Assembly (NCBI GenBank): GCA_021811435.1
Contig: JAJZOR010000002.1
Coordinates: 62,001 to 126,000 of the forward strand
Source of the DNA: Microcaldota archaeon
GTDB taxonomy: Archaea > Micrarchaeota > Micrarchaeia > Micrarchaeales > Micrarchaeaceae
Direction of reading: 5' to 3'
DNA length: 64,000 nucleotides
Positions 1 through 64,000 of this stretch are shown here, one piece after another; position 1 is the stretch's first letter, and each line of letters opens with the position of its first letter. A model generated the notes under the pieces. That model searched no databases. It was not told the origin of the DNA and saw nothing but the letters and a program-made list of their open reading frames with translations. Made by a program: the position numbers and the translations under genes.

Positions 1-1
1 C

Positions 2-1305
<1,304 letters not shown>

Positions 1306-1351
1306 GCTTTTAATTGGTTGCTTTGAAACTATATTGCTTTTTGGTGTTGCG

Positions 1352-1573
1352 ATGCAGGAAAGACCATTTGATTTGCTGAACAAGGTGCTGGGACAGCAGG
1401 TGCTCGTAAGGCTCAAGAACAACATGAGCATCAGGGGCAAGATAACATCGTTCGACGCCCACATGAACATAGTGATGGAGAGCGCAGAGGAGCTCGACGG
1501 CGGCGAGCTGAAGGCCAAGCTCGGCACCATACTCCTGAGGGGAGGCAACATAATCTTCGTCTCTCCGGCCTGA
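1352..1573 (+). CDS. Sm-like archaeal protein (Lsm)
   Basis: A 73-aa Sm-fold protein. Sm1 is visible as the stretch LLNKVLGQQVLVRLKNNMSI-RGKITSFDAHMN with the conserved D-HMN. Sm2 appears as LGTILLRGGNIIFVSP, matching the family IRGDNI motif. Lsm proteins form RNA-binding hexamer or heptamer rings that handle U-rich RNA. ATG 1352 was chosen because GGTG lies 6 nt upstream; a TTG at 1334 would add an unlikely six-residue extension. It lies 46 bp after rpoA2 on the same strand. Confidence 0.93.
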   Translation: MQERPFDLLNKVLGQQVLVRLKNNMSIRGKITSFDAHMNIVMESAEELDGGELKAKLGTILLRGGNIIFVSPA

Positions 1574-1600
1574 GCGGGCGCCGCCACGTAGAGTGATGCG

Positions 1601-2137
1601 GTGCGCAGGAACAGGAAACTTATAGTAGTGGACTTCGACAACACCTTATTCTTCACCAACAGGGCCTCATTCCTGGCCTCGAAGGAACTCCTCAGCAGGG
1701 GACTGACGCACGCAGGCATACACAGGCTGCCGGAGGAGATCAGGAGGCGGATATACCACCTGGCTGCGACCAAGTACGGCAGGCACAGCATACTGAACAA
1801 TGCGCTGCGCAGGAGGCTCGCAAGGGCCCGGGATGCCGAAATAATGATACTTACCGCAAGGCACAACAGCTCGGACGCGCACACCAAGATGCTGCTGGTG
1901 AAGCATGGGCTCAACATAAGCAAGTTCAGGAGCAGGAGCGAGTCGGAAATGAACATCGATGACGGGCAGTGGAAGGGAAGAGTCATAGCCAGGATCGCAG
2001 CGGGATATCAAGAAGTGGAGGTTTACGAAGACAAGAGGGGCAACATAGGGTACATGAGGGATGCAATTGGAGGGAGAGGGGTGAGGGCCACATTCTACAT
2101 CGTGACTCCCAGAAGCATAAGGAAGGTAGGGGGATGA
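1601..2137 (+). CDS. HAD-superfamily phosphatase-like protein
   Basis: 178 aa. HAD motif I is near the N-terminus (VVDFDNTLFF), a motif II-like segment is at about residue 80 (IMILTARHNSS), and a motif IV-like acidic stretch is near residue 140 (VYEDKRGNI). This resembles small HAD proteins of the swiss-army-knife RNA-repair-like group, but the substrate cannot be told. The start is GTG 1601. It follows lsm by 27 bp and is probably cotranscribed with it. Superfamily assignment is good; the specific function is unknown. Confidence 0.75.
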   Translation: MRRNRKLIVVDFDNTLFFTNRASFLASKELLSRGLTHAGIHRLPEEIRRRIYHLAATKYGRHSILNNALRRRLARARDAEIMILTARHNSSDAHTKMLLVKHGLNISKFRSRSESEMNIDDGQWKGRVIARIAAGYQEVEVYEDKRGNIGYMRDAIGGRGVRATFYIVTPRSIRKVGG

Positions 2138-2183
2138 CGTACCCACGCTTTTTAGACTTTTGTTACATAAGTATATTCCGTCA

Positions 2184-2255
2184 GGGCTCCTGGCGTAACG
2201 GTAGCGCGCCTGCATGGCATGCAGGAGGTTGCGGGTTCAAATCCCGCGGAGTCCA
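2184..2255 (+). tRNA. tRNA-Ala (GGC anticodon)
   Basis: A cloverleaf of 72 nt. The acceptor GGGCTCC pairs with GGAGTCC and includes the G3:U70 alanine identity pair. The anticodon stem CCTGC/GCAGG encloses ATGGCAT, giving anticodon GGC. The T arm is GCGGG-TTCAAAT-CCCGC and the discriminator is A. No CCA is encoded and no intron is seen. Confidence 0.96.
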
Positions 2256-2277
2256 CTAACATCTCCATCATGGACCT

Positions 2278-3471
2278 ATGGTAAACGACAAAATTGATGC
2301 TAAGTTCAAGTACCTGCTCTATTCGAGGGCGTTCAGGAGCGTAGCAATAATATACATGAGCCTGGCTTTTTCCCTTTATCTGGCCGCGCTGCATATCAAG
2401 ATAATAGAGATAGGCATCGTATCAGGGGCAGCAATGCTTTTCATGGTATTTATTACCATAAGCCTTGGCCTGCTGGGCGACAGGTATGGGTATAAGACTG
2501 AATTGCTTTGCGCAGAGTCCATCGCCCTCGCCGGTGCATTAATCGTGGGTATATCATCAACCCCGACGTATATAATAGTCGGGATGGTGGTCGCAGGAAT
2601 CGGGGGCGGCGCGGGCGGACTGCGCGGGGCCTTTTCACCTGGCACCAACGCTTTTATAGCCAACAATTACAGTGATCAAAATGACAGGGTCAGGCGCTAT
2701 TCATATATAACGTTTGTTGGTGCCGCAGCTTCGATAGGGGGCAGCCTCCTCTTCGCGAGCGTTTCGCCTCTGGGCGCTTTTATCGGGCTGCTTAATTCCT
2801 ACAGGACCATATTCTTGATTTCCGCAGGCATGCTTACTGCGTCAGTTATATCTATACTAATGCTTGCTGAGGAAAAGAGGCCGTTGAAAACAACAATGGT
2901 GATGAAGAGAGGCAGCGCCAATTATTCTGCCAAGGTGATTGCGGCAAACATCCTGGCAGGCACGGGAACAGGTCTTGCCATTCCGCTGCTTCCATTGTGG
3001 TTCGCGCTTTCCTACGGCGCCACTGCGTTCGATATAGGCATGATCTTCACCGCGGTATATCTTGCAACCGCACTGGGCTCTTACGTCTCTTCACGGATTG
3101 CACATCGTATGGACACGCTCAAAATTGCATCGTATACGAGGTTCGCCTCAGGTGCGCTACTTTTTGCGATGGCCTTTTCGCCTTTATTGATTATCGCCGC
3201 GCTGCTTTACCTATCAAGGGGGGTGCTTGCGGGCTTTGGGAGCCCCAGCAGGACAGCGGTGAACGTCAAGGGGATAGATGCCGAGGATTATGGCGCCGCC
3301 ACAAGCGTACAGGGGACTGCGATGAGGGTCGGGCAGCTAAGTTCAGGACTGAGCGGGTACTTTATGGACTATTACCTGCCATTACCAATATTCGTAGGGG
3401 GCATATTGCAAATGGCAAGCGGGGTAAGCTACAAAATGCTATTCGGTAAGCGCAAGAGACACGATGGCTAG
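2278..3471 (+). CDS. MFS transporter
   Basis: 397 aa with about 12 hydrophobic segments. The loop between TM2 and TM3 reads GLLGDRYGYK, the major facilitator motif A (G-x-L-x-D-R-x-G-x-K). A charged central region (EEKRPLKTTMVMKRG) separates the two six-helix halves. It would sit in the cytoplasmic membrane as a secondary transporter; the substrate is not predictable. It starts 23 bp after tRNA-Ala and is followed by a convergent methyltransferase gene. Confidence 0.85.
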   Translation: MVNDKIDAKFKYLLYSRAFRSVAIIYMSLAFSLYLAALHIKIIEIGIVSGAAMLFMVFITISLGLLGDRYGYKTELLCAESIALAGALIVGISSTPTYIIVGMVVAGIGGGAGGLRGAFSPGTNAFIANNYSDQNDRVRRYSYITFVGAAASIGGSLLFASVSPLGAFIGLLNSYRTIFLISAGMLTASVISILMLAEEKRPLKTTMVMKRGSANYSAKVIAANILAGTGTGLAIPLLPLWFALSYGATAFDIGMIFTAVYLATALGSYVSSRIAHRMDTLKIASYTRFASGALLFAMAFSPLLIIAALLYLSRGVLAGFGSPSRTAVNVKGIDAEDYGAATSVQGTAMRVGQLSSGLSGYFMDYYLPLPIFVGGILQMASGVSYKMLFGKRKRHDG

Positions 3472-3524
3472 CTAGAGCTTCATCGCATCCAATGCATGAA
3501 CAGCCAAAAGGGATGTCCGTCAAT

Positions 3525-4061
3525 CTAATTCTCCGCCTTCGAGAAGATAAGCATATAATGGGTTCCAATGTCCTGCCTCTTAATAAGCCTGAAATTACGC
3601 TTTTTCAACTTGCCTATTACATCATCCTCTGAGAACCGTATTGAAACGGGCGGGCCGAACGCGGTGTCCTCTTTCTTCCAATCGAGGTCTACGAATTTGC
3701 CATTCTTATTTAGGACCCTACTTATCTCCCTCTCATAACCTACTGGGACATCATGGAACGAGTTTGCTGCAAATACAATGTCCATGCTGCCATCTTTGAA
3801 CGGCAGGGTGTTGCTAGCCGCCTTGATTATCCTTACATTTCTAAGTCCCGCCAGGTTTATGTGCATTGCAGCAATGGCTTCGTCAGAGACATCGACGCAG
3901 TACAGGTTTTTGATATACTTGCTCAGTATCTTCGAGAACCTTCCACTTCCCGCCCCTAAATCTACGCCTTCTTCTGCCCTGAGATACCCCTTATCCTCCT
4001 CTATCGCATCTATAAACTGCTTCTCTACTTTTCTGACTTCCAAAAAATTGTGCCTGCGCAT
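3525..4061 (-). CDS. Class I SAM-dependent methyltransferase
   Basis: 178 aa from the ATG at 4061, which has GGTGG a few bases upstream; a longer start at 4079 is possible. Rossmann motif I is VDLGAGSGRFSK, the ribose-binding acidic residue follows in CVDVSDEAI, and motif IV is DIVFAANSFHDV. It resembles Methyltransf_11-type small-molecule or protein methylases. The substrate is unknown. It faces the MFS gene tail to tail. Confidence 0.85.
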   Translation of the reverse strand: MRRHNFLEVRKVEKQFIDAIEEDKGYLRAEEGVDLGAGSGRFSKILSKYIKNLYCVDVSDEAIAAMHINLAGLRNVRIIKAASNTLPFKDGSMDIVFAANSFHDVPVGYEREISRVLNKNGKFVDLDWKKEDTAFGPPVSIRFSEDDVIGKLKKRNFRLIKRQDIGTHYMLIFSKAEN

Positions 4062-4079
4062 GTTTCCACCACCATCCAT

Positions 4080-4562
4080 AAGACCACTGCAGCAAATCCA
4101 ACCATTTATTGAAGCATTATATACAAAAACTTCTGTTTTAGAACCAATACATAAAATTATTAAAAAGCAACTTTTTCTACTGAACTATAAAACTGATGGA
4201 CGGTGGGAGTTATATGGCAGTACACAATTCATATTATGATTCGGCAAACACTGCGGTTAGGGTTTTTCTGACGAGAGTTGAGGTTATATTACAACAATAA
4301 TAAAGCGTTTAATAATGCCTGACAATGAATACGGTAAGTATCAGGGGCGAGGGGCAATGCGTGGTTGGCGTGGATGCATTTGGGCTTATGAAGATAACTC
4401 GCCCGTACTCCGTAAGGAAAGACAATCTTGCGCTATCCGAGGAGTTCGCCATAATGTCAGAGGCGGTTGGAGAGATAGTCAAGTTTAGTTATATCTACTG
4501 AGGCGATGAGGATGCGTAGAATGCCAACCTGCGCTAAAAACCGCGCCAGGATTGGCACATTC
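4080..4562. other. Gene-poor interval
   Basis: AT-rich spacer between the methyltransferase and a TnpB remnant. The only coding signal I see is the weak ORF at 4325-4501. No RNA gene or strong repeat was recognised. Confidence 0.4.
4325..4501 (+). CDS. Short hypothetical ORF next to TnpB remnant
   Basis: A 58-aa open frame starting MNTVSIRGEGQCVVGVD and ending EIVKFSYIY. It ends about 60 bp before the conserved right end of the TnpB remnant and runs toward it on the opposite strand. No family is recognised. GC-rich third positions resemble host coding sequence, so it may be a gene fragment displaced by the insertion. It could equally be chance. Confidence 0.25.
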   Translation: MNTVSIRGEGQCVVGVDAFGLMKITRPYSVRKDNLALSEEFAIMSEAVGEIVKFSYIY

Positions 4563-4879
4563 GACATCCTCCCATCCGTAAACGGTGTGGGCTTCCTCTG
4601 CGTTCATGCAATCACTGCATCCCGCAGGGGATGTGTTTTATCGGTTCTCAGTTCTTCGATGCGACTTTTCGATTCCTGTTGAATCGCAGAGGCCATATCT
4701 CCTTGAGCGTGACTTCCCCTCCATCCTAGGGTAGTTGCTTTGTGCAATATGTTTATTGATGCGTTTATGTCCCTGTCCAAGGTAAAGGGCCCTATAGAAA
4801 TGCCAATACGGCATCGGAGCCGTAATGGCTTATTGGTTCCATAAAAATGGCGAATATCGACAGTAGGCCTTGCTTGCAC
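4563..4879 (-). mobile_element. IS200/IS605-type remnant: TnpB C-terminal fragment plus right end
   Basis: The frame 4879-4604 encodes about 91 aa that match only the C-terminus of TnpB: LDRDINASINIL (catalytic D of the RuvC domain), then GSHAQGDM. Only one zinc-ribbon cysteine survives (RCRIGIS). Immediately downstream on the minus strand lies a hairpin with flanks GAGGAAGCCCAC and GGGAGGATGTC (4563-4599), also found at the 26.6-kb remnant, which marks the element's right end and omega-RNA scaffold. All N-terminal domains and TnpA are missing, so this is a dead fragment. Confidence 0.8.
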
Positions 4880-5042
4880 ATTATTAGGAGAGCCCGATGC
4901 TCAAGAGGTTTTCTACAGCGTCCTAGCCACATATTTTTATCAATGAGATGGCATTTGTAAAGCTGCTTACGGATTTTTCTAGAATGGTAAAATGCTGGGT
5001 GTATGTTTTATACGGCGTGGAAGAGAACGGGAGTGTAAACTA

Positions 5043-6002
5043 TCATGCTATGAAAGAAATCGCTATCACCAGGAAATACAGTACAATAAGCGATGCGCTT
5101 GTTATGTAGTTGAGCTTGCCCCTCTTCATCACAAGCAGCGCTATCAGGTTTACTGCTATCACTGAAATGAATTCTGGGAGCGCGTTCGATATCGGAAGGT
5201 TTGGCAGTGCGAATACGCAGATGAGGCCAAGCAGCAGTGTGTTGTTCTCCAGCTTTGATCCTATGAAGCTGACTATCGCAGTCGACCCGCCGCCGCGGCG
5301 CCCATTTGCCAATCTGTAGCCGTTTATGTTTTCACCCAAGTCAGAGACTATAGGTATTATCACAAGCGAGAGCCATAATGCAGGTATCTGGATTATGCTC
5401 GCTATTTGCGATATGTCGCCAACCAGCGGCGCAGAGGCAACCAGTACTATCAGGAATCCGATTAGTATGTAAGCGGAGGCGTGGAAAATGCCCGCTTTTA
5501 TTGTTTCCTCCCCCTCGTTCTTCACAAACATGTCATGTGCCTTAGAATATCGTTTTAATAGATACGCTATGTACAGCAGAACCAGTACTGCACCTACAAA
5601 AATGTTGAGCTGCTCATACAGTGCTATTATTACGAACACCAGCGTCGACAAGGTCAGGAACCTGAACTCGACTTCGTAGTCGTCCTTCATCACAAGCGGT
5701 GTGTGCCATTTTCTCATGTAGACTAATCCGACCATCCCTATTCCGAAACTGAAAAGTACGATATTGCCTCCGAGTGCCGCGCCTATGGCGATATCGTATG
5801 ACCTTTGAGTTATAGCTATGATAACCACAATCGTTTCTGGGAGCGCCTCTATTATGCCCAACACTATGCCTGCTGCGAATCCCTGCCCGAATATGTCCTC
5901 CAAATCATTTGTGGCACTAGTTATGAACTCCGCGGCGACCCTAAACGCGACCAGTATAATGGCGATTTCCAGCGCGAGATATGCAAGTCCCATGCCGCTC
6001 AT
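5043..6002 (-). CDS. Sodium/calcium exchanger-family (CaCA) membrane protein
   Basis: 319 aa with about ten transmembrane segments. Two alpha-repeat-like regions are visible: IIEALPETIVVI...DIAIGAALGGNI in the N-terminal half, matching the family GTSLPE...IGN--GSN pattern, and SDLGENINGY...SFIGSKLENN in the C-terminal half. Each keeps an acidic ion-coordinating residue. It probably exchanges Ca2+ or another cation against Na+ or H+. The second repeat is divergent, so ion specificity is open. Confidence 0.75.
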   Translation of the reverse strand: MSGMGLAYLALEIAIILVAFRVAAEFITSATNDLEDIFGQGFAAGIVLGIIEALPETIVVIIAITQRSYDIAIGAALGGNIVLFSFGIGMVGLVYMRKWHTPLVMKDDYEVEFRFLTLSTLVFVIIALYEQLNIFVGAVLVLLYIAYLLKRYSKAHDMFVKNEGEETIKAGIFHASAYILIGFLIVLVASAPLVGDISQIASIIQIPALWLSLVIIPIVSDLGENINGYRLANGRRGGGSTAIVSFIGSKLENNTLLLGLICVFALPNLPISNALPEFISVIAVNLIALLVMKRGKLNYITSASLIVLYFLVIAISFIA

Positions 6003-6081
6003 CTTACATTGCGCTTTGCCTTAAGCAGCAATGCGAATTAGATGAATGTAGCTAATGTTATTTAGCCTTTGGGATTATTCG

Positions 6082-6660
6082 TCAAGAAAAAAGCGATAAG
6101 ATTGACTTGAGGATGCGGTAAGTCAGCCCCCATATCACATAACCTTCATAAGCTATTGCAGGCGCCTCAATTTGGATGCCATGCGCGCTCACCTTCATCG
6201 ATTGGTCTTCTGAACCTGCCAAAAAGACGCTGGTGGGCACCCATTTGTAAGAAGAAACCTCTTCCTTGTTCGGCTTTATCGCTACATGCCTCTCAATCCA
6301 AAAAATACAGGGAAGCACGGTTAAGCCGGACTTATTAGTATTTAACGGTTTGAGATACCCTAAAAATTCGGAGCTGAGCAGCTCGAACCCCATCTCCTCG
6401 TTTGTCTCCCTTATCGCAGTATCTAAATAACGCGCATCGCCCTTCTCACACCTTCCGCCCGGGAACGCTATTTGGCCGGACCAGTCGTCATCGTCTCTTT
6501 CGGAGCGCTTCATCATGAGCACTTTGGAGCCTGGGCCATCCACTAGGAATATGACTGCGACGCACGCTTTTATTTCTTGATTGCCTGTGCCGGCATAACC
6601 CATGGGATCCCCTCCGAGCCCGACAAGCAGATCCGATTTGTATATGCTCTTATTACCCAT
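6082..6660 (-). CDS. Nudix hydrolase, CoA pyrophosphatase-like
   Basis: 192 aa. The Nudix box runs from GGRCEKGD to AIRETNEEMGF and is complete in its REx2EExG part. It is preceded by LMMKRSERDDDDWSGQIAFP, resembling the LLTKRS...GQ-AFPGG signature of the NudL/CoA-diphosphatase group, in which the first Nudix glutamate is often Asp, as here. Likely action is hydrolysis of a nucleoside diphosphate derivative such as CoA. The first 25 residues lack similarity; ATG 6660 is taken. Confidence 0.8.
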   Translation of the reverse strand: MGNKSIYKSDLLVGLGGDPMGYAGTGNQEIKACVAVIFLVDGPGSKVLMMKRSERDDDDWSGQIAFPGGRCEKGDARYLDTAIRETNEEMGFELLSSEFLGYLKPLNTNKSGLTVLPCIFWIERHVAIKPNKEEVSSYKWVPTSVFLAGSEDQSMKVSAHGIQIEAPAIAYEGYVIWGLTYRILKSILSLFS

Positions 6661-6750
6661 CTTTACACTAGTTTAGAAGCATGCAATAATTGCGATGCCG
6701 GTTTGTTGCTATTATATATTTTTAGGTTTATATAGTTCTATGTGACTTTC

Positions 6751-8268
6751 ATGATGCTGCATTTAAGCAAATTCTTTGATGACATATACGAAGCCGATCA
6801 GAAGGGCATACCGTGTTTCAAACTTTTTTCTGGGGGCAAATGGTTCTTTTCTCGCGATAAGAAATTTATCGATATAAAGAGCCCGATAGACGATTCGGTC
6901 ATAGCGCGGGTGTCGATGGCGGACGAGAAAGACGCTGACGACGCTGTCGCCAACGCGAACAAAGGCAAGATGGCGATAAGAGGGCTGCCTGCCATTGAAA
7001 GGCTTAACGCGATGAGGAGGGCGGCCGATGCGCTGGAATGGCACAAGGAGGACATGATAAGCTCTATAGTGATTAACAATGGGAAGACGACCGCTGACGC
7101 GACAGGCGAAGTGAACGCGACTAGGAACAGGCTGCTTCTTACTTTCGAGGAAGCTAGAAAGATATACGGGGACTATCTGCCGGGGGACTGGGCGGAGGAG
7201 AACCTCGGCAAATACGCCATGGTGATAAGGGAACCGGTAGGGGTGGTCCTTGCGATACCGCCGTTCAATTATCCGCTTTTCATAACCTACACTAAAATAA
7301 TACCCGCATTACTTGCGGGTAATTCCGTGATAGCGAAGCCGGCAAGCGCGGATCCCATCCCTGCTATACTCATGGCAAAGATACTGGACGCCTCTGGCGT
7401 GCCTGCCGGCGCGCTCAGCGTGATAACCGCGAAGGGAGCTATAGGGAGCAGGATGGCTGAAAGCCCTATGATCAATATGGTGACTTTCACTGGGAGCACC
7501 GAGGTGGGCGAGGAACTCACCAAGATTTCTGGCATAAAGAAGATACACCTAGAACTGGGCGGAAAGGGTTGCGCGATAGTGCTGGATGATGCGGACATCC
7601 AAGATGCGGCCGACAAGGTGCTGGCAGGCTCATTGAAGAACGCGGGCCAGCGCTGCGATGCCATAAGCCTTGTCTTGGTACAGGAGGGCGTAGCCAACAA
7701 ATTCACGGAGATGCTGAAAGAGAGGATTAAGAAGTGGGTTGTCGGCGATCCTGCGGATCCTGCCAGCAAGATAGGTCCGCTCATAGACTCAAAAGCGGTT
7801 GCTAGGGTCAAGGCCCTTGTAGACGACGCCGTGAAAAAGGGCGCCGTGCTTGCGCATGGCGGCACCGTAAAAGGGAACTTCTTCGAGCCTACGCTCCTGC
7901 TAAATGTGCCTCTGGAAGCCAACATAATCAATGAGGAGACGTTCGGCCCGGTGGTTCCGGTCCATGTATTCAAAAGCATAGACGACGCGCTTGAGATAGC
8001 GAATAAGTCGAAATACGGCCTTGATTCATCCGTATTCACCACCAACATAAACCATGCGTGGAAGATCGCGAAGAGGCTCGAGGTCGGCGAAGTTACCATA
8101 AACAACTTCCCAGCACACGGAGTGGGCTTCTTCCCGTTCGGCGGCGTCAAGGAGAGCGGCTTGGGCAGGGAGGGCGTGGGTTACAGCATAGAGGAATTCA
8201 CTAATATGAAGACCATAGTGGTTGACACGCGTGCGGCCAAGACATGGACAGTAAAGCCGCAGGACTAA
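6751..8268 (+). CDS. gapN: Non-phosphorylating glyceraldehyde-3-phosphate dehydrogenase (aldehyde dehydrogenase family)
   Basis: About 505 aa. The aldehyde dehydrogenase fold is clear: NAD(P)-site FTGSTEVGEEL, catalytic Glu in HLELGGKG (near residue 265), nucleophilic Cys in NAGQRCDAIS (near residue 300), and NEETFGPV. The GQRCDA context and the C-terminal FPAHGVGFFPFGG match archaeal GAPN, which oxidises GAP to 3-phosphoglycerate. ATG 6751 follows TTTATATAG at about the distance expected for a leaderless transcript; GTG 6742 is an alternative. The stop overlaps that of the convergent hydrolase. Confidence 0.88.
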   Translation: MMLHLSKFFDDIYEADQKGIPCFKLFSGGKWFFSRDKKFIDIKSPIDDSVIARVSMADEKDADDAVANANKGKMAIRGLPAIERLNAMRRAADALEWHKEDMISSIVINNGKTTADATGEVNATRNRLLLTFEEARKIYGDYLPGDWAEENLGKYAMVIREPVGVVLAIPPFNYPLFITYTKIIPALLAGNSVIAKPASADPIPAILMAKILDASGVPAGALSVITAKGAIGSRMAESPMINMVTFTGSTEVGEELTKISGIKKIHLELGGKGCAIVLDDADIQDAADKVLAGSLKNAGQRCDAISLVLVQEGVANKFTEMLKERIKKWVVGDPADPASKIGPLIDSKAVARVKALVDDAVKKGAVLAHGGTVKGNFFEPTLLLNVPLEANIINEETFGPVVPVHVFKSIDDALEIANKSKYGLDSSVFTTNINHAWKIAKRLEVGEVTINNFPAHGVGFFPFGGVKESGLGREGVGYSIEEFTNMKTIVVDTRAAKTWTVKPQD

Positions 8269-8875
8269 TGCAATTTGGCAAGGAACGCGCTTATCCTTTC
8301 ATTGAATTCTGCAGGTTTGTCTAGGTAGCAGGCGTGCGCGGCGCCATCTATTATGCACGTCTCGGAATCGCTTATCGCACCAGACAGCGACCCAGCGTTA
8401 CCCGGGGTGCTGACCATATCGTCTGAGCCCCATATCCCGAGCGTCGGCACTTTTATCTTCTCGAGGCGCACTTCTGGGATCCTCACTGGGGCGACCACTA
8501 TAAGGGCCTTTATGCTTGGCGCATGCAGAGACGCATACCTTAGTGCGAAGTACCCGCTAAGCGAGGACCCTAGCAGCACGGGTCTCCCTTTCACCACGTT
8601 CTTTACTACGTAGTCTATGAAATCCGGGTATGCACGCTCTTCCATTGCGAACTTGCTCCCGCTATTTGGATATCCCGGCATATCCAGCGATGTCACTGAA
8701 TAGCCAGATTCCAGAAAGCATGCCATGGTGCCGCTCTCGGCCCAGACATCGCACGAAAAACTGTACCCGTGCATCAGGAGCGCGGTCCTGGCAGTGCCGT
8801 AACCTGAACGCAGGTACCTGAACTTGTTGCCCTCGTAGTCCCCGAAAGAGTAGAGTGAACCCATTGAAGCCCTGC

Positions 8876-8879
<4 letters not shown>
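8265..8879 (-). CDS. Alpha/beta hydrolase
   Basis: 204 aa. The oxyanion region is LLMHGYSFSCD, the nucleophile elbow GSSLSGYFALR (Ser near residue 105), the acid is in IWGSDDMV, and the His is in GAAHACYLDKP. All three triad members are present. The length matches small single-domain esterase-like proteins. Its start overlaps the stop of the upstream M1 aminopeptidase by 4 nt, implying a two-gene operon. Substrate unknown. Confidence 0.85.
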
Positions 8880-11410
<2,531 letters not shown>

Positions 11411-11446
11411 AGAAAAACCAATTCTTATAGTGTAAGCGCAGCTCTG

Positions 11447-12031
11447 CTAGTCATCCGTGGAAATTTCGATTTTAGCAGTCGGCTTGTACTCTGACTTGAG
11501 TAGGCTCAGCATTATATCGTCCACGAACTTGTCCACATGGAACACACTCTGGCGCATCACCCCCTCGCTGGTGAAGCCCAGAGACTTGAGTATCCGCAGT
11601 GAGCGCTCGTTGAAGGTGAATACTGTGGCGTATACCCTGTTCATGCTTAGCGACATGAAAGCCACATGCAAAAGCAGGGACACAGCGTCCTTTCCGTAAC
11701 CGTTATCCCAGAATTTCTTGCCTATCCAATACCCTATCTCGCATTTCCTGTTCTTCAAGTCTATATTCTTTATGCCGCCGATACCGATCAGCTCTTCCGT
11801 ATCATTCAGCACTATGCCGAAATGGAACTCGGTGCCGTCTATCAGCGCGCGGGTGGCTGAATCAATGAACTCCAATGCATCGGAGCGCTTGTACGGAAAT
11901 GGGAACAATCCAAGCTCTGCTATGTTGTAGACTACATCGTAATCGTTGGCATGCTCTGCTATGGAATCCGCATCCTCAACGGTAAGCGTGCGAAGCCTAA
12001 CCCTTAAATCATTCGATTTTACCTCCATCAA
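11447..12031 (-). CDS. GNAT acetyltransferase, RimJ/RimL type
   Basis: 194 aa. It begins with the LRVRLRTLTVEDADSI strand-helix typical of RimL-like GNATs. The acetyl-CoA pyrophosphate loop is GKKFWDNGYGKDAV, followed by LHVAFMSLSMNRVYATV and NERSLRILKSLGF. The likely substrate is a protein N-terminus or small amine, undetermined. It lies upstream of the M1 gene on the same strand, 36 bp away. Confidence 0.85.
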   Translation of the reverse strand: MMEVKSNDLRVRLRTLTVEDADSIAEHANDYDVVYNIAELGLFPFPYKRSDALEFIDSATRALIDGTEFHFGIVLNDTEELIGIGGIKNIDLKNRKCEIGYWIGKKFWDNGYGKDAVSLLLHVAFMSLSMNRVYATVFTFNERSLRILKSLGFTSEGVMRQSVFHVDKFVDDIMLSLLKSEYKPTAKIEISTDD

Positions 12032-12111
12032 AGTAATATCCGCTTAATACTTTATAAACTTTTCCCTTGAAACTTTATCTGTTCCGGATTAGAACCCGGG
12101 CGGGCCTTTGG

Positions 12112-12663
12112 ATGTCAGATAAGAACGCGGCACCTGCGTGGATGCTCTGCGAGGAACTCATGGTCGACATTAAGGAGGCCATGGTTAGCGAAGCGATTAG
12201 GACGCTGCACGGTGAGATGAACGCGGGCAGGATAAAACTAAACGCGGAATGGGTAAACACAGAGTCGGGCACCGAGGAACTGGAAAGAAACATGTTCATC
12301 ATTAATAGGCTGATTGAGGAGGCCCCAAAAATGCTGCAGGCACAGAACGAATACGTGGTCAGGGCGGAGGCGGCGGGGGACAGGTTGGACGCTAAATCGG
12401 TAGAGAACGTAGAAAACGTCAAGAGGCTGGGCATGGCTGTATCCTACATATCCGCGCTTATGGAGCACATAGCAGTGATTGACGGATGGATAAAAAGCAT
12501 AGGCGAGAAACCAAATCAGGATAGCCAGGCTTCTATACTCAAGGAAACGCTCAGCGAGGAGAGGCTGGCTACGGTGAAGTTCGTGCTCGAGACTAAGGCG
12601 CTGAACCGCGGTTTATTGGACGCGGACGAACTCGGCATGCTCAAAAGCCTGGAGCAGGGATGA
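12112..12663 (+). CDS. Hypothetical helical protein upstream of ABC transporter
   Basis: 183 aa from ATG 12112 (MSDKNAAPAWML); an upstream start at 12067 would add 15 non-conserved-looking residues. The sequence is almost entirely alpha-helical with charged and hydrophobic heptad-like spacing and no membrane segment. I do not recognise a family. It ends 21 bp before the ABC ATPase gene on the same strand, so it may belong to that transcription unit. Confidence 0.6.
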   Translation: MSDKNAAPAWMLCEELMVDIKEAMVSEAIRTLHGEMNAGRIKLNAEWVNTESGTEELERNMFIINRLIEEAPKMLQAQNEYVVRAEAAGDRLDAKSVENVENVKRLGMAVSYISALMEHIAVIDGWIKSIGEKPNQDSQASILKETLSEERLATVKFVLETKALNRGLLDADELGMLKSLEQG

Positions 12664-12684
12664 GCGCAACAAAATGGCGGTTTT

Positions 12685-13692
12685 ATGAACAATGCGATAA
12701 TAGTGGACGGCGTGGTTAAAAAGTTCAAGACATACGAAAGCTACTCTGGCGCAGCCGGTGCGCTGTTCGGCAGGAAGAAAAAGATAAAGACCGCGCTTGA
12801 CGGCGTCAGCTTTAAGGTGAAGAGGGGCGAGATCCTCGCAATGCTCGGCAGGAACGGGAGCGGCAAATCGACGCTCATAAAGATGCTGGCCGGAGTGCTC
12901 AGAGCGGACGGCGGGGCCATGACGGTGCTGGGCCTGGACCCGTTCAAGGACAGGATACGGCTGGCGCAGCAGATAGGCGTGGTTTTCGGTTCGACCCACC
13001 CGCAGCTCTTCTGGGACCTGCCCCCGATAGACACATTCAACTACATCAAGGGCATGTACGGGATATCGGAATCAGCGTTCGAAAGGAAGCTTGAACGGTT
13101 CATTGATATGCTCTCGCTGAAGGATGTTTACAAGAGGCAGACGAGGCAGCTGTCCCTCGGCGAGCGCATGAAGTGCGAGTTCGTGTGCAGCAACCTGCAC
13201 TCGCCAAAGCTCGTGCTGATGGACGAGCCCACCGTAGGTGTGGATCTGCCGTCCAGGATGGCCATAGGAGATGCAGTAATAGAGTTGAGGAAGGAGCAGA
13301 AGACTACCTTCGTCATAACCACGCACGTCGTCGACGACATAGCCAACGTAGACAGGATCGTCATGCTTGACCACGGGAAACTGGTCTTCGACGGGTCCCA
13401 GGAGGAGATGCGTAGCATGTTCAAGAAGAGCGTTATGGTGGAGCTCTACTTCAGCGACAAGAGGCGGATAGGTAGGTATGCGAAGTACGGCAAGGTGGTC
13501 GTGAGCAGGGACGATTACGTCAAGCTCGAGATGGGCCCGGAGGAGATAAAGCGCAGGTGGTTCACGCAGATGCTCAACGACGACGCGGTAGTCGACTACA
13601 GGATCAACGAGCCCAGCCTGGGTTTCATGCTTAACCAGATGTACAAGAAAATCGACAGGGACGGCGTCAAGGATGGTGCTGAGAATGGCTGA
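12685..13692 (+). CDS. ABC-2-type exporter, ATP-binding subunit
   Basis: 335 aa. Walker A is LGRNGSGKST, the signature is LSLGERMK, Walker B is LVLMDEPT, and the switch is TTHVVDD. About 100 residues follow the nucleotide-binding domain. An N-terminal extension before Walker A and partnership with two different ABC-2 permeases fit the uncharacterised COG4586/COG4587/COG3694 exporters. Two copies would energise export of an unknown compound. The stop overlaps the next gene's start region. Confidence 0.88.
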   Translation: MNNAIIVDGVVKKFKTYESYSGAAGALFGRKKKIKTALDGVSFKVKRGEILAMLGRNGSGKSTLIKMLAGVLRADGGAMTVLGLDPFKDRIRLAQQIGVVFGSTHPQLFWDLPPIDTFNYIKGMYGISESAFERKLERFIDMLSLKDVYKRQTRQLSLGERMKCEFVCSNLHSPKLVLMDEPTVGVDLPSRMAIGDAVIELRKEQKTTFVITTHVVDDIANVDRIVMLDHGKLVFDGSQEEMRSMFKKSVMVELYFSDKRRIGRYAKYGKVVVSRDDYVKLEMGPEEIKRRWFTQMLNDDAVVDYRINEPSLGFMLNQMYKKIDRDGVKDGAENG

Positions 13693-14488
13693 CGTAGGCG
13701 CGTATGCCGCCGCTTTCAAGGTAAATTTCAAGAACATGCTTGCCTACAAGACAGACATAGCGCTTGATCTTACGTTCACCATACTGTCATCGCTTATTTT
13801 CGTATTCGTATGGGCTGCGGTCTACTATTTTTCCGGCGCCGGCACGCTGGACGGCTTCTCGCTCAACGGGATAATAGCTTATTTCATAGTGCTGGCCGGC
13901 ATAAGCGAGGTTACCGGATGGCCGAAGATAATAAACAACATGGAGGAGGACATGAAGGAGGGCGGGATTGCAAGGTTCCTCATAAGGCCGATGAACTACA
14001 CGACGCAGCTTTTGCTGGAGTCTCTGCCCGTGGACATTGTGTTCTTCACCTTCGGCTCGCTCCCCATAATAGTCGGGGTCGTAGCATTCGGGCATTTGAG
14101 CGTCACTCCAAGCGCATTGGCGCTGTTCGCCGCGCTGATGGTCATTGCTTACTTGATGATAAACATAATAGGCTTCATCATAGGCAGCATGGCGGTTTAC
14201 CTCACCAGCGTGTGGGGGGTCGCCAACGCGGTCACGTGGCTCTTCAGCCTTGCAGGGGGAGGCGTAGTGCCGCTATTTTTCCTCCCTGACAACATAGCGC
14301 GCCTGCTCATGCTTACCCCGTTCGCATTTATGTATTACATACCTGATACGACCCTGCTTGGCATCATGCCTGCCAGCGCGGCGCTGCAAAGCGTCATGAT
14401 CGGGACCCTATGGGTAATCGCCTTTGCGATCATGGCGAGCCTGTTGTGGAGGAAGGTCAAAAGGGACATAAATTCGGTGGGTGGGTAG
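13685..14488 (+). CDS. ABC-2-type permease subunit 1
   Basis: About 267 aa with six predicted transmembrane helices. The N-terminus AAFKVNFKNMLAYKTDIALD is the amphipathic lead-in typical of this exporter family, and EVTGWPKIINNMEEDMKEGGIARFLIRPMN is the conserved first cytoplasmic loop (GxxxxxLxRPxx). ATG 13685 overlaps the ATPase stop by 8 nt; ATG 13673 is an alternative. It probably pairs with the downstream permease as a heterodimer. Confidence 0.85.
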   Translation: MADVGAYAAAFKVNFKNMLAYKTDIALDLTFTILSSLIFVFVWAAVYYFSGAGTLDGFSLNGIIAYFIVLAGISEVTGWPKIINNMEEDMKEGGIARFLIRPMNYTTQLLLESLPVDIVFFTFGSLPIIVGVVAFGHLSVTPSALALFAALMVIAYLMINIIGFIIGSMAVYLTSVWGVANAVTWLFSLAGGGVVPLFFLPDNIARLLMLTPFAFMYYIPDTTLLGIMPASAALQSVMIGTLWVIAFAIMASLLWRKVKRDINSVGG

Positions 14489-15286
14489 ATGATGCTGCAG
14501 AGCATAAGGAAGAACCTTAAGATGTTTGCCGTATCGCAACGCTACACGTGGCTGTCATTCCTGATTTACAGGGGGCAGGCCCTGAGCTGGGCGGTTGTCT
14601 GGATGTTCTCCACCGCGGCGAGCTTTGTCAGCATAAGCGTCATATATGGGGTCTCTCCCGGGATAGCCGGCTGGAGCTATTACCAGATGCTCGCCCTTGC
14701 AGCGCTGTCGAATATGGCGATCGGCATAGTGAGCTACCTCATAAGGCCATGGGACCTGATAATGCTGATGCGCAACGGCGTATTCGACCAGTTCCTGACC
14801 AAGCCCTATGACCCAATAGCACTGATACTTTCCCGCTCCGGCACAAGGGCGTCCATAGGCGGCGTGATAAGCTCGCTCGCCATGCTGGCATACGCTTTGG
14901 CGAACCAAGGTGGGATAAGCATGCCAGCTTTCATGACCGCGGTGCTGCTCTTCGCGCTGGGAACCGCTGCGCTCACGATGTTCATAGTCACCATATCGAT
15001 TTTGTCGTACGTGCTTTTCAAAAGCGGAAACTACATACAGTGGCTGATCAACATAGCGGGGACGACTTCCAACTACCCTTTGCAGATATACAGCATTGCA
15101 GGCACAGTGCTGCTCACGGTGGGCCTACCGGTAGGCCTGGCCGCCTTCTATCCTGCAGAGCTGATGTTCGCCAAGATAAGCTATCCGTTTACGCTCGGGA
15201 TGGCTGCGCTCTCGATCGCGCTTATCATGACATTTTACAGGGCCAGCACGTATCTCCTTAGATTCTACACCGGCGGGGGAGGCTGA
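14489..15286 (+). CDS. ABC-2-type permease subunit 2
   Basis: 265 aa, six membrane helices. It begins right after the stop of the first permease. The cytoplasmic loop LIRPWDLIMLMRNGVFDQFL-TKPYDP parallels the loop of its partner (LRPxx / TKPxx). Third gene of the exporter operon; the substrate is unknown. Confidence 0.85.
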   Translation: MMLQSIRKNLKMFAVSQRYTWLSFLIYRGQALSWAVVWMFSTAASFVSISVIYGVSPGIAGWSYYQMLALAALSNMAIGIVSYLIRPWDLIMLMRNGVFDQFLTKPYDPIALILSRSGTRASIGGVISSLAMLAYALANQGGISMPAFMTAVLLFALGTAALTMFIVTISILSYVLFKSGNYIQWLINIAGTTSNYPLQIYSIAGTVLLTVGLPVGLAAFYPAELMFAKISYPFTLGMAALSIALIMTFYRASTYLLRFYTGGGG

Positions 15287-15293
15287 ACCGTGT

Positions 15294-16064
15294 TCATGAA
15301 AGCTCCAGCGTTATCGGAGCATGATCCGAGCCTTTGAAGGACGACAATATCGACGCGCCCTTGACCGCCTGCCTGAGTTCATCCGAGACGAAGAAGTAAT
15401 CTATCCGCCATCCGATGTTCCTTTCTCTGGCATTGGCCCTGTATGCCCACCATGTGTAATGGCCGCGGTCCTTTACGAACATCCTGAAAGTATCCGTATA
15501 ACCAAGGCCGACGAAGCAGGTCATCCACTTACGCTCCTGCATGGTGAACCCGGCATTCCCTATGTTGTCTCGAGGCCTGGCGATGTCTATATCAGCATGG
15601 GCGACATTGAAGTCGCCGCATGCTATAACAGGCTTGTCTTCCCTGAGCCCCTCCAGGAATCTTGCGAACCTTTTGTCAAATTCCAGCTTGAAATCCAGGC
15701 GCGTCAATCCGTGCCGCGCGTTGGGAAAGTACGCATTCACCAGATAGAACCGCCCCATGTCCAATGCAAGCGCTCTGGCCTCAGAATCGAATTTCTCCAT
15801 CCCGATGCCATAGATGGCACGCTTGGGCGATTCCTTAGTGAGCGCCATTAGGCCGCTATAGCCCTTCCTCTTTGACGGATATATCGTCTTTACATAGCCT
15901 GAACCGGCCAATTCCGGAGGCATTACGTCGGCCCTTATTTCCTGGAAGAGCAAGGCATCAAAATCCCCGGAATCCACCAGATTTGCCAGACCGTTCCGCA
16001 GTGCGCTTCTTATCCCATTTACGTTCCATGAAAGGAGTCTCACATGCCCGCCCAAAGTGCGCAC
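15294..16064 (-). CDS. xth: Exodeoxyribonuclease III / AP endonuclease
   Basis: About 249-256 aa of the EEP fold. Motifs in order: WNVNGIRSA, LLFQEIRA (metal-binding Glu), ACGDFNVAHADIDIARP (catalytic Asp and Asn), RIDYFFVSD and SDHAPI (Asp-His pair). It cuts DNA 5' of abasic sites in base-excision repair. The start may be GTG 16043 (VRLLSWN) rather than 16064, because family members normally begin just before LLSWNVNG. It is convergent with the ABC permease gene, only 7 bp apart. Confidence 0.93.
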   Translation of the reverse strand: MRTLGGHVRLLSWNVNGIRSALRNGLANLVDSGDFDALLFQEIRADVMPPELAGSGYVKTIYPSKRKGYSGLMALTKESPKRAIYGIGMEKFDSEARALALDMGRFYLVNAYFPNARHGLTRLDFKLEFDKRFARFLEGLREDKPVIACGDFNVAHADIDIARPRDNIGNAGFTMQERKWMTCFVGLGYTDTFRMFVKDRGHYTWWAYRANARERNIGWRIDYFFVSDELRQAVKGASILSSFKGSDHAPITLELS

Positions 16065-16213
16065 GAATGCGCATGGATATAACGTAAGTTATTATATTAA
16101 GGTTGGCGGGATTGACATGGATGGAAACGCAAGGTCTAAATAAATTAGAACCCACATCAAGGATGATTGCGATTGCAGCGTGCTATGCGATGCGCGTATT
16201 CGAAGGCCTTATC

Positions 16214-16981
16214 ATGCAACCCTTAAACACGAAGAGTTTACGTCTGGAAATGGACGGCAACTCTCTCTACCTTGACGGGAAAAAGCTGGCGTTCAGCTAC
16301 AGGAAGCTTTCAGAGATGAGGGGCGTCCTCAGGGACAGCAATGCAGTGAACGAAAATAACAAGGACGACCAAGTTTATTTCATGTTCAGGGAGGTATGCG
16401 TTGGAATGGATAGAGAGGTGTTTGAAAAGCACGGAGTGCGTTATGACGTAACCATAATACCGGATTATAATCTGGGCAGCGAATTTAACAAAACGCTCGG
16501 CCATTACCACCCTGATGCGGAGGCCGGCCTTTCATACACTGAAGTTTACGAGGTAATCGATGGCGATGCCCTTATCCTGCTGCAGAGGCAGCTAGATTAT
16601 GGGAATGTCGATGTGAAGCTTGCACATGCGAAGGCGGGGGACAAGGTACTTATAATGCCGAATTATGGGCACATAACAATAAACGTTGGGCGCAGGCCTC
16701 TGGTAATGGCCAACCTGGTAAGCAGCCGCTTCAATCCAAATTACAAATTGATAGAGGACATGCATGGCGGCGCCATCTATGCGCTTTCAGAAGGTTCCTA
16801 CGTCATTAACAGGAATTACAAACGGCTATCAATAATGGATGCATATCCACAACCAGAACTGGAGCAGATCAGTGGAACGGCGAGCTTATACGACACTTTC
16901 ATAAACGCACCGGAAGATTTTGACTTCCTAAACAAGCCCAGCATACTCGGGCAGCTTGTCGGATATCCGTCCGACAAATGA
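16214..16981 (+). CDS. pgi: Cupin-type glucose-6-phosphate isomerase
   Basis: 255 aa from ATG 16214; upstream in-frame starts would add a stretch unlike the family. The archaeal cPGI pattern is clear: EFNKTLGHYHP, then YTEVYEVIDGDALILLQ (metal ligands His, His, Glu) and NYGHITINVG (fourth ligand His). It interconverts glucose-6-phosphate and fructose-6-phosphate. The C-terminal 60 residues extend beyond the cupin barrel. With GAPN in this window it supports a modified archaeal glycolysis. Confidence 0.9.
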   Translation: MQPLNTKSLRLEMDGNSLYLDGKKLAFSYRKLSEMRGVLRDSNAVNENNKDDQVYFMFREVCVGMDREVFEKHGVRYDVTIIPDYNLGSEFNKTLGHYHPDAEAGLSYTEVYEVIDGDALILLQRQLDYGNVDVKLAHAKAGDKVLIMPNYGHITINVGRRPLVMANLVSSRFNPNYKLIEDMHGGAIYALSEGSYVINRNYKRLSIMDAYPQPELEQISGTASLYDTFINAPEDFDFLNKPSILGQLVGYPSDK

Positions 16982-17140
16982 GGCTTTTTATAGCCGGACG
17001 CCTGCGACGGAGGGGATGCGCTGATTCGCATCTGCGGTTATTTGTCAATTTTTTCTTGATATTTCAACTAATAATGCAAAAAAACGATAATTATTTAAAC
17101 ATATCTGTACATAATATACTATAGTGCATGGGGGCTTGGG

Positions 17141-17557
17141 ATGGAAAGGATAAGCATAAGGGTAGTGAGCGTGCCGGATAAGAAGAGCACGCAGCACTTG
17201 ATCAAGTGGTTCTGCCTTGCATTCGGGTTGGAGAGCGATAATTCTTCGGACCATGGGATAGAGGAGGAGCTGCTGGGCAAGTTCATAACGGCTGCTTACG
17301 CAGACAGAGGCATATCAAGTTCGGAGATAAAGCTGAAGAACAAGATCGCAAGAAGCACGGTAATATACCACTTGAACAGGCTCATGGATGCCGGATTGAT
17401 AGTCAAGAGAGGGAGGAGGTATTATCTAAGGGCGACTGACATGTACAGGTCCATAGAGGAGATAGAGTACGACGTGGACAGGGAGATGAGGAGGATGCTG
17501 GATACTGCGAGGGAATTTGACAGGCTCATGGCCGTTAAGCTGAAAAGGCCAAGATGA
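17141..17557 (+). CDS. Winged-helix regulator heading the grpE-dnaK-dnaJ cluster
   Basis: 138 aa. A helix-turn-helix region at about residues 60-95 (SSSEIKLKNKIARSTVIYHL, then NRLMDAGLIVKRGRRYYLRA) resembles ArsR/MarR-type winged helices, followed by a charged helix that could dimerise. It is 10 bp upstream of grpE and shares its promoter region, an AT-rich stretch with TTATTTAAA near 17090. By position it is a candidate heat-shock autoregulator; this is inference, as it is not an obvious Phr homologue. Confidence 0.7.
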   Translation: MERISIRVVSVPDKKSTQHLIKWFCLAFGLESDNSSDHGIEEELLGKFITAAYADRGISSSEIKLKNKIARSTVIYHLNRLMDAGLIVKRGRRYYLRATDMYRSIEEIEYDVDREMRRMLDTAREFDRLMAVKLKRPR

Positions 17558-17567
17558 TGGCGGGATT

Positions 17568-18134
17568 ATGTCCGATGATAAGGGAACGGGAAGTGGAGAA
17601 GTTTCAGGGGACAAGGGCGCGGCAAGCAGTAACGCTGTCGAAACAAAACCGGAAACCGGGCATGATGAAGGCAATAAAAAGGAATATGATGAACTCAAGG
17701 ATCGCATGGTCAGGCTTGCGGCGGAATTCGATAATTACAAGAAAAAAGCGCGCAAGGATATCGATGTCGCGAAGATCATAGGCAAGGCTGAGGTTATCAA
17801 GGACATACTCTCGGTATTAGACGAGTTTGAGGTTGCACTTGTCGCTACGGAGAAATTCAAGGATGACGGGATAGCGAAAGGCTTTGCGCTTCTGTACTCG
17901 AATTTCCTTGACGCACTGAAGAGGGAGGGGCTTAAGGAAGTGCCGGCAAAGGGGATGCTGAACCCCTACATGCACGAGGCGATAATGACGCTCGAGTCGG
18001 ATAAGCCCGCCGGCACCATACTCGAAGTAGTGAAAAAGGGGTACACGCTTAATGACATCCTCCTAAGACCTGCGTCTGTGATTGTGGCGAAGGAGCAGGA
18101 GATTAAAAAATTGGATGAGGAAACGAAAAAGTGA
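17568..18134 (+). CDS. grpE: Nucleotide exchange factor GrpE
   Basis: 188 aa. An acidic, low-complexity N-terminus leads into the long helix LKDRMVRLAAEFDNYKKKA and then the GrpE head: FLDALKREGLKEVPAKG, NPYMHEAIMT and VVKKGYTLNDILLRPASVIV. It releases ADP from DnaK. It is the second gene of the heat-shock run, followed at 66 bp by dnaK. Confidence 0.93.
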   Translation: MSDDKGTGSGEVSGDKGAASSNAVETKPETGHDEGNKKEYDELKDRMVRLAAEFDNYKKKARKDIDVAKIIGKAEVIKDILSVLDEFEVALVATEKFKDDGIAKGFALLYSNFLDALKREGLKEVPAKGMLNPYMHEAIMTLESDKPAGTILEVVKKGYTLNDILLRPASVIVAKEQEIKKLDEETKK

Positions 18135-18200
18135 GGCTGTTGCCTGAACAAGTTGTCCGTCCAAAAAACGGTTGCGATAACATTAAAAAAGGGTGGAAAA

Positions 18201-20054
18201 ATGAGCAAGATAATAGGAATAGATTTGGGGACTAGCAATAGCGCCGCAGCGATTTTAGAAGGAGGGCGCCCGGTTATAATACCAAGCAGCGAGGGCATTA
18301 CGCTGTATGGCAAGGCGTTCCCTAGCTACGTGGCGTTTACGAAGGACGGCGAGAGGCTGGTGGGCGAACCAGCAAGGAGGCAGGCCGTGGCGAACCCCGA
18401 CGGCACCGCGGCTGCGTTCAAGAGGAAGATGGGCACCGACTTTGTATACAAGATATACGGGAAGCAGTACAAGCCGCAGGAACTTTCTGCAATGCTGCTG
18501 CAGAAGATAAAGAAGGATGCGGAAGCCTATCTCGGGGAGACGGTCAGCAAAGTCGTGATAACGGTCCCGGCCAACTTCAACGACAACCAGAGGCAGGCAA
18601 CAAAGGACGCGGGTGAGATTGCCGGTCTTGAGGTAATCAGGCTAGTGAACGAGCCGACGGCTGCGGCGCTCGCATACGGCTTGGATAAGGCTGGAAAGGA
18701 GATGAAGATACTGGTTTATGACTTAGGAGGCGGCACGCTTGACGTGACGATCATGGAATTCGGCAACGGCGTCTTTGAAGTCAAATCCACTGCAGGCATA
18801 ACGGAACTCGGAGGCACAGACATGGACAACGAAATCGTCAAGTTCCTTAGCGGCGAGGCCAAGGCAAAGCACGGAGTCGACCTGTCGAAGGACACGCAGG
18901 CGATGCAGAGGCTTAAGGAGGCTGCCGAGAAGGCGAAGATAGAGTTGTCCACTTCTACAACCACCGAGATAAACCTGCCATTCCTGTCAAAGGACAGCAA
19001 GGGCGGCCCTGTCAACTTCACCCAGCAGCTTACTAGGGCGAAGCTGGAGAGCCTCGTGGTACCGATAATAGAAAAATCCGCGACTGCAGTGAGGAGGGCG
19101 CTGGGCGATGCGAAGATGGAGGCCAGCCAGTTGGACAAGGTCATACTAGTAGGCGGGCCGACAAGGATGCCGATAGTGCAGCGCTATGTGGAGCAGCTGC
19201 TGAGCAAGAAGGTGGAGAGGGGCGTTGACCCGATGGAGGCCGTCGCCTTCGGTGCGGCTATCCAGGGGGGCGTGCTAAGCGGTGAGGTCAAGGACATAAT
19301 ACTGCTGGACGTGACACCTCTTTCGCTGTGCATAGAGACGCTGGGAGGCGTGGCCACGAAGCTGATCGACAGGAACACCACCATACCGATCAAGAAATCG
19401 CAGATATTCACTACGGCGGATGACATGCAGACAAGCGTGGACATACACGTAGTGCAGGGGGAGAGGCCGCTTGCGAAGGACGACATCGAACTCGGCAAGT
19501 TCACCCTGACGGGCATCCCGCCAGCCAGACGCGGAATCCCACAGGTCGAGGTCACCTTCGACATAGACTCCAATGGCATACTTCACGTGACTGCGCAGGA
19601 CAAGGGCACCGGAAAGTCACAGGGCATGGACATAATCGCGCCGCACAAGATGAGCAAGGACGACATAGAAAAGAAGATGGATGAGGCCAAGCAGTACGAG
19701 GAGGAGGACAAGAAGGTGCGCGAGATGATAGAGCTAAAGAACACTGCAGAGTCGCTGATATACACTGCGGAGCGCACGCTCGAGGAGTACAAAGACAAAG
19801 TAACGGATGAAATAAAGAAGAAGGTAAACGAAGCCAAGGACGCGCTTAAGGATGCGCTAACAAAAGAGGACGCAGATACTATAAAGTCATCTATGGAGCA
19901 TCTCAAGGGCGCGCTTGAGGAGGTTGGCGGGGCCGTGTACGGGAAGGGCAGTGCTGGCCCCTCCGGACCGGATTCGGGACCGGGAGGAAATGAGGGCGGC
20001 GCCGGTCCAGGCGATCAGAACACTACGGACGCGGAGTACAAAGTAGAAAAGTGA
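18201..20054 (+). CDS. dnaK: Chaperone DnaK (Hsp70)
   Basis: 617 aa from ATG 18201, which follows the SD-like GGGTGG. ATPase motifs are [24 protein letters not shown] and LVGGPTRMP; the linker and start of the substrate domain read [12 protein letters not shown]. The C-terminus ends in a Gly/Pro-rich tail ([11 protein letters not shown]). Hsp70 is patchily distributed in archaea and usually of bacterial origin, so this cluster probably traces to an old transfer. dnaJ begins 5 bp after its stop. Confidence 0.97.
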
Positions 20055-20058
20055 ACGG

Positions 20059-21207
20059 ATGGCGGGTGACTATTACAGCGTACTGGGCGTTGGCAAGAAC
20101 GCTAATCTTGATGACATCAAGCGAGCCTACAGGAACCTGGCGCTGAAATACCATCCGGACAGGAACAAGAGCAAGGACGCGGAGGAAAAATTCAAAGAGA
20201 TAAACGAGGCTTACGCGGTACTCAGCGATCCGGAGAAGAGGCAGCAGTACGACGCCTACGGGCCGGACCAGTTCAACCAAAGGTACAGCAGGGAGGACAT
20301 ATTCAGGAACTTCGATTTCGAGGACATCTTCAGGAGCATGGGGCTGAACATAGACTTCGGGGGCGGTGGGTTCGGCAGCCCAGACGACATCTTTGACAGC
20401 ATGTTTGGGATCCGGTCAGGAGGCGCGCGGCGCAACGTCGATGTGGGAAACGACATACTGGTGCACGCCAGCGTGAGCATAGGCGAGGCTGCCAGCGGAA
20501 CGCAGAAGACCATCCAGATAAAGCACATAAAGAAATGCCCCAGATGCAACGGGGGCGGAGCCGAGCCCGGCAGCGATATCGTCACGTGCGCGACATGCAG
20601 GGGCAACGGCCAGGTGAAGGCGACAAGCAGGACCGCTTTCGGCATAATGCAGACCATAAGCACATGCCCGAAGTGCGGCGGTTCCGGGAAGAATTTCAAG
20701 GACCCCTGCAAGGAATGCGGCGGCAGGGGCAGGGTGCAGGAAGAGGATAGGGTGGACCTTAAGATACCGAAAGGCATAAATTCGGGGATGCGACTCAGGC
20801 TGCGCGGCATGGGGGACTATGGCAGAGATAGGCAGGGCGACGCGTATGTCGAGATAAGCGTGCAAAAGAGCAAAGTCTTCGAAAGGGACGGTGACGATGT
20901 TTACGTCAACTTCAGGATACCGTTCTATCTGGCCGCGCTTGGCGGTAAAATCACTGTACCGACGCTAAGCGGCGACCTGGAAGTGAACGTGCCCGAAGGC
21001 ACGCAATCAGGCGACAGGATAGCCATAGACGGCAAAGGCATGCCGAAGCTAAGCGGCGGCGGCTACGGGGACGAGATAGTGAACATAATAGTCGAGATAC
21101 CTAAGCACCTGACGGCGGAACAGCGCGAGCTGATGAGGAAGCTGGCAGAATCCGGTGGAGACATTGGAAGTCACGTGGACAAGAAGCGCAAATTCGGCAT
21201 TTTCTAA
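20059..21207 (+). CDS. dnaJ: Chaperone DnaJ (Hsp40)
   Basis: 382 aa, type I architecture. The J domain carries YHPDRNKSK; a Gly/Phe-rich segment follows ([11 protein letters not shown]). Four zinc repeats are complete: [24 protein letters not shown] and CKECGGRG. The C-terminal substrate domains end near KKRKFGIF. It stimulates DnaK ATP hydrolysis and delivers clients. Last gene of the HTH-grpE-dnaK-dnaJ unit. Confidence 0.97.
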
Positions 21208-21303
21208 TCCTTTGGCGACCGGACAGCTAATTTGCCGCTGCGGCGCATGCAATCGAAATAGTTTTAAACCCTTAAATCCATCCTATTAGAATGTAGTGGT
21301 AGG

Positions 21304-22701
21304 ATGGCAGAGCAAAAGCTCGGCTCCAGGCCGAAATTCTTCGGCACTAACGGGGTCAGGGGCGTAATAAACGTTGATTATTACCCGGATTTTTTCCTTC
21401 ACATAGCAATGGCGTTCGGCACCATCATAAAGGACAAGGATATAGTTATAGGAAGCGATGGGCGGTCCAGCCTGCATACGGTGAAGGGAGCGGTAACAAG
21501 CGGGCTGACAGCAACAGGCCACGATGTCATTGACATAGGGCTCCTTCCCGTCCCCGCGCTGCAGTACTATTGTAAGACTCACGGCCTGTACGGCGTGATG
21601 ATAACCGCATCCCACAATCCGCCGGAATACAATGGCGTAAAATTCATAGACAAGAACGGTTCCGAGGTGGAGGAGAATTTCCAGAACTTGGTGGAGAGGG
21701 GCTACCTGTCCAGCGCGTATCTCGCGTCTAGCAAGGAGAAGACGCCTTCCGGATCCAGGATCGGCTATGCTAAGTGGGACGGGATGGGCACCGTAAATGA
21801 GGACCACAGCGCCAAGGCCGCGTACATCAATGGGATAATGAAGGGCGTCGACTGTGAAAGCATAAGGAAGGCAGGCCTAAGGGTGCTTTGCGATTGCGTA
21901 AACGGCGCGACTTCTGAAACCACCCCGATGCTTCTAAGGGCGCTCGGGGTGAAGGAGATCACGCTTAACTCTAACATAGACTGGCGGTTCCCAGCGCACA
22001 ACTCGGAGCCGGTAATGGGCAACATAAAAGACACCATAGAGATGACCAAAAAGGCCGGAGTTGATCTGGCCGTAGCGCACGACAGCGATGGAGACAGGGC
22101 AGTCTTCGTGTCGCCAGAAGGCAGATATCTAGACGGAAATTACTCACTCGCGGTCGCTTCGCTGAACAAGGTGCGGCGCGGGGACACCGTAGTTACTCCT
22201 ATATCAACTTCCGACATAGTTGAAATCGTAGTGGGCAGGGTGGGCGGTAAGCTTATAAAGACCAGAACAGGGGCCCCGGTCGTCATACACGAAATGGTGA
22301 GGAGGAAGGCAAAGCTAGGTGGCGAAGAGAACGGAGGGACTATATTCGGGCCGCACCAATACTGCAGGGACGGAGCGATGACGCTGGCGCTCTGGCTTGA
22401 AGCAATAGCCAAGGACGATTTAGGCACCATACTGAAGAGGCTGCCAGATCTGCATTACAGGAGGGACAGGGTAGAGACAAAGGCGGACTTCAACAAGATA
22501 AAAGCGGCGCTTGAGGGCAAGCGTAACTCCGGCATAGACTATTCAGACGGCATGAAACTGCAACTGGGCAGGAAGTCGTGGATAATGGTGAGGCCGTCAG
22601 GAACCGAGCCTGTGATAAGGCTGTACGCGCAGGCCGAGAGCGAGGAGTCGCTGGATAGGATATTGAAGGAGTACAAGAACGCTATAGAGAAGCTTGGGTG
22701 A
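21304..22701 (+). CDS. Phosphoglucomutase/phosphomannomutase family (GlmM-like)
   Basis: 465 aa. The phosphoserine loop is MITASHNPPEYNG, the metal loop DSDGDRAVF, the sugar-binding loop GGEENGG, and the phosphate-binding loop RPSGTEPVIRLY. It interconverts hexose (or hexosamine) 1- and 6-phosphates; which sugar cannot be decided from motifs. It overlaps the downstream nucleotidyltransferase region and probably supplies sugar-1-phosphate to it. TATA-like GTTTTAAAC precedes it. Confidence 0.92.
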   Translation: MAEQKLGSRPKFFGTNGVRGVINVDYYPDFFLHIAMAFGTIIKDKDIVIGSDGRSSLHTVKGAVTSGLTATGHDVIDIGLLPVPALQYYCKTHGLYGVMITASHNPPEYNGVKFIDKNGSEVEENFQNLVERGYLSSAYLASSKEKTPSGSRIGYAKWDGMGTVNEDHSAKAAYINGIMKGVDCESIRKAGLRVLCDCVNGATSETTPMLLRALGVKEITLNSNIDWRFPAHNSEPVMGNIKDTIEMTKKAGVDLAVAHDSDGDRAVFVSPEGRYLDGNYSLAVASLNKVRRGDTVVTPISTSDIVEIVVGRVGGKLIKTRTGAPVVIHEMVRRKAKLGGEENGGTIFGPHQYCRDGAMTLALWLEAIAKDDLGTILKRLPDLHYRRDRVETKADFNKIKAALEGKRNSGIDYSDGMKLQLGRKSWIMVRPSGTEPVIRLYAQAESEESLDRILKEYKNAIEKLG

Positions 22702-22702
22702 A

Positions 22703-23473
22703 ATGGTGACTGGCGATTACGATATGCCGAAACACGCTGTGATAATAGCCGGAGGTGAGGGGACCAGACTAAGGCCGCTGACCTACGAAATTCCGAAGCC
22801 ACTCATTCCGGTGAAGGGGAAGCCGATAGTCGAGTACATGGTCAGGGACCTTGCGAAGAACGGCGTAAATGAGGTGGTGCTCGCCATAGGATACAAGGCG
22901 GACATGATAATGGACTACTTCAAGGACGGCGCGGGGTACGGCATAAAAATAAGTTATAGCGTGGAAAATGAGATTATGGGCACAGGCGGCGCGGCTAAGA
23001 AGGCGATAGAGGAGCATTTCATAAAGAAGATGCACGGGCGCGACGATGGCGCAGAATTGGGCGACTTCCTTGTTGTAAACGGCGACAACCTTTATGATAT
23101 AAACCTGAAGGCGATGTACAGGCTGCACAAGGCGGAGAATGCGGTTGTCACGATACTGGTCAAGGAGGTGAATGACGTTACAGGATACGGCGTGGTTACA
23201 CTGGAAGGCAATGTGATCAGGAAATTCGTAGAAAAGCCAGACCCGGAGAAGGCCGAGAGCCATATGATAAACGCTGGCGTATACATGCTTAGCGCAAAGG
23301 CTTTGGATATGATGCCTAAGCGGAAAAAGTTTTCCATGGAGAGGGAATTTTTCCAGGAGATAGTGGACAATGAGAAGATGTGCGCTTACGTGACGGACGG
23401 GCAGTGGTTTCCGGCAGATACGCTGGACAGGTATGAAAAAGCCATAATGGGATGGAAACCCCCATCAACTTGA
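22703..23473 (+). CDS. Sugar-1-phosphate nucleotidyltransferase
   Basis: About 256 aa. It carries the NTP-transferase signature GGEGTRLRPLT...PKPLIPV, then NEIMGTGGAA, VVNGDNLYDIN and the sugar-contact region FVEKPDPEK. There is no left-handed helix acyltransferase domain, so it is a short, single-domain enzyme. Start ATG 22703 begins right after the mutase stop; ATG 22724 or an upstream start at 22694 is also possible. Nucleotide and sugar choice (UTP/dTTP/GTP) are unresolved. Confidence 0.9.
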   Translation: MVTGDYDMPKHAVIIAGGEGTRLRPLTYEIPKPLIPVKGKPIVEYMVRDLAKNGVNEVVLAIGYKADMIMDYFKDGAGYGIKISYSVENEIMGTGGAAKKAIEEHFIKKMHGRDDGAELGDFLVVNGDNLYDINLKAMYRLHKAENAVVTILVKEVNDVTGYGVVTLEGNVIRKFVEKPDPEKAESHMINAGVYMLSAKALDMMPKRKKFSMEREFFQEIVDNEKMCAYVTDGQWFPADTLDRYEKAIMGWKPPST

Positions 23474-23518
23474 AAGCGCGGAGCTTGATAGCGTTCAATT
23501 CAACCGTCACTAAGCCAC

Positions 23519-23881
23519 ATGGCATCGAAAAACTCGGATAAATTCAGGGCCCAATCAGCAATGGAGTACCTGATGACGTACGGGTGGTGCATAAGTAATA
23601 GCGGCGGCGACAGTTACATAGATACAGCAGCTAGCTTGCCATCAAGCGGGATTATGGGATTTCGATGGGCTACAGTAAGCGAGATGGAGACACTTAATTA
23701 CGCTACAGCGCTTTCATGGGCTGACAGCTTAGTGGCAGCATCAGACAATAACAATTACGCCGCTACTGGCTGTTTTGGCTGCGATTCTAATTCATTTTTA
23801 TACACAATACATTTGCTAAGATGGCGGGGCGGGCTTATCCGCCAGGAGGAACGATGCCGTCCTATACGCCATTTTCAGTGA
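23519..23881 (+). pseudogene. Archaeal pilin-type signal peptide joined to foreign sequence (broken pilin gene)
   Basis: The frame starts with a class III signal: KFRAQSAMEYLMTYGW, typical of type IV pilin-like proteins in this group. In intact genes a hydrophobic helix (AILII...) follows directly, but here it is replaced by CISNSGGDSYIDTA and a Ser/Asn-rich stretch. The last 30 residues look like out-of-frame sequence (LLRWRGGLIRQEERCR). I read it as a pilin gene that lost its membrane helix by deletion. A short real protein is not excluded. Confidence 0.55.
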
Positions 23882-23998
23882 CGTGGGCAGGGCGGATAAT
23901 TGGTGCCGCTGAAAAGTTAATGTCAAAATCAATAGAATGGCTTGCCGCTTGCTGTCATTTTCTACCGACTGGATTTAAACATACGCAGGATTGCGCCG

Positions 23999-24478
23999 CT
24001 ACACTTTCTTAATCATGTCCCAATCACACGCAGTATAGCCTAATTTTTTGTAGAAGCCATAGGCACTGCTGTTAGGAACAAATACGTCTATGAATATTGA
24101 CTTGCATCCCTTCGCCATAAGATATCTCTCTGCACGCTTCATTAGGGCAAGGCCTATGCCGCCATTCCTGTATGCCATTTCTACATAGAGCTCGGATATT
24201 CTCCCCCTTCGTTCGGGTCTAGCTCCTGGGTCCGCCGACCTGTAAACCAATGCCGCAATCAGGCCGATAATTTCCCCCTTGAATAGGGCCACGTATATTA
24301 CCCCATCGCCCTTCAAAACAGTTTTTAAGGTGATGTTGATGTACCTCTTCCCATAATCAGCCTGCCTTTGTAGTATATCGAATCTATCAATAGAAACGAG
24401 GTAGTCTTGAAAACGGTTGAACAGCCCCTCTAAAGTACTTTTATCGCTATTTTTGTATGGCCTAATTTGGTATTCCAT
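23999..24478 (-). CDS. GNAT family N-acetyltransferase
   Basis: 159 aa from ATG 24478; six more residues are possible upstream. The GNAT core is visible: YVALFKGEIIGLIAAL, ISELYVEMAYRNGGIGLALMKRAERYL (acetyl-CoA loop, R-x-x-G-I-G), and the C-terminal NSSAYGFYKKLGY. The substrate is unknown. It stands alone, convergent with the broken pilin gene. Confidence 0.85.
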   Translation of the reverse strand: MEYQIRPYKNSDKSTLEGLFNRFQDYLVSIDRFDILQRQADYGKRYINITLKTVLKGDGVIYVALFKGEIIGLIAALVYRSADPGARPERRGRISELYVEMAYRNGGIGLALMKRAERYLMAKGCKSIFIDVFVPNSSAYGFYKKLGYTACDWDMIKKV

Positions 24479-24676
24479 TTTACACCAGCTCTTCACAGTG
24501 CTACAATATGCGTTGCAAAACGATTAATTTCTCAACGCATATTGCTATATACGCTACGGTGGCAATCGCTTATGCGTGTTTTAGCCTGCAATTCGCCTGC
24601 AGTGATTGGATTATGGATTGTGCAGCAGTACGGAAGCAATAAATTACTGAATCTTTAACATGTTATTACGATCTTT

Positions 24677-25399
24677 ATGTATAAAGGATTAGCAAAGTAT
24701 TACGATTTGATATATTCGTGGAAGGACTATAGGGGAGAGGCAGAAAAAGTTAGGGCTTTGATCGCGAAATACAAACAGAGTGACGGCAATTCGCTTCTTG
24801 AAGTTGCGTGTGGAACAGGTAAACATTTGCAATACTTAAGGGATGGCTTTCAGTATACGGGCCTTGATTTAAACGATGGCATGTTGAAGATTGCACGGAA
24901 GAGATTTCCAAGTACAAGATTTGAAAAGGGCAATATGATCAATTTCAATCTAGGCAAGAAATTCGATATTATAATATGTCTATTCAGTTCAATAGGCTAT
25001 GTAAAAACACGTGATAATCTAAGGAAGACGCTGGATAATTTCTCTAGGCATTTGAAGCCCGGCGGGATTTGCATAATAGAGCCTTGGCTTACACCTGCTT
25101 CGTATAAAGTAGGGAAAGCGCATATGACAGTGTATGACGGGAATGATATAAAGATAGCCAGGCTGAACGTCTCTAAGGCGAAAGGCGGAATATCGATACT
25201 AGAAATGCACCACCTAATTGCAGAGAAAAACAAGAAAATAAGGTATATAGTCACAAGGGAAGAGTTAGGATTGTTTGATACGCAAGAAACGTTAAAGTTA
25301 ATGGAGGGCGCCGGATTAGATGCGAAGTTCCTTAGAAAAAACGAATTTGATAGGGGGAGAGGGATTCTTGTTGGGGTCAGGAGGCAGTTTCCCGATTAA
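24677..25399 (+). CDS. Class I SAM-dependent methyltransferase
   Basis: 240 aa. Motif I LLEVACGTGKHL, an acidic motif II in YTGLDLNDGM, and motif IV FDIIICLFSSIGYV. The context YYDLIYSWKDY at the N-terminus is typical of small-molecule methyltransferases (Methyltransf_25). AT-richer than most host genes. Isolated, with a decayed region downstream. Substrate unknown. Confidence 0.85.
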   Translation: MYKGLAKYYDLIYSWKDYRGEAEKVRALIAKYKQSDGNSLLEVACGTGKHLQYLRDGFQYTGLDLNDGMLKIARKRFPSTRFEKGNMINFNLGKKFDIIICLFSSIGYVKTRDNLRKTLDNFSRHLKPGGICIIEPWLTPASYKVGKAHMTVYDGNDIKIARLNVSKAKGGISILEMHHLIAEKNKKIRYIVTREELGLFDTQETLKLMEGAGLDAKFLRKNEFDRGRGILVGVRRQFPD

Positions 25400-25897
25400 T
25401 TCGCTTCTTAGAATGTGACGTTATTGCAGCCTTTAACTGGTCTTGTAGTGAGCATCGTTGCCCCAATTGAGCATTAATGGCAGAAGTTCTTGCCGCTTAT
25501 CCAAACAAATCCGGCTTTCTGGGAGGTGGCTTATCGCAAGCAAGCCTTATAAGCAATGGCAGCTCAGATTCGATAATCGCTCAATAAGTTGTGACGGATA
25601 GGCGAGTGCGCTACCGACTCAGATAACCGCAGCATGGCATACTGACTCGAAATTACATCGAGCACGTAATAGTAGAAACTGGCACTGCCGTGCTGAATGA
25701 ATCGCTTACTCTTACGACGTAAAACTCTTTAATGGCGCCTTCCAATATCACAGTAATTCACCTGACCAGTGAAGAACCAGTGATGAAATGGCGATGCGAC
25801 AGAAGGGGTATAGTAAGAGAACTTATAAAGACGGCATGGATTGGCCAAAGTGCAATGAGGGACCCATTGCAAGATGGACTTTCTTTCTAGACAGTAG
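25400..25897. other. Decayed non-coding stretch
   Basis: About 500 bp with no convincing open frame or RNA gene. It leads into the transposase remnant at 25898, so part of it may be eroded transposon sequence. Short matches to transposase segments were too weak to annotate. Confidence 0.4.
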
Positions 25898-26161
25898 TTT
25901 CGAACCCTTGACGTAGAGACGTGGAGGATAAGAAAAATGTCCAGATTTAGGTGGGAAATCGAGACGGGATTCAGGGAGAGGGGCAGGGCCTGGATAAAGA
26001 CGGCGTCAAGTGACTTCCTCATGATGCTTTTCTTCTACGTCGTCTCGTGCATCGTCTACAATATATAGCGGAGGATGCGGTTCAGGTGCGGCGCCTTCAC
26101 GATCAGGCTTGATGACGTAATCGAGTGCATAAAGGACCGCATACGATACATCATGCTCTAG
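25898..26161 (+). pseudogene. DDE transposase C-terminal remnant with in-frame stop
   Basis: The frame encodes FRWEIETGFRERGRAWIKT, matching the RW-IE-G-R block near the C-terminus of IS4-type DDE transposases, then FLMMLFFYVVSCIVYNI, a TAG stop at 26066-26068, and RRMRFRCGAFTIRLDDVIECI in the same frame. In relatives the hydrophobic helix usually ends YN-W, so the TAG probably replaces a tryptophan codon. Catalytic N-terminal parts are missing. It lies directly before a TnpB remnant. Confidence 0.65.
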
Positions 26162-26195
26162 GCAATGGATGTATTGGATGTAGCAATGAGGCCAC

Positions 26196-26637
26196 ATGAA
26201 CAACCAACAGACGCACCAGTGGACATTCAATGAGGCCGCAAAAGAACTTGAATACAAATGCAAACTCAACGGAGTGCGCTTCAGGGCAGTAAGCGAAATG
26301 GATGCATCAAAGACCTATGCCTTGTGCGGGAAGGAAGAAAGAGGAAGGATCCGCAGGGGTCTGTACAGATGTAAACTGTACAACGTAGTTTTCAACGCCG
26401 ATTGCAATGGTGCGTTGAACATAGAGAAAAGGTATCTCCGAATGTCACTGCATAAGGGCAGCGGGATGGGAGTGGTGGCTGCCTTGGCACAGCCCGCGGT
26501 ACTTCATTGGAATGAGCATATGTGGCTCTATGGACTTAAATCAGCGAGAGTCGACAACGCAGTGAGTTCGTGAAGGAAACAGATGCAAGTTCCTCTGATG
26601 GGGAAGCCCACGAGATTTATCCGTGGGAGGATGTCAC
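26196..26637 (+). mobile_element. IS200/IS605-type remnant: degenerate TnpB C-terminus plus right end
   Basis: A 125-aa frame (26196-26573) resembles the TnpB C-terminal half: QTHQWTFNEAAKELEYKCK, KTYALCGKE, LYRCKLYNVVFNADCNGALNI. The zinc ribbon normally reads CxxC...CxxC; here one cysteine of each pair is Tyr. The catalytic Asp in NAD is kept. Downstream, a hairpin CCCAC/GTGGG (26607-26627) flanked by GGGGAAG and AGGATGTCACA matches the right end of the 4.6-kb remnant. The N-terminal domains and TnpA are absent. Confidence 0.8.
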
Positions 26638-26770
26638 ATGTATCACAATTCCGAGAGCAATAGAGGATAAGTACGTTAGATTTACTGTAGTGTAAAAATC
26701 AAGCTAAACTATAGGCAATTACTTTTGCGGTTGGCCATATAACATATTGAAACTTAAAATTTATAGCTTA

Positions 26771-27757
26771 TCAGAAAGGCTTATTCTGATTATAGTTATA
26801 GAGGACGGCCCTTTCTTTTGGGGCGTTAAATGGCTGGGTGTCATATCCCAATTTTTTGAGGTTAGCCGCGAATTCCCCTGCGCTTTTCCCGTAGGTATAC
26901 ACCTTGCCTGGCCCTACTGCATCTATGTAGTCGACGGCCTGCCAAAAATCCGCATGGTCGCTGAGCGGGAACTGCGCGTCTGTTGGGAACTGGAATTCCT
27001 TCGCGAACCCTGTCGCTACGGCAGTGAACACGCGCTTGCCATACGCGTTTGTGAGCAGGTACGGCAGCGCCCCGAGGTTGTGGTTCTCCACTATGCCTAC
27101 GAAGTTGCGCTTGAGCTCCTCCTCGTGGTCTCCGATGCCCTTATATGCTGAAACGTAATCGAGCTTTACGCCATGCTCCGCGTATATCGAATTCACGTCA
27201 TTTATCTTCTTGCTCACAACGGGCGTTATGCCTGCCGCGTTGAGTATGGCTATCAGCTCCTGCGCCTTGCCCATGGCGTATGCTCCGAAGAGCACTATGC
27301 CGTGCTTCTGCATCGCAGAGGTCCATTTCCGGATGCCGTCCTCGACGGTCTCCTTGTCATCGAATATGACCTCCGGGCCGGGGTATGTGGAATCGATTAT
27401 CAGGGTGTCTGCCCTATCTATCTCTATGCGTTCAGACGCAATGGACTGCTGCATCTGGTAGTCCCCGCTGTAGATTATGCGCTTGCCGCTCTCGTAGTCG
27501 TCCACGCGTATCTGCTTAGAGCCCAGCATGTGACCCGCGTTTAGCAGGCTTATCCACCCGTGCCTTGAGGAATCGTAATGCTTGACGTTCTTCCCGTGTA
27601 TGCCCCTGACTAGGTCCACCGTCTGTCTGCTGGCGAGTACGCTCTTGTTGTTCCTTGCCGCTGAAGTGTGATCTGTATGGGCGTGGGAGATGAAGTCTAT
27701 GTCTGCGCCCGGCTCGCGCCTGTCCAATGATATAGAATAGCCGTTAGCGTAGAGCAT
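26771..27757 (-). CDS. Metallo-beta-lactamase/beta-CASP nuclease
   Basis: 328 aa. The MBL motif is HAHTDHT near residue 25, with further ligands in NAGHMLGS and SGDYQM, and SDHADF near the C-terminus. The middle VLFGAYAMGKAQELIAIL and DSTYPGPE match COG1236-type exonucleases (RNA 3'-processing or SNM1/ligase-associated). It probably degrades or trims RNA or DNA using two zinc ions. Monocistronic; a TATA-like AT-rich run lies upstream of 27757. Confidence 0.85.
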   Translation of the reverse strand: MLYANGYSISLDRREPGADIDFISHAHTDHTSAARNNKSVLASRQTVDLVRGIHGKNVKHYDSSRHGWISLLNAGHMLGSKQIRVDDYESGKRIIYSGDYQMQQSIASERIEIDRADTLIIDSTYPGPEVIFDDKETVEDGIRKWTSAMQKHGIVLFGAYAMGKAQELIAILNAAGITPVVSKKINDVNSIYAEHGVKLDYVSAYKGIGDHEEELKRNFVGIVENHNLGALPYLLTNAYGKRVFTAVATGFAKEFQFPTDAQFPLSDHADFWQAVDYIDAVGPGKVYTYGKSAGEFAANLKKLGYDTQPFNAPKERAVLYNYNQNKPF

Positions 27758-27852
27758 GCGGTCGCCAAAATCTATGTGTATTATAGGGTTTTATTCGTTT
27801 CGCTTCTCGGAGTGATAATTGGAGGGCAATCAGATTCATTCTGGATAGCCCG

Positions 27853-28155
27853 CTATCCGATGCGCTTTCCCCACTTCGCCATGGCGTCGACCACTTTGGC
27901 GAACCCGTGTCCGACATTAGTCAGCGAATATTCGGTGTCCGGCACCTTGCCGCCGTTAACTTTCCTGATGATTAGGCCGCTGTCCTGAAAATGCCTGAGC
28001 GTCCTGGCCAATGCGGCTGAACTCATACCGCATTCCTTCTTTATCTGGTTGAACCTCGTATGGCCCATCATTATGCATCTTATTATGTCCCACCTCTGCT
28101 TGGTGCTCATTATTTCCAGTGCAGCGATGAGCGGATCGTGTTCCTCCATAGTCAC
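27853..28155 (-). CDS. HxlR-family transcriptional regulator
   Basis: 100 aa winged helix. The pattern RWDIIRCIMMGHTRFNQIKK, SAALARTLRHFQDSGLI and VEYSLT-like TEYSLTNVG with a terminal DAMAKWGKRI is that of HxlR proteins. No cysteine sensor is seen near the N-terminus. It is divergent from the DUF1059 gene, with 59 bp between the starts, so it may regulate that redox-linked region. A second HxlR gene is at 47969. Confidence 0.85.
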   Translation of the reverse strand: MTMEEHDPLIAALEIMSTKQRWDIIRCIMMGHTRFNQIKKECGMSSAALARTLRHFQDSGLIIRKVNGGKVPDTEYSLTNVGHGFAKVVDAMAKWGKRIG

Positions 28156-28214
28156 ACGGATGTTACTACGCCGTTTAAGTATTTAAAAATGCATTAATAT
28201 TTATGGTGATTTGA

Positions 28215-28391
28215 ATGGCTAAGAGTTTTGCATGCAAGGACATAGGCATGGCTTGCGGATTCAGGGCGACTGCGGAGTCAGAGGGCGAATTGATGCAGAA
28301 GATAGCAGCGCACGCTAAGAGCGCGCACAAGATGGCCAGCATAGACCAGGGCACGATGACCAAGGTCAGGGCCGCAATAAAGGAGGCGTAA
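28215..28391 (+). CDS. DUF1059 small protein
   Basis: 58 aa. It starts MAKSFACKDIGMACGFRATA and ends VRAAIKEA, matching the DUF1059 pattern with two Cys and a His region (AAHAKSAHKM) that could bind a metal. GGTGATT just upstream of ATG 28215 is a good SD site. Divergent from the HxlR gene and followed by trxB. Function is not established for the family. Confidence 0.8.
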   Translation: MAKSFACKDIGMACGFRATAESEGELMQKIAAHAKSAHKMASIDQGTMTKVRAAIKEA

Positions 28392-28441
28392 GCCTGCAGA
28401 AGGAACACGGTGAGGTGTCCGCCAATTCAGGGATACTGCAT

Positions 28442-28486
28442 AGCGATGATGGGGGGTCAGGTTCCAATCCTGAACTTAGCATCGCT
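28442..28486 (+). other. Two-level hairpin between DUF1059 and trxB
   Basis: An outer stem AGCGATG/CATCGCT (7 bp, 28442-28448 with 28480-28486) encloses an inner stem TCAGG/CCTGA with the loop TTCCAAT, which looks like a tRNA T arm apart from C at position 57. I could not build a full tRNA around it. It may be a terminator-like or regulatory RNA element upstream of trxB, or chance. Confidence 0.35.
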
Positions 28487-28542
28487 GTGGTGCGTTTATC
28501 AATAGGTTAAAATGCCTTTTAGCCATAATATTGTTGATTAAT

Positions 28543-29478
28543 ATGGTAGAAGACCTTATAATATTGGGTTCCGGCCCTGCAGGATACACGGCTGCGCTTT
28601 ACGCAGCCAGGGAGGGCTTTAACCCTCTGCTTATCACCGGAGTCAATATCGGCGGCCAGCTCATACTGACCACCGTAGTGGAGAACTATCCCGGCTTCCC
28701 CGAGGGCATTTTCGGGGCCGACCTAATGGACATGATGAAGAAACAAGCCGAGAGATTCGGTACGAGGTTCGCATACGAGAACGTTACCGGGGTGGATTTC
28801 TCAAAGAGACCTTTCAGGATAAAAACGGACTCGAAAGAATACGAGTCTAAGTGCGTCATAATAGCGACGGGCGCGTCTGCCAACTGGCTCGGCATACCAT
28901 CGGAGCAGGGCTTCATAGGGCGTGGAGTGAGCAGTTGCGCTACGTGCGACGGCCCTTTCTTCAAGGGCAAGGACGTGATAGTTGTAGGAGGCGGGGACAC
29001 CGCGATGACGGACTCGCTCTTCCTTACAAAATTCGCCAAAAGTGTGACCATAGTCCACAGGCGGGGCGAGTTCAGGGCCAGCAAGATAATGCAGGAGAGG
29101 GTATTCGCCAACGGCAAGATAAAGGTAAGATGGAATTCTACCGTAGAAGAGATATACGGGAACGGCAACGTGAACGCAGTAAGCATAAGGGACACTGCCA
29201 CGGACAAGGTGGATAAAATCCCGATAGACGGGATATTCATCGCCATAGGCTACTCCCCGAACACGAAATTCCTGTCCGAGAAGGTGAAACTGGACGAACA
29301 CGGATACATAATCACGCAAGACGAGGTGAAGACCGACATAGAAGGTGTGTTCGCGGCGGGGGACGTGGTGGATCATGTTTACAGGCAGGCGGTTTCGGCT
29401 GCTGGCAGCGGGGCGAAGGCTGCGCTGGAAGCCAGGGAGTACCTCCAGAACATAGCCTACACGGAGAAGGGCAAGTAG
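28543..29478 (+). CDS. trxB: Thioredoxin reductase
   Basis: 311 aa from ATG 28543. The FAD site is LGSGPAGYTAALYA, the redox motif CATC is near residue 135 (SSCATCDGPFF), the NAD(P) site is VVGGGDTAMTDSL, and the C-terminal FAD motif is GVFAAGDV. It reduces thioredoxins, such as the CVWC protein at 56448. The start is close to a TATA-like region (GCCATAATATTG), suggesting a short leader. It is convergent with dinB. Confidence 0.95.
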   Translation: MVEDLIILGSGPAGYTAALYAAREGFNPLLITGVNIGGQLILTTVVENYPGFPEGIFGADLMDMMKKQAERFGTRFAYENVTGVDFSKRPFRIKTDSKEYESKCVIIATGASANWLGIPSEQGFIGRGVSSCATCDGPFFKGKDVIVVGGGDTAMTDSLFLTKFAKSVTIVHRRGEFRASKIMQERVFANGKIKVRWNSTVEEIYGNGNVNAVSIRDTATDKVDKIPIDGIFIAIGYSPNTKFLSEKVKLDEHGYIITQDEVKTDIEGVFAAGDVVDHVYRQAVSAAGSGAKAALEAREYLQNIAYTEKGK

Positions 29479-29481
29479 CCG

Positions 29482-30537
29482 TCAGAACAGGGTGTTCTGG
29501 CCCTTCATGCTGACCAGGGTTGATACCTTCACGCCTATCTTGTTTACTTCTTTAGTGGCGTCTATGTATCTCGATAGGCCGAGGACGGTTTCATTCAGAA
29601 GTTCGACAGAATTAATGTAATGGTTAAGCGTCATGCTCTTTATGTGTATGGTGAAGTCGTTGTACCTCACCTTCAGCGTGACGGTCTTATAGAGCAGGTT
29701 CTGCTTCTTCGCCTCCGCCGAGACCTCGCCAGACAGTTTCCCCAATATCGATTCGACCTCTATGCGGTCCGCGGGGTTGAGCCTCACCGCCCTCTCCCTG
29801 CCTATGGACTGCGCCTCCTCGTTCTCGACTATCTTTTCCGTTTCAGTGCCGTTGGCGATAAGGAACATGTATCGGCCGGCCTCGCCGAATTCGCCGTAAA
29901 GCGCCACTGCGCTGGCCTTTGAAAGCCTGCCTATCGTATCGAAGCCCATCGCACGGAGCCTGTCCCCGGTCTTCTTCCCGATTCCAGGGAGTTCCTCGAC
30001 CGGCTTTTCCCTCAAGAAATCCTTGACATCGGCCTCTGTCAGCACCTTTATGCCGTTGGGCTTGGCGTCGTCGCAGGCCATCTTGGCGAACGTCTTGCCG
30101 AAGCTGACCCCTATCGTGCAGGGCAGGCCTATCCGGTCGTTTATCCTTGCCTTTATTTCCTTGGAGAGCTCAAGGGCCCTGTCATAGCTGGTGTCGAGCG
30201 CTTCCATGGCCACCTCGTCTATGCTGTCCACCTCGATCCTGAACCCGTAGGACTTCAGCAGATCCACTATCTTTTTTGAGGTGCTCTCGTAGTATTCGTA
30301 GTCTTCCGGCAGGTAAGCGAGATCCGGCTTTATCCTGAATGCCTCTATGAGCGGCATCGCGCTGTGTATGCCTAGCTTTCTGGTCTCGTAATTGCACGTC
30401 TGGACCACGCCTTTTAGCATCCTGTCCTCAAACGCCGACGTGCCGACTACGAATTGCTTGCCCTTGAGTTCGGGGTGCTTCAGCTCCTCGCATGCGGCGA
30501 AGAAATAGTCCATGTCAACGTAAATGATGGTGGACAT
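29482..30537 (-). CDS. dinB: DNA polymerase IV (Y-family, DinB)
   Basis: 351 aa. Catalytic carboxylates lie in YVDMDYFFAACEE and DSIDEVAME; the fingers region is TCNYETRKLGIHSAMP, followed by helix-hairpin-helix LPGIGKKTGDRL and a little-finger domain. The last residues GQNTLF resemble a short PCNA-interacting tail. It carries out error-prone translesion synthesis. It faces trxB tail to tail, 3 bp apart. Confidence 0.95.
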   Translation of the reverse strand: MSTIIYVDMDYFFAACEELKHPELKGKQFVVGTSAFEDRMLKGVVQTCNYETRKLGIHSAMPLIEAFRIKPDLAYLPEDYEYYESTSKKIVDLLKSYGFRIEVDSIDEVAMEALDTSYDRALELSKEIKARINDRIGLPCTIGVSFGKTFAKMACDDAKPNGIKVLTEADVKDFLREKPVEELPGIGKKTGDRLRAMGFDTIGRLSKASAVALYGEFGEAGRYMFLIANGTETEKIVENEEAQSIGRERAVRLNPADRIEVESILGKLSGEVSAEAKKQNLLYKTVTLKVRYNDFTIHIKSMTLNHYINSVELLNETVLGLSRYIDATKEVNKIGVKVSTLVSMKGQNTLF

Positions 30538-30677
30538 TGTAGCACGCGCTTAGCCGCAAGGCCATGCAATGCAGGCTTAATGCAGATAATTCTGTAATAA
30601 CATTTAATATAGCATGAACAATAGAGTTATGTAGTCAGCGGAACTACGTCTCCGCATGGCGGTGTCAGGTCTTGACT

Positions 30678-31514
30678 ATGGCGGAAACGCGCAATTACGC
30701 CTTTGCGGGCAGCTTTTACCCTAATGGCAAAAGGGAGATTTCAGCTATGACAGGCGGGTTCCTGCGAAAAGCCATGGTTAATCAAGCTGAAGCGGATCGC
30801 TTCCTGTCGTATGTCGCACCCCATGCAGGTTATATCTACTCAGGAAGCACAGCAGGATACACTTACGCTGCGATAAGGATGCGCAAGGACCTTGAATCGA
30901 TAGATACCGTTATACTTGTAGGGCCGAACCACACAGGTTATGGTACACCTATCTCTGTGTCGATGCTGGACTGGAAGACCCCGCTGGGCGACGTTGCCAA
31001 TGATGCTGAATTCTCTGCGCTTATGGTGGATCGTTCAGAACTTGCCGAAATCGACGAAGCGGCGCACGCATACGAACATTCAATAGAGGTACAATTGCCT
31101 TTCCTGCAGACCATAGCTCCCGGAAAGAGGGCCGTTTTTGTATGTATGGGGGACCAGAGTCTTAGCAGCAGCAAGGATCTAGCGGTAGCCATAGACGAAG
31201 CGGCTAAGATACTAGGAAGGAAGGTGATTGTGGTAGCCAGCTCCGACTTCAACCATTACGAATCGGCTGATATTGGGAAAAATAAGGACATGCAGCTTAT
31301 CGATGCACTGGAAACAATGGACTACGAACGCTTTAACGCGCTAGTGGGTGATCTGAACGACACGGCATGCGGCTTTGGGCCCATAACGGTATCGCTTCTT
31401 TATGCTAAAGCACACGGAGGTAAGAAGGGCGATCTCCTGAGGTACTCCAACTCCGGTGAAGCCACCGGAGACCTCTCCAGCGTTGTAGATTACGCATCGA
31501 TAGGTTTCGGATGA
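30678..31514 (+). CDS. MEMO1 family protein (AmmeMemoRadiSam system protein B)
   Basis: 278 aa from ATG 30678, with TTG 30672 as an alternative. Conserved features are GSFYP near the start, APHAGYIYSG, LVGPNHTGYG, HSIEVQLPFLQ and VASSDFNHYE. These include the histidines, Asp and Cys region of the nonheme-dioxygenase-like fold (a CACG-like Cys lies in DTACGFGPI). The AmmeMemoRadiSam partners are not in the window. Biochemical role in archaea unknown. Convergent with cysN. Confidence 0.92.
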   Translation: MAETRNYAFAGSFYPNGKREISAMTGGFLRKAMVNQAEADRFLSYVAPHAGYIYSGSTAGYTYAAIRMRKDLESIDTVILVGPNHTGYGTPISVSMLDWKTPLGDVANDAEFSALMVDRSELAEIDEAAHAYEHSIEVQLPFLQTIAPGKRAVFVCMGDQSLSSSKDLAVAIDEAAKILGRKVIVVASSDFNHYESADIGKNKDMQLIDALETMDYERFNALVGDLNDTACGFGPITVSLLYAKAHGGKKGDLLRYSNSGEATGDLSSVVDYASIGFG

Positions 31515-31543
31515 GCGCGATTGCGTGGAAGCGCAAGCCGCAA

Positions 31544-32773
31544 TTACCTTACAGTCCCTATGCCGAGGAAGTCGTTGCCATCATAGATGGCGAATCTGCC
31601 GAGTTCTGCGCATCGCGCGAAATTTTCTATCGGGTATTTGGATTTCAGTTCAAGCGTTATTATGCCGGAGTTGTTCGGCCTTATTGTCGACGCCTTCTCT
31701 TCGGATCCGTTTACCGGAGATATCGAGTTCAGGACATTGAGGAGCTTGATTGGCACGTCGTTGTTGTTTATCTTGATGTGGATCCTGCCTTTCGTCTCGC
31801 GGTGCAGGCTCTTTATGGCGAACACCTTTGCCTCGAACCTGCCCATCGAATAGGGTTTTTCTTCAGCGCCGTAGAGCACGCTGCCCCTGGCTACCTTAGA
31901 TATGTCGGCCAGTTCCAGCGCAACGTTAGTTCCTGCCGGGGCGGCTTTCACGCTTGCACCCTTCAGGTATATCTTTTTGACAGCGGTCAATGCACCTGCA
32001 GGCTGGATCCTAAGCTTCTCGCCCAGCTTCAGGCTGCCGCTGTATATCATACCGAAAGCCACCTTCTCATTTCCGCTTTCCGTAACGCTCTGCACGAGTA
32101 TCCTTAGGCCGCTGCCCTTCGGCACCTCGCCGTACTTGGATATGAACATGTCTATGGCCTTCATGAGCGGCAGGCCACCGTACCATGGCATCTTTTTGGA
32201 CGCTTTTACCAGATTTTCGCTGCTATACGCAGAAATAGGGACGAACTCCACGGGCCTTTCGAACCCTATCTCCTTCAGATACGCCTTTACCATGTCGCAG
32301 ATTTTGCAGAACTTCTGCTCATCGTAGTTTATGTAGTCCAGCTTGTTGACTGCGACTATGAGCGCCCTCATCCCGAACATGCTGGCTATGAATATGTGCC
32401 GCCTTGTCTGCACCGTGAAGCCTTCGCCCCGCTTGGCAGATATCACCACCACCGCAACGTCGCCGCTCGAAGCGCCGCTCATCATGTTCTTAAGGAGCTC
32501 CAGATGGCCCGGGACGTCTATGAACTCGAATATCTTGCTATTGTACACTATGTCTGCTCTAGTCGTATCGATTGTAAGGCCCTGTTCCCTCTCCTCCGAG
32601 AAGCTGTCCATTATGAAGGCGGGCTCGAAAGGCTTGCCTATCTGTGCGCTGATTTTTCTGGCTTCGCTTACCCTCTCGGGGGTCACAGAGCCGGTCGATA
32701 TGAGCAGGTTCCCTATCACTGTGGACTTGCCATGATCCTTCTGGCCCAAGAGCGTAACCCTGTTTACTATCAT
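31544..32773 (-). CDS. cysN: Sulfate adenylyltransferase subunit 1 (CysN-like GTPase)
   Basis: 409 aa translation-factor-type GTPase. G motifs: GQKDHGKST (P loop), DVPGH, NKLD and SAYSSENLV. The CysN-specific context is DSFSEEREQGLTID and KMPWYGG. It is shorter than bacterial CysN (about 470 aa), with a compact C-terminal barrel. With CysD it forms APS from sulfate and ATP. It lies 12 bp downstream of cysD. EF-1alpha or SelB would be the alternatives, but the cysD neighbour decides. Confidence 0.88.
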   Translation of the reverse strand: MIVNRVTLLGQKDHGKSTVIGNLLISTGSVTPERVSEARKISAQIGKPFEPAFIMDSFSEEREQGLTIDTTRADIVYNSKIFEFIDVPGHLELLKNMMSGASSGDVAVVVISAKRGEGFTVQTRRHIFIASMFGMRALIVAVNKLDYINYDEQKFCKICDMVKAYLKEIGFERPVEFVPISAYSSENLVKASKKMPWYGGLPLMKAIDMFISKYGEVPKGSGLRILVQSVTESGNEKVAFGMIYSGSLKLGEKLRIQPAGALTAVKKIYLKGASVKAAPAGTNVALELADISKVARGSVLYGAEEKPYSMGRFEAKVFAIKSLHRETKGRIHIKINNNDVPIKLLNVLNSISPVNGSEEKASTIRPNNSGIITLELKSKYPIENFARCAELGRFAIYDGNDFLGIGTVR

Positions 32774-32785
32774 GGGACCACGCGT

Positions 32786-33574
32786 TTACATATAGCCCAA
32801 TGACCTGAGCTTCTCCATGACGTACTCCTTCTCCTTGTCCTGCTGCCTGCCTGACCGCTCCTCGGTATCTGTGACCTCCAGCTCCTTTATGATCTGGTCC
32901 ACAGTCTTGGCATTGGACTTAAGGGCGACAGTGCAGTGCGTGCATCCCAAGCTCCTGTACCTGAGGCCGTTCTTTGAATAATAAAGCGGATTTATCGGGA
33001 CGTCGTTCTCCCTTATGTAATTCCATATGTCTATCTCGTTCCAATCAAGTATCGGGTGTATCCTGACGTGGCCCTTAGTGTCCAGCTTCGAGGTGTAGTT
33101 GTTCCACAGTTCCGCGGGCTGGTTCTTGTAGTCCCAGGTGAAGTCCTTGGTCCTTGGCGAGAAGTACCTCTCCTTGGCCCTTATCCCGTGTTCGTCCCTC
33201 CTTATCGAGACTATCAGGGCATTGAACTTGTATTCGGCCATTATCTTCTTTAGCGCGGTCGTCTTGTTGGCGCCGCAGCAGCTGAACCCGGACAACTCCT
33301 GCCTTATCTCGCTTTTGGCCACTATGAGATCCATGTTCCATTTCTTCGCGAGATCGTACCTGAACTTGTACGATTCAGGGAAGTCTATGCCATTGTCTAT
33401 GTGTATCACAGGGAACGGTATCTTCCCTAGGAATGCCTTGCGTGCTATGGCGAGCATGGTTGTGGAGTCCTTTCCCATGCTCCAGAGTGCCGCTATGTTG
33501 CCGAACTTCTCCTTCGCTTCCCTTATTATGAAGATGCTCTTTTCCTCGAGCTTGTCCAGATCCTGCTCCATCAT
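32786..33574 (-). CDS. cysD: Sulfate adenylyltransferase subunit 2 (CysD)
   Basis: 262 aa of the PP-loop family. The ATP loop is LWSMGKDSTTML, then DNGIDFPESYKFR, SIRRDEHG, HPILDWNEIDIWNYI and RYRSLGCTHCT, which together are typical of CysD rather than of PAPS reductase. It activates sulfate together with CysN. No APS kinase or reductase is seen in this window, so the fate of APS is open. Second gene of a three-gene minus-strand unit. Confidence 0.92.
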   Translation of the reverse strand: MMEQDLDKLEEKSIFIIREAKEKFGNIAALWSMGKDSTTMLAIARKAFLGKIPFPVIHIDNGIDFPESYKFRYDLAKKWNMDLIVAKSEIRQELSGFSCCGANKTTALKKIMAEYKFNALIVSIRRDEHGIRAKERYFSPRTKDFTWDYKNQPAELWNNYTSKLDTKGHVRIHPILDWNEIDIWNYIRENDVPINPLYYSKNGLRYRSLGCTHCTVALKSNAKTVDQIIKELEVTDTEERSGRQQDKEKEYVMEKLRSLGYM

Positions 33575-33575
33575 T

Positions 33576-33887
33576 TCAAATCGCCTTCCTGTTTATTTCG
33601 AGCCCTATTAGGTATCGCGTAGCCCCCTCTATCCTATTGCCGCTCCTCAGTATCACAGGTATCTTGTACTTGGGGGCGTACTCCCTGTCGTATAGCACGA
33701 TGTTGGCCTTTGTAAGGTCGGACTCGCCGTTTAGCCCAGACGGGAATGCGACCTTGTAGTACCTTATGCCGCTCTTCTTCAGGGCTGAGGCTAGGGATTC
33801 CCAGTTTGCTTCGGATTGCTCGGCATTCAGCTTCCTTACCGCTGCATCCAGCCCGGCGCCCTTCTTTACCCGCTTTGCCACACCCAT
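33576..33887 (-). CDS. Hypothetical protein at head of cysDN operon
   Basis: 103 aa, basic N-terminus (MGVAKRVKKGAG), then a possible alpha/beta core around SGIRYYKVAFPSGLNG and YKIPVILRSGNRIEG. No family recognised. It ends 1 bp before cysD and begins next to the repeated operator-like sequence at 33901, so it is the first gene of the cys unit and may be involved in substrate binding or regulation of it. Confidence 0.65.
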   Translation of the reverse strand: MGVAKRVKKGAGLDAAVRKLNAEQSEANWESLASALKKSGIRYYKVAFPSGLNGESDLTKANIVLYDREYAPKYKIPVILRSGNRIEGATRYLIGLEINRKAI

Positions 33888-33900
33888 TTGAACATCTATT

Positions 33901-33934
33901 TAATTATGTATAATTATGTAAATTATGCATAATG
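33901..33934. promoter_or_regulatory. Tandem operator-like repeats between cys operon and RHH gene
   Basis: TAATTATGTA occurs twice in tandem (33901-33910 and 33911-33920), followed by AATTATGCATAAT, which contains the palindrome TTATGCATAA. The AATTATG core therefore recurs at 10 and 9 bp, one helical turn apart, as RHH repressors often require. It sits in the 89-bp divergent promoter region of the cys operon and the RHH regulator. Confidence 0.6.
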
Positions 33935-33976
33935 AGATATAAAAATATTCGCTTCCAAGTTATATATGATGGTAAT

Positions 33977-34201
33977 ATGAAAACAAAAAGGAGCGTAAGG
34001 CAGGAGTTCACAACCATATCATTGCCCACTGTGCTGTTCAAAAAGGTGGAAAAACACATCGAAGGCACAGGGTTCCCGTCCGTTTCGGGCTATGTCGCGT
34101 TCCTGCTGCGGGTGCTACTCAGCGAAACAGGTAGGGACAGCAGGGCCAACTACGAATCCGATATAATAAAGAAGAAGCTCAGGGATCTAGGCTACCTCTG
34201 A
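33977..34201 (+). CDS. Ribbon-helix-helix regulator
   Basis: 74 aa from ATG 33977 ([11 protein letters not shown]), preceded by GATGGTAA; a start at 33932 is less likely as it lies in the repeats. The strand [15 protein letters not shown] and helices [21 protein letters not shown] form the RHH fold; the tail is [10 protein letters not shown]. Its position opposite the cys operon and over tandem repeats suggests control of sulfate activation and of itself. The stop overlaps the convergent bcp gene by 10 bp. Confidence 0.78.
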
Positions 34202-34653
34202 GCCATCCCTTTTATGAATGACAGCACCTCAGCCCCGTGGCCTGCGGGCTTGACCTTATCATATATCTTGATTATTGCGCCGTCCTTGTCTATTATGTAA
34301 GTCTTCCTCAGGGTGCCCATGCCGAATATCCCCCTGTCGCCGTATGACTCGTATGCCTTTATTGTATCTAAGGTTGGATCCGAAAGCAGCAGGAAGTTTA
34401 TGCCGTATTTGCCGCAGAATTTGCCGTGTGATTTTATATCGTCCTTGCTCACCCCTACAACGCTGCCTCCGGCCTTTTCTATATCGGCGCTGCATTTCGT
34501 GAACTCCTTGGCCTCAATTGTGCACCCAGGCGTGTCATCCCTTGGGTAGAAATAGAGCACCAAGGTCCTGCCCCTGAAATCGGCCAGCTTGTGGCTCTTC
34601 CCGTCGCTGCCCTCCAACTTGAAATCAGGAGCTTTTGCGCCCTCTTTTATCAT
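34192..34653 (-). CDS. bcp: Peroxiredoxin, Bcp/PrxQ type
   Basis: 153 aa. AhpC/TSA fold with [18 protein letters not shown]; the peroxidatic Cys is in PGCT. PrxQ proteins usually have the resolving Cys five residues later; here the next Cys is ten residues on (TKC), so the mechanism may differ. It reduces peroxides with electrons from thioredoxin. Convergent with the RHH gene. Confidence 0.9.
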
Positions 34654-34731
34654 ACAACCACGTTATATGTTTGGCGCGGAGATGTTAAATATTCATCCGT
34701 TCAAGTTTTAGCCTAGTACGGAGTTAATATC

Positions 34732-35406
34732 ATGAAGTTCAGCATATCGGCGCTTTTGGGGAGGAAAAACACTGTCAAAGTGACTGCGGTAAACATAAAG
34801 CTGCATGGCAAAATCCACACGCTGCCGGGCGCGCAGTCAAGCTCTGGTTTCTTGGATGTTGAGATACCGTTCACCAACAAGCCTAACCAGAACATACTGA
34901 TGTTCCAGGCGCAGAAGAAGAAGCCGGAGAGGATAACATCAATAGAAGTGGCGCGGCCATTTGTCTTGGTAGGAGCCACGCCAAAGACCCCAATTGAGGT
35001 CGAGGAGAACCAGAAGGTGGTCTTCAGGCTCAGGATAGAGCTGCCGAAGTACAGCTACAGCGGCCCTGTAGACGTAGAGATGAAGACCGAAGACCCCGAG
35101 ATGGTGCATGTGGAGCTGTCGAAAACCGTGCTGGTAAGGGGCGGAAAGAGCGTAGAAGTAGAGAACTCAAACGCGATAATCATGGTGCAGAAGAATGGCA
35201 TATTCCAGCAGAGCATACAGATGTACAAGGCACTCAGCCATAATGACACGGTCAGGCGCGTCTTGGTGCCAGATCCGTTCAAGCTGGTGAGCACTGACCC
35301 GAAGCTGCCGTTCACCGTAAGCGACGAGAACAGCTACATAGTAGCGTTCTACATACAGGCGCCGGACCACAACTACGCCGGGCCGCTAACCATAGAACTA
35401 GAATGA
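34732..35406 (+). CDS. Hypothetical beta-rich protein with internal repeat
   Basis: 224 aa, no signal peptide or membrane helix. Two segments resemble one another: residues near 75-120 (ARPFVLVGATPKTPIEV...YSYSGPVDVEM) and near 180-224 (PDPFKLVSTDPKLPFTV...HNYAGPLTIEL). Both have the pattern PF-LV---PK-P--V...Y-GP--IE. This suggests two Ig-like or sandwich domains from duplication. No family recognised. The stop overlaps the rfcS stop by 9 bp. Confidence 0.65.
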   Translation: MKFSISALLGRKNTVKVTAVNIKLHGKIHTLPGAQSSSGFLDVEIPFTNKPNQNILMFQAQKKKPERITSIEVARPFVLVGATPKTPIEVEENQKVVFRLRIELPKYSYSGPVDVEMKTEDPEMVHVELSKTVLVRGGKSVEVENSNAIIMVQKNGIFQQSIQMYKALSHNDTVRRVLVPDPFKLVSTDPKLPFTVSDENSYIVAFYIQAPDHNYAGPLTIELE

Positions 35407-36375
35407 CTTGGCCCCGCCGGACTTGAGCAGGGCGAGATGCGCGAGCATGGCCTCAAGCTGTATGCGCTCGTTGGCGCCCTCGACTATCCTGAAATCGTAC
35501 TCGCCGAGGTCGGACATTATGTTCAGCTTCATTCGCTCGTCCATGTTCAGGTTCGGCACCTCCTTGTAGCACTGCGATATTATGTCCTCGGCCCCAAGCC
35601 CGTGCCTAAGGAGCAGGTTGTAGAGCTCCACTCTGGCCTTCTCGAAGTCCCCCTCTATCGCGTACTTCAGCATGGAACTTATTTCCTTGGGCTTGGCCCT
35701 TGCGGCTATGTCGTATATGTGCGACTCGGTCAGCTTGGTGTTCTGCATCGCGGCGCTCTGGAGTATGTTGGTTATCTTCCTAAGGTCGCCATCGCCCACG
35801 TCCACCAGCGCTGCAGTTGCCTTTTCGTCTATCTCCAGGTTCTCCCCCTCGACTATCCTGTGTATGTATTTTTTCATGTTCTCCTCGGTAAGGGGCTTGA
35901 ACCTGAACACCACGCACCTGCTCTGTATAGGCTCTATTATCTTGGCCGCGTAGTTGGCGCTTAGCACGAAGCGGGTTTCGCTGGCGAACTTCTCCATCGT
36001 CCTCCTGAGCGCGTGCTGCGCGTCGGCGGTGAGCGAGTCAGCCTCGTCCAGGAATATTATCTTTATAGGCACATGAGCCACAGAAATCGTCTTTGCGAAC
36101 TCCTTGACCTCGCCCCTTATGACATCTATGCCGCGGGCATCCGATGCGTTAAGCTCCTTGAACGCGCTGTGTATGTCCTGGCCGTAAAGCTCGTTGGCCA
36201 TAGCTATCGCGCACGTAGTCTTGCCAACGCCTGCGCTGCCGGCGAATATCATGCTCGGGAAGTTGCCCTTCTCGACGAATGCCTTCAGCCTGTCGACTAT
36301 CAAACTCTGGCCTATGACCTCCGACAGCTTCTTGGGCCTATACTTCTCAGTCCAAGGAAGATCTAGCGTCTGCAT
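35398..36375 (-). CDS. rfcS: Replication factor C small subunit
   Basis: 325 aa AAA+ clamp-loader subunit. It opens LPWTEKYRPKKLSEVIGQ, has Walker A AGSAGVGKTT, Walker B IIFLDEADSLT, sensor 1 FVLSANYAAKI and the SRC motif IEPIQSRCVVFRF. It loads PCNA onto primed DNA. RFC-large is not in the window. The gene begins about 90 bp from tRNA-Pro and is divergent from it. Confidence 0.96.
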   Translation of the reverse strand: MQTLDLPWTEKYRPKKLSEVIGQSLIVDRLKAFVEKGNFPSMIFAGSAGVGKTTCAIAMANELYGQDIHSAFKELNASDARGIDVIRGEVKEFAKTISVAHVPIKIIFLDEADSLTADAQHALRRTMEKFASETRFVLSANYAAKIIEPIQSRCVVFRFKPLTEENMKKYIHRIVEGENLEIDEKATAALVDVGDGDLRKITNILQSAAMQNTKLTESHIYDIAARAKPKEISSMLKYAIEGDFEKARVELYNLLLRHGLGAEDIISQCYKEVPNLNMDERMKLNIMSDLGEYDFRIVEGANERIQLEAMLAHLALLKSGGAKSF

Positions 36376-36468
36376 CCCACCACAGGAAAACGTTGATAAT
36401 GAATGCGAAAAGATATTTATTAGCTTTTCCGTAAATAGTTAGTGCCTGAACTCTTTTTTTGGGAAAAT

Positions 36469-36541
36469 GGGGAGTTACGCTAACCTGGCAGACTTCCAGC
36501 CTTGGGCGCTGGATATCCGAGTTCAAATCTCGGACTCCCCA
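36469..36541 (+). tRNA. tRNA-Pro (TGG anticodon), integration target
   Basis: 73 nt. Acceptor GGGGAGT/ACTCCCC, anticodon stem CCAGC/GCTGG around CTTGGGC (anticodon TGG), T arm CCGAG-TTCAAAT-CTCGG and discriminator A. The D stem is weak, with two poor pairs. Its 3' part, from 36482, is repeated exactly at 45537, marking it as the attachment site of the downstream element. Confidence 0.92.
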
Positions 36542-36543
36542 CT
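36482..36543 (+). repeat. attL, 62-bp att core within tRNA-Pro
   Basis: From AACCTGG in the D loop of the tRNA to CCCCACT just past the discriminator. It is identical to 45537-45598; the bases flanking both copies differ. This copy keeps the intact tRNA. Confidence 0.93.
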
Positions 36544-37434
36544 GACGACAAATCGACGACAAAATCGGTGTTCAGACACGAGCCTTGTCGAGGGAGCGAA
36601 GCAGACGAAGGAGCGGAGAAAGCTCGAAAACCGGAGCTCGAAAGGCTGCGCAGCGAACTCGCGCATCTGCTTCCCAGGATGGCCAAGCACGAGATAGAAG
36701 AACTGACAACGCAGATAAGGCAGGTCTACTTCAAGCGCTTCCACAAGAGGAAGACGCCGAAGTACGGCTCGCTGAACAAGGGATTCACGAGCCAGGAGTT
36801 GCAGGCGTTCTTCCGAGTCATAGATGACGAGCGTCTCAAGTTGCTCTTTGCTTACCAGTCACAGCTGGGGTTAAGGATCGGCGAAGTTTGCAGGCTGCAC
36901 CTGGGCAGCATCAACTTCAAGACTAGGGAATTGACCCTCAAGACCGAAAAGGCAAGAGTAACGGACTCGATGATCATACCTGCGCCGCTCTTCGCTGATA
37001 CCATAACCTTCATAAGAAAGTACGAAAACGAGATAGAGAAAGCCGGTGGCTACATCTTTTTCAAGCTGGCTAAAAGCAGTAGGGAGGCGCTTTTCATGGG
37101 GCCGAACTACGTTAGGGCGGCGTTCAGGCGCTACGTGATCAAAGCTGGACTGGACTTCACCTATGACATAAGCGATGAGTCAATGGAAGGCAGGGACGTC
37201 AGGAGCCTGCACAGGCTTACCACGCACAGTCTCAGGCACTACGCGATAACCAACTTCTCCAAGACAACGAATGGCAACGTGGTGCTTACCTGCCGGTTCG
37301 CCAGGCACGCCAGCCCGGAGACCACCATGACGTACATAAACACTAGCAAGGAGGAGTTGTACGATGGCATCGAAGGGGCCGCATCTGGAATAAGCCGTAT
37401 TGAAAGCTTAAAGAGGCGTTTCGAGAAAAGATAG
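36544..37434 (+). CDS. Tyrosine recombinase, catalytic part (intC of partitioned SSV-type integrase)
   Basis: The frame is open leftward through the att core and the tRNA. Catalytic residues are Arg in LGLRIGEVCRLHL, HSLRHYAITNF (H-x-x-R), RHASPETTM and Tyr in TMTYINTS. The natural start is at 45515 at the other end: in the circular form 28 codons from there continue in frame into this segment, giving about 324 aa. While integrated, expression would need an internal start such as GTG 36568 or ATG 36679, or would be lost. The coiled N-terminal helix begins near residue 45. Confidence 0.88.
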   Translation, partial: DDKSTTKSVFRHEPCRGSEADEGAEKARKPELERLRSELAHLLPRMAKHEIEELTTQIRQVYFKRFHKRKTPKYGSLNKGFTSQELQAFFRVIDDERLKLLFAYQSQLGLRIGEVCRLHLGSINFKTRELTLKTEKARVTDSMIIPAPLFADTITFIRKYENEIEKAGGYIFFKLAKSSREALFMGPNYVRAAFRRYVIKAGLDFTYDISDESMEGRDVRSLHRLTTHSLRHYAITNFSKTTNGNVVLTCRFARHASPETTMTYINTSKEELYDGIEGAASGISRIESLKRRFEKR

Positions 37435-37479
37435 CAAACGTTTTTATATCTATTAATACAATATTAATGTGGTGTTAAT

Positions 37480-37728
37480 ATGGTTAAGGCTATAGTAAAT
37501 ATAAGCGACGAAGCAAATAGGATCATAAACATAATCAAAGCCGAATACGGTCTAAGGGACAAGTCAGAAGCGATAAATCGGATGGCGGAGGACTACGAGG
37601 AGCTGGTTTTTGAGCCCAAGGTGAAGGCTTCTTATTTGAAGAAACTTGATAGGATAAGGAAAGAGCGCACCGTTAAGGTAGGTACCATCAAGGACTTTGA
37701 AAAAAAGTACGGCTTAGATAAACCGTGA
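37480..37728 (+). CDS. DUF2683-type RelB-like antitoxin
   Basis: 82 aa. It begins MVKAIVNISDEANRIINIIK and continues YGLRDKSEAINRMAEDYE, the archaeal DUF2683 pattern with a ribbon-helix-helix-like N-terminus and a charged C-terminal toxin-binding tail. A TATA-like TTTTATATC (37441) lies about 40 bp upstream. The toxin gene that follows after 5 bp is broken, so the antitoxin is now an orphan. Confidence 0.8.
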   Translation: MVKAIVNISDEANRIINIIKAEYGLRDKSEAINRMAEDYEELVFEPKVKASYLKKLDRIRKERTVKVGTIKDFEKKYGLDKP

Positions 37729-37733
37729 GCTTT

Positions 37734-38005
37734 ATGGCAGAGCCATATAAGCTTGAGTTAAGGGAGCATGTAGCAAAGACCTTCAAGAAATTGGAAAGAA
37801 GGACAGGCGGCAGCTAATGGCGGTAAGGAAGAAGCTTGGGGAGATACTTGAGGATCCGGAAAGATTCAAGCCTCTGCATCCGCCAATGCAAGGTTTGCGC
37901 CGGGTCCACATAATGAAGAGCTTCGTACTTACTTATTCCATCGACAGAGGAACGCATACCGTGATTGTTTAGGACTACGCCCATCATGACGAGGTTTACG
38001 GATAG
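37734..38005 (+). pseudogene. RelE-family toxin pseudogene (frameshift and nonsense)
   Basis: It begins MAEPYKLELREHVAKTFKKLER, then shifts frame near 37800 (a run GAAAGAAGG appears one A short) and continues DRRQLMAVRKKLGEILEDPE, RFKPLHPPMQGLRRVHI and SFVLTYSIDR. A TAG replaces a codon that is normally Glu before DYAHHDEVYG. The RelE fold residues (RRVHI, SFVLTY) are recognisable. Two independent lesions indicate real inactivation. It pairs with the intact upstream antitoxin. Confidence 0.85.
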
Positions 38006-38123
38006 ATACCCATGCCTTTATAATCAGCCAGGCCATGGGGCTCAAAGCCAGAATCTTCAAGCAGACTAAGGCTTCCAGGAACGCTCCAAACAGGCCAAAA
38101 TAGCGAAAACCAAAAAGATGGTT

Positions 38124-38450
38124 TTTACTTCACATGCCTTGGCAAAACTTCGAAACCATGTGAAGTAAACGCTAGACGACAAGAAAAAACGCCAGAGTTT
38201 TTGTCGACGAGCTTACTTCCCATCAAAGAGAGGCAGTTTCAGGTGAAGAAACCATGTGAAGTACGCAAAGTCAAAAATATGGATTTTACTTTATCTGGTT
38301 CACAACTTTATCTGATTCCGCGACTTTACCTGATTTTAGAAAACAGATAAAGTTGGACTTCCGATGACAAGGCCAAAAAGGCGGTTTTCCTGTCGTCGAG
38401 CGACTTTACATTGGTAATATACCGCACTCAGATACAGAAACAGATAAAGT
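38124..38450. repeat. Iteron-like array of ACTTYAYMTG decamers
   Basis: ACTTCACATG at 38127 and its complement at 38157 and 38253; ACTTTATCTG at 38288 and 38305, ACTTTACCTG at 38323, and complements CAGATAAAGT at 38344 and 38441. The three middle copies are spaced 17-18 bp. 38124-38136 and 38157-38169 form a perfect 13-bp inverted repeat. All share ACTTYAYMTG. Such arrays typically bind replication-initiation, partition or repressor proteins. Confidence 0.75.
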
Positions 38451-38500
38451 CGCCCTGCGCAGCTTCGCAGCCTCTGGGGCTGCTCGCTGCTGCGGGCGAC

Positions 38501-38745
38501 CAAACCTTCTTTCCGGAAAGAAGGTTTGCCAAGAAAACGCAGTTTTTGGGCTTAGCCCGCTAAGCCCAGAGCCGATTTCGTCCCCCACCCGAAATCGGCC
38601 CCCAGGCTGCGTTTGCCCCCACCCAAACGCAGCCGCTTAAGCCCCAGCTAGGCGCCTTCGGTTGCGAAGGCTAGCTCAGCTTGCAGGTACCTTATACTGC
38701 CTAGATGGCTAGGCTTGCAGCGTGTTGACGCGTTAGCCCCACGTG
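38501..38745. repeat. Cluster of perfect hairpins with conserved module
   Basis: In order: a 28-bp perfect palindrome (38501-38528); GGGCTTAG/CTAAGCCC (38548-38567); GCCGATTTCG/CGAAATCGGC with a C-rich loop (38571-38599); an 11-bp stem GGCTGCGTTTG with loop CCCCCACC (38605-38634); and AGCTAG/CTAGCT plus CCTTCG/CGAAGG (38646-38676). On the minus strand the loops are G-rich. The block 38697-38745 (CACGTGGGG...CTGCAAGCCTAGC on the minus strand) and the fourth hairpin recur at 53226-53303 in the tRNA-Leu element. Confidence 0.85.
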
Positions 38746-38820
38746 AAATCCGAAGGATGAACGTGCTGGGCGTGGCTAAAGGAGAGTATTTAAAGTTTTG
38801 ATCCATAAGCTACGTAAAAG

Positions 38821-39771
38821 ATGAAAAGGATAAGCGGTTATTCTATGTCAAATAATTGGATGCAGATGCTTAATCAATTCGTTCTGCAATCGGATACCAG
38901 GAGCTTTAAATTATCTGCTTATCCTAAGGAATGGAGCGGGTTGAAATTAAAAATATCTTTCGGACAGGGCCGACCGGCACGGATACCCTGGATAGCGTTC
39001 ATAGCGCCTGAAATGCAAGTTAGCAGGGGCTATTACCCGGTTTATCTTTATTATAAAGAATTAGAGACATTGATACTGGCTTATGGGATAAGCGAAACTG
39101 CGGAATTTGATAAGAGCTGGCCGGCTGAAATATCGACATCGGCGCAGACCATTTCCGCTTACTTTAATAAAGATGTTCCGAGATATGGCGATTCTTTTAT
39201 TTTCAAAGCGTATAAAATAGGTAAAGATAACGGCAATGTACATTATACATACGCTGATACCGGGCAGGAGGCGACTGAGAAGGATTTGGAATCAAACCTA
39301 AACACTATTTTGGAGTACTATAAGCGGATTGTATCATCACCTAATTCTGCGTCTTCGCAGATAGAAAGTCAGGGAAGATTTTATATGGAGAAAACGCTTG
39401 AGAACTTTATTATTGAAAACTGGGAGACAACGGAATTTTGTAAAAATTACGATTTAATAATAGAAGACGGAGATATAGTAAGCCAACAATATCCAACGGA
39501 CATAGGACCTATAGATATTTTAGCGCAAGATAAGAAAAGTAAAAGTTTTGTTGTAATTGAACTCAAAAAGAATCAAACGAGTGATGATACCGTAGGCCAG
39601 ATCGCTCGTTATATGGGATGGATAAAAGAGAAGAAAGGGGATAACAACGTTAAAGGAATAATAATAGCCGGAGCTTATGATCAAAAGCTTGACTACGCGC
39701 TAAAAATGATTCCGAATGTAGAAGTTTTCTTATACGAAGTGAATTTTAAGCTAAGGGAATTTAAAAGGTAA
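38821..39771 (+). CDS. McrB-N (DUF3578)-like domain fused to NucS/DUF91-type nuclease
   Basis: 316 aa. Residues about 20-110 (ISFGQGRPARIPWIAF...GYYPVYLYYKELETLIL) match the McrB N-terminal domain pattern (GqG..a.iPWIa / GyYvVyLf), a DNA-reading module in some modification-dependent enzymes. Residues about 190-316 resemble the NucS/DUF91 nuclease domain: PTDIGPIDILAQDKKS, FVVIELKKNQTSDDTVGQI, RYMGWIKEKKG. The D...E-x-K catalytic set is present. A likely restriction nuclease; the target modification is unknown. AT-rich, promoter TATTTAAAG. Confidence 0.75.
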   Translation: MKRISGYSMSNNWMQMLNQFVLQSDTRSFKLSAYPKEWSGLKLKISFGQGRPARIPWIAFIAPEMQVSRGYYPVYLYYKELETLILAYGISETAEFDKSWPAEISTSAQTISAYFNKDVPRYGDSFIFKAYKIGKDNGNVHYTYADTGQEATEKDLESNLNTILEYYKRIVSSPNSASSQIESQGRFYMEKTLENFIIENWETTEFCKNYDLIIEDGDIVSQQYPTDIGPIDILAQDKKSKSFVVIELKKNQTSDDTVGQIARYMGWIKEKKGDNNVKGIIIAGAYDQKLDYALKMIPNVEVFLYEVNFKLREFKR

Positions 39772-39867
39772 TATTATTATAGGAAATTGGACGGCTATAA
39801 GTACATTGTTAGGTATAATAAGTAAATCCGAAAGTTAAATAGAGTATAAGAGTTAATAGCGGTAACT

Positions 39868-41238
39868 ATGGACAGCTTTACCAAAAATATGGTAGTGGAT
39901 AGCTCATGGTCTTTTAGTGATTTGACCAAGAAAGAAACTAGCTATGCGAGCCATGGATACCATAAATATCCCGCTAAATTTATACCACAACTTGTAAAGC
40001 GCCTTATCCTCGAATATTCGAGAGAAGGCGACCTTGTCCTTGATCCATTCGGTGGCTGCGGTACTACCTTGGTTGAGGCCAAACTCAATAATAGGAACAG
40101 TATAAGCATAGATGTTAATGATGCTGCTATTTTGATAGCGTCTGCCAAGGCAGAGGCGATAGACCCTGCGATTTTAGAGACTAATAATAAATTGATTTTA
40201 GAACGGATAGCTAAAAGTAATGACCATAAAGATTATTACGCAAATGCAAATAGTAGATTAAAATATTGGTTCAAAAGAAAACAGTTTAATAAATTGTTTA
40301 AAATTTACAATGAAATCCAGAGGGAATCCGATAAAAATATAAAGACATTTTATAACTGTTGCTTCTCAGATATCCTAAAAAACTGTTCTAAGTGGTATTC
40401 AAAAAGTATAAAGCCTCAGCGTGATTCTAGCAAAAAAGACGTGGAGCCGGCGCACGCATTTATTGAGCATTTGAATTACATGACAAAGCAGAACTTGGAA
40501 TATTATAATTTATTAGATAAGTCCATAAACATCGTTGAATCCTCAGTAAAAAAGGCTGATGCTAGGAAGACCATGCTGCCTAAAAATTCTGTCGATTTGA
40601 TAATAACATCACCTCCATACGCTATATCTTATGAATATGCAGATATTCACCAACTTTCTCTTCTTTGGTTTGGCTCAACTAAAAACATAGCCGGAATTAG
40701 AAAAGATTACATTGGTACTGCATCAAAAAGAAAAGCCATAAAAAGCGCTCGAATACGCAGTACCAGAGGACTTAATACTATAAAATCTCTTGAAAGGCTT
40801 GATACTGGTCTAGCTAACCAGATAGCTAACTATATTGTAGATCTGGATCTTACTTTTAGAGAGATGCACCGTGTATTAAAGCATGGCAAAAAAATGTGCA
40901 TAATACTCGGAGATACCAGATATTTAGGAATAAAAATACCCAATACCGATATGGCCATTGAATTAATAAATAATGCGGGTTTTAATATAAATAAAGTGAT
41001 AAAGAGGAAAATTTGTTCTAAGATATTCACGCCATATAGAGATTCTACGGGCAAATTCTCAGATGGTGAAAGTGGCAAGAAAAGGAGAATTTATCAATAT
41101 GAATACATAATAATAGCTAAAAAGAAATTGCTTTTAATGGATTGCGGGGTGCGATTCTTTACATATATTTATAATAAATTTCTAATTAGTTTGCAAGAAG
41201 CAGGTAACTTGGCACTTTGGGATAAATATGACAATTGA
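39868..41238 (+). CDS. Site-specific DNA methyltransferase (N6-adenine or N4-cytosine)
   Basis: 456 aa. The AdoMet motif I region LDPFGGCGTTLVEA comes first (near residue 60), after HGYHKYPAKFIPQL; the catalytic motif IV TSPPYA is near residue 252. The long insert between them probably holds target recognition. The SPPY form is common in N4-cytosine enzymes but does not settle the base. It overlaps the GHKL gene by 11 bp, so the two are translationally coupled, as in restriction-modification operons. Confidence 0.88.
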   Translation: MDSFTKNMVVDSSWSFSDLTKKETSYASHGYHKYPAKFIPQLVKRLILEYSREGDLVLDPFGGCGTTLVEAKLNNRNSISIDVNDAAILIASAKAEAIDPAILETNNKLILERIAKSNDHKDYYANANSRLKYWFKRKQFNKLFKIYNEIQRESDKNIKTFYNCCFSDILKNCSKWYSKSIKPQRDSSKKDVEPAHAFIEHLNYMTKQNLEYYNLLDKSINIVESSVKKADARKTMLPKNSVDLIITSPPYAISYEYADIHQLSLLWFGSTKNIAGIRKDYIGTASKRKAIKSARIRSTRGLNTIKSLERLDTGLANQIANYIVDLDLTFREMHRVLKHGKKMCIILGDTRYLGIKIPNTDMAIELINNAGFNINKVIKRKICSKIFTPYRDSTGKFSDGESGKKRRIYQYEYIIIAKKKLLLMDCGVRFFTYIYNKFLISLQEAGNLALWDKYDN

Positions 41239-43729
41239 AGATTCAGGGAAAGAAATAGATAAAATTAATGTTCACTTAAGTTACAGGATTATTGAGTTAT
41301 TCTCAAAGGGATTATATTCTAGCCCAAATAAGGCATTTGAAGAATTAGTTTGCAATGCTTATGACGCCCTTGCAGATAAGGTAGCAATTTATGTACCTAG
41401 CGATACCTCGACGTCTGATGCAACTATGTGGATATGTGATAATGGTGAGAGCCTAGATGAAAATGGTTTAAAAGAACTTTGGAGAATAGGAGAATCGAGC
41501 AGGCGTGAGGGCGATGAATTAAAGAAAGCTAGGATACCGATAGGAAAATTTGGTATAGGTAAACTAGCGACGTATATTTTAGCAAGGAAATTAACACATA
41601 TCTGCAAAAAAGATGGGCGCTATCTTGCAGTAACCATGGATTATGGTAGGATTCCTACAGTAGCTTCAAACAATCCACTTATTTTAAGTGAACGCGAATT
41701 AACGGAGAAAGAAACTATAGATTTACTGTCCCCATTAATAAATAAGTATAAAACGAATTTCTTAAATTTTAATTTGTGGGGTGCGAATGCAGAAAAATCA
41801 TGGACATTCGCTATAATGTCGGATTTAACCACAAAAGCAAGCGAACTAAAACTAGGCAGACTGAGCTGGGTTTTAAGCACATCTTTACCATTAAGTCCTG
41901 CATTTAAGTTATTCTTCAATGGACAGGATTTGGAATCAAGCAAGATAAAAGAAAAAATCAAGAATACATGGATAATCGGCCAAAATGATTTAATTGCTAC
42001 TAAATTTAACGATTACAAGGAGGGAACTTACTTAGGTATGCCGTGTGTAAATTTACCACATCTGGAAAATGTCTACGGGCAAATTGATTTATATGAAGAT
42101 TCATTGCTTAAAGGAAAAGCAAGCGAGCATGGTAGAAGCCACGGAATATTTTTGATGATAAGAGGCAGGTTAATAAATCTTGATGATCCCCTTTTGGGCA
42201 TGTCTCCATTATCACATGGGGTTTTTAATAGAGTTAGGATAGTGATTCATGCAGACGGCTTAGATAGCTATTTATCATCGACTAGAGAGGCGGTTCAAGA
42301 GTCTAACGCACTTATCGATCTGCGACATTATATTCAAAGAAAATTCGAAGAAGTAAAAGAGTATTATTTCAATCAACTCAACAACGAAGCACTAGCAAAA
42401 AGCGCATCGTATAAGGTCTCGCAAACATCTACGGCGATGTCAAGGCAGCCTCTGGTCACCGTTGCTAAAAAATTCTTGAATGAAGAGATAGAGGCACCAT
42501 TCTTAATTGAAATACCGAATAGACTAACTGAGCCTCAGAAAGGAGTTTTGATATCCAGACTTGAAGAGGATGTGACTAGTGAAAAGGGCATAATAAAAGA
42601 CGTAATAATGCAAGCAGTTGATATCGACGCGCCAATTGCTAAATTGGATATGGAAACAGGACAAGTAAAAATCAATATTTTACACCCATTTTTCGTAAAT
42701 TTTATAAGTGAATTTGGGGGTTCGACTTTGCCATTTGAGCTAATAGCTATAACTGAGATACTAACCGAGGCTTTAATGATTGAAAACGAGATACCGCAAG
42801 AAAAAGTAACAGATATAATGTCTTCAAGAGATAAATTTCTTAGGCAGTTAGTATTTAGTGATAGACCGAAGGCGCCGGCAGTTGCACAATTAATAAAAGA
42901 GGCAATTGCAGATCCAACCGGGCTTGAAAAGGCAGTCGCATACGCATTCAATTCCTTAGGATTTGAAACTACACCAATTGGAGGAAAGGGAAAACCTGAT
43001 GGAAAAGCGGTGGCATGTATAGGGCTAACCGGGTCAGGCGGCACAAAAAGGGATTATTCAGTGCTTTACGAAGCAAAAAGCACCTCTAATAGTACAGTTA
43101 GCGCAAAAGATTTGAATATTGCTGGTGTAGTGAGACACAGAACAGATTATGGCGCGGACTATTCTGTTATTGTTGCAATAGATTTTGATGGATCGATGGA
43201 TGATAATTCTGCCGCGTCAAAAGAGGCGAGAGCCCAGAAAGTTTCATTGATTAGAGCGAAGGATTTGATAGCACTGGTACTTTTAGCATCACCAAAAAAG
43301 CTCGGGTTCTTGGAATTTAAGGACTTATTTGCAAATAATTTTACAGTTATAGAAACATCTAAATGGATTAATGATTTAAATAAAAAAACTGTAGATATAG
43401 GCCCTATAAGAGAGGTACTTGAGGTAACATTGAAGTTACAAAAAAGCGATATGGAACCACCAGATTTAAGTGGATTAAGACATAATAGTAGCGTCTTAAA
43501 TAAATATTCAAAAGATGACTTGCGTTCTTTGATTCAAAGCGTTAATAGATTAGTCGGAAACTTAATTTCATTGGATGGCGAGAAGGTCAGCATACAATCT
43601 TCTCCAGACAGAATAATGGATTTATTACAAACTACCGTGACAAGGGAGATACCCCCAGAATATACGGAGTTGTATATAAAGACATTCAGCGATACTATAC
43701 CAAAGAATAAAAAACCCGATGAAAAATAA
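41228..43729 (+). CDS. GHKL (MutL/Hsp90-like) ATPase fused to PD-(D/E)XK nuclease domain
   Basis: 833 aa. Bergerat-fold motifs: EELVCNAYDAL (residues about 38-48), CDNGESLDENGL (about 70) and GKFGIGKLATY (about 105). Near residues 564-640 a restriction-like domain appears: LEKAVAYAFNSLGFET, KPDGKA (Asp about 590), LYEAKST (E-x-K about 615-617), then IAGVVRHRTDYGADYSVIV. A helical C-terminus follows. GHKL ATPases related to MutL/MORC have been predicted in restriction-modification systems. It probably acts as the ATP-dependent restriction partner of the methyltransferase. Confidence 0.82.
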   Translation: MTIEDSGKEIDKINVHLSYRIIELFSKGLYSSPNKAFEELVCNAYDALADKVAIYVPSDTSTSDATMWICDNGESLDENGLKELWRIGESSRREGDELKKARIPIGKFGIGKLATYILARKLTHICKKDGRYLAVTMDYGRIPTVASNNPLILSERELTEKETIDLLSPLINKYKTNFLNFNLWGANAEKSWTFAIMSDLTTKASELKLGRLSWVLSTSLPLSPAFKLFFNGQDLESSKIKEKIKNTWIIGQNDLIATKFNDYKEGTYLGMPCVNLPHLENVYGQIDLYEDSLLKGKASEHGRSHGIFLMIRGRLINLDDPLLGMSPLSHGVFNRVRIVIHADGLDSYLSSTREAVQESNALIDLRHYIQRKFEEVKEYYFNQLNNEALAKSASYKVSQTSTAMSRQPLVTVAKKFLNEEIEAPFLIEIPNRLTEPQKGVLISRLEEDVTSEKGIIKDVIMQAVDIDAPIAKLDMETGQVKINILHPFFVNFISEFGGSTLPFELIAITEILTEALMIENEIPQEKVTDIMSSRDKFLRQLVFSDRPKAPAVAQLIKEAIADPTGLEKAVAYAFNSLGFETTPIGGKGKPDGKAVACIGLTGSGGTKRDYSVLYEAKSTSNSTVSAKDLNIAGVVRHRTDYGADYSVIVAIDFDGSMDDNSAASKEARAQKVSLIRAKDLIALVLLASPKKLGFLEFKDLFANNFTVIETSKWINDLNKKTVDIGPIREVLEVTLKLQKSDMEPPDLSGLRHNSSVLNKYSKDDLRSLIQSVNRLVGNLISLDGEKVSIQSSPDRIMDLLQTTVTREIPPEYTELYIKTFSDTIPKNKKPDEK

Positions 43730-43862
43730 TTTACTTGGCTATTTGATAAGGACTCCTTAAGCTACTGTTCGGAACTAGCCATGTCCGAACGATATGTGCT
43801 TATATGTCCTATAGCGGCGATTTAAGATCATTCATAAATTCTTTTCTATTCCAGATCGAATC

Positions 43863-44099
43863 ATGAAATTGGATAAGTATTACGTAGTAACCGCAGTACA
43901 CCCAAATCTATGTTTTATAGTAGAGCGTAAGATTTTTACTACCAAGAAAGAGGCTCTTTCATACGCTAGAAGCCTGGCAAAAGAAACATTTTATGAGATA
44001 GATGTTACATCCGATAAAGGTAGGATAGGTTCAGCAAACTTATATTGGTTGCCCAGAGCGGGCGTATTGTTTACCGAGCCCGAATTAATTGATCCTTGA
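43863..44099 (+). CDS. Small hypothetical protein of the element
   Basis: 78 aa, starting MKLDKYYVVTAVHPNLCFIV and ending FTEPELIDP. It looks like a compact alpha/beta protein (KKEALSYARSLAKETFYEI helix). No family recognised. It is the first of three short same-strand genes between the GHKL gene and the DpnI-like gene; the next start overlaps or closely follows it. Confidence 0.55.
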   Translation: MKLDKYYVVTAVHPNLCFIVERKIFTTKKEALSYARSLAKETFYEIDVTSDKGRIGSANLYWLPRAGVLFTEPELIDP

Positions 44100-44118
44100 A
44101 TACCGCTTAGGTGTACCT

Positions 44119-44274
44119 ATGGAAGCATTGACAAAAAAAGAAGCCAGAGCAATAGTGAAATATGTTGTAAAGTTGGAGGAGCGCTTAGATAAATTTGGGC
44201 TACAATATCCAACTAAAGGTATGGCTGCAAGCAAAAGCATTGAAAAGCTAATAAAATTTGTGTATAATCCTTAG
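44119..44274 (+). CDS. Small hypothetical protein of the element
   Basis: 51 aa from ATG 44119 (MEALTKKEARAIVKYVVKLE); a start at 44089 overlapping the previous gene is possible. Mostly helical and basic (KYVVKLEERLDKFG, KSIEKLIKFVYNP). Unknown function; it might be a small DNA- or protein-binding factor of the element. Confidence 0.45.
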   Translation: MEALTKKEARAIVKYVVKLEERLDKFGLQYPTKGMAASKSIEKLIKFVYNP

Positions 44275-44304
44275 AACAATTGGGCTACATACGAGGAGGA
44301 TAAA

Positions 44305-44493
44305 ATGGAAATAAGCAAAAAGGAAATAAAGGAGCTACGCAATTACTGCGCTAAAATGGCAAAAGAAGCTGGAAAGAAGTCTGGCAAGTATTTCAACATG
44401 GCGAAGAACGACTTAGTAGAAAACTATTACGAAGGCCAGTCAGAAGCTTACGAAGATGTCAAGAAAAAATTAGAATTGCTTGGAGGCAGCTAA
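44305..44493 (+). CDS. Small hypothetical helical protein of the element
   Basis: 62 aa with a strong SD site GAGGAGGA 7 nt before ATG 44305. Sequence is charged and helical (ELRNYCAKMAKEAGKKSGKYF, then YEGQSEAYEDVKKKLELLGG). No family recognised. The SD quality argues that it is a real gene. Confidence 0.6.
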   Translation: MEISKKEIKELRNYCAKMAKEAGKKSGKYFNMAKNDLVENYYEGQSEAYEDVKKKLELLGGS

Positions 44494-44536
44494 GAGGTAA
44501 GAAACTATATAAGGGTTCTAATCCTAATCTGTCTCT

Positions 44537-45352
44537 ATGGATCTTGATTTATCTCACTATTATAAGCAAGTAATGGCTTCGTACAAGAGCCCATCACAGT
44601 TGGCTAGAAAAGTGACAGAAAAATGGGCCAGTGATAATTTGTATTGTCCGAAATGCGGACGAAGCCTGAATCAATGGTCCACCAATACGCCAGTCTATGA
44701 TTTTTATTGCGGCCATTCGGATGAACGAATTATAATAGTTCCTGAGCATTTGCCAAACAACATCGAAAATTTTCAGTTAAAAAGTCAAAAGCACCAATTT
44801 TCCAATTATGTACTTGGTGGTGCATATAGGCCCATGGTAGCTAGCCTAAATGCAGGCAGGCACCCATCGTTAATGCTCTTGTATTATCATCAACAGAAAT
44901 TTGAGGTAGAAGACGTAACACTAATCCATAGGCTATCGATTACGCTAAGTTGCATAAAGGCGAGGAAACCGTTAAGTTCGCAAGCAAGGCGCAGAGGATG
45001 GCAAGGTTGCGTCATACTCCTAGATCAAATCCCTGCGGCGGGTAGAATCGAAGTCGTAGAAAATGGCAATATTTTAGAAAAAGCTGCCGTCATAAAGAGC
45101 TGGAATGGTGTTACGAAAATACTACAAGGCGACCTTACGCAAAGAGGATGGATAGCAGATATGATGAGGTGCATTGACAGACTACCAGCAAATTTTACCC
45201 TTTCTGATGCATATGAGTTTGAAACAGAATTGGCCAAGCTTCATCCTGAAAACATGCACGTAAGACCAAAAATAAGGCAGCAACTACAAGTACTGCGAGA
45301 TCGTGGTTACATCCGATTTATTAAACCAGGACGATATCAAAAGATAATCTAG
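44537..45352 (+). CDS. DpnI-like methyl-directed restriction endonuclease, altered active site
   Basis: 271 aa with similarity to DpnI along its whole length: QLARKVTEKW, YCPKCGRSLNQW, VYDFYC, LKSQKHQFSNYVLGGAY, RKPLSSQARRRGWQGCVILL, TQRGWIADMMRCID, and the C-terminal winged helix IRQQLQVLRDRGYI. DpnI cuts G-m6A-TC. Here the catalytic set reads D55...Q80-x-K82 where DpnI has D...E-x-K. One zinc-finger Cys (after C58) is gone, and about 15 extra residues (near 62-76) separate the finger from the strand. Activity is therefore uncertain. Last cargo gene before attR. Confidence 0.85.
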   Translation: MDLDLSHYYKQVMASYKSPSQLARKVTEKWASDNLYCPKCGRSLNQWSTNTPVYDFYCGHSDERIIIVPEHLPNNIENFQLKSQKHQFSNYVLGGAYRPMVASLNAGRHPSLMLLYYHQQKFEVEDVTLIHRLSITLSCIKARKPLSSQARRRGWQGCVILLDQIPAAGRIEVVENGNILEKAAVIKSWNGVTKILQGDLTQRGWIADMMRCIDRLPANFTLSDAYEFETELAKLHPENMHVRPKIRQQLQVLRDRGYIRFIKPGRYQKII

Positions 45353-45514
45353 GTGTTCAGGGCCGCATGGTTTCGCACAGTAGTTTTTATAAAACCACAG
45401 TGCGCGGGGACATGCGTTTCTGAACACCGAACGCTTTTATACCGTAGAAGCGTAAGATCATGTGTTCGAAAACCCGGGAATTTTGCTTGTACGCTAAAAT
45501 GCTGAGGTGCTAAG

Positions 45515-45625
45515 ATGGAGCTAGAAATCGACGACAAACCTGGCAGACTTCCAGCCTTGGGCGCTGGATATCCGAGTTCAAATCTCGGACTCCCCACTTT
45601 GGCATGGGGATTGACGTTCACATAA
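45515..45625 (+). CDS. Integrase N-terminal fragment (intN of partitioned SSV-type integrase)
   Basis: ATG 45515 follows the SD site GAGGTG (45503-45508). The frame MELEIDDKPGRLPALGAG runs through the att core, then leaves the element and stops at 45625. In the circular form the same frame continues from the core into 36544, joining the catalytic part at 37434. The codon phase matches exactly in both copies. This fragment is the diagnostic leftover of SSV-type integration into the integrase gene. Confidence 0.85.
   Translation: MELEIDDKPGRLPALGAGYPSSNLGLPTLAWGLTFT
45537..45598 (+). repeat. attR, 62-bp att core (tRNA-Pro 3' part)
   Basis: Identical to 36482-36543. It lacks the tRNA 5' acceptor strand, so it is not a functional tRNA. 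GACGACAAA precedes it here and follows the core at attL, so the att core in the circle is flanked by that direct repeat. Confidence 0.93.
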
Positions 45626-46004
45626 TTGCCTTGAACAGTACCGTATTGATCAGGCTTGTACCGGCAATCTTCGTTTTTGATAGATTTACGTAGGAAAAAT
45701 CGGCGTACGAAAGATTTGCATGGGAAAGGTTAGAATTCAAAAGATTTGCGTTGAAAAGCGTTGCATTTGAGAGGTTGGCATCAGAGAAATTTACGTTTGA
45801 TACGTTCGCCCTGCCCAAACTTAATTTGCTAAGATCCAGCCCGCTGAGGTCCCTTCCGCTTAAATCAACAATACTATTTCTCTTTTGGGCCTCTTTTATA
45901 AGCGCTTCGATATCGCTTCTTGCAAGCTTTCCGTGTTTTATTATCGTGATATACCTGCCTTCGCTTTTGAACCTTAATTGTACCATTCTTAATCTATTAA
46001 TCAT
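45618..46004 (-). CDS. Pentapeptide-repeat protein
   Basis: 128 aa. After about 45 residues come at least eight A(N/D)L-type pentapeptides (GRANVSNVNFSDANLSNATL, then FNANLLNSNLSHANLSYADF), which fold into a right-handed quadrilateral beta-helix. Start 46004; ATG 45986 is an alternative. Just outside attR, AT-rich. Some relatives mimic DNA or bind gyrase, but nothing here shows that role. Confidence 0.82.
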   Translation of the reverse strand: MINRLRMVQLRFKSEGRYITIIKHGKLARSDIEALIKEAQKRNSIVDLSGRDLSGLDLSKLSLGRANVSNVNFSDANLSNATLFNANLLNSNLSHANLSYADFSYVNLSKTKIAGTSLINTVLFKAIM

Positions 46005-46232
46005 ATTACTACCATTATATGTTTGTTTATTCTAATATATAATAGTTTACTTTCATTCACTATATGCTTCCTGCGCATTGATCTGGCTCAAACCTTACTC
46101 CCAAGTCCCTCAGTATGCAGCTAAATGCTGACCTGCCCGTTTCCTATTTGCGGATGCCATTGCTTCCATCAGATGATACGAAAAGCGGATTGGGCAGGTA
46201 GCATTAAGCAGGACGATTCGACATTGAAGCAC
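46005..46232. other. Spacer without recognised features
   Basis: About 230 bp of AT-rich sequence between the pentapeptide gene start and the ubiX stop. I see no gene or structured RNA. Confidence 0.4.
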
Positions 46233-46817
46233 TCAGCGCTTCGCTTTGCCCCATCTAGGGTATATTTCATGCTCTATCGACATGGCATCCAGCGCCTTCC
46301 CTACAACGAAATCCACCATGTCATCCACGTTCTTTGGATGTGAATAGAAGGCCGGGGATGCGGGCAGTATTATGCCTCCAGCCCTTGTCACCCTGAGCGC
46401 GTTCTCTAGCTCTATCATGCCCAGCGGCGTCTCCCTCACCACAAGCACCAGCCTCTTTCTGCTCCTTAGCATGTTGAGCGCTGCCCTGCTCACCAGGTTT
46501 GACGCTATGCCTGCGGCTATCTCGCCGAGCGTCTTTATGCTGCATGGTATTATTATCATACCGTAGACGTTAAAGCTGGAACTTGATATGTCAGCGCCCA
46601 TGGCGCTCTCGTCATAGACGCTCTTCGAGTATTTTCTAACGTTCGCAGCAAAATCTGAATAGCCTTCTGCCGCTGCTGTCTTCTTGGCCCAGTCAGACAC
46701 TATTGTGTGTACATCAAAACCTGATTTGGAGAGCGCTTGAGCTGCCCTTACGCCATACTGCAAGCCGCTTGCTCCAGTTATGCCTATTATGACGCGCCCT
46801 GTCGGCATTGATATCAT
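46233..46817 (-). CDS. ubiX: Flavin prenyltransferase UbiX
   Basis: 194 aa flavodoxin-like fold. It opens with IIGITGASGLQYGVRAAQAL and has SSSSFNVYGMIIIPCSIKTL, RLVLVVRETPLG and ILPASPAFYSHP, all UbiX hallmarks (prenyl-phosphate and FMN binding). It makes prenylated FMN for UbiD decarboxylases; a UbiD gene is at 50645. Start ATG 46817 or 46805. Confidence 0.93.
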   Translation of the reverse strand: MISMPTGRVIIGITGASGLQYGVRAAQALSKSGFDVHTIVSDWAKKTAAAEGYSDFAANVRKYSKSVYDESAMGADISSSSFNVYGMIIIPCSIKTLGEIAAGIASNLVSRAALNMLRSRKRLVLVVRETPLGMIELENALRVTRAGGIILPASPAFYSHPKNVDDMVDFVVGKALDAMSIEHEIYPRWGKAKR

Positions 46818-46925
46818 TTATGTTTAAGCCGGAGGACTTTATATAAGCTGTCATAGCGTCTGGACTATCGGGACGATAGGTTATATACACAGCGAAACAA
46901 GGCGGTCGAGCCAGAAGAATAAGAA

Positions 46926-46948
46926 GGCGCGGGCATTTGCCCACGCCC
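46926..46948 (-). terminator. Hairpin terminator downstream of DUF981 gene
   Basis: GGCGCGGGC and GCCCACGCC form a stem around ATTT with one mismatch. On the minus strand it is followed by a pyrimidine-rich CTTCTTATTCTTCT run, 18 bp after the stop of the gene at 46966. Confidence 0.5.
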
Positions 46949-46965
46949 TTCAGTTTAAAACCGTT

Positions 46966-47583
46966 CTACGGAGGCGAAGCAAGGTGGGCCGGCACCGCGG
47001 ATGCCCCAGTAAAGATGGCCAATAGGCCTGCGCCTATGAAGGCGAGCCAGCATATCACCAGAAGCGCCTGCCATCCGATCCATACGTTCTTCTGATAGCC
47101 GGGCAGCCTGTCCATTACTATCGACGCGGGATAAGAGAACACGCCGGCTATACCGAACAGTATGTACATCCCCGCAAGAGCCAACGGCTCCTTTGTCAAT
47201 TCTAGGTTATAGCCCGATATGCCATACCAGATAACCATGAATCCGAAGAACATAGCGAGCAGACCTATGTATTGCAACTTCATTTCAAGGTGTATCGCGA
47301 ATGCGAATGCTACCAGCAGGATACCGAACGATAGGAGTGGGTCAATGAACAGTATGTTGTACGCCCCTGGCAGGAACCACGTAAGCTGCCCTACAACACC
47401 CATTATTATCATATACGCACCCAGTACCCCGAATGGGACCGCTGCGCCCTTAAGCGCGATGCCTATGTCCTTGGACTTCTTGCGGTACTGCAGGTAGACG
47501 TACGAAAATAGGTACGCTATCAGCAAGGCAGCGAATCCGATGACAAAAAGCTGGTATGCCAAGTTGTCTATAAAGGTTGCCAT
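46966..47583 (-). CDS. DUF981-like integral membrane protein
   Basis: 205 aa with about six hydrophobic segments. The pattern VYLQYRKKSKDIGIALKGAAVPFGVLG and WFLPGAYNILFIDPLLSFG resembles the archaeal DUF981 family. Function unknown. Monocistronic, ending at a terminator-like hairpin; TATA-like TTTAAATAC lies upstream. Confidence 0.75.
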   Translation of the reverse strand: MATFIDNLAYQLFVIGFAALLIAYLFSYVYLQYRKKSKDIGIALKGAAVPFGVLGAYMIIMGVVGQLTWFLPGAYNILFIDPLLSFGILLVAFAFAIHLEMKLQYIGLLAMFFGFMVIWYGISGYNLELTKEPLALAGMYILFGIAGVFSYPASIVMDRLPGYQKNVWIGWQALLVICWLAFIGAGLLAIFTGASAVPAHLASPP

Positions 47584-47684
47584 ATTGTATTCACCATAGT
47601 CTACTCCGCCTTGAAGTTTAAATACACATAGCTATACTGAAGTATAGCGATACTGGTTTTAGGTTTCTATGCAAGGTTAGGCAG

Positions 47685-47849
47685 TTGCGGCGCGAGTACG
47701 ATGTACCGTTCACCCCGGAGAGCGACCCGAAAGTGGAGGCATACGGCTGCAATAGGATACCCATAGCCGGGTACCATGCCAGCCAGACCGCCACCGCAGT
47801 GGATGCCCTAGTCTGGGAGCTGTACGCAGCGGCCGGCAGCGGGCAATGA
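47685..47849 (+). CDS. Possible short gene or gene fragment
   Basis: A 54-aa frame from TTG 47685 (LRREYDVPFTPESDPKVEAY, then GCNRIPIAGYHASQTATAVD) ending at TGA 47849. Base composition and codon use look coding. The frame is open a little further upstream without an ATG, so it may be the C-terminal remnant of a larger gene. No family recognised. Confidence 0.35.
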   Translation: MRREYDVPFTPESDPKVEAYGCNRIPIAGYHASQTATAVDALVWELYAAAGSGQ

Positions 47850-47968
47850 GCCGCCGCTCTATTTAAGCGAGAATGCCTTGCGATGAGGCAGCGCTTTTGG
47901 CTCTTGCCCCGAACTGGGGCACTTGAAAAGTAATAATAATTATAAAATGCATAACTTACTGGGAGAGT

Positions 47969-48394
47969 ATGGCTGGACACGAAACACCCGTATGCCCTAC
48001 ACTAAATCTAATGCGCGTTATAGGCAAGAAATGGACAATACCGATAATGGAAGAGATCTACTTCTCCGATGGGAAGGCGTCGTTCAACGCCATCCAGGAT
48101 TCGCTGTCAGGCATAACGCCGAGGATGCTGAGCAAGAGCCTGGACGAGCTGCGCTCGTACTACCTGCTAAGCAGGAGCGAGAGCAATTTTGGCAATGTGC
48201 TGCACATCCAATACGAGCTCACGGACAAAGGGAAGAGGGTCGCTGACTTGATTAGGGATATCAAGGCATTGGGCAGGTGCTTCTACATGTACGAGACGAA
48301 TGCGTCGTGCAAGGACATTAAATGCAGCGCATGCGGCTTACTTGAAAGAGCCAAGGAAAAGCGCGAGGGTGCGTTCTTCACCGAGATACTGTGA
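47969..48394 (+). CDS. HxlR-family transcriptional regulator with C-terminal cysteines
   Basis: 141 aa. The winged helix reads VIGKKWTIPIMEEIYFSDGKASFNAI, ITPRMLSKSLDELRSYYLL and YELTDKGKRVADL. An N-terminal Cys (VCPTLN) is placed as in redox-sensing HxlR/QorR proteins, and a C-terminal extension has CKDIKCSACG, which could bind zinc or sense thiols. Monocistronic. Confidence 0.85.
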   Translation: MAGHETPVCPTLNLMRVIGKKWTIPIMEEIYFSDGKASFNAIQDSLSGITPRMLSKSLDELRSYYLLSRSESNFGNVLHIQYELTDKGKRVADLIRDIKALGRCFYMYETNASCKDIKCSACGLLERAKEKREGAFFTEIL

Positions 48395-48566
48395 CGCGGC
48401 TGTGCCGGCGGTTAGTTTTTTGCGATTTGATGCGGTAGAAACGGTCCATGCCCTGGCAGTATATGGATATTTAAGCTGTGTGGTATACATCCTGATAGCC
48501 GCCAGCGATTCTAGCAGGGTAGAAAAAGGATTAAATAAGTCACATGCGGAATATTAGTGTGATTTC

Positions 48567-49307
48567 ATGATGCTGATGGTGAGCGTGCAGAACCTTGCTG
48601 AGGCGAGGGAGGCCGTAAATGGGAACGCGGACATAGTAGACGTAAAGAACCTTGACGAGATATTCATAGGGGCCAACTACCCTCCGGTGATAAAGGAGGT
48701 GAGGGAAGCGTTCCCTAAGGAAAGGCACGTGAGCGTGACGCTGGGCTCGGTGCCAGAAGCGGTAGGCACGGTGGCACTTGCGGTCTACGGTGCTGCGGCC
48801 CTGAATGCCACATCCGTCAAGGTGGGATTCGTCAACATGTCGTATGAGACCGCGCTTAGGACCCTAAAGGAGAGCAAGAAGGCGCTGAAGGGGTTCGACA
48901 CCAAGCTCATAGCCGCCACGTTCGCAGACAGCCACCTTTACAAGGGCATAGACCCGAAGCTGGTAGTAAAGCTGGCCAAGGAGAGCGACAGCGACGGCGT
49001 ACTCATAGACACGCTTACGAAGGACGGGAGGAACCTCTTCGACTTCATGGACGAGGGCACGCTGAAGGGCCTGACGGACGAGGCTAAGGACCTCGGCATG
49101 AGCACTGCGCTTTCCGGCGCGCTTAAGATAAGCAACTTTGACACCCTGGTCAGGATAAACCCTGACATAGTAGGGGTGAGGGGCGCGGTATGCAAGGGCG
49201 AGGACAGGTACAAGGGGAGGGTCGACGCCAAGGCCGTAGCCAAAGTCAAGAGCGAGCTGGACATGAGGGTCGAAGGCGAGATAGAGGTCTTCAACGAGGC
49301 CAAGTAG
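48567..49307 (+). CDS. mfnB: (5-formylfuran-3-yl)methyl phosphate synthase-like protein (MfnB, UPF0264)
   Basis: 246 aa. The opening LMVSVQNLAEAREAV-NGNADIVDVKN and HVSVTLGSVPEAVGTVALAV match MfnB; the catalytic-type lysines in VKVGF and LIDTLTKDGRNLFDF are kept. MfnB condenses two triose phosphates to the furan precursor of methanofuran. No methanogenesis genes are visible here, so the product may serve another furan cofactor. First gene of a same-strand run to 52899. Confidence 0.87.
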   Translation: MMLMVSVQNLAEAREAVNGNADIVDVKNLDEIFIGANYPPVIKEVREAFPKERHVSVTLGSVPEAVGTVALAVYGAAALNATSVKVGFVNMSYETALRTLKESKKALKGFDTKLIAATFADSHLYKGIDPKLVVKLAKESDSDGVLIDTLTKDGRNLFDFMDEGTLKGLTDEAKDLGMSTALSGALKISNFDTLVRINPDIVGVRGAVCKGEDRYKGRVDAKAVAKVKSELDMRVEGEIEVFNEAK

Positions 49308-49323
49308 ACAGCAAGTGACCGCC

Positions 49324-49551
49324 ATGCTTATTGACGCTACAAAGAAGAACTGCAAGGGAGTAATAACCGAACTCGAAAAGGCGATGGCTGAGCTCAAGGA
49401 GGGCGACAACATCGAAACGATTGTCTATGGCGTGCCAAACAGGATGGACGTATACGCCTGGGCCAGGAGGAAGGGCCATACCATAGAAAAGGAACAGCGC
49501 AGCGGCGCCAACTTCAGAATCACGGTTATAAAAGGGCCCAAGACTTCCTGA
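49324..49551 (+). CDS. TusA/SirA-like sulfurtransferase-fold protein
   Basis: 75 aa from ATG 49324; GTG 49315 is possible. The pattern IDATKKNCKGVITELEKAM, GDNIETIVYG, DVYAWARRKGH and FRITVIKG follows TusA, with the active-site cysteine in NCKG (normally KCPGP; the proline after Cys is lost). It may relay sulfur or be a structural homologue. 16 bp after mfnB. Confidence 0.72.
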   Translation: MLIDATKKNCKGVITELEKAMAELKEGDNIETIVYGVPNRMDVYAWARRKGHTIEKEQRSGANFRITVIKGPKTS

Positions 49552-49582
49552 AATCAGCTGCTTAAGGCATTAACGTGATCCG

Positions 49583-50557
49583 ATGGAATATTCCAAGAAA
49601 GATTCAAAGCAATGGGCACGCGACAAGCTCGTAGGGCAGTGGACCACTATGGTCACGCCGTTCACAGAGGACGACGAGCTGGACGAGGAGGGGCTCAGGC
49701 GCAACGTAGACCATGTCCTTTCCCTGGGCACCAAGGGGATGGGGTTTTCATGGAACATGGGAGAATTCTGGAGCCTTACCAATGAGGAGAGGCTCAGGCT
49801 GATGGAAATCGCGCCGGATCTGGTGAGGAAGCGGTCTATGCTGGCTTTCCAGGTGACAGACACGTCCATCAAGGACGTCATCTCAATGGCGAGCAATGCG
49901 GAAGGGTTAGGCTACGACTTCGTGATATTAGGGCCTCCGTACATGGTGACCAAGACCGAGGAGCAGGTAATAAACTTCGTGCGCAAGGTAGCGGAAAAGG
50001 TAAACATAGGGATAGCGTTCTACAACTCGCCGCAGTTCGGCGTAGTGCTTTCGGCCAAGGGGCTGGCCAGGCTCGCCGAGATACAGAACCTGATAGCCAT
50101 AAAGGAGGCGAGCTTCAACACGCAGACCGGCATAGACACCCACCTGCTAGCCGGGGCCAACGCCGTGGTCAGCGTGCCTGATGAGGAGATATTCTTCTAT
50201 GAACAGTACTACAACTTCCACCAGCAGGTCATGTTCGCGAACACAAGCGACTGGAGGTTCGACACCAAGACAAAGCATGATTACGTCAAGTTCATAGACC
50301 TGGCGACGTCGGGCGAACTCGACAAGGCGCGCTCTGTTTACAAGGACGTTTATCCGGTAAAGAAGGTTTCCAGGAAGTGGTGGTCGCAAGTCGCGGCCAG
50401 GACCGGCGGCTCATTGCCCGTACAGATGGCCAAGTATTGGGGCGGGCTGATGGGCATGGCCGGAGGCCATGTCAGGCCGCCGGTCCTGGAACTTACGCAG
50501 GAGGAGATGGATGGGATAAGGAATGACCTGGCCGGACTGGGGCTTATAAATCCATAG
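49583..50557 (+). CDS. Dihydrodipicolinate synthase/N-acetylneuraminate lyase family aldolase
   Basis: 324 aa TIM barrel. Phosphate/carboxylate-binding region TPFTEDDELDEEGLRRNVDH, conserved Tyr in AFYNSPQFG and Schiff-base Lys in LIAIKEAS. The usual GxxGE is changed to GFSWNMGEFWSL, and the C-terminus is longer than that of DapA. It forms or cleaves C-C bonds with a pyruvate-like substrate; true DapA function is doubtful. In the mfnB-ubiD run. Confidence 0.82.
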   Translation: MEYSKKDSKQWARDKLVGQWTTMVTPFTEDDELDEEGLRRNVDHVLSLGTKGMGFSWNMGEFWSLTNEERLRLMEIAPDLVRKRSMLAFQVTDTSIKDVISMASNAEGLGYDFVILGPPYMVTKTEEQVINFVRKVAEKVNIGIAFYNSPQFGVVLSAKGLARLAEIQNLIAIKEASFNTQTGIDTHLLAGANAVVSVPDEEIFFYEQYYNFHQQVMFANTSDWRFDTKTKHDYVKFIDLATSGELDKARSVYKDVYPVKKVSRKWWSQVAARTGGSLPVQMAKYWGGLMGMAGGHVRPPVLELTQEEMDGIRNDLAGLGLINP

Positions 50558-50644
50558 CGGTAAAACCCCTATCCTTCAGATGGGAAATGAAAGCGGATGC
50601 GGAAGCAAAGGAGGATGTCACAAGCGCATGGTGCGGTGCAATGC

Positions 50645-52063
50645 ATGATAAAGGATCTTAGGGCTTACCTCGATTATCTCGATTCCAAGTCCAGGCTGGC
50701 CAGGATAAATGAGGAGGTCAAAACCGAGCTGGAGATAACTGCGATGACCGACACGGCCAACAGGGCGCGGAAGTACGACAGCAAGACTCTAATGTTCTCT
50801 AAGGTCGACGGCTACGACATGCCGGTTGCGACCAACCTGTTCGGCTCGATCAACACCCTCAGTGAGCTGCTCGGCAGTTTCTCTATATCGGATACGGTCC
50901 TTGGGATACTGCATCCAAAGCAATCCAGCGGCACTTCTGCGATGCTGAAGGGCGCCAAGGCCCTTATAGACTCGAAGCCGAAGGTCGAGGGCTTCAGCAC
51001 CAGGGGCTACGAGAAGCTGGGCGGCCTCGACGAACTGCCGATACTCAAATCATGGCCCAAGGATGCGGGCAGGTTCATAACGCTGCCGATGGTTGTCACA
51101 AGGAGCTATGAGGACGATTCGCTCAACGCCGGAGTATACAGGATGCAGGTGTTCGACAACAAGACCACGGGGATGCACTGGCAGGCCCAGAAGGGCGGCG
51201 CGCTGCATGCTTACGAGGCAGCGAAGCGCGGGAAGGCGCTGGACGTATCGGTAGCGATAGGGAGCGATCCGTTCAACGTGCTGGCGGCTGCCACGCCTCT
51301 GCCGCAGGGCATAAACGAGTTCGCGTTCGCAGGCATGACCAGGGGCTCGAGGACGCTTCTGGTGAAGAACGGCGATTATCCGCCGGTGCCTGCAAATTCC
51401 GAGATAATAATAAACGGCTATGTGGAGCCGGACGAACGGAGGGTCGAGGGGCCGTTCGGGGACCACACCGGCTACTATTCCATACCGGAGCCGGCCAATG
51501 TATTTCACATAAAGGAGATATACGCGAAGAAGAATGCGGTCTACTCTGCGAGCGTGGTGGGCTTCCCGTGGAACGAGGACGCAGTCATAGGACTCTTCAT
51601 GATGCAGTACCTCAAGCCCATGGTAAGCATGGTGAACGACAGCATAATAGACATATACCTGCCGCCGGAAGGCCTTTTCACTGACGTCTGCTTCATAAAG
51701 GTCAAGAAGAGGTTCCCGGGCGAGGCCAAGAAGGCCATGTTCTCCGTATTGGGTCTGGGCCAGCTCTCCTTCGTGAAGATGGTTGTAGCGTTCGACGACG
51801 ACATAGATATAACAGACCTTGGAAGGGTGCTGTGGGCCATGGCCACGCGGGTCGAGCCGGAGAGGGACGTGCAGGTGATAAAGGGCGCGCCTACCGACAC
51901 GCTGGATCACACTGCCAATCTTGCCGCGTACGGCTCGAAGATGCTGATTGACGCTACAAAGAAGACCAGGGGCGAGGGCTACAACAGGGATTGGCCGGAT
52001 ACGCTGTCCATGCCGAAGGACGTGATGGACAGCGCGGTGAGTAGATGGGAGAAATTGAAGTGA
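50645..52063 (+). CDS. ubiD: UbiD-family prenyl-FMN-dependent decarboxylase
   Basis: 472 aa from ATG 50645 (MIKDLRAYLDYLDS). Family motifs: AGVYRMQVFDNKTTGMHW, the prFMN/metal region with R and E, and EPDERRVEGPFGDHTGYYS, holding the catalytic Glu-Arg-Glu network. It reversibly decarboxylates aromatic or unsaturated acids using cofactor from UbiX (46233). The downstream UbiA-like gene overlaps its end, suggesting a quinone- or prenyl-aromatic pathway. Confidence 0.93.
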   Translation: MIKDLRAYLDYLDSKSRLARINEEVKTELEITAMTDTANRARKYDSKTLMFSKVDGYDMPVATNLFGSINTLSELLGSFSISDTVLGILHPKQSSGTSAMLKGAKALIDSKPKVEGFSTRGYEKLGGLDELPILKSWPKDAGRFITLPMVVTRSYEDDSLNAGVYRMQVFDNKTTGMHWQAQKGGALHAYEAAKRGKALDVSVAIGSDPFNVLAAATPLPQGINEFAFAGMTRGSRTLLVKNGDYPPVPANSEIIINGYVEPDERRVEGPFGDHTGYYSIPEPANVFHIKEIYAKKNAVYSASVVGFPWNEDAVIGLFMMQYLKPMVSMVNDSIIDIYLPPEGLFTDVCFIKVKKRFPGEAKKAMFSVLGLGQLSFVKMVVAFDDDIDITDLGRVLWAMATRVEPERDVQVIKGAPTDTLDHTANLAAYGSKMLIDATKKTRGEGYNRDWPDTLSMPKDVMDSAVSRWEKLK

Positions 52064-52899
52064 GGAGGGTACTCGCCTCGCTGTTCGTACCATGGATGAT
52101 AATCTACAATATATCATTCGTTTACATAGGCATGCTGCTCGCGCCAGGCGCCGGGCTGCGCGCCTTCGTCCTGATAACCGTAGCATTCATGTCCGCTAGG
52201 CTTGCCGCCCTGATAATGAACAGGTACCTGGGCAGGGAGCTGGACCTGAAGAACAGGAAGAAGCTAGAATCCGACGCGTCGCTCGCCGTGCCCAAGAACG
52301 TGATGCTCGCAAGTTTCGCCATTCTGGCAGCAGTCTTTATCTTCAGCGCGTACATGCTCAACACGCTTGCGCTGGCGCTCTCGCCAGTAGTGATATTGCT
52401 CTTCATAGTAGACCCGAAGCTGAAGAAGCACAGCGCTAGCAGGCATTTCAGCGTAGGCACCATAGAGAGCATAGACGTGCTTGCAGGCTATATAGGCGTG
52501 GCAGGGGCGTTCCCGTACTCGATAGGGCCGTACATACTCGTACTGGGGATGATATTCATTGGAAGCGGATTCGACATACTGTACTCAATAATACACATGG
52601 ATTTTGACAGGAAGCACGGGCTCAAGACGTATCCGGTAAGGTACGGCGCCAGGAACGCCCTCAGGATATCGGCTGCGCTGCACTACCTTGCATCTGCTAT
52701 GATACTGACCTTCGCGATCCTTACTGGTTATGTCATAGTGATTATCGGCGCGGTTGCGTCTGTGGTCGCGCTGATGTCCCAGCATGTGGGCATCGACCCC
52801 GACGACGACATAGGCGTATCCAGGAGGATAAATGTTTACAACGCGATGCTTGCGGCCATACTGCTGGTTTCCGTGGCACTCGCGAAATTTGCCGCTTGA
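52045..52899 (+). CDS. UbiA-family prenyltransferase
   Basis: 284 aa with about eight membrane helices. The first polyprenyl-diphosphate motif reads NRYLGRELDLKN, where the family norm is N-R-x-x-D-x-x-x-D; its first Asp is Gly here. The second is DILYSIIHMDFDRKHGLKTY, complete. It should prenylate an aromatic acid such as hydroxybenzoate or a futalosine-route naphthoate. Start 52045, or GTG 52060 overlapping the ubiD stop. Confidence 0.87.
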   Translation: MGEIEVRRVLASLFVPWMIIYNISFVYIGMLLAPGAGLRAFVLITVAFMSARLAALIMNRYLGRELDLKNRKKLESDASLAVPKNVMLASFAILAAVFIFSAYMLNTLALALSPVVILLFIVDPKLKKHSASRHFSVGTIESIDVLAGYIGVAGAFPYSIGPYILVLGMIFIGSGFDILYSIIHMDFDRKHGLKTYPVRYGARNALRISAALHYLASAMILTFAILTGYVIVIIGAVASVVALMSQHVGIDPDDDIGVSRRINVYNAMLAAILLVSVALAKFAA

Positions 52900-52991
52900 G
52901 GCAGGGGGTTTCGGAAAATATTATGATCTCCCCCTTATGAAGAATTTGCTTACGAATCAGATAACGTTAATTTGTCGTCGCAATCTAAGTG

Positions 52992-53029
52992 TGCATGTGG
53001 TGAGATTTGAACTCACGAACCCGCTAAGG
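52992..53029 (-). repeat. Distal att-like copy of tRNA-Leu 3' part
   Basis: 31 bp (52999-53029) are identical to 54415-54445, covering the T arm and variable arm of tRNA-Leu; over 38 bp there are two mismatches in the acceptor part. The acceptor is mutated, so it is not a tRNA. It marks the far end of a small tRNA-targeted insertion. Confidence 0.8.
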
Positions 53030-53225
53030 ATTTGAGAGTGTCTTCTAGCTGTTTTACGCCCATATTTCTAGCCATATTTCACACCAAAAAACAACATAAA
53101 TTTCTAAGCCAAAGCAGGTTCATCTGAACCATAAATTATTGCTGAGCAAGGTATATAAGCGACTAGCGTTCAGACTGACATGTTTAAAAATATATAAAAT
53201 ACAGCACGTTCATAACTTCGTTCCT

Positions 53226-53303
53226 CACGTGGGCTGGCGACCCAACGGCCTGCAAGCTAGCAACCTAGCAAGCGGTTGATTTTGCGGGGGGTCAAAATCA
53301 GCC
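53226..53303 (+). repeat. Conserved module with G-loop hairpin (copy 2)
   Basis: CACGTGGG (53226-53233), CTGCAAGC-TAGC-A-CTAG (from 53250), then a 34-nt hairpin unit at 53270-53303: AAGCGG, stem TGATTTTG/CAAAATCA and loop CGGGGGGT, then GCC. It aligns without gaps to the complement of 38605-38638; the differing stem positions change as pairs. Confidence 0.8.
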
Positions 53304-53482
53304 TTAACGCCTCCATGTCCTACAAAGTAGCCGCAGCAACCGTAGCTCGCCGTGCGACATCCAAAGATGTCTTAAAGGCGGTCGTAGGCTGCTAGGTCAG
53401 AGGACTTAACATAGTAGAAACATGAAGAGTGTAGAGAAAGGCTTATATATCTATTAGGGTATATATTTATTAGGTCTTAATT

Positions 53483-54043
53483 ATGCAACTGCAGAAAGAG
53501 GTCGTTCATTATCCTACGCTTAAGACGATATTGGCTATAGAAGAAGTAGTTAAGAAGGCCAACAACCCGGTTAGCAGGAACCAGATATTGGCTCGATTGC
53601 AGACGGGTGTAATGCGTTCTACGCTGAACCTTGCGCTTGACTACATGGAGAAGCGTGGTATGGTGCTTGAAACCAAGAAGGGCTTTATTTGGACATTCAA
53701 TCCTAGCAAGAAGCTAGAGAATGTGGAAAAGGAGAGTTTGGGGGCGATGAAGGGCAAAGACTCTCCAGAGATCCTAGCCATCAAGAGAAGGATAGAGCCA
53801 ACTCTGCGTAGTAACGATGTTAAGAAAGCTGCAGTATTCGGGTCGTTTGCTACTGGAACTGCAGGAAAAAACAGTGACGTTGACATTCTCGTCGAGTTTA
53901 CAAAGCCTAAGGGATTGGGTTTCGTTTCTTTGAAACTTGCGCTCGAAAAGAAACTAAAACGGCGGGTGGACCTGCTTACGTATGCCTCAATCAACCCGCA
54001 TATAAGAGATAGTATACTCAAAGAAGCGGTGGAGATCCTATGA
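53483..54043 (+). CDS. MNT-type nucleotidyltransferase antitoxin with N-terminal HTH (MntA-like)
   Basis: 186 aa. Residues about 1-80 form a winged helix (PVSRNQILARLQTGVMRSTL, then DYMEKRGMVLETKKGF). Residues about 100-186 hold the minimal nucleotidyltransferase motif GS-x10-DVD (GSFATGTAGKNSDVDILV) plus KKLKRRVDLLTY. MntA enzymes AMPylate and silence HepT toxins; the HTH suggests autoregulation. TATA-like TATATATTTATTAGG lies upstream. It overlaps the HEPN gene by 4 bp (ATGA). Confidence 0.87.
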   Translation: MQLQKEVVHYPTLKTILAIEEVVKKANNPVSRNQILARLQTGVMRSTLNLALDYMEKRGMVLETKKGFIWTFNPSKKLENVEKESLGAMKGKDSPEILAIKRRIEPTLRSNDVKKAAVFGSFATGTAGKNSDVDILVEFTKPKGLGFVSLKLALEKKLKRRVDLLTYASINPHIRDSILKEAVEIL

Positions 54044-54378
54044 AAAAGGATCCTGAAATTTTTCTAAAGCACATTCTGGAGAGTATAGAATACATAAATG
54101 AATATATGGGATTAAAATCAGAACAGGACTTTTTGGATTCGGTGGAAACACAAGATGCAGTTATGCGACGGCTGGCGGTTATAGGAGAGGCAGCAAAAGA
54201 TATCCCAGTCCCTCTGAGAGAGAAACATGCTGGAATTGAATGGAAGGCCATAATCGGACTTAAGAATGTGCTGGTGCATGAATACTTTGGAGTAGACATT
54301 GGAGTTATATGGCATATAGTTAAGGATGACCTGCCCAACCTGAAGTCTGAGATATCGGAGATGTTAAAAGAAGTATGA
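54040..54378 (+). CDS. HEPN toxin of DUF86 type (HepT-like), catalytic Arg replaced
   Basis: 112 aa four-helix HEPN protein: YINEYMGLKSEQDFLDS, AVMRRLAVIGEAAKDIP and IIGLKNVLVHEYFGVD. The RNase motif R-x4-H-x-Y is K-x4-H-x-Y here (KNVLVHEY); the Tyr that MntA modifies is present. Lys could weaken or abolish RNase activity. It is paired with the upstream MNT gene. Confidence 0.87.
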   Translation: MKKDPEIFLKHILESIEYINEYMGLKSEQDFLDSVETQDAVMRRLAVIGEAAKDIPVPLREKHAGIEWKAIIGLKNVLVHEYFGVDIGVIWHIVKDDLPNLKSEISEMLKEV

Positions 54379-54407
54379 AAATTCGCTTTTTCGATTGGGA
54401 AAATAGA

Positions 54408-54493
54408 TGCAGGGGGTGAGATTTGAACTCACGAACCCGCTAAGGGAACGAGCCCTGAACCCGTCACATTTGACCAGTCTTTGCTACCCCTGC
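54408..54493 (-). tRNA. tRNA-Leu (CAG anticodon)
   Basis: 86 nt, class II. Acceptor GCAGGGG/CCCCTGC, D arm with TGGTC loop, anticodon stem ACGGG/CTCGT around TTCAGGG (anticodon CAG), variable arm CCC-TTAGC-GGG, T arm GTGAG-TTCAAAT-CTCAC and discriminator A. Its 3' part is duplicated at 52999, so it is the target of the small element. Confidence 0.93.
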
Positions 54494-54691
54494 GCGTATT
54501 TAATCTGGAGTTACAGCATATAAATCTTATGTAACTTTTTGTTGATAATGGCGACAGTCGCTCTCATATGGCCATGTAGTCGGGCAGGATGATTGACCTG
54601 TCGCGCTTAAGAATGTATAAAAGTTTTAACGTCAAATTGATTTCATGGCTGGCGTGGCGGTGGGCGCGCTTTCTGATAAGCAGGTGTATCA

Positions 54692-55873
54692 ATGCAGATA
54701 GGGATAATAGGCGCGCCAAACAAGGGAAAGAGCACGCTCTTCTCAGCGCTTACGATGAACGAGGTGTCAATAGCGGATTATCCATTCACTACGATAGACC
54801 CGAATATAGGGGTAGCTTACGCCGTGGCCGAGTGCGTCGAGAAGGAGCTTTCCGTGAAATGCAGGGCGAGGAATTCCCTATGCGTAGACGGGGTGCGAAT
54901 GCTGCCGATAAACATAATAGACGTTGCAGGATTGGTCGAGGGCGCCCATGAAGGCAGGGGTATGGGGAACCAATTCCTGAATGATCTGGCCGGAGCGGAT
55001 GCCTATCTTTTGGTGGTTGACGCAAGCGGCAAGACCGATCCCGCAGGTTTGCATTCAGGACAGGACAACGATCCTGTCCAAGATGTGGTAACGGTCAAGA
55101 AGGAATTGGTGGCGTGGCTTGCAGGCATAGTGAAGGACCACATCGGAACTATGTCTAGAAACGCGGATGGCGCAGAGGCGCTTCACTCTGTGCTGGCTGG
55201 ATTGAAGGTCAGCAAAGACGAGATAACCGCATCGATAGAGAAGAGTTTCCTGACCTCGGGAAACATAAACTGGAGCGACAAGGACATCGAGACGTTTGCC
55301 GGAAACCTTATGGAAGTCTCTAAGCCTATCCTTATAGTCGCCAATAAAGCGGACTCGAAGGAGGCGCCCCGCCACATAGCCGACCTTAAGGCCAGGTTCG
55401 GCGACAAGAACGTGATAGGATGTTCCGCAGCCATAGAGCTGGCCTTGCGCAAGGCCGCCAAGCAGGGCATCATCTCGTATAATCCTGGCGGCAGGTCGTT
55501 CGAAATAAAAAAGCGGGACATCGGTGAGGAGCAGATGGCCGCACTCGAATACATGAGGGGCTTTATAGCAAAAGACGGCACCAACGTGCAAGCGGTCATA
55601 AACTACGCGGTTTTCAGCCTGCTGGACGATATAGTGGTATATCCGGTGGAGGACGAAAACAAATATACCGATCACTTCGGGAATGTTTTGCCTGACGCGA
55701 TACCAATACATAACGGATCCACAGCTTATGACCTGGCCGAAAGGATACACACGGACATAGCCAGGGGCATGCTTTACGCCATAGACGCAAAGAAGAAGAT
55801 GCGCGTGGCCAAGGACTACGTGCTGAAGAACAACGATGTCATAAAGATAGTAACCGCTGCGAGGCAGAAATGA
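54692..55873 (+). CDS. OBG/YchF-type GTPase with TGS domain
   Basis: 393 aa. P loop GIIGAPNKGKST, switch region YPFTTIDPNIG, G3 DVAGLVEGAHEGRGMG, G4 ANKAD. The last 60 residues (VYPVEDENKYTDHFG, AIPIHNGSTAYDLAERIH, ending LKNNDVIKIV) form a TGS domain. Archaeal members of this family bind ribosomes or RNA. The P loop has NKGKS where many have NVGKS. The gene stands alone. Confidence 0.93.
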   Translation: MQIGIIGAPNKGKSTLFSALTMNEVSIADYPFTTIDPNIGVAYAVAECVEKELSVKCRARNSLCVDGVRMLPINIIDVAGLVEGAHEGRGMGNQFLNDLAGADAYLLVVDASGKTDPAGLHSGQDNDPVQDVVTVKKELVAWLAGIVKDHIGTMSRNADGAEALHSVLAGLKVSKDEITASIEKSFLTSGNINWSDKDIETFAGNLMEVSKPILIVANKADSKEAPRHIADLKARFGDKNVIGCSAAIELALRKAAKQGIISYNPGGRSFEIKKRDIGEEQMAALEYMRGFIAKDGTNVQAVINYAVFSLLDDIVVYPVEDENKYTDHFGNVLPDAIPIHNGSTAYDLAERIHTDIARGMLYAIDAKKKMRVAKDYVLKNNDVIKIVTAARQK

Positions 55874-55952
55874 ATGCGATGTCCTGTGTCCGCAATCGAA
55901 ACTTCCGCTAAAATAAAAAGCTTTATAAGCACCGTTAAACAACAATGTATCG

Positions 55953-56423
55953 GTGACTGGTATGAATAATAGCATTGCGCCTCGGCTTCCTGAAGTCGTC
56001 ACGCGCGCCTATATCTTCGACAACGAGAACAAGATTCTGCTTATAAAGCAGCAAAATAATAGCCAAAAGTGGGGAGTGCCCTACGGCTGTGTGCAGTTCG
56101 GAGAGAACGTGCTTGATACTGCAAAGAGGAAGGCGAGGGAGGACGCGGGGATAAACGTGCATCCTCTAGGGACCTTGGCAGTCAAGCAGGATATAAAGGC
56201 GGAGGCGTGCGACGGATGCCCGGATCATTCGATATTCTTCGATGTCCTGTGCCTGGGCTTCGGAAATTGCGTTAAGCCCAGCAAGGTTGAAGAATGCAGG
56301 TGGTTCACGCTGGACGAGGCGCTGAAGCTGATAGAATCGGAGGAGGTAAAGGATGTCGTGGATTACTGCGCCAGGAAGAGCAGGCTCGGTGACTCCGACA
56401 TACTGGCTACCGGGATAAACTAA
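55953..56423 (+). CDS. Nudix-fold protein with degenerate Nudix box
   Basis: 156 aa. The fold is clear (TRAYIFDNENKILLIKQQ, GVPYGCVQFGEN), but the Nudix box reads RKAREDAGI where catalysis normally needs RE-x2-EE-x-G. Two of the charged residues are thus changed. A Cys-rich loop (CDGCPDHS) follows. It could be a binding protein or a Nudix enzyme with altered metal use. Followed closely by the thioredoxin gene. Confidence 0.8.
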   Translation: MTGMNNSIAPRLPEVVTRAYIFDNENKILLIKQQNNSQKWGVPYGCVQFGENVLDTAKRKAREDAGINVHPLGTLAVKQDIKAEACDGCPDHSIFFDVLCLGFGNCVKPSKVEECRWFTLDEALKLIESEEVKDVVDYCARKSRLGDSDILATGIN

Positions 56424-56447
56424 GTCGTGCTAGCGGAGAGCAAAGGT

Positions 56448-57041
56448 ATGGAAATGATAAAGGAAATCGGGGCAAATGACTGGGAGAAGGAGGTCATGGC
56501 ACAGGGAGAGAAGCCTATCGTGGTAGAGTTCGTCGGCAGCCACTGCGTCTGGTGCAAGAGGCTGGAACCCGTGTACGAACGGCTCTCCAAGGAATACACC
56601 GCAGTGACTATGCTAAATATAGTCATAGACAAGGACGAAGATAACATTCGCCTGGCCCTGAAATACGGCATAGACTCTACGCCCACGATAAAGATATTCT
56701 ACAAGGGCGTAGTCATAGGCGAGCTCGTAGGGTACGCCGAGCTCGAGTTCCTAAAGGCAGAGATAGAGCACGTTATAAGGAGGAAGGATTCGATAACCGG
56801 CAGGAGCTCAAGGTCAGGCACCGCAGAAACCATCAGTAGGAAGGACGAATCCGCGCAGGAAAGGCAGAACGGCGAGCAGTTCACGCACATAGATTTAATG
56901 CAGTTCGTCGGAGCTGGCACGCACACATCGGGCGATGACCGCCTGCCTGACAAGGAGGAGCCGGATGAGGAGCATGGCGCCGATGAAAAAGAGCCTCAGG
57001 AAGGCGACGATCTGGATATAGAGAACATAGAGAAGCCCTGA
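56448..57041 (+). CDS. Thioredoxin-fold protein with acidic tail
   Basis: About 197 aa from ATG 56448; GTG 56427 is possible. The redox motif is CVWC (SHCVWCKRLEP), the cis-proline is in STPTIKIFYKG, and the fold ends near residue 105. A low-complexity, highly acidic tail of about 85 residues follows (DKEEPDEEHGADEKEPQE). Likely a cytoplasmic disulfide reductase; the tail is unusual. It may be reduced by TrxB (28543). Confidence 0.88.
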   Translation: MEMIKEIGANDWEKEVMAQGEKPIVVEFVGSHCVWCKRLEPVYERLSKEYTAVTMLNIVIDKDEDNIRLALKYGIDSTPTIKIFYKGVVIGELVGYAELEFLKAEIEHVIRRKDSITGRSSRSGTAETISRKDESAQERQNGEQFTHIDLMQFVGAGTHTSGDDRLPDKEEPDEEHGADEKEPQEGDDLDIENIEKP

Positions 57042-57044
57042 CCG

Positions 57045-58064
57045 TCATTCGCTTATCGCGCTGCGCGCGCCCTTCAGCTTTGTCGCTGATACATCCCTTA
57101 GCGACTTCAGCAGTTCGGCCTCCTTGTTGAACATCCTGTCCACGAAGTAGGGTGTGAACGGGCTGTATTTCTTGAACGGGAAGTAAAGGAACACCTTCTT
57201 TCCAGTGCTGTGAGCATGCATCCTCTCGCTGTCGACACCGCTGGAGTAGACAAGCCTCGACAGGTGTATCACGACCATGTCAGCCTGGTCTATCATGTGA
57301 TAGTCCCTCCTGACGGTCTGGTTGAATACGATCTCCTTCAACTTCTTGTCGTAAGCGTACCTGTAGGCGCCCAGGTCGACGCTGCGGGGGTCGAACACTA
57401 TGGCTATCTTCCTTAGCTGCGCCACGAACCTCGTGACGTTGTTGTAGCTGACGTCCCTGTGCTCCATCGAATAGCTGGCGTATATCTTGAGCATGTCAGT
57501 GTTGTAAATGAGGTTGTAGAGGCTTATCGGGTCCTCGGACACGCCTATGGTGTAATTGGTCTTGCCCAGCGTCTTGCTTATGAGGTCTGTCGTGTATAGC
57601 TCTACCTCGGACCAGAGCAGCACCTCGTACAGGTCGACCTTCTTGTCCGTCCATTCGCTCTTCTTCTTGAGCGATTCCGCGAGTTCGCCCGGCGGCGATA
57701 CTATGGTTATGAATATGTCGGGCTTCAGCTCCTTGAAGTCGTCTATGTCCATCAGGCTTATCGGGCCGCTCTTCCACCAGAAGGACGTGTGGCCGTCTAT
57801 TATATAGTCCGCCCCGGGATCGCCCTTTATCCTGTCGCTTATCGCGTGGAGCGCGTCCTCCTTGAGCACGTCCAGCACCTTCTTGTCTAGATTCGGCAGC
57901 GTCGAAGGGTCTAAATCCCTGTTGAGCTCGGACGCGGCCTTTATCATCTCGTCCACCAGATTTACTATCATGAGCCTCTTGCCGTTCCTTTTGGCCAGGG
58001 TCACTGTCTCGGATTCGAGCTTGGTCCTGTTGGATCCGGCAGTAGCTGAGCTGAATATTATCAT
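57045..58064 (-). CDS. Adenylate-kinase-like P-loop domain fused to nucleoside-deoxyribosyltransferase-like domain
   Basis: 339 aa from ATG 58064. The N-terminal half resembles archaeal adenylate kinase (IIDGHTSFWW, ELKPDIFITIVSPP), but the P loop SATAGSNRTKLE lacks the GxxGxGKT lysine context. The C-terminal half (ADMVVIHLSRLVYSSGVDSE, then HAHSTGKKVFLYF) resembles nucleotide-sugar/deoxyribosyltransferase-type proteins that bind nucleotides. Probably a nucleotide-related enzyme or sensor; kinase activity is doubtful. Confidence 0.65.
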   Translation of the reverse strand: MIIFSSATAGSNRTKLESETVTLAKRNGKRLMIVNLVDEMIKAASELNRDLDPSTLPNLDKKVLDVLKEDALHAISDRIKGDPGADYIIDGHTSFWWKSGPISLMDIDDFKELKPDIFITIVSPPGELAESLKKKSEWTDKKVDLYEVLLWSEVELYTTDLISKTLGKTNYTIGVSEDPISLYNLIYNTDMLKIYASYSMEHRDVSYNNVTRFVAQLRKIAIVFDPRSVDLGAYRYAYDKKLKEIVFNQTVRRDYHMIDQADMVVIHLSRLVYSSGVDSERMHAHSTGKKVFLYFPFKKYSPFTPYFVDRMFNKEAELLKSLRDVSATKLKGARSAISE

Positions 58065-58165
58065 AATTCCACCTGCAGATTTCAGAGATATTCTTGTGTT
58101 ACATCTATATAAACCATGCACCTTCACTGCACTTCTCCAGCATGGGATTTACATAGAAACCCACT

Positions 58166-58645
58166 ATGGCATTTCTCCATGTCTCATTCACGCTTTCGCC
58201 GCCGCCGAATGCGTATGTACCTGGAGCCTATGATATGACCACCGCAGCAGGTAATATGCCGACAGGGCTATCCACGCCAGGAACGGCAGGGCTATCGCTT
58301 TCGCCACAAACTGCCCTGAATAACCAAGGATATACTGCAGGAATGTCGGGGTTACCCACACTGCCGCCGTCAGGAACAAATACAAATACAACTCAAGCTT
58401 CCTCAAATAATGCACCATGGTATACTTATATTCCAGGCGACATCGCCTCCACCGCAGGCAACCTCGCTAACTTTCTCATAACCCCACCGGGCTACACGCC
58501 GGGAGGCGCACCATCGGCGGGAGGGCAATCCCCATACAATCCTATCATGCAGGCAAGTATAAATAAACTCGCGTTGACGGACCAGGCGCTCGCACAGAGC
58601 ATGCAGAACCAATACAACGTGCTTATCCAACAGCGCAAAAGATGA
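58166..58645 (+). CDS. Low-complexity Pro/Gly/Asn/Thr-rich protein
   Basis: 159 aa with no membrane helix or typical signal peptide. Composition is dominated by P, G, S, T, N and A (LPTLPPSGTNTNTTQASSNN, TPPGYTPGGAPSAGGQSPYN), ending in a helix ALTDQALAQSMQNQYNVLIQ. CTATATAAACC at about 58105 is a good TATA box roughly 60 bp upstream. No family recognised; possibly a surface or scaffold protein of this lineage. Confidence 0.55.
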   Translation: MAFLHVSFTLSPPPNAYVPGAYDMTTAAGNMPTGLSTPGTAGLSLSPQTALNNQGYTAGMSGLPTLPPSGTNTNTTQASSNNAPWYTYIPGDIASTAGNLANFLITPPGYTPGGAPSAGGQSPYNPIMQASINKLALTDQALAQSMQNQYNVLIQQRKR

Positions 58646-58715
58646 TAGCGTCATTTAGGATAACTTGAAGGATTGCAAGCGCACTTAATAACGACATTCC
58701 GATTGGAAGCTACTT

Positions 58716-59615
58716 CTAAATTGAAATCCCGAATACATGCCTTATCACAAAGCCCATGACAAATAGCACGATTGTAGTGCCAAGCATTATGCCGGCCAAT
58801 TCCGAAAAGTCTTTCTTAAGGCTGCTTTCCGACATTACGGAATTGTACCAACTGACAAGTGCTATCATTAGCATACCCAGCGCTAAAGACGTTATTATCG
58901 CAGTTATCGGGTTGCTGGTGAAGAAGTACGGTGACGCCAGTATTACCGCGCCTATGAAATAGGATCCTCCGGTATAGGCTGCGGCCTTAGAAGCCGAGCC
59001 CTCGAAGCCCTGCTTGGCCTGTGCGAAAGACGCAGATGCCATGGAGAGTGACGCCGCGGCGCCGGCTATTATCCCGGCAAGGCCGGTCAAGAATGTAGAA
59101 TTGTAAATACCGAGGGAACCGGCATGTATCCCGGCAACCTCGACCAACGCGTCAGCCAGCCCTAGCACTATGAAGGATATGTATCTGATATAGGATTGCT
59201 GCACCTTATCGGCGAATGCCCTTTCATGCTCTTCTTCGTCCTTGACTATTGCCTCAAAGGCCTTTCTGTCCCTCTTTGGTATCAAAGGCCGCATCGCTTC
59301 ATATCGTTTTATGGCCCCGATTTCACTGCCCTCCAGATACTTTATGAGAAACGACGGCCCTAGAATCCGCCTGATCAGAAGGACAAAATTTGCCGTCAGG
59401 GCGTTTGGCCGTGCTTCGACATTTGGGCAGTATTTTTTCCAGAAATTATAGTGCCTATGCTCAATGGCAGCGAGTTTGGAAAAAACAAGCCGTATGCGCC
59501 TGTCCTTCCCTATGGTGGAAAGATGCTTGTAAACTGTATAATCCGTCAACTCGTCTGCGCTCTCCCGTAGCGCTATCTCGTAAAGCTTTTTCGAGCGGGG
59601 ACGCATGTCAAGCAC
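58716..59615 (-). CDS. Erythrin-VIT (MbfA-like) iron transport protein
   Basis: 299 aa. The N-terminal ferritin-like domain has diiron motifs KLAAIEHRHYNFW and VKDEEEHERAF (E-x-x-H), and LEGSEIGAIKRYEAM. The C-terminal half is a VIT1/CCC1 membrane domain of about five helices (FIVLGLADALVEVAGIHAG, then GIIAGAAASLSMASASF). It likely senses and exports or stores iron. Useful in iron-rich acidic habitats, which is inference. Confidence 0.88.
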   Translation of the reverse strand: MLDMRPRSKKLYEIALRESADELTDYTVYKHLSTIGKDRRIRLVFSKLAAIEHRHYNFWKKYCPNVEARPNALTANFVLLIRRILGPSFLIKYLEGSEIGAIKRYEAMRPLIPKRDRKAFEAIVKDEEEHERAFADKVQQSYIRYISFIVLGLADALVEVAGIHAGSLGIYNSTFLTGLAGIIAGAAASLSMASASFAQAKQGFEGSASKAAAYTGGSYFIGAVILASPYFFTSNPITAIITSLALGMLMIALVSWYNSVMSESSLKKDFSELAGIMLGTTIVLFVMGFVIRHVFGISI

Positions 59616-59740
59616 CGGGATTCTTTATGGCATCGAAAGAACTTAAATCTATCTAAATTTAAACGTAGAATTATTTCGCCGATATGCGGATACAATTAGC
59701 TTTAATATATGTATATGCTTAATGGCTCTATGTTGCACTG

Positions 59741-60904
59741 GTGCGAGGCGGTTTTGTGGAGGATTATGTAGCGAAGGGGTTTGTTGAGGGTAAATTTTCT
59801 GCGAAGGAATTGATAGAGGATAATATAAACCTTATAAAGAATTTCGGAGCGGCGCCGATAAGCGGGCTTTCAGAGGTACCGGACTTTTATACATTCAGGA
59901 ACGGCCTCATATACTCGCACCGCGATTTCAATCTTTTCTACGAAAAAATCAAAAAGGGAGAGAAAGCGGCGATAGTTTCTGGACTTAACGCTAGCGGATC
60001 CATCCACATCGGGCACCTTACGGTATTCGATACGAATCTTTTCTTCCAGCAGAAGTATGGCATGAGCGTATTCATTCCGATATCGGACGATGAGAGCTAT
60101 GTCTCACTCAAGGTGAAGACGCAGGAGGACGGGCTTAAGAACGCGCTCATGCTGGCGAGGAGCATTATCGCTTACGGTTTTGACACGGCTAAGACCAAAC
60201 TCGTCATAGACCAGCTCTACACGAGAATTTACAATACCGCGATAAAGCTGTCTAGGGGCATAAACGTATCAGAGGTAAAGGCGACCTACGGCTATACGAG
60301 CGACCAGAATGTCGGATTGCATTTTTATCCTTCCGTACAGGCTGCGCACATAGTACTGCCACAGATTTCAGGGATACCGAACGTCCTGGTGCCTATAGGA
60401 CCTGACGAGGACACGCATCTCAGAATTTGCAGGGACGTAGCGGAAAAATACGGTTACAGGAAGCCCGCTGTGCTGCACACGATATACCTGCCTGGGCTTG
60501 ATGGCGCAAAGATGTCGAAATCCAAGGGCAATGCAGTATTCCTACTGGACAAGAAGGAGAGCATAAAGAAGAATATCATGTCCGCATTCAGCGGAGGCCA
60601 GAAGAGCGTGGAGGAGCATAGGAGGCTTGGAGGCAACCCTGATGTCGACATATCGTACATATACCTTAAGAGTTACTTCCTCAGCCCGCCTGAGTCAGCT
60701 GCGCTCTACGATGATTACAAGAAAGGCAAACTGCTCAGCGGTGAACTCAAGTCGATGCTCCTTGAAAGGGTCATGAAGAGGATCGATGAATTCAAGGCGA
60801 GATACGAAAAGGTCGGGGTGAAAGACCTTGAGAAGATTGTCCTTAGGGACTGCGACATTGACCTTGCGTCAATCGTGGACAAGACGGGCGTACTGGCGCA
60901 GTAA
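59741..60904 (+). CDS. trpS: Tryptophanyl-tRNA synthetase
   Basis: 387 aa class I synthetase. HIGH motif: NASGSIHIGHLTVFD; KMSKS motif: LDGAKMSKSKGN; GPDEDTHLRICRDVAEKYG precedes it. This is the archaeal/eukaryotic TrpRS arrangement. Start GTG 59741 is provisional, with GTG 59756 also possible. Monocistronic, convergent with the membrane protein gene. Confidence 0.93.
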   Translation: MRGGFVEDYVAKGFVEGKFSAKELIEDNINLIKNFGAAPISGLSEVPDFYTFRNGLIYSHRDFNLFYEKIKKGEKAAIVSGLNASGSIHIGHLTVFDTNLFFQQKYGMSVFIPISDDESYVSLKVKTQEDGLKNALMLARSIIAYGFDTAKTKLVIDQLYTRIYNTAIKLSRGINVSEVKATYGYTSDQNVGLHFYPSVQAAHIVLPQISGIPNVLVPIGPDEDTHLRICRDVAEKYGYRKPAVLHTIYLPGLDGAKMSKSKGNAVFLLDKKESIKKNIMSAFSGGQKSVEEHRRLGGNPDVDISYIYLKSYFLSPPESAALYDDYKKGKLLSGELKSMLLERVMKRIDEFKARYEKVGVKDLEKIVLRDCDIDLASIVDKTGVLAQ

Positions 60905-60920
60905 CCCGCATGGCCCTTCC

Positions 60921-61769
60921 TCAAGATGCGATAACAGGGTTCCTTGATTTTGAGATGATTGAGCGGCTAAGCTCATAGAATAGGAAGACGTCAAGGGCGA
61001 ATGGGAGGTAACCAAGGTAACCTATCAATGGCATCTCGAAGAGCTTTAGCAGCGGAACGGCGGAAGGGATATTGTATATCCATTTTGGGTAAGCAAGATA
61101 GTTCCAGAGCTCCCAGAAGAACCCCATTATTATGCCAGACAGGAAAAGCTGCAGCATGCGGTTGCCCTTGCCCATGCTGCACCAGATGACTATGCTATCG
61201 CGGCCAAGCGCGTAGTTGAGCGGATCAAGCAGCAGGAACAAGCCTATCCAGACGAATGGGAAGCCTATTTGAGGTGCAAAGATGGGTAGAAGCACGGCTA
61301 TGATGCCCAGTATTATGAGCGGCGCTGCTGCCATGTACACGTGTTTACGCGTGATTTTCCGGTGGCCGCCCTTGAAGAATGTCGGGAAGTTTAATCTTAC
61401 CTTGCCGAATATCTGCAGCGCCATGACGAGCATGAAGGTCTCGAGCACGGCAGGCATTATTGTCGTAAAGTCAGCTATATGGACATACCACACGTAGTTC
61501 GTGTATATCCAGTTGTTTGTAAACAGATTGTACACCTCGAATAGCAGCCAGAATGGAACCGAGATTATAGCTATGAATACGAATTCCTTCGTGTTGCTGC
61601 TTATCAGGGATTTCCCCTGTAAGCGGTAAACCAAGCCGTCTACGAACAGTATGTAACCGAACCAGACTATAGGTATGTACCATTCTGCGAAAGGCTGTAT
61701 TACGAATATGAAATTAAGGTTTGCGATGATGAGAAGCGCTAGACCGATATACCAGTACCATTTAAACAT
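60921..61769 (-). CDS. Hypothetical polytopic membrane protein
   Basis: 282 aa from ATG 61769 (MFKWYWYIG); the upstream extension to 61829 is hydrophilic and unlikely. About eight transmembrane segments. Distinctive conserved-looking stretches are IVWFGYILFVDGLVYRL, FWLLFEVYNLF and GFFWELWNYLAYPKW, where E and W residues lie in membrane helices. No family firmly recognised. Confidence 0.65.
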   Translation of the reverse strand: MFKWYWYIGLALLIIANLNFIFVIQPFAEWYIPIVWFGYILFVDGLVYRLQGKSLISSNTKEFVFIAIISVPFWLLFEVYNLFTNNWIYTNYVWYVHIADFTTIMPAVLETFMLVMALQIFGKVRLNFPTFFKGGHRKITRKHVYMAAAPLIILGIIAVLLPIFAPQIGFPFVWIGLFLLLDPLNYALGRDSIVIWCSMGKGNRMLQLFLSGIIMGFFWELWNYLAYPKWIYNIPSAVPLLKLFEMPLIGYLGYLPFALDVFLFYELSRSIISKSRNPVIAS

Positions 61770-62007
61770 TTGGTGACACCTCTGGGATGACAATTCCGAT
61801 AATGGTTGGCGCACCGAATAAAACCGCAAACTTTTGCATCCTTAACTTTTTGTCGAATGCCCAAGGTTAAACGATGCTGCCAGCATTATATGAGCATTAT
61901 TGTTGTTCGGAAATTTATAAAGGCTTGCCATGACACTTGTTCTATTGCGATGACATTTTGGAAAGGATTAAATAGCGTTAGCAGCCTTATAAATTCGTGG
62001 TAGTTGC

Positions 62008-64000
<1,993 letters not shown>

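Follow-up and report, generated by a model that had tools for sequence, protein, structure and literature searches.

A small tRNA-integrated cargo element of Micrarchaeota with a split XerA-like integrase and a covarying noncoding structure

In the current study, we analyzed 64,000 nucleotides of a Micrarchaeota contig (the window) and identified a 9,055-bp interval which is very probably a site-specifically integrated, non-viral cargo element. Its integrase gene is split by the integration, which would also inactivate the integrase and leave it to be rescued in trans, and its cargo is exchangeable. In the predicted circular form, a single intact integrase gene would consist of a promoter, a start with about 8 codons, an att core derived from a tRNA, and the catalytic part. 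Integrase expressed from this circle would catalyse recombination between its own core and the 3′ half of tRNA-Pro(TGG), restoring the tRNA and breaking the integrase gene. The promoter and start would then lie at the right end, and the catalytic part, for which no start is conserved, would lie next to the tRNA. Since the gene would be broken by integration, the integrase would be switched off and excision would require a related intact integrase in trans. It may be, given that the N-terminal part [int(N)] is short, that its loss leaves activity, if read-through from the tRNA allows the catalytic part [int(C)] to be translated. The backbone comprises int(C), an array predicted to be a structured RNA, and int(N), with one exchangeable cargo operon (in the 9-kb element, a restriction-type defence) between the array and int(N).

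An integrase gene divided between the two ends

The initial annotation had proposed that a perfect 62-bp repeat of the 3′ part of tRNA-Pro bounds 9,055 bp, and the two copies are indeed exact (36482-36543 and 45537-45598, + strand). The target, tRNA-Pro(TGG), at 36469-36542 (+; ARAGORN; Rfam tRNA, 46.9 bits), is intact at the left junction. Chance cannot account for an exact 62-bp match at such a distance, because chance 30-mer matches in the loci of relatives reach just 18 to 22 of 30 positions. In 19 loci, a repeat matching at no fewer than 27/30 positions lies downstream (null, at most 22). Close to both cores lies the 11-mer TCGACGACAAA (36553-36563 and 45528-45538, +), which occurs only twice in the whole window and may serve as an integrase arm site on either side. 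We found no clean empty tRNA-Pro site among four other genomes of the genus. One (G001) has an occupied site, and another (G004) has a rearranged site, the nearest thing to an empty one, in which 4 kb have been inserted and a remnant of int(C) is present; the remaining tRNA-Pro matches in these genomes are best read as other tRNA-Pro isoacceptors. The pentapeptide gene of the right flank has no clear ortholog in the same four genomes.

Joining the ends yields one integrase of 324 codons plus a stop, which agrees with the length of about 324 aa first estimated. Its catalytic part, int(C), occupies 36544-37434 (+), in an open frame that begins within the tRNA (36484). It contains a complete tyrosine recombinase domain (Phage_integrase, PF00589; E = 4e-12), whose residues R, K, HxxR, H, and Y are invariant across 39 relatives. 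The start codon and the first 28 integrase codons form int(N), at 45515-45598 (+). As had been proposed, the ATG at 45515 is preceded by GAGGTG and opens a frame that continues across the repeat, in phase with the left open reading frame; there is also an in-frame TGA upstream. When the ends are not joined, the left frame is closed by a TAA (36481), and a stop lies a few codons past the repeat in the right frame. The codon-position bias of int(N) is slight and was not counted as proof of coding.

In a single element, such agreement in phase could be a 1-in-3 coincidence; its recurrence in related elements takes it beyond chance. We read 44 integrase matches in 43 loci, most of which begin within tRNA genes. 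Among 17 related elements with a recognisable int(N) start at the right end, 15 have int(N) and int(C) in phase through the tRNA repeat (the exceptions being L046 and L051), a count taken over elements that share ancestry and so are not fully independent. The tRNA genes used by these elements are those for Pro, Leu, Glu, Gln, and Ala. The int(N) starts themselves recur, as M(E/K)LE at Pro, Glu, and Gln tRNA genes and as MARNIGVK at Leu. The integrase gene is thus really split across both ends, as the initial annotation had it, and not joined by a chance frame.

We also considered a classical arrangement (lambda- or pNOB8-like), in which int(C) would use an internal start and encode the complete functional integrase, the phase of int(N) being a coincidence. 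The entire conserved region does lie within int(C), and no ordered fold is predicted before about residue 14 of the modelled stretch. Possible in-frame starts occur at TTG 36502 and ATG 36679, the latter being the candidate start in this arrangement. However, no internal start is conserved (in many relatives, the early part of int(C) has no in-frame Met), the left frame closes just 5′ of the core, and the int(N) starts recur, mostly in phase, at right ends in different tRNA genes. We therefore regard the classical arrangement as improbable.

Class of the integrase and origin of gene splitting

The initial annotation called the element SSV-type and saw in it the SSV virus/plasmid signature, and here the layout and the integrase type part company. 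A true provirus or plasmid of the fusellovirus (SSV) or pT26-2/pTN3 kind, encoding a class I integrase, would have the same split layout in the 3′ half of a tRNA, and the SSV1 integration site is likewise annotated within the integrase gene. Yet all 39 relatives in our domain tally carry PF00589 and none carries PF16795, which is also absent from the entire genome; the SSV1 integrase, used as a control, matched PF16795 at E = 1.5e-61. No similarity to the SSV1 integrase was detected (hhalign probability, 0.3%; BLASTP E = 0.35). Correspondingly, the N-terminus of the joined protein found no match in the SSV integrase and did match the int(N) starts of its own family. Family profile and PADLOC searches recognised no capsid, packaging, replication, or DnaA-like gene in the 9-kb element, in keeping with the original description. 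There was no match in IMG/VR contigs, and phage and plasmid records gave only distant bacterial recombinases (among the phage records, one weak bacterial match). At the level of the family, the SSV reading is refuted, and we give it very little credence for this element.

The nearest solved sequences are archaeal XerA proteins (4a8e and 5hxy), and the first matches in a structure search were the integron integrase 2a3v (the closest solved fold) and XerA 5hxy. Judged by its sequence, the integrase is XerA-like (PF00589), and the label "SSV-type" is valid for its architecture only. It shares PF00589 and the R/K/HxxR/H/Y residues with class II (XerA/pNOB8-type) integrases. However, class II genes remain intact after integration (PMC8371274), whereas the present gene is split and lacks the Phage_int_SAM_1/4 N-terminal domain (PF02899/PF13495 were absent from the 39-member tally, with three weak PF14659 matches only). 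With the class I suicidal integrases of SSV1, pTN3, and pT26-2, the present family shares a tRNA target, an att core within the integrase gene, and an integrated form that has int(N) at one end and int(C) at the other. It differs in domain (PF00589 rather than PF16795), in having no sequence similarity to the SSV1 integrase, and in its break point, which falls after about 8 of its own codons, compared with about 63 codons from the start in SSV1 (from annotated site coordinates).

Published suicidal integrases are all PF16795 proteins, for which a single origin has been proposed; DPANN archaea, to which the present host belongs, are absent from the hosts listed (PMC8371274). With PF00589 in all 39 relatives, and none of them carrying the PF16795 domain seen in all self-splitting archaeal integrases published so far, the gene splitting described here looks like a second, independent origin. 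Deep trees of integrase families have been judged unreliable (PMC8371274). If a second origin in an unrelated lineage is true, breaking one's own integrase would be a repeatedly favoured strategy, and the question of why a suicidal integrase is kept would become testable by comparison. We more tentatively entertain, at somewhat less than even odds, the combined proposition that suicidal integration had its second origin in a XerA-like DPANN lineage, with a fixed structured RNA marking the site of cargo exchange. The elements would then be mutually mobilised, self-silencing carriers, with integrase-less copies as their satellites. The element family is widespread and apparently undescribed; the literature that we searched contained no description of such mobile elements in Micrarchaeota.

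Cargo exchange on a conserved backbone

The cargo begins with an MrcB_N plus NucS-like nuclease (38821-39771; PF12102, 2e-11; PF01939, 2e-14; PADLOC PDC-S02, 3e-49), followed by an N6/N4 DNA methyltransferase (39868-41238; PF01555, 1e-25; PADLOC MTase_II, 5e-53). Next is a GHKL ATPase (41228-43729; PF13589, 6e-16), which is BbrUII/HgiDII-like (NF050001, 1e-16, below its cut-off) and may contain an Mrr-type nuclease domain (PF04471, 8e-4, narrowly short of cut-off). A small protein with weak DUF2188 similarity (43863-44099; PF09954, 0.004) and a small open reading frame matching no family (44305-44493) precede a DpnI-family methyl-directed restriction enzyme (44537-45352; PF06044, 6e-58; PF17726, 3e-30; PADLOC mREase_II, 3e-67). 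All are on the + strand, and the searches bear out the defence-type cargo originally proposed. Between int(C) and the noncoding block are a small DUF2683-like protein (37480-37728, +; PF10884, 4e-4), possibly an antitoxin, and a ParE-like toxin fragment (37817-37972, +; PF05016, 0.0019), both weak matches below cut-off.

In another genome, a sister element occupies the same tRNA, with the same ends and its own 76-bp repeat. Its integrase is 90% identical and its RNA block 91.7% identical, and the conserved right-end block that includes int(N) (45351-45598, +) is 97.6% identical, while its cargo is entirely different (although also defensive). The backbone has thus been kept while the cargo was replaced. 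No relative was found with the same interval and no repeat. The family shows how the tiny genomes of Micrarchaeota acquire and exchange genes for defence and metal resistance.

One might instead regard the interval as an immobile defence island whose repeat is a fossil. A suicidal architecture would be in keeping with this, as are the many fragmentary integrases among the relatives and the decayed members of the family (G004, and an element in the window without int(C), described below). However, the 62-bp repeats are perfect, the catalytic residues are intact, and the cargo is open; the sister, moreover, has its own boundaries in another genome and carries different cargo. We consider such immobility unlikely, though a serious contender.

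The 9-kb element has the features by which cryptic integrated elements are recognised (an integrase and att repeats, and no viral or conjugative genes). The CIE of Thaumarchaeota are likewise small and tRNA-integrated; they carry an integrase and restriction-modification cargo, a replication gene often cannot be recognised, and one of them, NitEve-E3, has a split SSV1-like integrase (PMC6563490). The present family differs in its integrase family, its recurrent backbone, its conserved structured RNA, and the standard position of its cargo.

A structured noncoding element and a second member of the family

Tycheposons, like other bacterial cargo elements anchored at tRNA genes, also have a tyrosine recombinase at the tRNA end and defence or fitness cargo, with an integrase that is not known to be split; we know of no comparable structured RNA in tycheposon-like elements. 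In the 9-kb element, a GC-rich noncoding hairpin array lies at 38436-38792 (+; folding z-score of −5.9 on the + strand and −4.8 on the − strand), and most bounded relatives have a similar GC-rich block after the integrase. It includes two hairpins with a C-rich loop, (T)CCCCCACC (38571-38634, +), which have perfect stems and compensatory changes across relatives; of the two, relatives have kept the second (38605-38634). Immediately before the cargo, 3′ of the integrase, is a conserved module (model R1; 38696-38786, +). Across 20 sequences, 95.8% of its cells were paired, compared with 83.8% when shuffled, and 50 double-change cells were found, compared with 14 (0/500 shuffles). This is, then, a noncoding element with covarying structure, and is predicted to be an RNA. 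It probably is transcribed and acts in cis or in trans for the element.

Run against 164 genomes of the order, the R1 covariance model matched 56; it matched none of the genomes searched elsewhere in the phylum. For 31 of 46 copies, there is an integrase no more than 5 kb away, and 30 of the 31 are downstream of it on the same strand (0.6 expected). No Rfam family exceeded its gathering score. A sub-threshold match to sX13 (29 of 50 bits) was not repeated in relatives and was dropped, and matches to mir-210 and similar families were put down to chance. As a family-wide marker, the structured RNA can be probed for function.

Alternatively, the array may work as DNA (an origin, or a site of transfer or cargo insertion, cf. 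integron attC). It sits at the boundary of backbone and cargo, some elements have two copies, and the closest solved integrase fold is that of an integron integrase. The C-rich-loop hairpins have Watson-Crick pairs only, in a search that allowed no others. Against this, helix 3 of R1 has frequent G-U and U-G pairs, whose counterparts on the opposite strand would be mismatched; letters of the internal loop are conserved; and the strand relative to the integrase is consistent. A function as DNA thus seems to us the less probable one.

The structured RNA was absent from the initial annotation, as was an integrase-less second member of the same family at 52999-54445 of the window. Its target is tRNA-Leu(CAG) (54408-54493, −; ARAGORN), with a 31-bp exact att core at the tRNA (54415-54445, −) and a far core at 52999-53029. 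There is no int(C), and the int(N) frame, which starts at ATG 53075 (52999-53075, −), ends at a TGA inside the core. The cargo is a nucleotidyltransferase (MNT) antitoxin with an N-terminal extension (53483-54043, +; PF01909, 7e-16) and a HepT-like (HEPN) toxin (54040-54378, +; PF01934, 3e-26). A structured RNA of the same type lies at 53190-53272 (−; R1 E = 4.6e-14), with a C-rich-loop hairpin just upstream of it, from 53277.

Ends, cargo and a sister element

The element is bounded by an exact 62-bp direct repeat (36482-36543 and 45537-45598; spacing, 9,055 bp), the left copy of which is the 3' part of tRNA-Pro(TGG) (36469-36542), as the initial annotation had it. Each integrase half is closed by stops when the two are left apart; joining the ends yields 324 codons plus a stop from ATG 45515, in agreement with the single protein of about 324 aa proposed earlier, and its C-terminal half is a tyrosine recombinase by its match to PF00589. 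Besides the integrase there are a weakly matched RHH/ParE-like pair and a stretch of GC-rich noncoding DNA. The cargo genes are an MrcB_N-NucS nuclease, an N6/N4 methyltransferase, a GHKL ATPase that also matches an Mrr-type domain below threshold, two small ORFs and a DpnI-family enzyme; these matches bear out the defense-type cargo first suggested. GGTGTTCAG occurs at both ends (36567-36575, 45352-45369 and 45411-45428), inverted within the right-end block, and its copies are possible binding sites.

A sister element (L012, in JAKATK010000011.1) occupies the same tRNA, with an integrase 90% identical to that in the window, its own 76-bp repeat and a span of 8.0 kb. Between the two, a 180-bp block of noncoding DNA is 92% identical and the right-end block 97.6%, but their cargo differs throughout; that of the sister comprises an AIPR/AbiU-like and a ParB-like protein, a DpnII-like enzyme, a methyltransferase and one unknown. 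Other bounded relatives carry cation efflux with a low-molecular-weight phosphatase, a pyridine nucleotide-disulphide oxidoreductase with a redoxin, AbiEii, HNH, GmrSD with a methyltransferase, or ParA with a transposase. This variety makes the element a carrier of cargo in general, with defense frequent but not present in every case. In the sister, the right repeat runs 14 bp past the tRNA end into left-end element sequence (L012:17992-18005), as if it were the trace of an earlier or tandem insertion.

The divided integrase gene among relatives

The host genome (1.10 Mb in 25 contigs, 92.7% complete), whose closest named relatives are Micrarchaeota MAGs, contains 12 integrase matches, and at least one was found in 41 of 60 related genomes; the relatives compared are likewise MAGs. 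No XerA above the curated cutoff was found in this incomplete assembly, and all of its XerA-like matches are integrases of the element's own family.

Because agreement in phase within a single element is a one-in-three coincidence, we read 43 integrase loci. The frames mostly start within a tRNA gene (Pro, Leu, Gln, Glu, Ala or Arg), and a mismatch-tolerant scan found the tRNA segment repeated downstream in 19 loci (27 to 30 of 30 positions identical; null, at most 22). At the right ends, the start portion, int(N), is of two types: M(E/K)LE behind GGTGCTA-type leaders at Pro, Glu and Gln sites, and MARNIGVK at Leu sites. It is in phase with the catalytic portion beside the tRNA, int(C), in 15 of the 17 loci with a recognizable start, two of which have weaker repeats (24/30); the binomial P is 4e-6 under independence, although the loci are not entirely independent. 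In the remaining two (L046 and L051), the ends do not agree in phase; these loci may be composites.

No clean empty site was found among the tRNA-Pro contexts of four other genomes of the genus. In a close relative (L071; G004:C7), some 4 kb of other DNA separates the tRNA-Pro site from a partial att core and an int(C) fragment 93% identical; this is a rearranged remnant. At L070, L071 and G004:C4:106331-108395, two family integrases adjoin in opposite directions, and some open frames exceed 420 codons.

Family assignment and a proposed loss of expression

The initial annotation called the element SSV type, a label that holds for its split layout but not for its integrase family. PF16795 was matched by none of 39 relatives and PF00589 by all 39, while the SSV1 integrase, as a positive control, matched PF16795 at 1.5e-61; neither profile comparison nor BLASTP related the window integrase to that of SSV1. 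Sequence comparison and a predicted structure (mean pLDDT, 78.9) instead point to XerA and the integron integrase. Integrases of this family also occur in other families of the class. According to Badel et al. (2021; PMC8371274), the archaeal PF16795 families (SSV, pTN3 and pT26-2) split their own gene and are said to have a single origin, whereas PF00589 families do not split theirs. The window family splits its gene yet belongs to PF00589, and from this assignment it looks like a second origin of gene-splitting integrases.

The position of the break also differs. In SSV1 it falls about 63 codons after the start, whereas here it follows about 8 element-coded codons, so that int(C) keeps the conserved region and catalytic residues, and what is lost is mainly the promoter, ribosome site and start codon. 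No conserved internal start was found in int(C) of family relatives. On these grounds, our working model is that integration would switch the integrase off through lost expression. By likeness to SSV2 and pTN3, for which rescue by related integrases has been reported (PMC8371274), the silenced enzyme might be rescued in the same way.

A putative structured RNA and a second element

A hairpin array (38436-38792; folding z, -5.9 on the + strand) lies 3' of the integrase, and in most elements compared such an array stands roughly 30 to 150 nt ahead of the first cargo ORF. In an alignment of its last module (38696-38786) from 20 loci, with 24 base pairs, 95.8% of cells were paired versus 83.8% in shuffled alignments, and double-change cells numbered 50 versus 14, a value reached in 0 of 500 shuffles; sliding the pairing partners abolished the covariation signal. 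Helix 3 is rich in G-U and U-G pairs, which favors a + strand RNA. No Rfam family fits it. A covariance model found 10 copies in the host genome. Within the order, 56 of 164 genomes have copies, and in a search of 301 genomes across the phylum none turned up outside this order. In genomes with both mapped, 31 of 46 copies lie near an integrase, 30 of these 31 downstream on the same strand (0.6 expected). As to its function, we rank first an RNA that regulates or maintains the element, and second a DNA signal.

The copy at 53190-53272 (- strand) led us to a second element (52999-54493, - strand), about 1.4 kb bounded by tRNA-Leu(CAG) (54408-54493) and a 31-bp exact repeat (52999-53029). Within this interval lie a HepT/MNT toxin-antitoxin pair, a copy of the structured RNA and int(N), the reading frame of which ends at a TGA inside the core; int(C) is absent. 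The second element belongs to the same family, either as a satellite or as a decayed member. In two further loci, L058 (G003:C12) and L066 (G000:C22), the RNA occurs twice at a distance of about 1 kb; in L058 the right-end att is doubled as well, which suggests tandem elements.

Follow-up and report, generated by a model that had tools for sequence, protein, structure and literature searches.

The window analysed here, a stretch of 64,000 nucleotides from an archaeal contig of the Micrarchaeales (JAJZOR010000002.1), contains two elements inserted at tRNA genes; their presence had been proposed in a sequence-only reading of this DNA and was borne out by repeats of the tRNA genes. Element 1 (36469–45596) starts at a tRNA-Pro (TGG) gene on the forward strand (36469–36542, ARAGORN), the 3′ 60 nt of which (36482–36541) recur as an exact repeat on the same strand at 45537–45596, the right end of the element. 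Its tyrosine integrase gene (36502–37434, forward strand), identified by Pfam (Phage_integrase, 3.8e-12) and by alignment of the integrase family, has a start overlapping the tRNA gene, and the Pfam scan matched its product to the general integrase profile PF00589 only. With an integrase gene beside an intact tRNA gene and a direct repeat at the far end, element 1 has the make-up of a tRNA-targeting integrative element. Its cargo encodes a McrB_N/NucS-type nuclease, a DNA methylase, an HSP90-like ATPase with an Mrr-type domain and a DpnI homologue, and positions 38821–45352 form a compact restriction/defence cluster in which the gene for the DpnI homologue is next to that for the DNA methylase. 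Between the integrase gene and the folding module described below, a DUF2683 gene (37480–37728) is followed by a frameshifted RelE-type toxin frame (37732–37970), and the two look like a decayed toxin-antitoxin pair. A further stretch at about 38015–38060, IISQAMGLKARIF, resembles the C-terminus of the element integrase family and adjoins the word units of the module, as if an earlier integrase had preceded the present integrase and toxin genes.

Element 2 (53000–54493) is bounded by a tRNA-Leu (CAG) gene on the reverse strand (54408–54493, ARAGORN) and by a repeat of the 3′ part of this gene at its left end (53000–53029, forward strand). It is one of the integrase-less mini-elements that retain the module, a 1.4-kb one at 53–54.5 kb; at the integrase position it has a nucleotidyltransferase gene (53483–54043) and a HepT-like gene (54040–54378), both on the forward strand and assigned by Pfam, and it consists of only the module and this gene pair. 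In four congeners compared in search of an empty site, the genes flanking element 2 were found, and the tRNA-Leu gene is not syntenic. Elements 1 and 2 therefore have the layout of attachment repeats and the module in common, and no common gene.

The module is about 350–700 nt in size and opens, on its own strand, with a head of three hairpins, in the order P1 (CC-AG-CACGT/ACGTG-GG), a linker, P2 with a CAAC loop, a CTGCAAG linker and P3. P3 is followed in many copies by an insertion with an extra hairpin and then by the G-loop hairpin, 3′ of which lies a large, GC-rich hairpin whose internal loop is GNA/GNA; the 3′ part consists of one or two units of 10-nt words inverted around a middle hairpin. 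Module 1, on the reverse strand, has a head made up of P1 (CCC-AG-CACGT/ACGTG-GGG; 38737–38770), recognised by the covariance model and by covariation, P2 with the conserved CAAC loop (38720–38731), supported by covariation and loop conservation, and P3 (38699–38714), supported by covariation. Beyond the head are the G-loop hairpin (38605–38634), defined by comparison of hairpins across copies, a second G-loop hairpin with an identical loop and a different stem (38571–38600), and a region (38449–38528) comprising a AAACCTTCTTT hairpin (38501–38528) and the large GC-rich hairpin (38449–38500). Word unit 1 (38281–38451) contains ACTTTATCTG in inverted copies around a CGACGACA hairpin, and word unit 2 (38120–38263) contains ACTTCACATG in inverted copies. 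In module 2, on the forward strand, P1 (53202–53236) is followed by P2 and P3 (53238–53269; P2 at 53238–53252 with one pair lost, P3 at 53256–53269), the G-loop hairpin (53274–53303), a large hairpin with a paired GTA/GTA internal loop (53327–53392) and a decayed word unit (53393–53440) in which GTGTAGAGAAA is the remnant of a CATGTAGAG word.

The sequence-only reading had drawn attention to the G-loop hairpins, and we reproduced the gapless alignment on which it was based, with 26 of 34 positions identical between the reverse complement of 38605–38638 and 53270–53303. The hairpin fold and its 8-nt G-rich loop are present in both copies, and two stem pairs are altered on both sides, as expected of the compensatory changes it had reported; one stem pair of the second copy is T-G. 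The upstream block that it had noted as shared corresponds to P1–P3, and the equal orientation of the two modules relative to the tRNA gene extends to 42 of the 44 tRNA genes that lie no more than 5 kb 3′ of the 69 copies studied. With E-values of 4e-23 and 1.5e-15 under the covariance model, the resemblance of the two window copies is not due to chance. The unit, on the other hand, had been drawn too small: the hairpin is real, and it is part of the 350–700 nt module rather than a structure standing by itself, the second G-loop hairpin at 38571–38600, the large hairpin and the 3′ word units having gone unmentioned.

To establish the distribution of the module, DNA searches from a window copy were followed by a covariance model built on the three head hairpins (P1-P2-P3, 16 pairs). 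Of the 164 genomes of the host's order, 56 contained copies, about 100 in all, and the 137 genomes searched elsewhere in the phylum contained none. The host genome contains nine copies, and the family spans 30 genera; 69 copies with flanking sequence were used for alignment and context counts. The further copies brought much more covariation, and they are tied to integrated elements and are not unrelated host repeats. Above the gathering score, an Rfam scan of 36–55 kb found two tRNAs only, leaving the module unmatched. No match to the module was obtained in phage, plasmid or IMG/VR records, the core of the words was not found in IMG/VR contigs or phage records, no circular contig was found among the short contigs checked, and no description of the module was found in the literature searched. 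The module is real, widespread within one order and undescribed in the sources searched; its copies form a family of folding DNA, specific to the order and hitherto without a name, located beside the integrase gene of small tRNA-inserted elements. Variants of the arrangement were also seen. At L007 (G000:C1) and L147 (G070:C20) not only are G-loop hairpins inverted, but the whole large hairpin also has the opposite orientation to that in other copies; at L093 (5237 and 5380) two P1–P3 heads stand in tandem in one module, with shared upstream AAGGAACCT repeats; and at L089 8721 (G000:C22:33720) a lone decayed head lacking hairpins and words adjoins apparent ribosomal-protein and elongation-factor genes.

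Association of the module with the elements is firm. In 41 of the 69 copies an integrase gene of a single tyrosine integrase family lies on the 3′ side of the module, with the 3′ end of the gene towards it and the start of the gene typically within the target tRNA gene. The targets include tRNA genes of the Leu, Glu, Ala, Gln, Pro, Lys and Val types, and in many cases direct repeats of the 3′ part of the tRNA gene at the far side mark the ends of the element. The integrase is the only protein found in most elements, the remaining genes being varied cargo, and no transfer or capsid gene recurs among the cargo clusters. Serial repeats of one tRNA end with separate blocks of cargo were seen at L081 (G003:C12), L136 and L111, which represent islands of tandem accretion. 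Genes resembling IS110-type DEDD recombinase genes, named by eye from sequence, occur in or beside the module at L024 (G002:C2; about 58.4 kb), where the insertion falls in a word unit, and at L102 (+1227 to +2243 from the head).

Across the 69 aligned copies, 93.3% of the pair cells of P1–P3 were standard pairs, and both sides had changed in 199 cells compared with 51 ± 10 in shuffles. The covariation score was 0.458, against 0.130 in shuffles and at most 0.046 in all controls with slid partners, the slid control being partly biased because the 69-copy alignment was fitted to the model; an alignment of 22 copies that was not fitted led to the same picture. The stems vary, with positions in P2 accepting all four Watson-Crick pairs, and the loops and linkers are conserved: the P2 loop is C in 99%, A in 91%, A in 99% and C in 88% of the 69 copies, and two linker A positions are conserved in 99% and 100%.

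A selected RNA fold is expected to tolerate G-U far more than A-C. The mismatches in P1–P3 comprised 18 G-T and 23 A-C alongside 964 Watson-Crick pairs, whereas the tRNA stems of the same genomes, used as a control, contained 56 G-T and 2 A-C (Fisher p 1.9e-9 versus the module helices). Counts for the well-aligned P1 and P2 only were 13 G-T and 18 A-C, and those for the G-loop hairpin, the arms of which were picked by a Watson-Crick score penalising both mismatches equally, were 4 and 5. Among 33 distinct loop hairpins, the loop is G-rich in 23 and C-rich in 10; the clearest C-rich cases show the exact inverse of the loop on an unaltered stem, which fits a flip of the whole hairpin. Since the loop is inverted this often, the G-rich sequence to which the sequence-only reading had pointed, real as it is in the window copies, is not a strict signal. 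The closing loops of the large hairpin are mostly GNA triloops (GAA 11, GCA 2, GTA 1 and GGA 1; n=25), and GNA loops are described, according to references cited in PMC6479982, as forming unusually stable DNA minihairpins.

As G-T and A-C are equally rare and many hairpins are inverted, selection has apparently acted on folded DNA, and the module likely functions as folded DNA and not as RNA. A structured non-coding RNA of the element, whether regulating the integrase through convergent transcription or acting as a packaging-type RNA, would also fit the rich covariation, the conserved loops and linkers and the strand-constant head, as well as the symmetric purine-rich internal loops, which RNA uses too, and the 3′ side of the head facing the 3′ end of the integrase gene; a TATA-like box is even present upstream in some copies. 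We nevertheless consider an RNA unlikely, given the mismatch counts, the tolerance of inverted hairpins, the GNA triloops, the lack of an Rfam match and the fact that no TATA box occurs at a constant distance upstream of the head across the 69 copies. Selection on a folded nucleic acid, with an origin as one option, had been the proposal of the sequence-only reading and is upheld, whereas the regulatory RNA that it had also listed is disfavoured. The symmetry of G-T and A-C is stronger evidence against a selected RNA fold than for a selected DNA fold, because inversion or template switching could itself yield symmetric changes, and part of the covariation could stem from these processes instead of selection. 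In the extreme case, the hairpins would be unselected palindromes that template switching or inversion keeps perfect and that hitch-hike with the elements, and the frequent hairpin inversion and the symmetry fit such a mutational process equally well. This is the least probable of the explanations, since conservation is 88–100% at many unpaired positions of the loops and linkers over the 69 copies of a family spread over 30 genera, and P1–P3 retain their order and orientation while the stems vary. The symmetry of G-T and A-C mismatches also provides a way to tell DNA-level from RNA-level covariation.

The 3′ units contain words of class A (CTCTACATG), class B (ACTAAAGACC) or several words of class C (ACTTTATCTG, ACTTGGAACG and others), arranged as inverted pairs around spacers of 10–12 nt, and in some modules two classes stand in tandem. 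Words of classes A and B occur almost exclusively inside the unit and not at attachment sites, whereas CTTTATCTG gave scattered background matches. The integrase tree clusters by tRNA target, and word classes are mixed within its clades, Leu-type integrases being found with words A, B or C and Glu-type integrases with A or B; it follows that the integrase does not dictate which words are present. Members of this integrase family that occur in another family of the class carry no such module on the 3′ side. Among these module-less relatives (L177–L191), no tRNA was called in the 1.5-kb flanks, L192 with a tRNA-Ile being the exception. Orphan word units, where their setting was discernible, belonged to decayed copies or had tRNA fragments nearby, and no helper was seen adjacent to them. 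Overall, the module appears to be a separable part that is exchanged between elements.

The position and form of the words invite comparison with an accessory recombination site, in which the words would serve the integrase as arm sites or be bound by a second tyrosine recombinase, with the hairpins acting as structure-specific, attC-like sites. The constant position beside a tyrosine integrase gene, the inverted word pairs with spacers as in recombinase core sites and the accretion of cargo in tandem at one tRNA gene are in line with this; we regard it as quite unlikely, as the word class is independent of integrase phylogeny, words of classes A and B hardly occur outside the unit, the ends mapped by tRNA repeats lie 1–2 kb or more from the module, and related integrases outside the order occur without it. 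Arm-type sites of the integrase in particular were rejected because word sequence does not covary with the integrase and because of the word positions. The module might instead be a packaging or capture signal for a helper virus of these archaea, with word classes matched to different helpers. Elements devoid of a recurrent transfer or capsid gene, words that vary independently of the integrase and the possibility of two word classes in tandem would be explained in this way, yet neither the module nor the word core was present in IMG/VR contigs and phage records and no helper was found, making such a signal even less likely than a recombination site.

An origin of copying or transfer best explains the retention of the module in integrase-less mini-elements, its probable DNA fold and its exchangeable words. 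We propose, with a probability of roughly 40%, that the module is a cis-acting DNA of small tRNA-targeting elements which works as folded single-stranded (or cruciform) DNA for copying or transfer and is served in trans; both this function and the trans factor are inferred. Upon excision and copying or transfer of the element, the module would fold as single-stranded (or cruciform) DNA. The head, with P1–P3 and the CAAC loops, the G-loop hairpin and the large hairpin, would be a strand-specific structure through which the displaced single strand is recognised and converted, in the manner of a single-strand origin, and the 3′ units, with their element-specific inverted 10-nt words, would be the site of binding and initiation for the trans factor, comparable to the variable binding site of a double-strand origin. 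The trans factor could be a host protein or come from a helper outside these genomes. As a candidate origin, the module, in which no nick site was recognised, resembles rolling-circle origins in its arrangement of a variable inverted repeat beside a conserved hairpin. Several results weigh against an origin: no circular contig and no viral or plasmid record with the module was found, the elements widely share no protein besides the integrase, no Rep is evident in common among the cargo clusters, and Rep_trans was absent from the 164 genomes in a search with a working control. The initiator searches covered Rep_trans and Rep_1, that for Rep_1 being uninformative for want of such a control, so that a Rep of another family, such as archaeal Rep-Arvir or another HUH type, may exist. 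A bolder version, about which we are doubtful, is that the module is a new kind of cis-acting device, a large folded single-stranded DNA platform with interchangeable units of address words that recruit the trans factors of different helpers. If this were true, tiny elements with or without an integrase would use one or two words each for copying or transfer in ultra-small archaea.

To our knowledge, the replication and spread of mobile elements in DPANN archaea are poorly known, and the tRNA-inserted elements here have no recognisable replication or transfer gene common to them, the integrase aside. A cis module that is found across an order and can be detected with a covariance model offers a handle for finding such elements, its address words are possible predictors of helpers, and the module is a test case for copying driven by single-stranded DNA.

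Among known systems, the closest in layout are bipartite origins. An archaeal rolling-circle origin consisting of a variable inverted repeat and a conserved hairpin has been described for the pleolipovirus SNJ2, which uses Rep-Arvir and in which the DNA structure of the origin is essential (PMC13107129), and bipartite origin logic is also known from bacteria (PMC5714925). The module shares with SNJ2 and with bacterial double-strand origins of the pT181 type a variable inverted-repeat site adjoining a conserved hairpin, and its elements, like SNJ2, integrate by means of a tyrosine integrase. It differs from both in being far larger, in having repeated 10-nt words in multi-box units, and in lacking a recognisable Rep gene in the elements or, for Rep_trans, in the genomes. 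In the Sulfolobus plasmid pRN1, the origin is a non-coding stem-loop whose loop contains GTG; additional small hairpins have been proposed as its single-strand origin (PMC3869888). Non-coding stem-loops and small hairpins are features that, as described, pRN1 and the module have in common; the pRN1 origin lies 3′ of its own replication gene and has a different architecture. Integron attC sites, including those of archaeal integrons (PMC9668308), similarly combine single-stranded DNA folds, tyrosine recombinases and small cargo cassettes. In attC, crossover takes place within the folded site, whereas tRNA repeats at a distance from the module mark the ends of the elements studied here; there is mostly one module per element, and its words are independent of the integrase. 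Begomovirus DNA satellites, as outlined in PMC12193555, share only the origin with their helper; site-specific integration sets the present elements apart from satellites so described, as does a helper that was not found, and what they have in common is small size and a retained replication signal that relies on a trans factor, here inferred. Compared with these systems, the module is a novel variant of the structured DNA that acts in cis in integrative elements.
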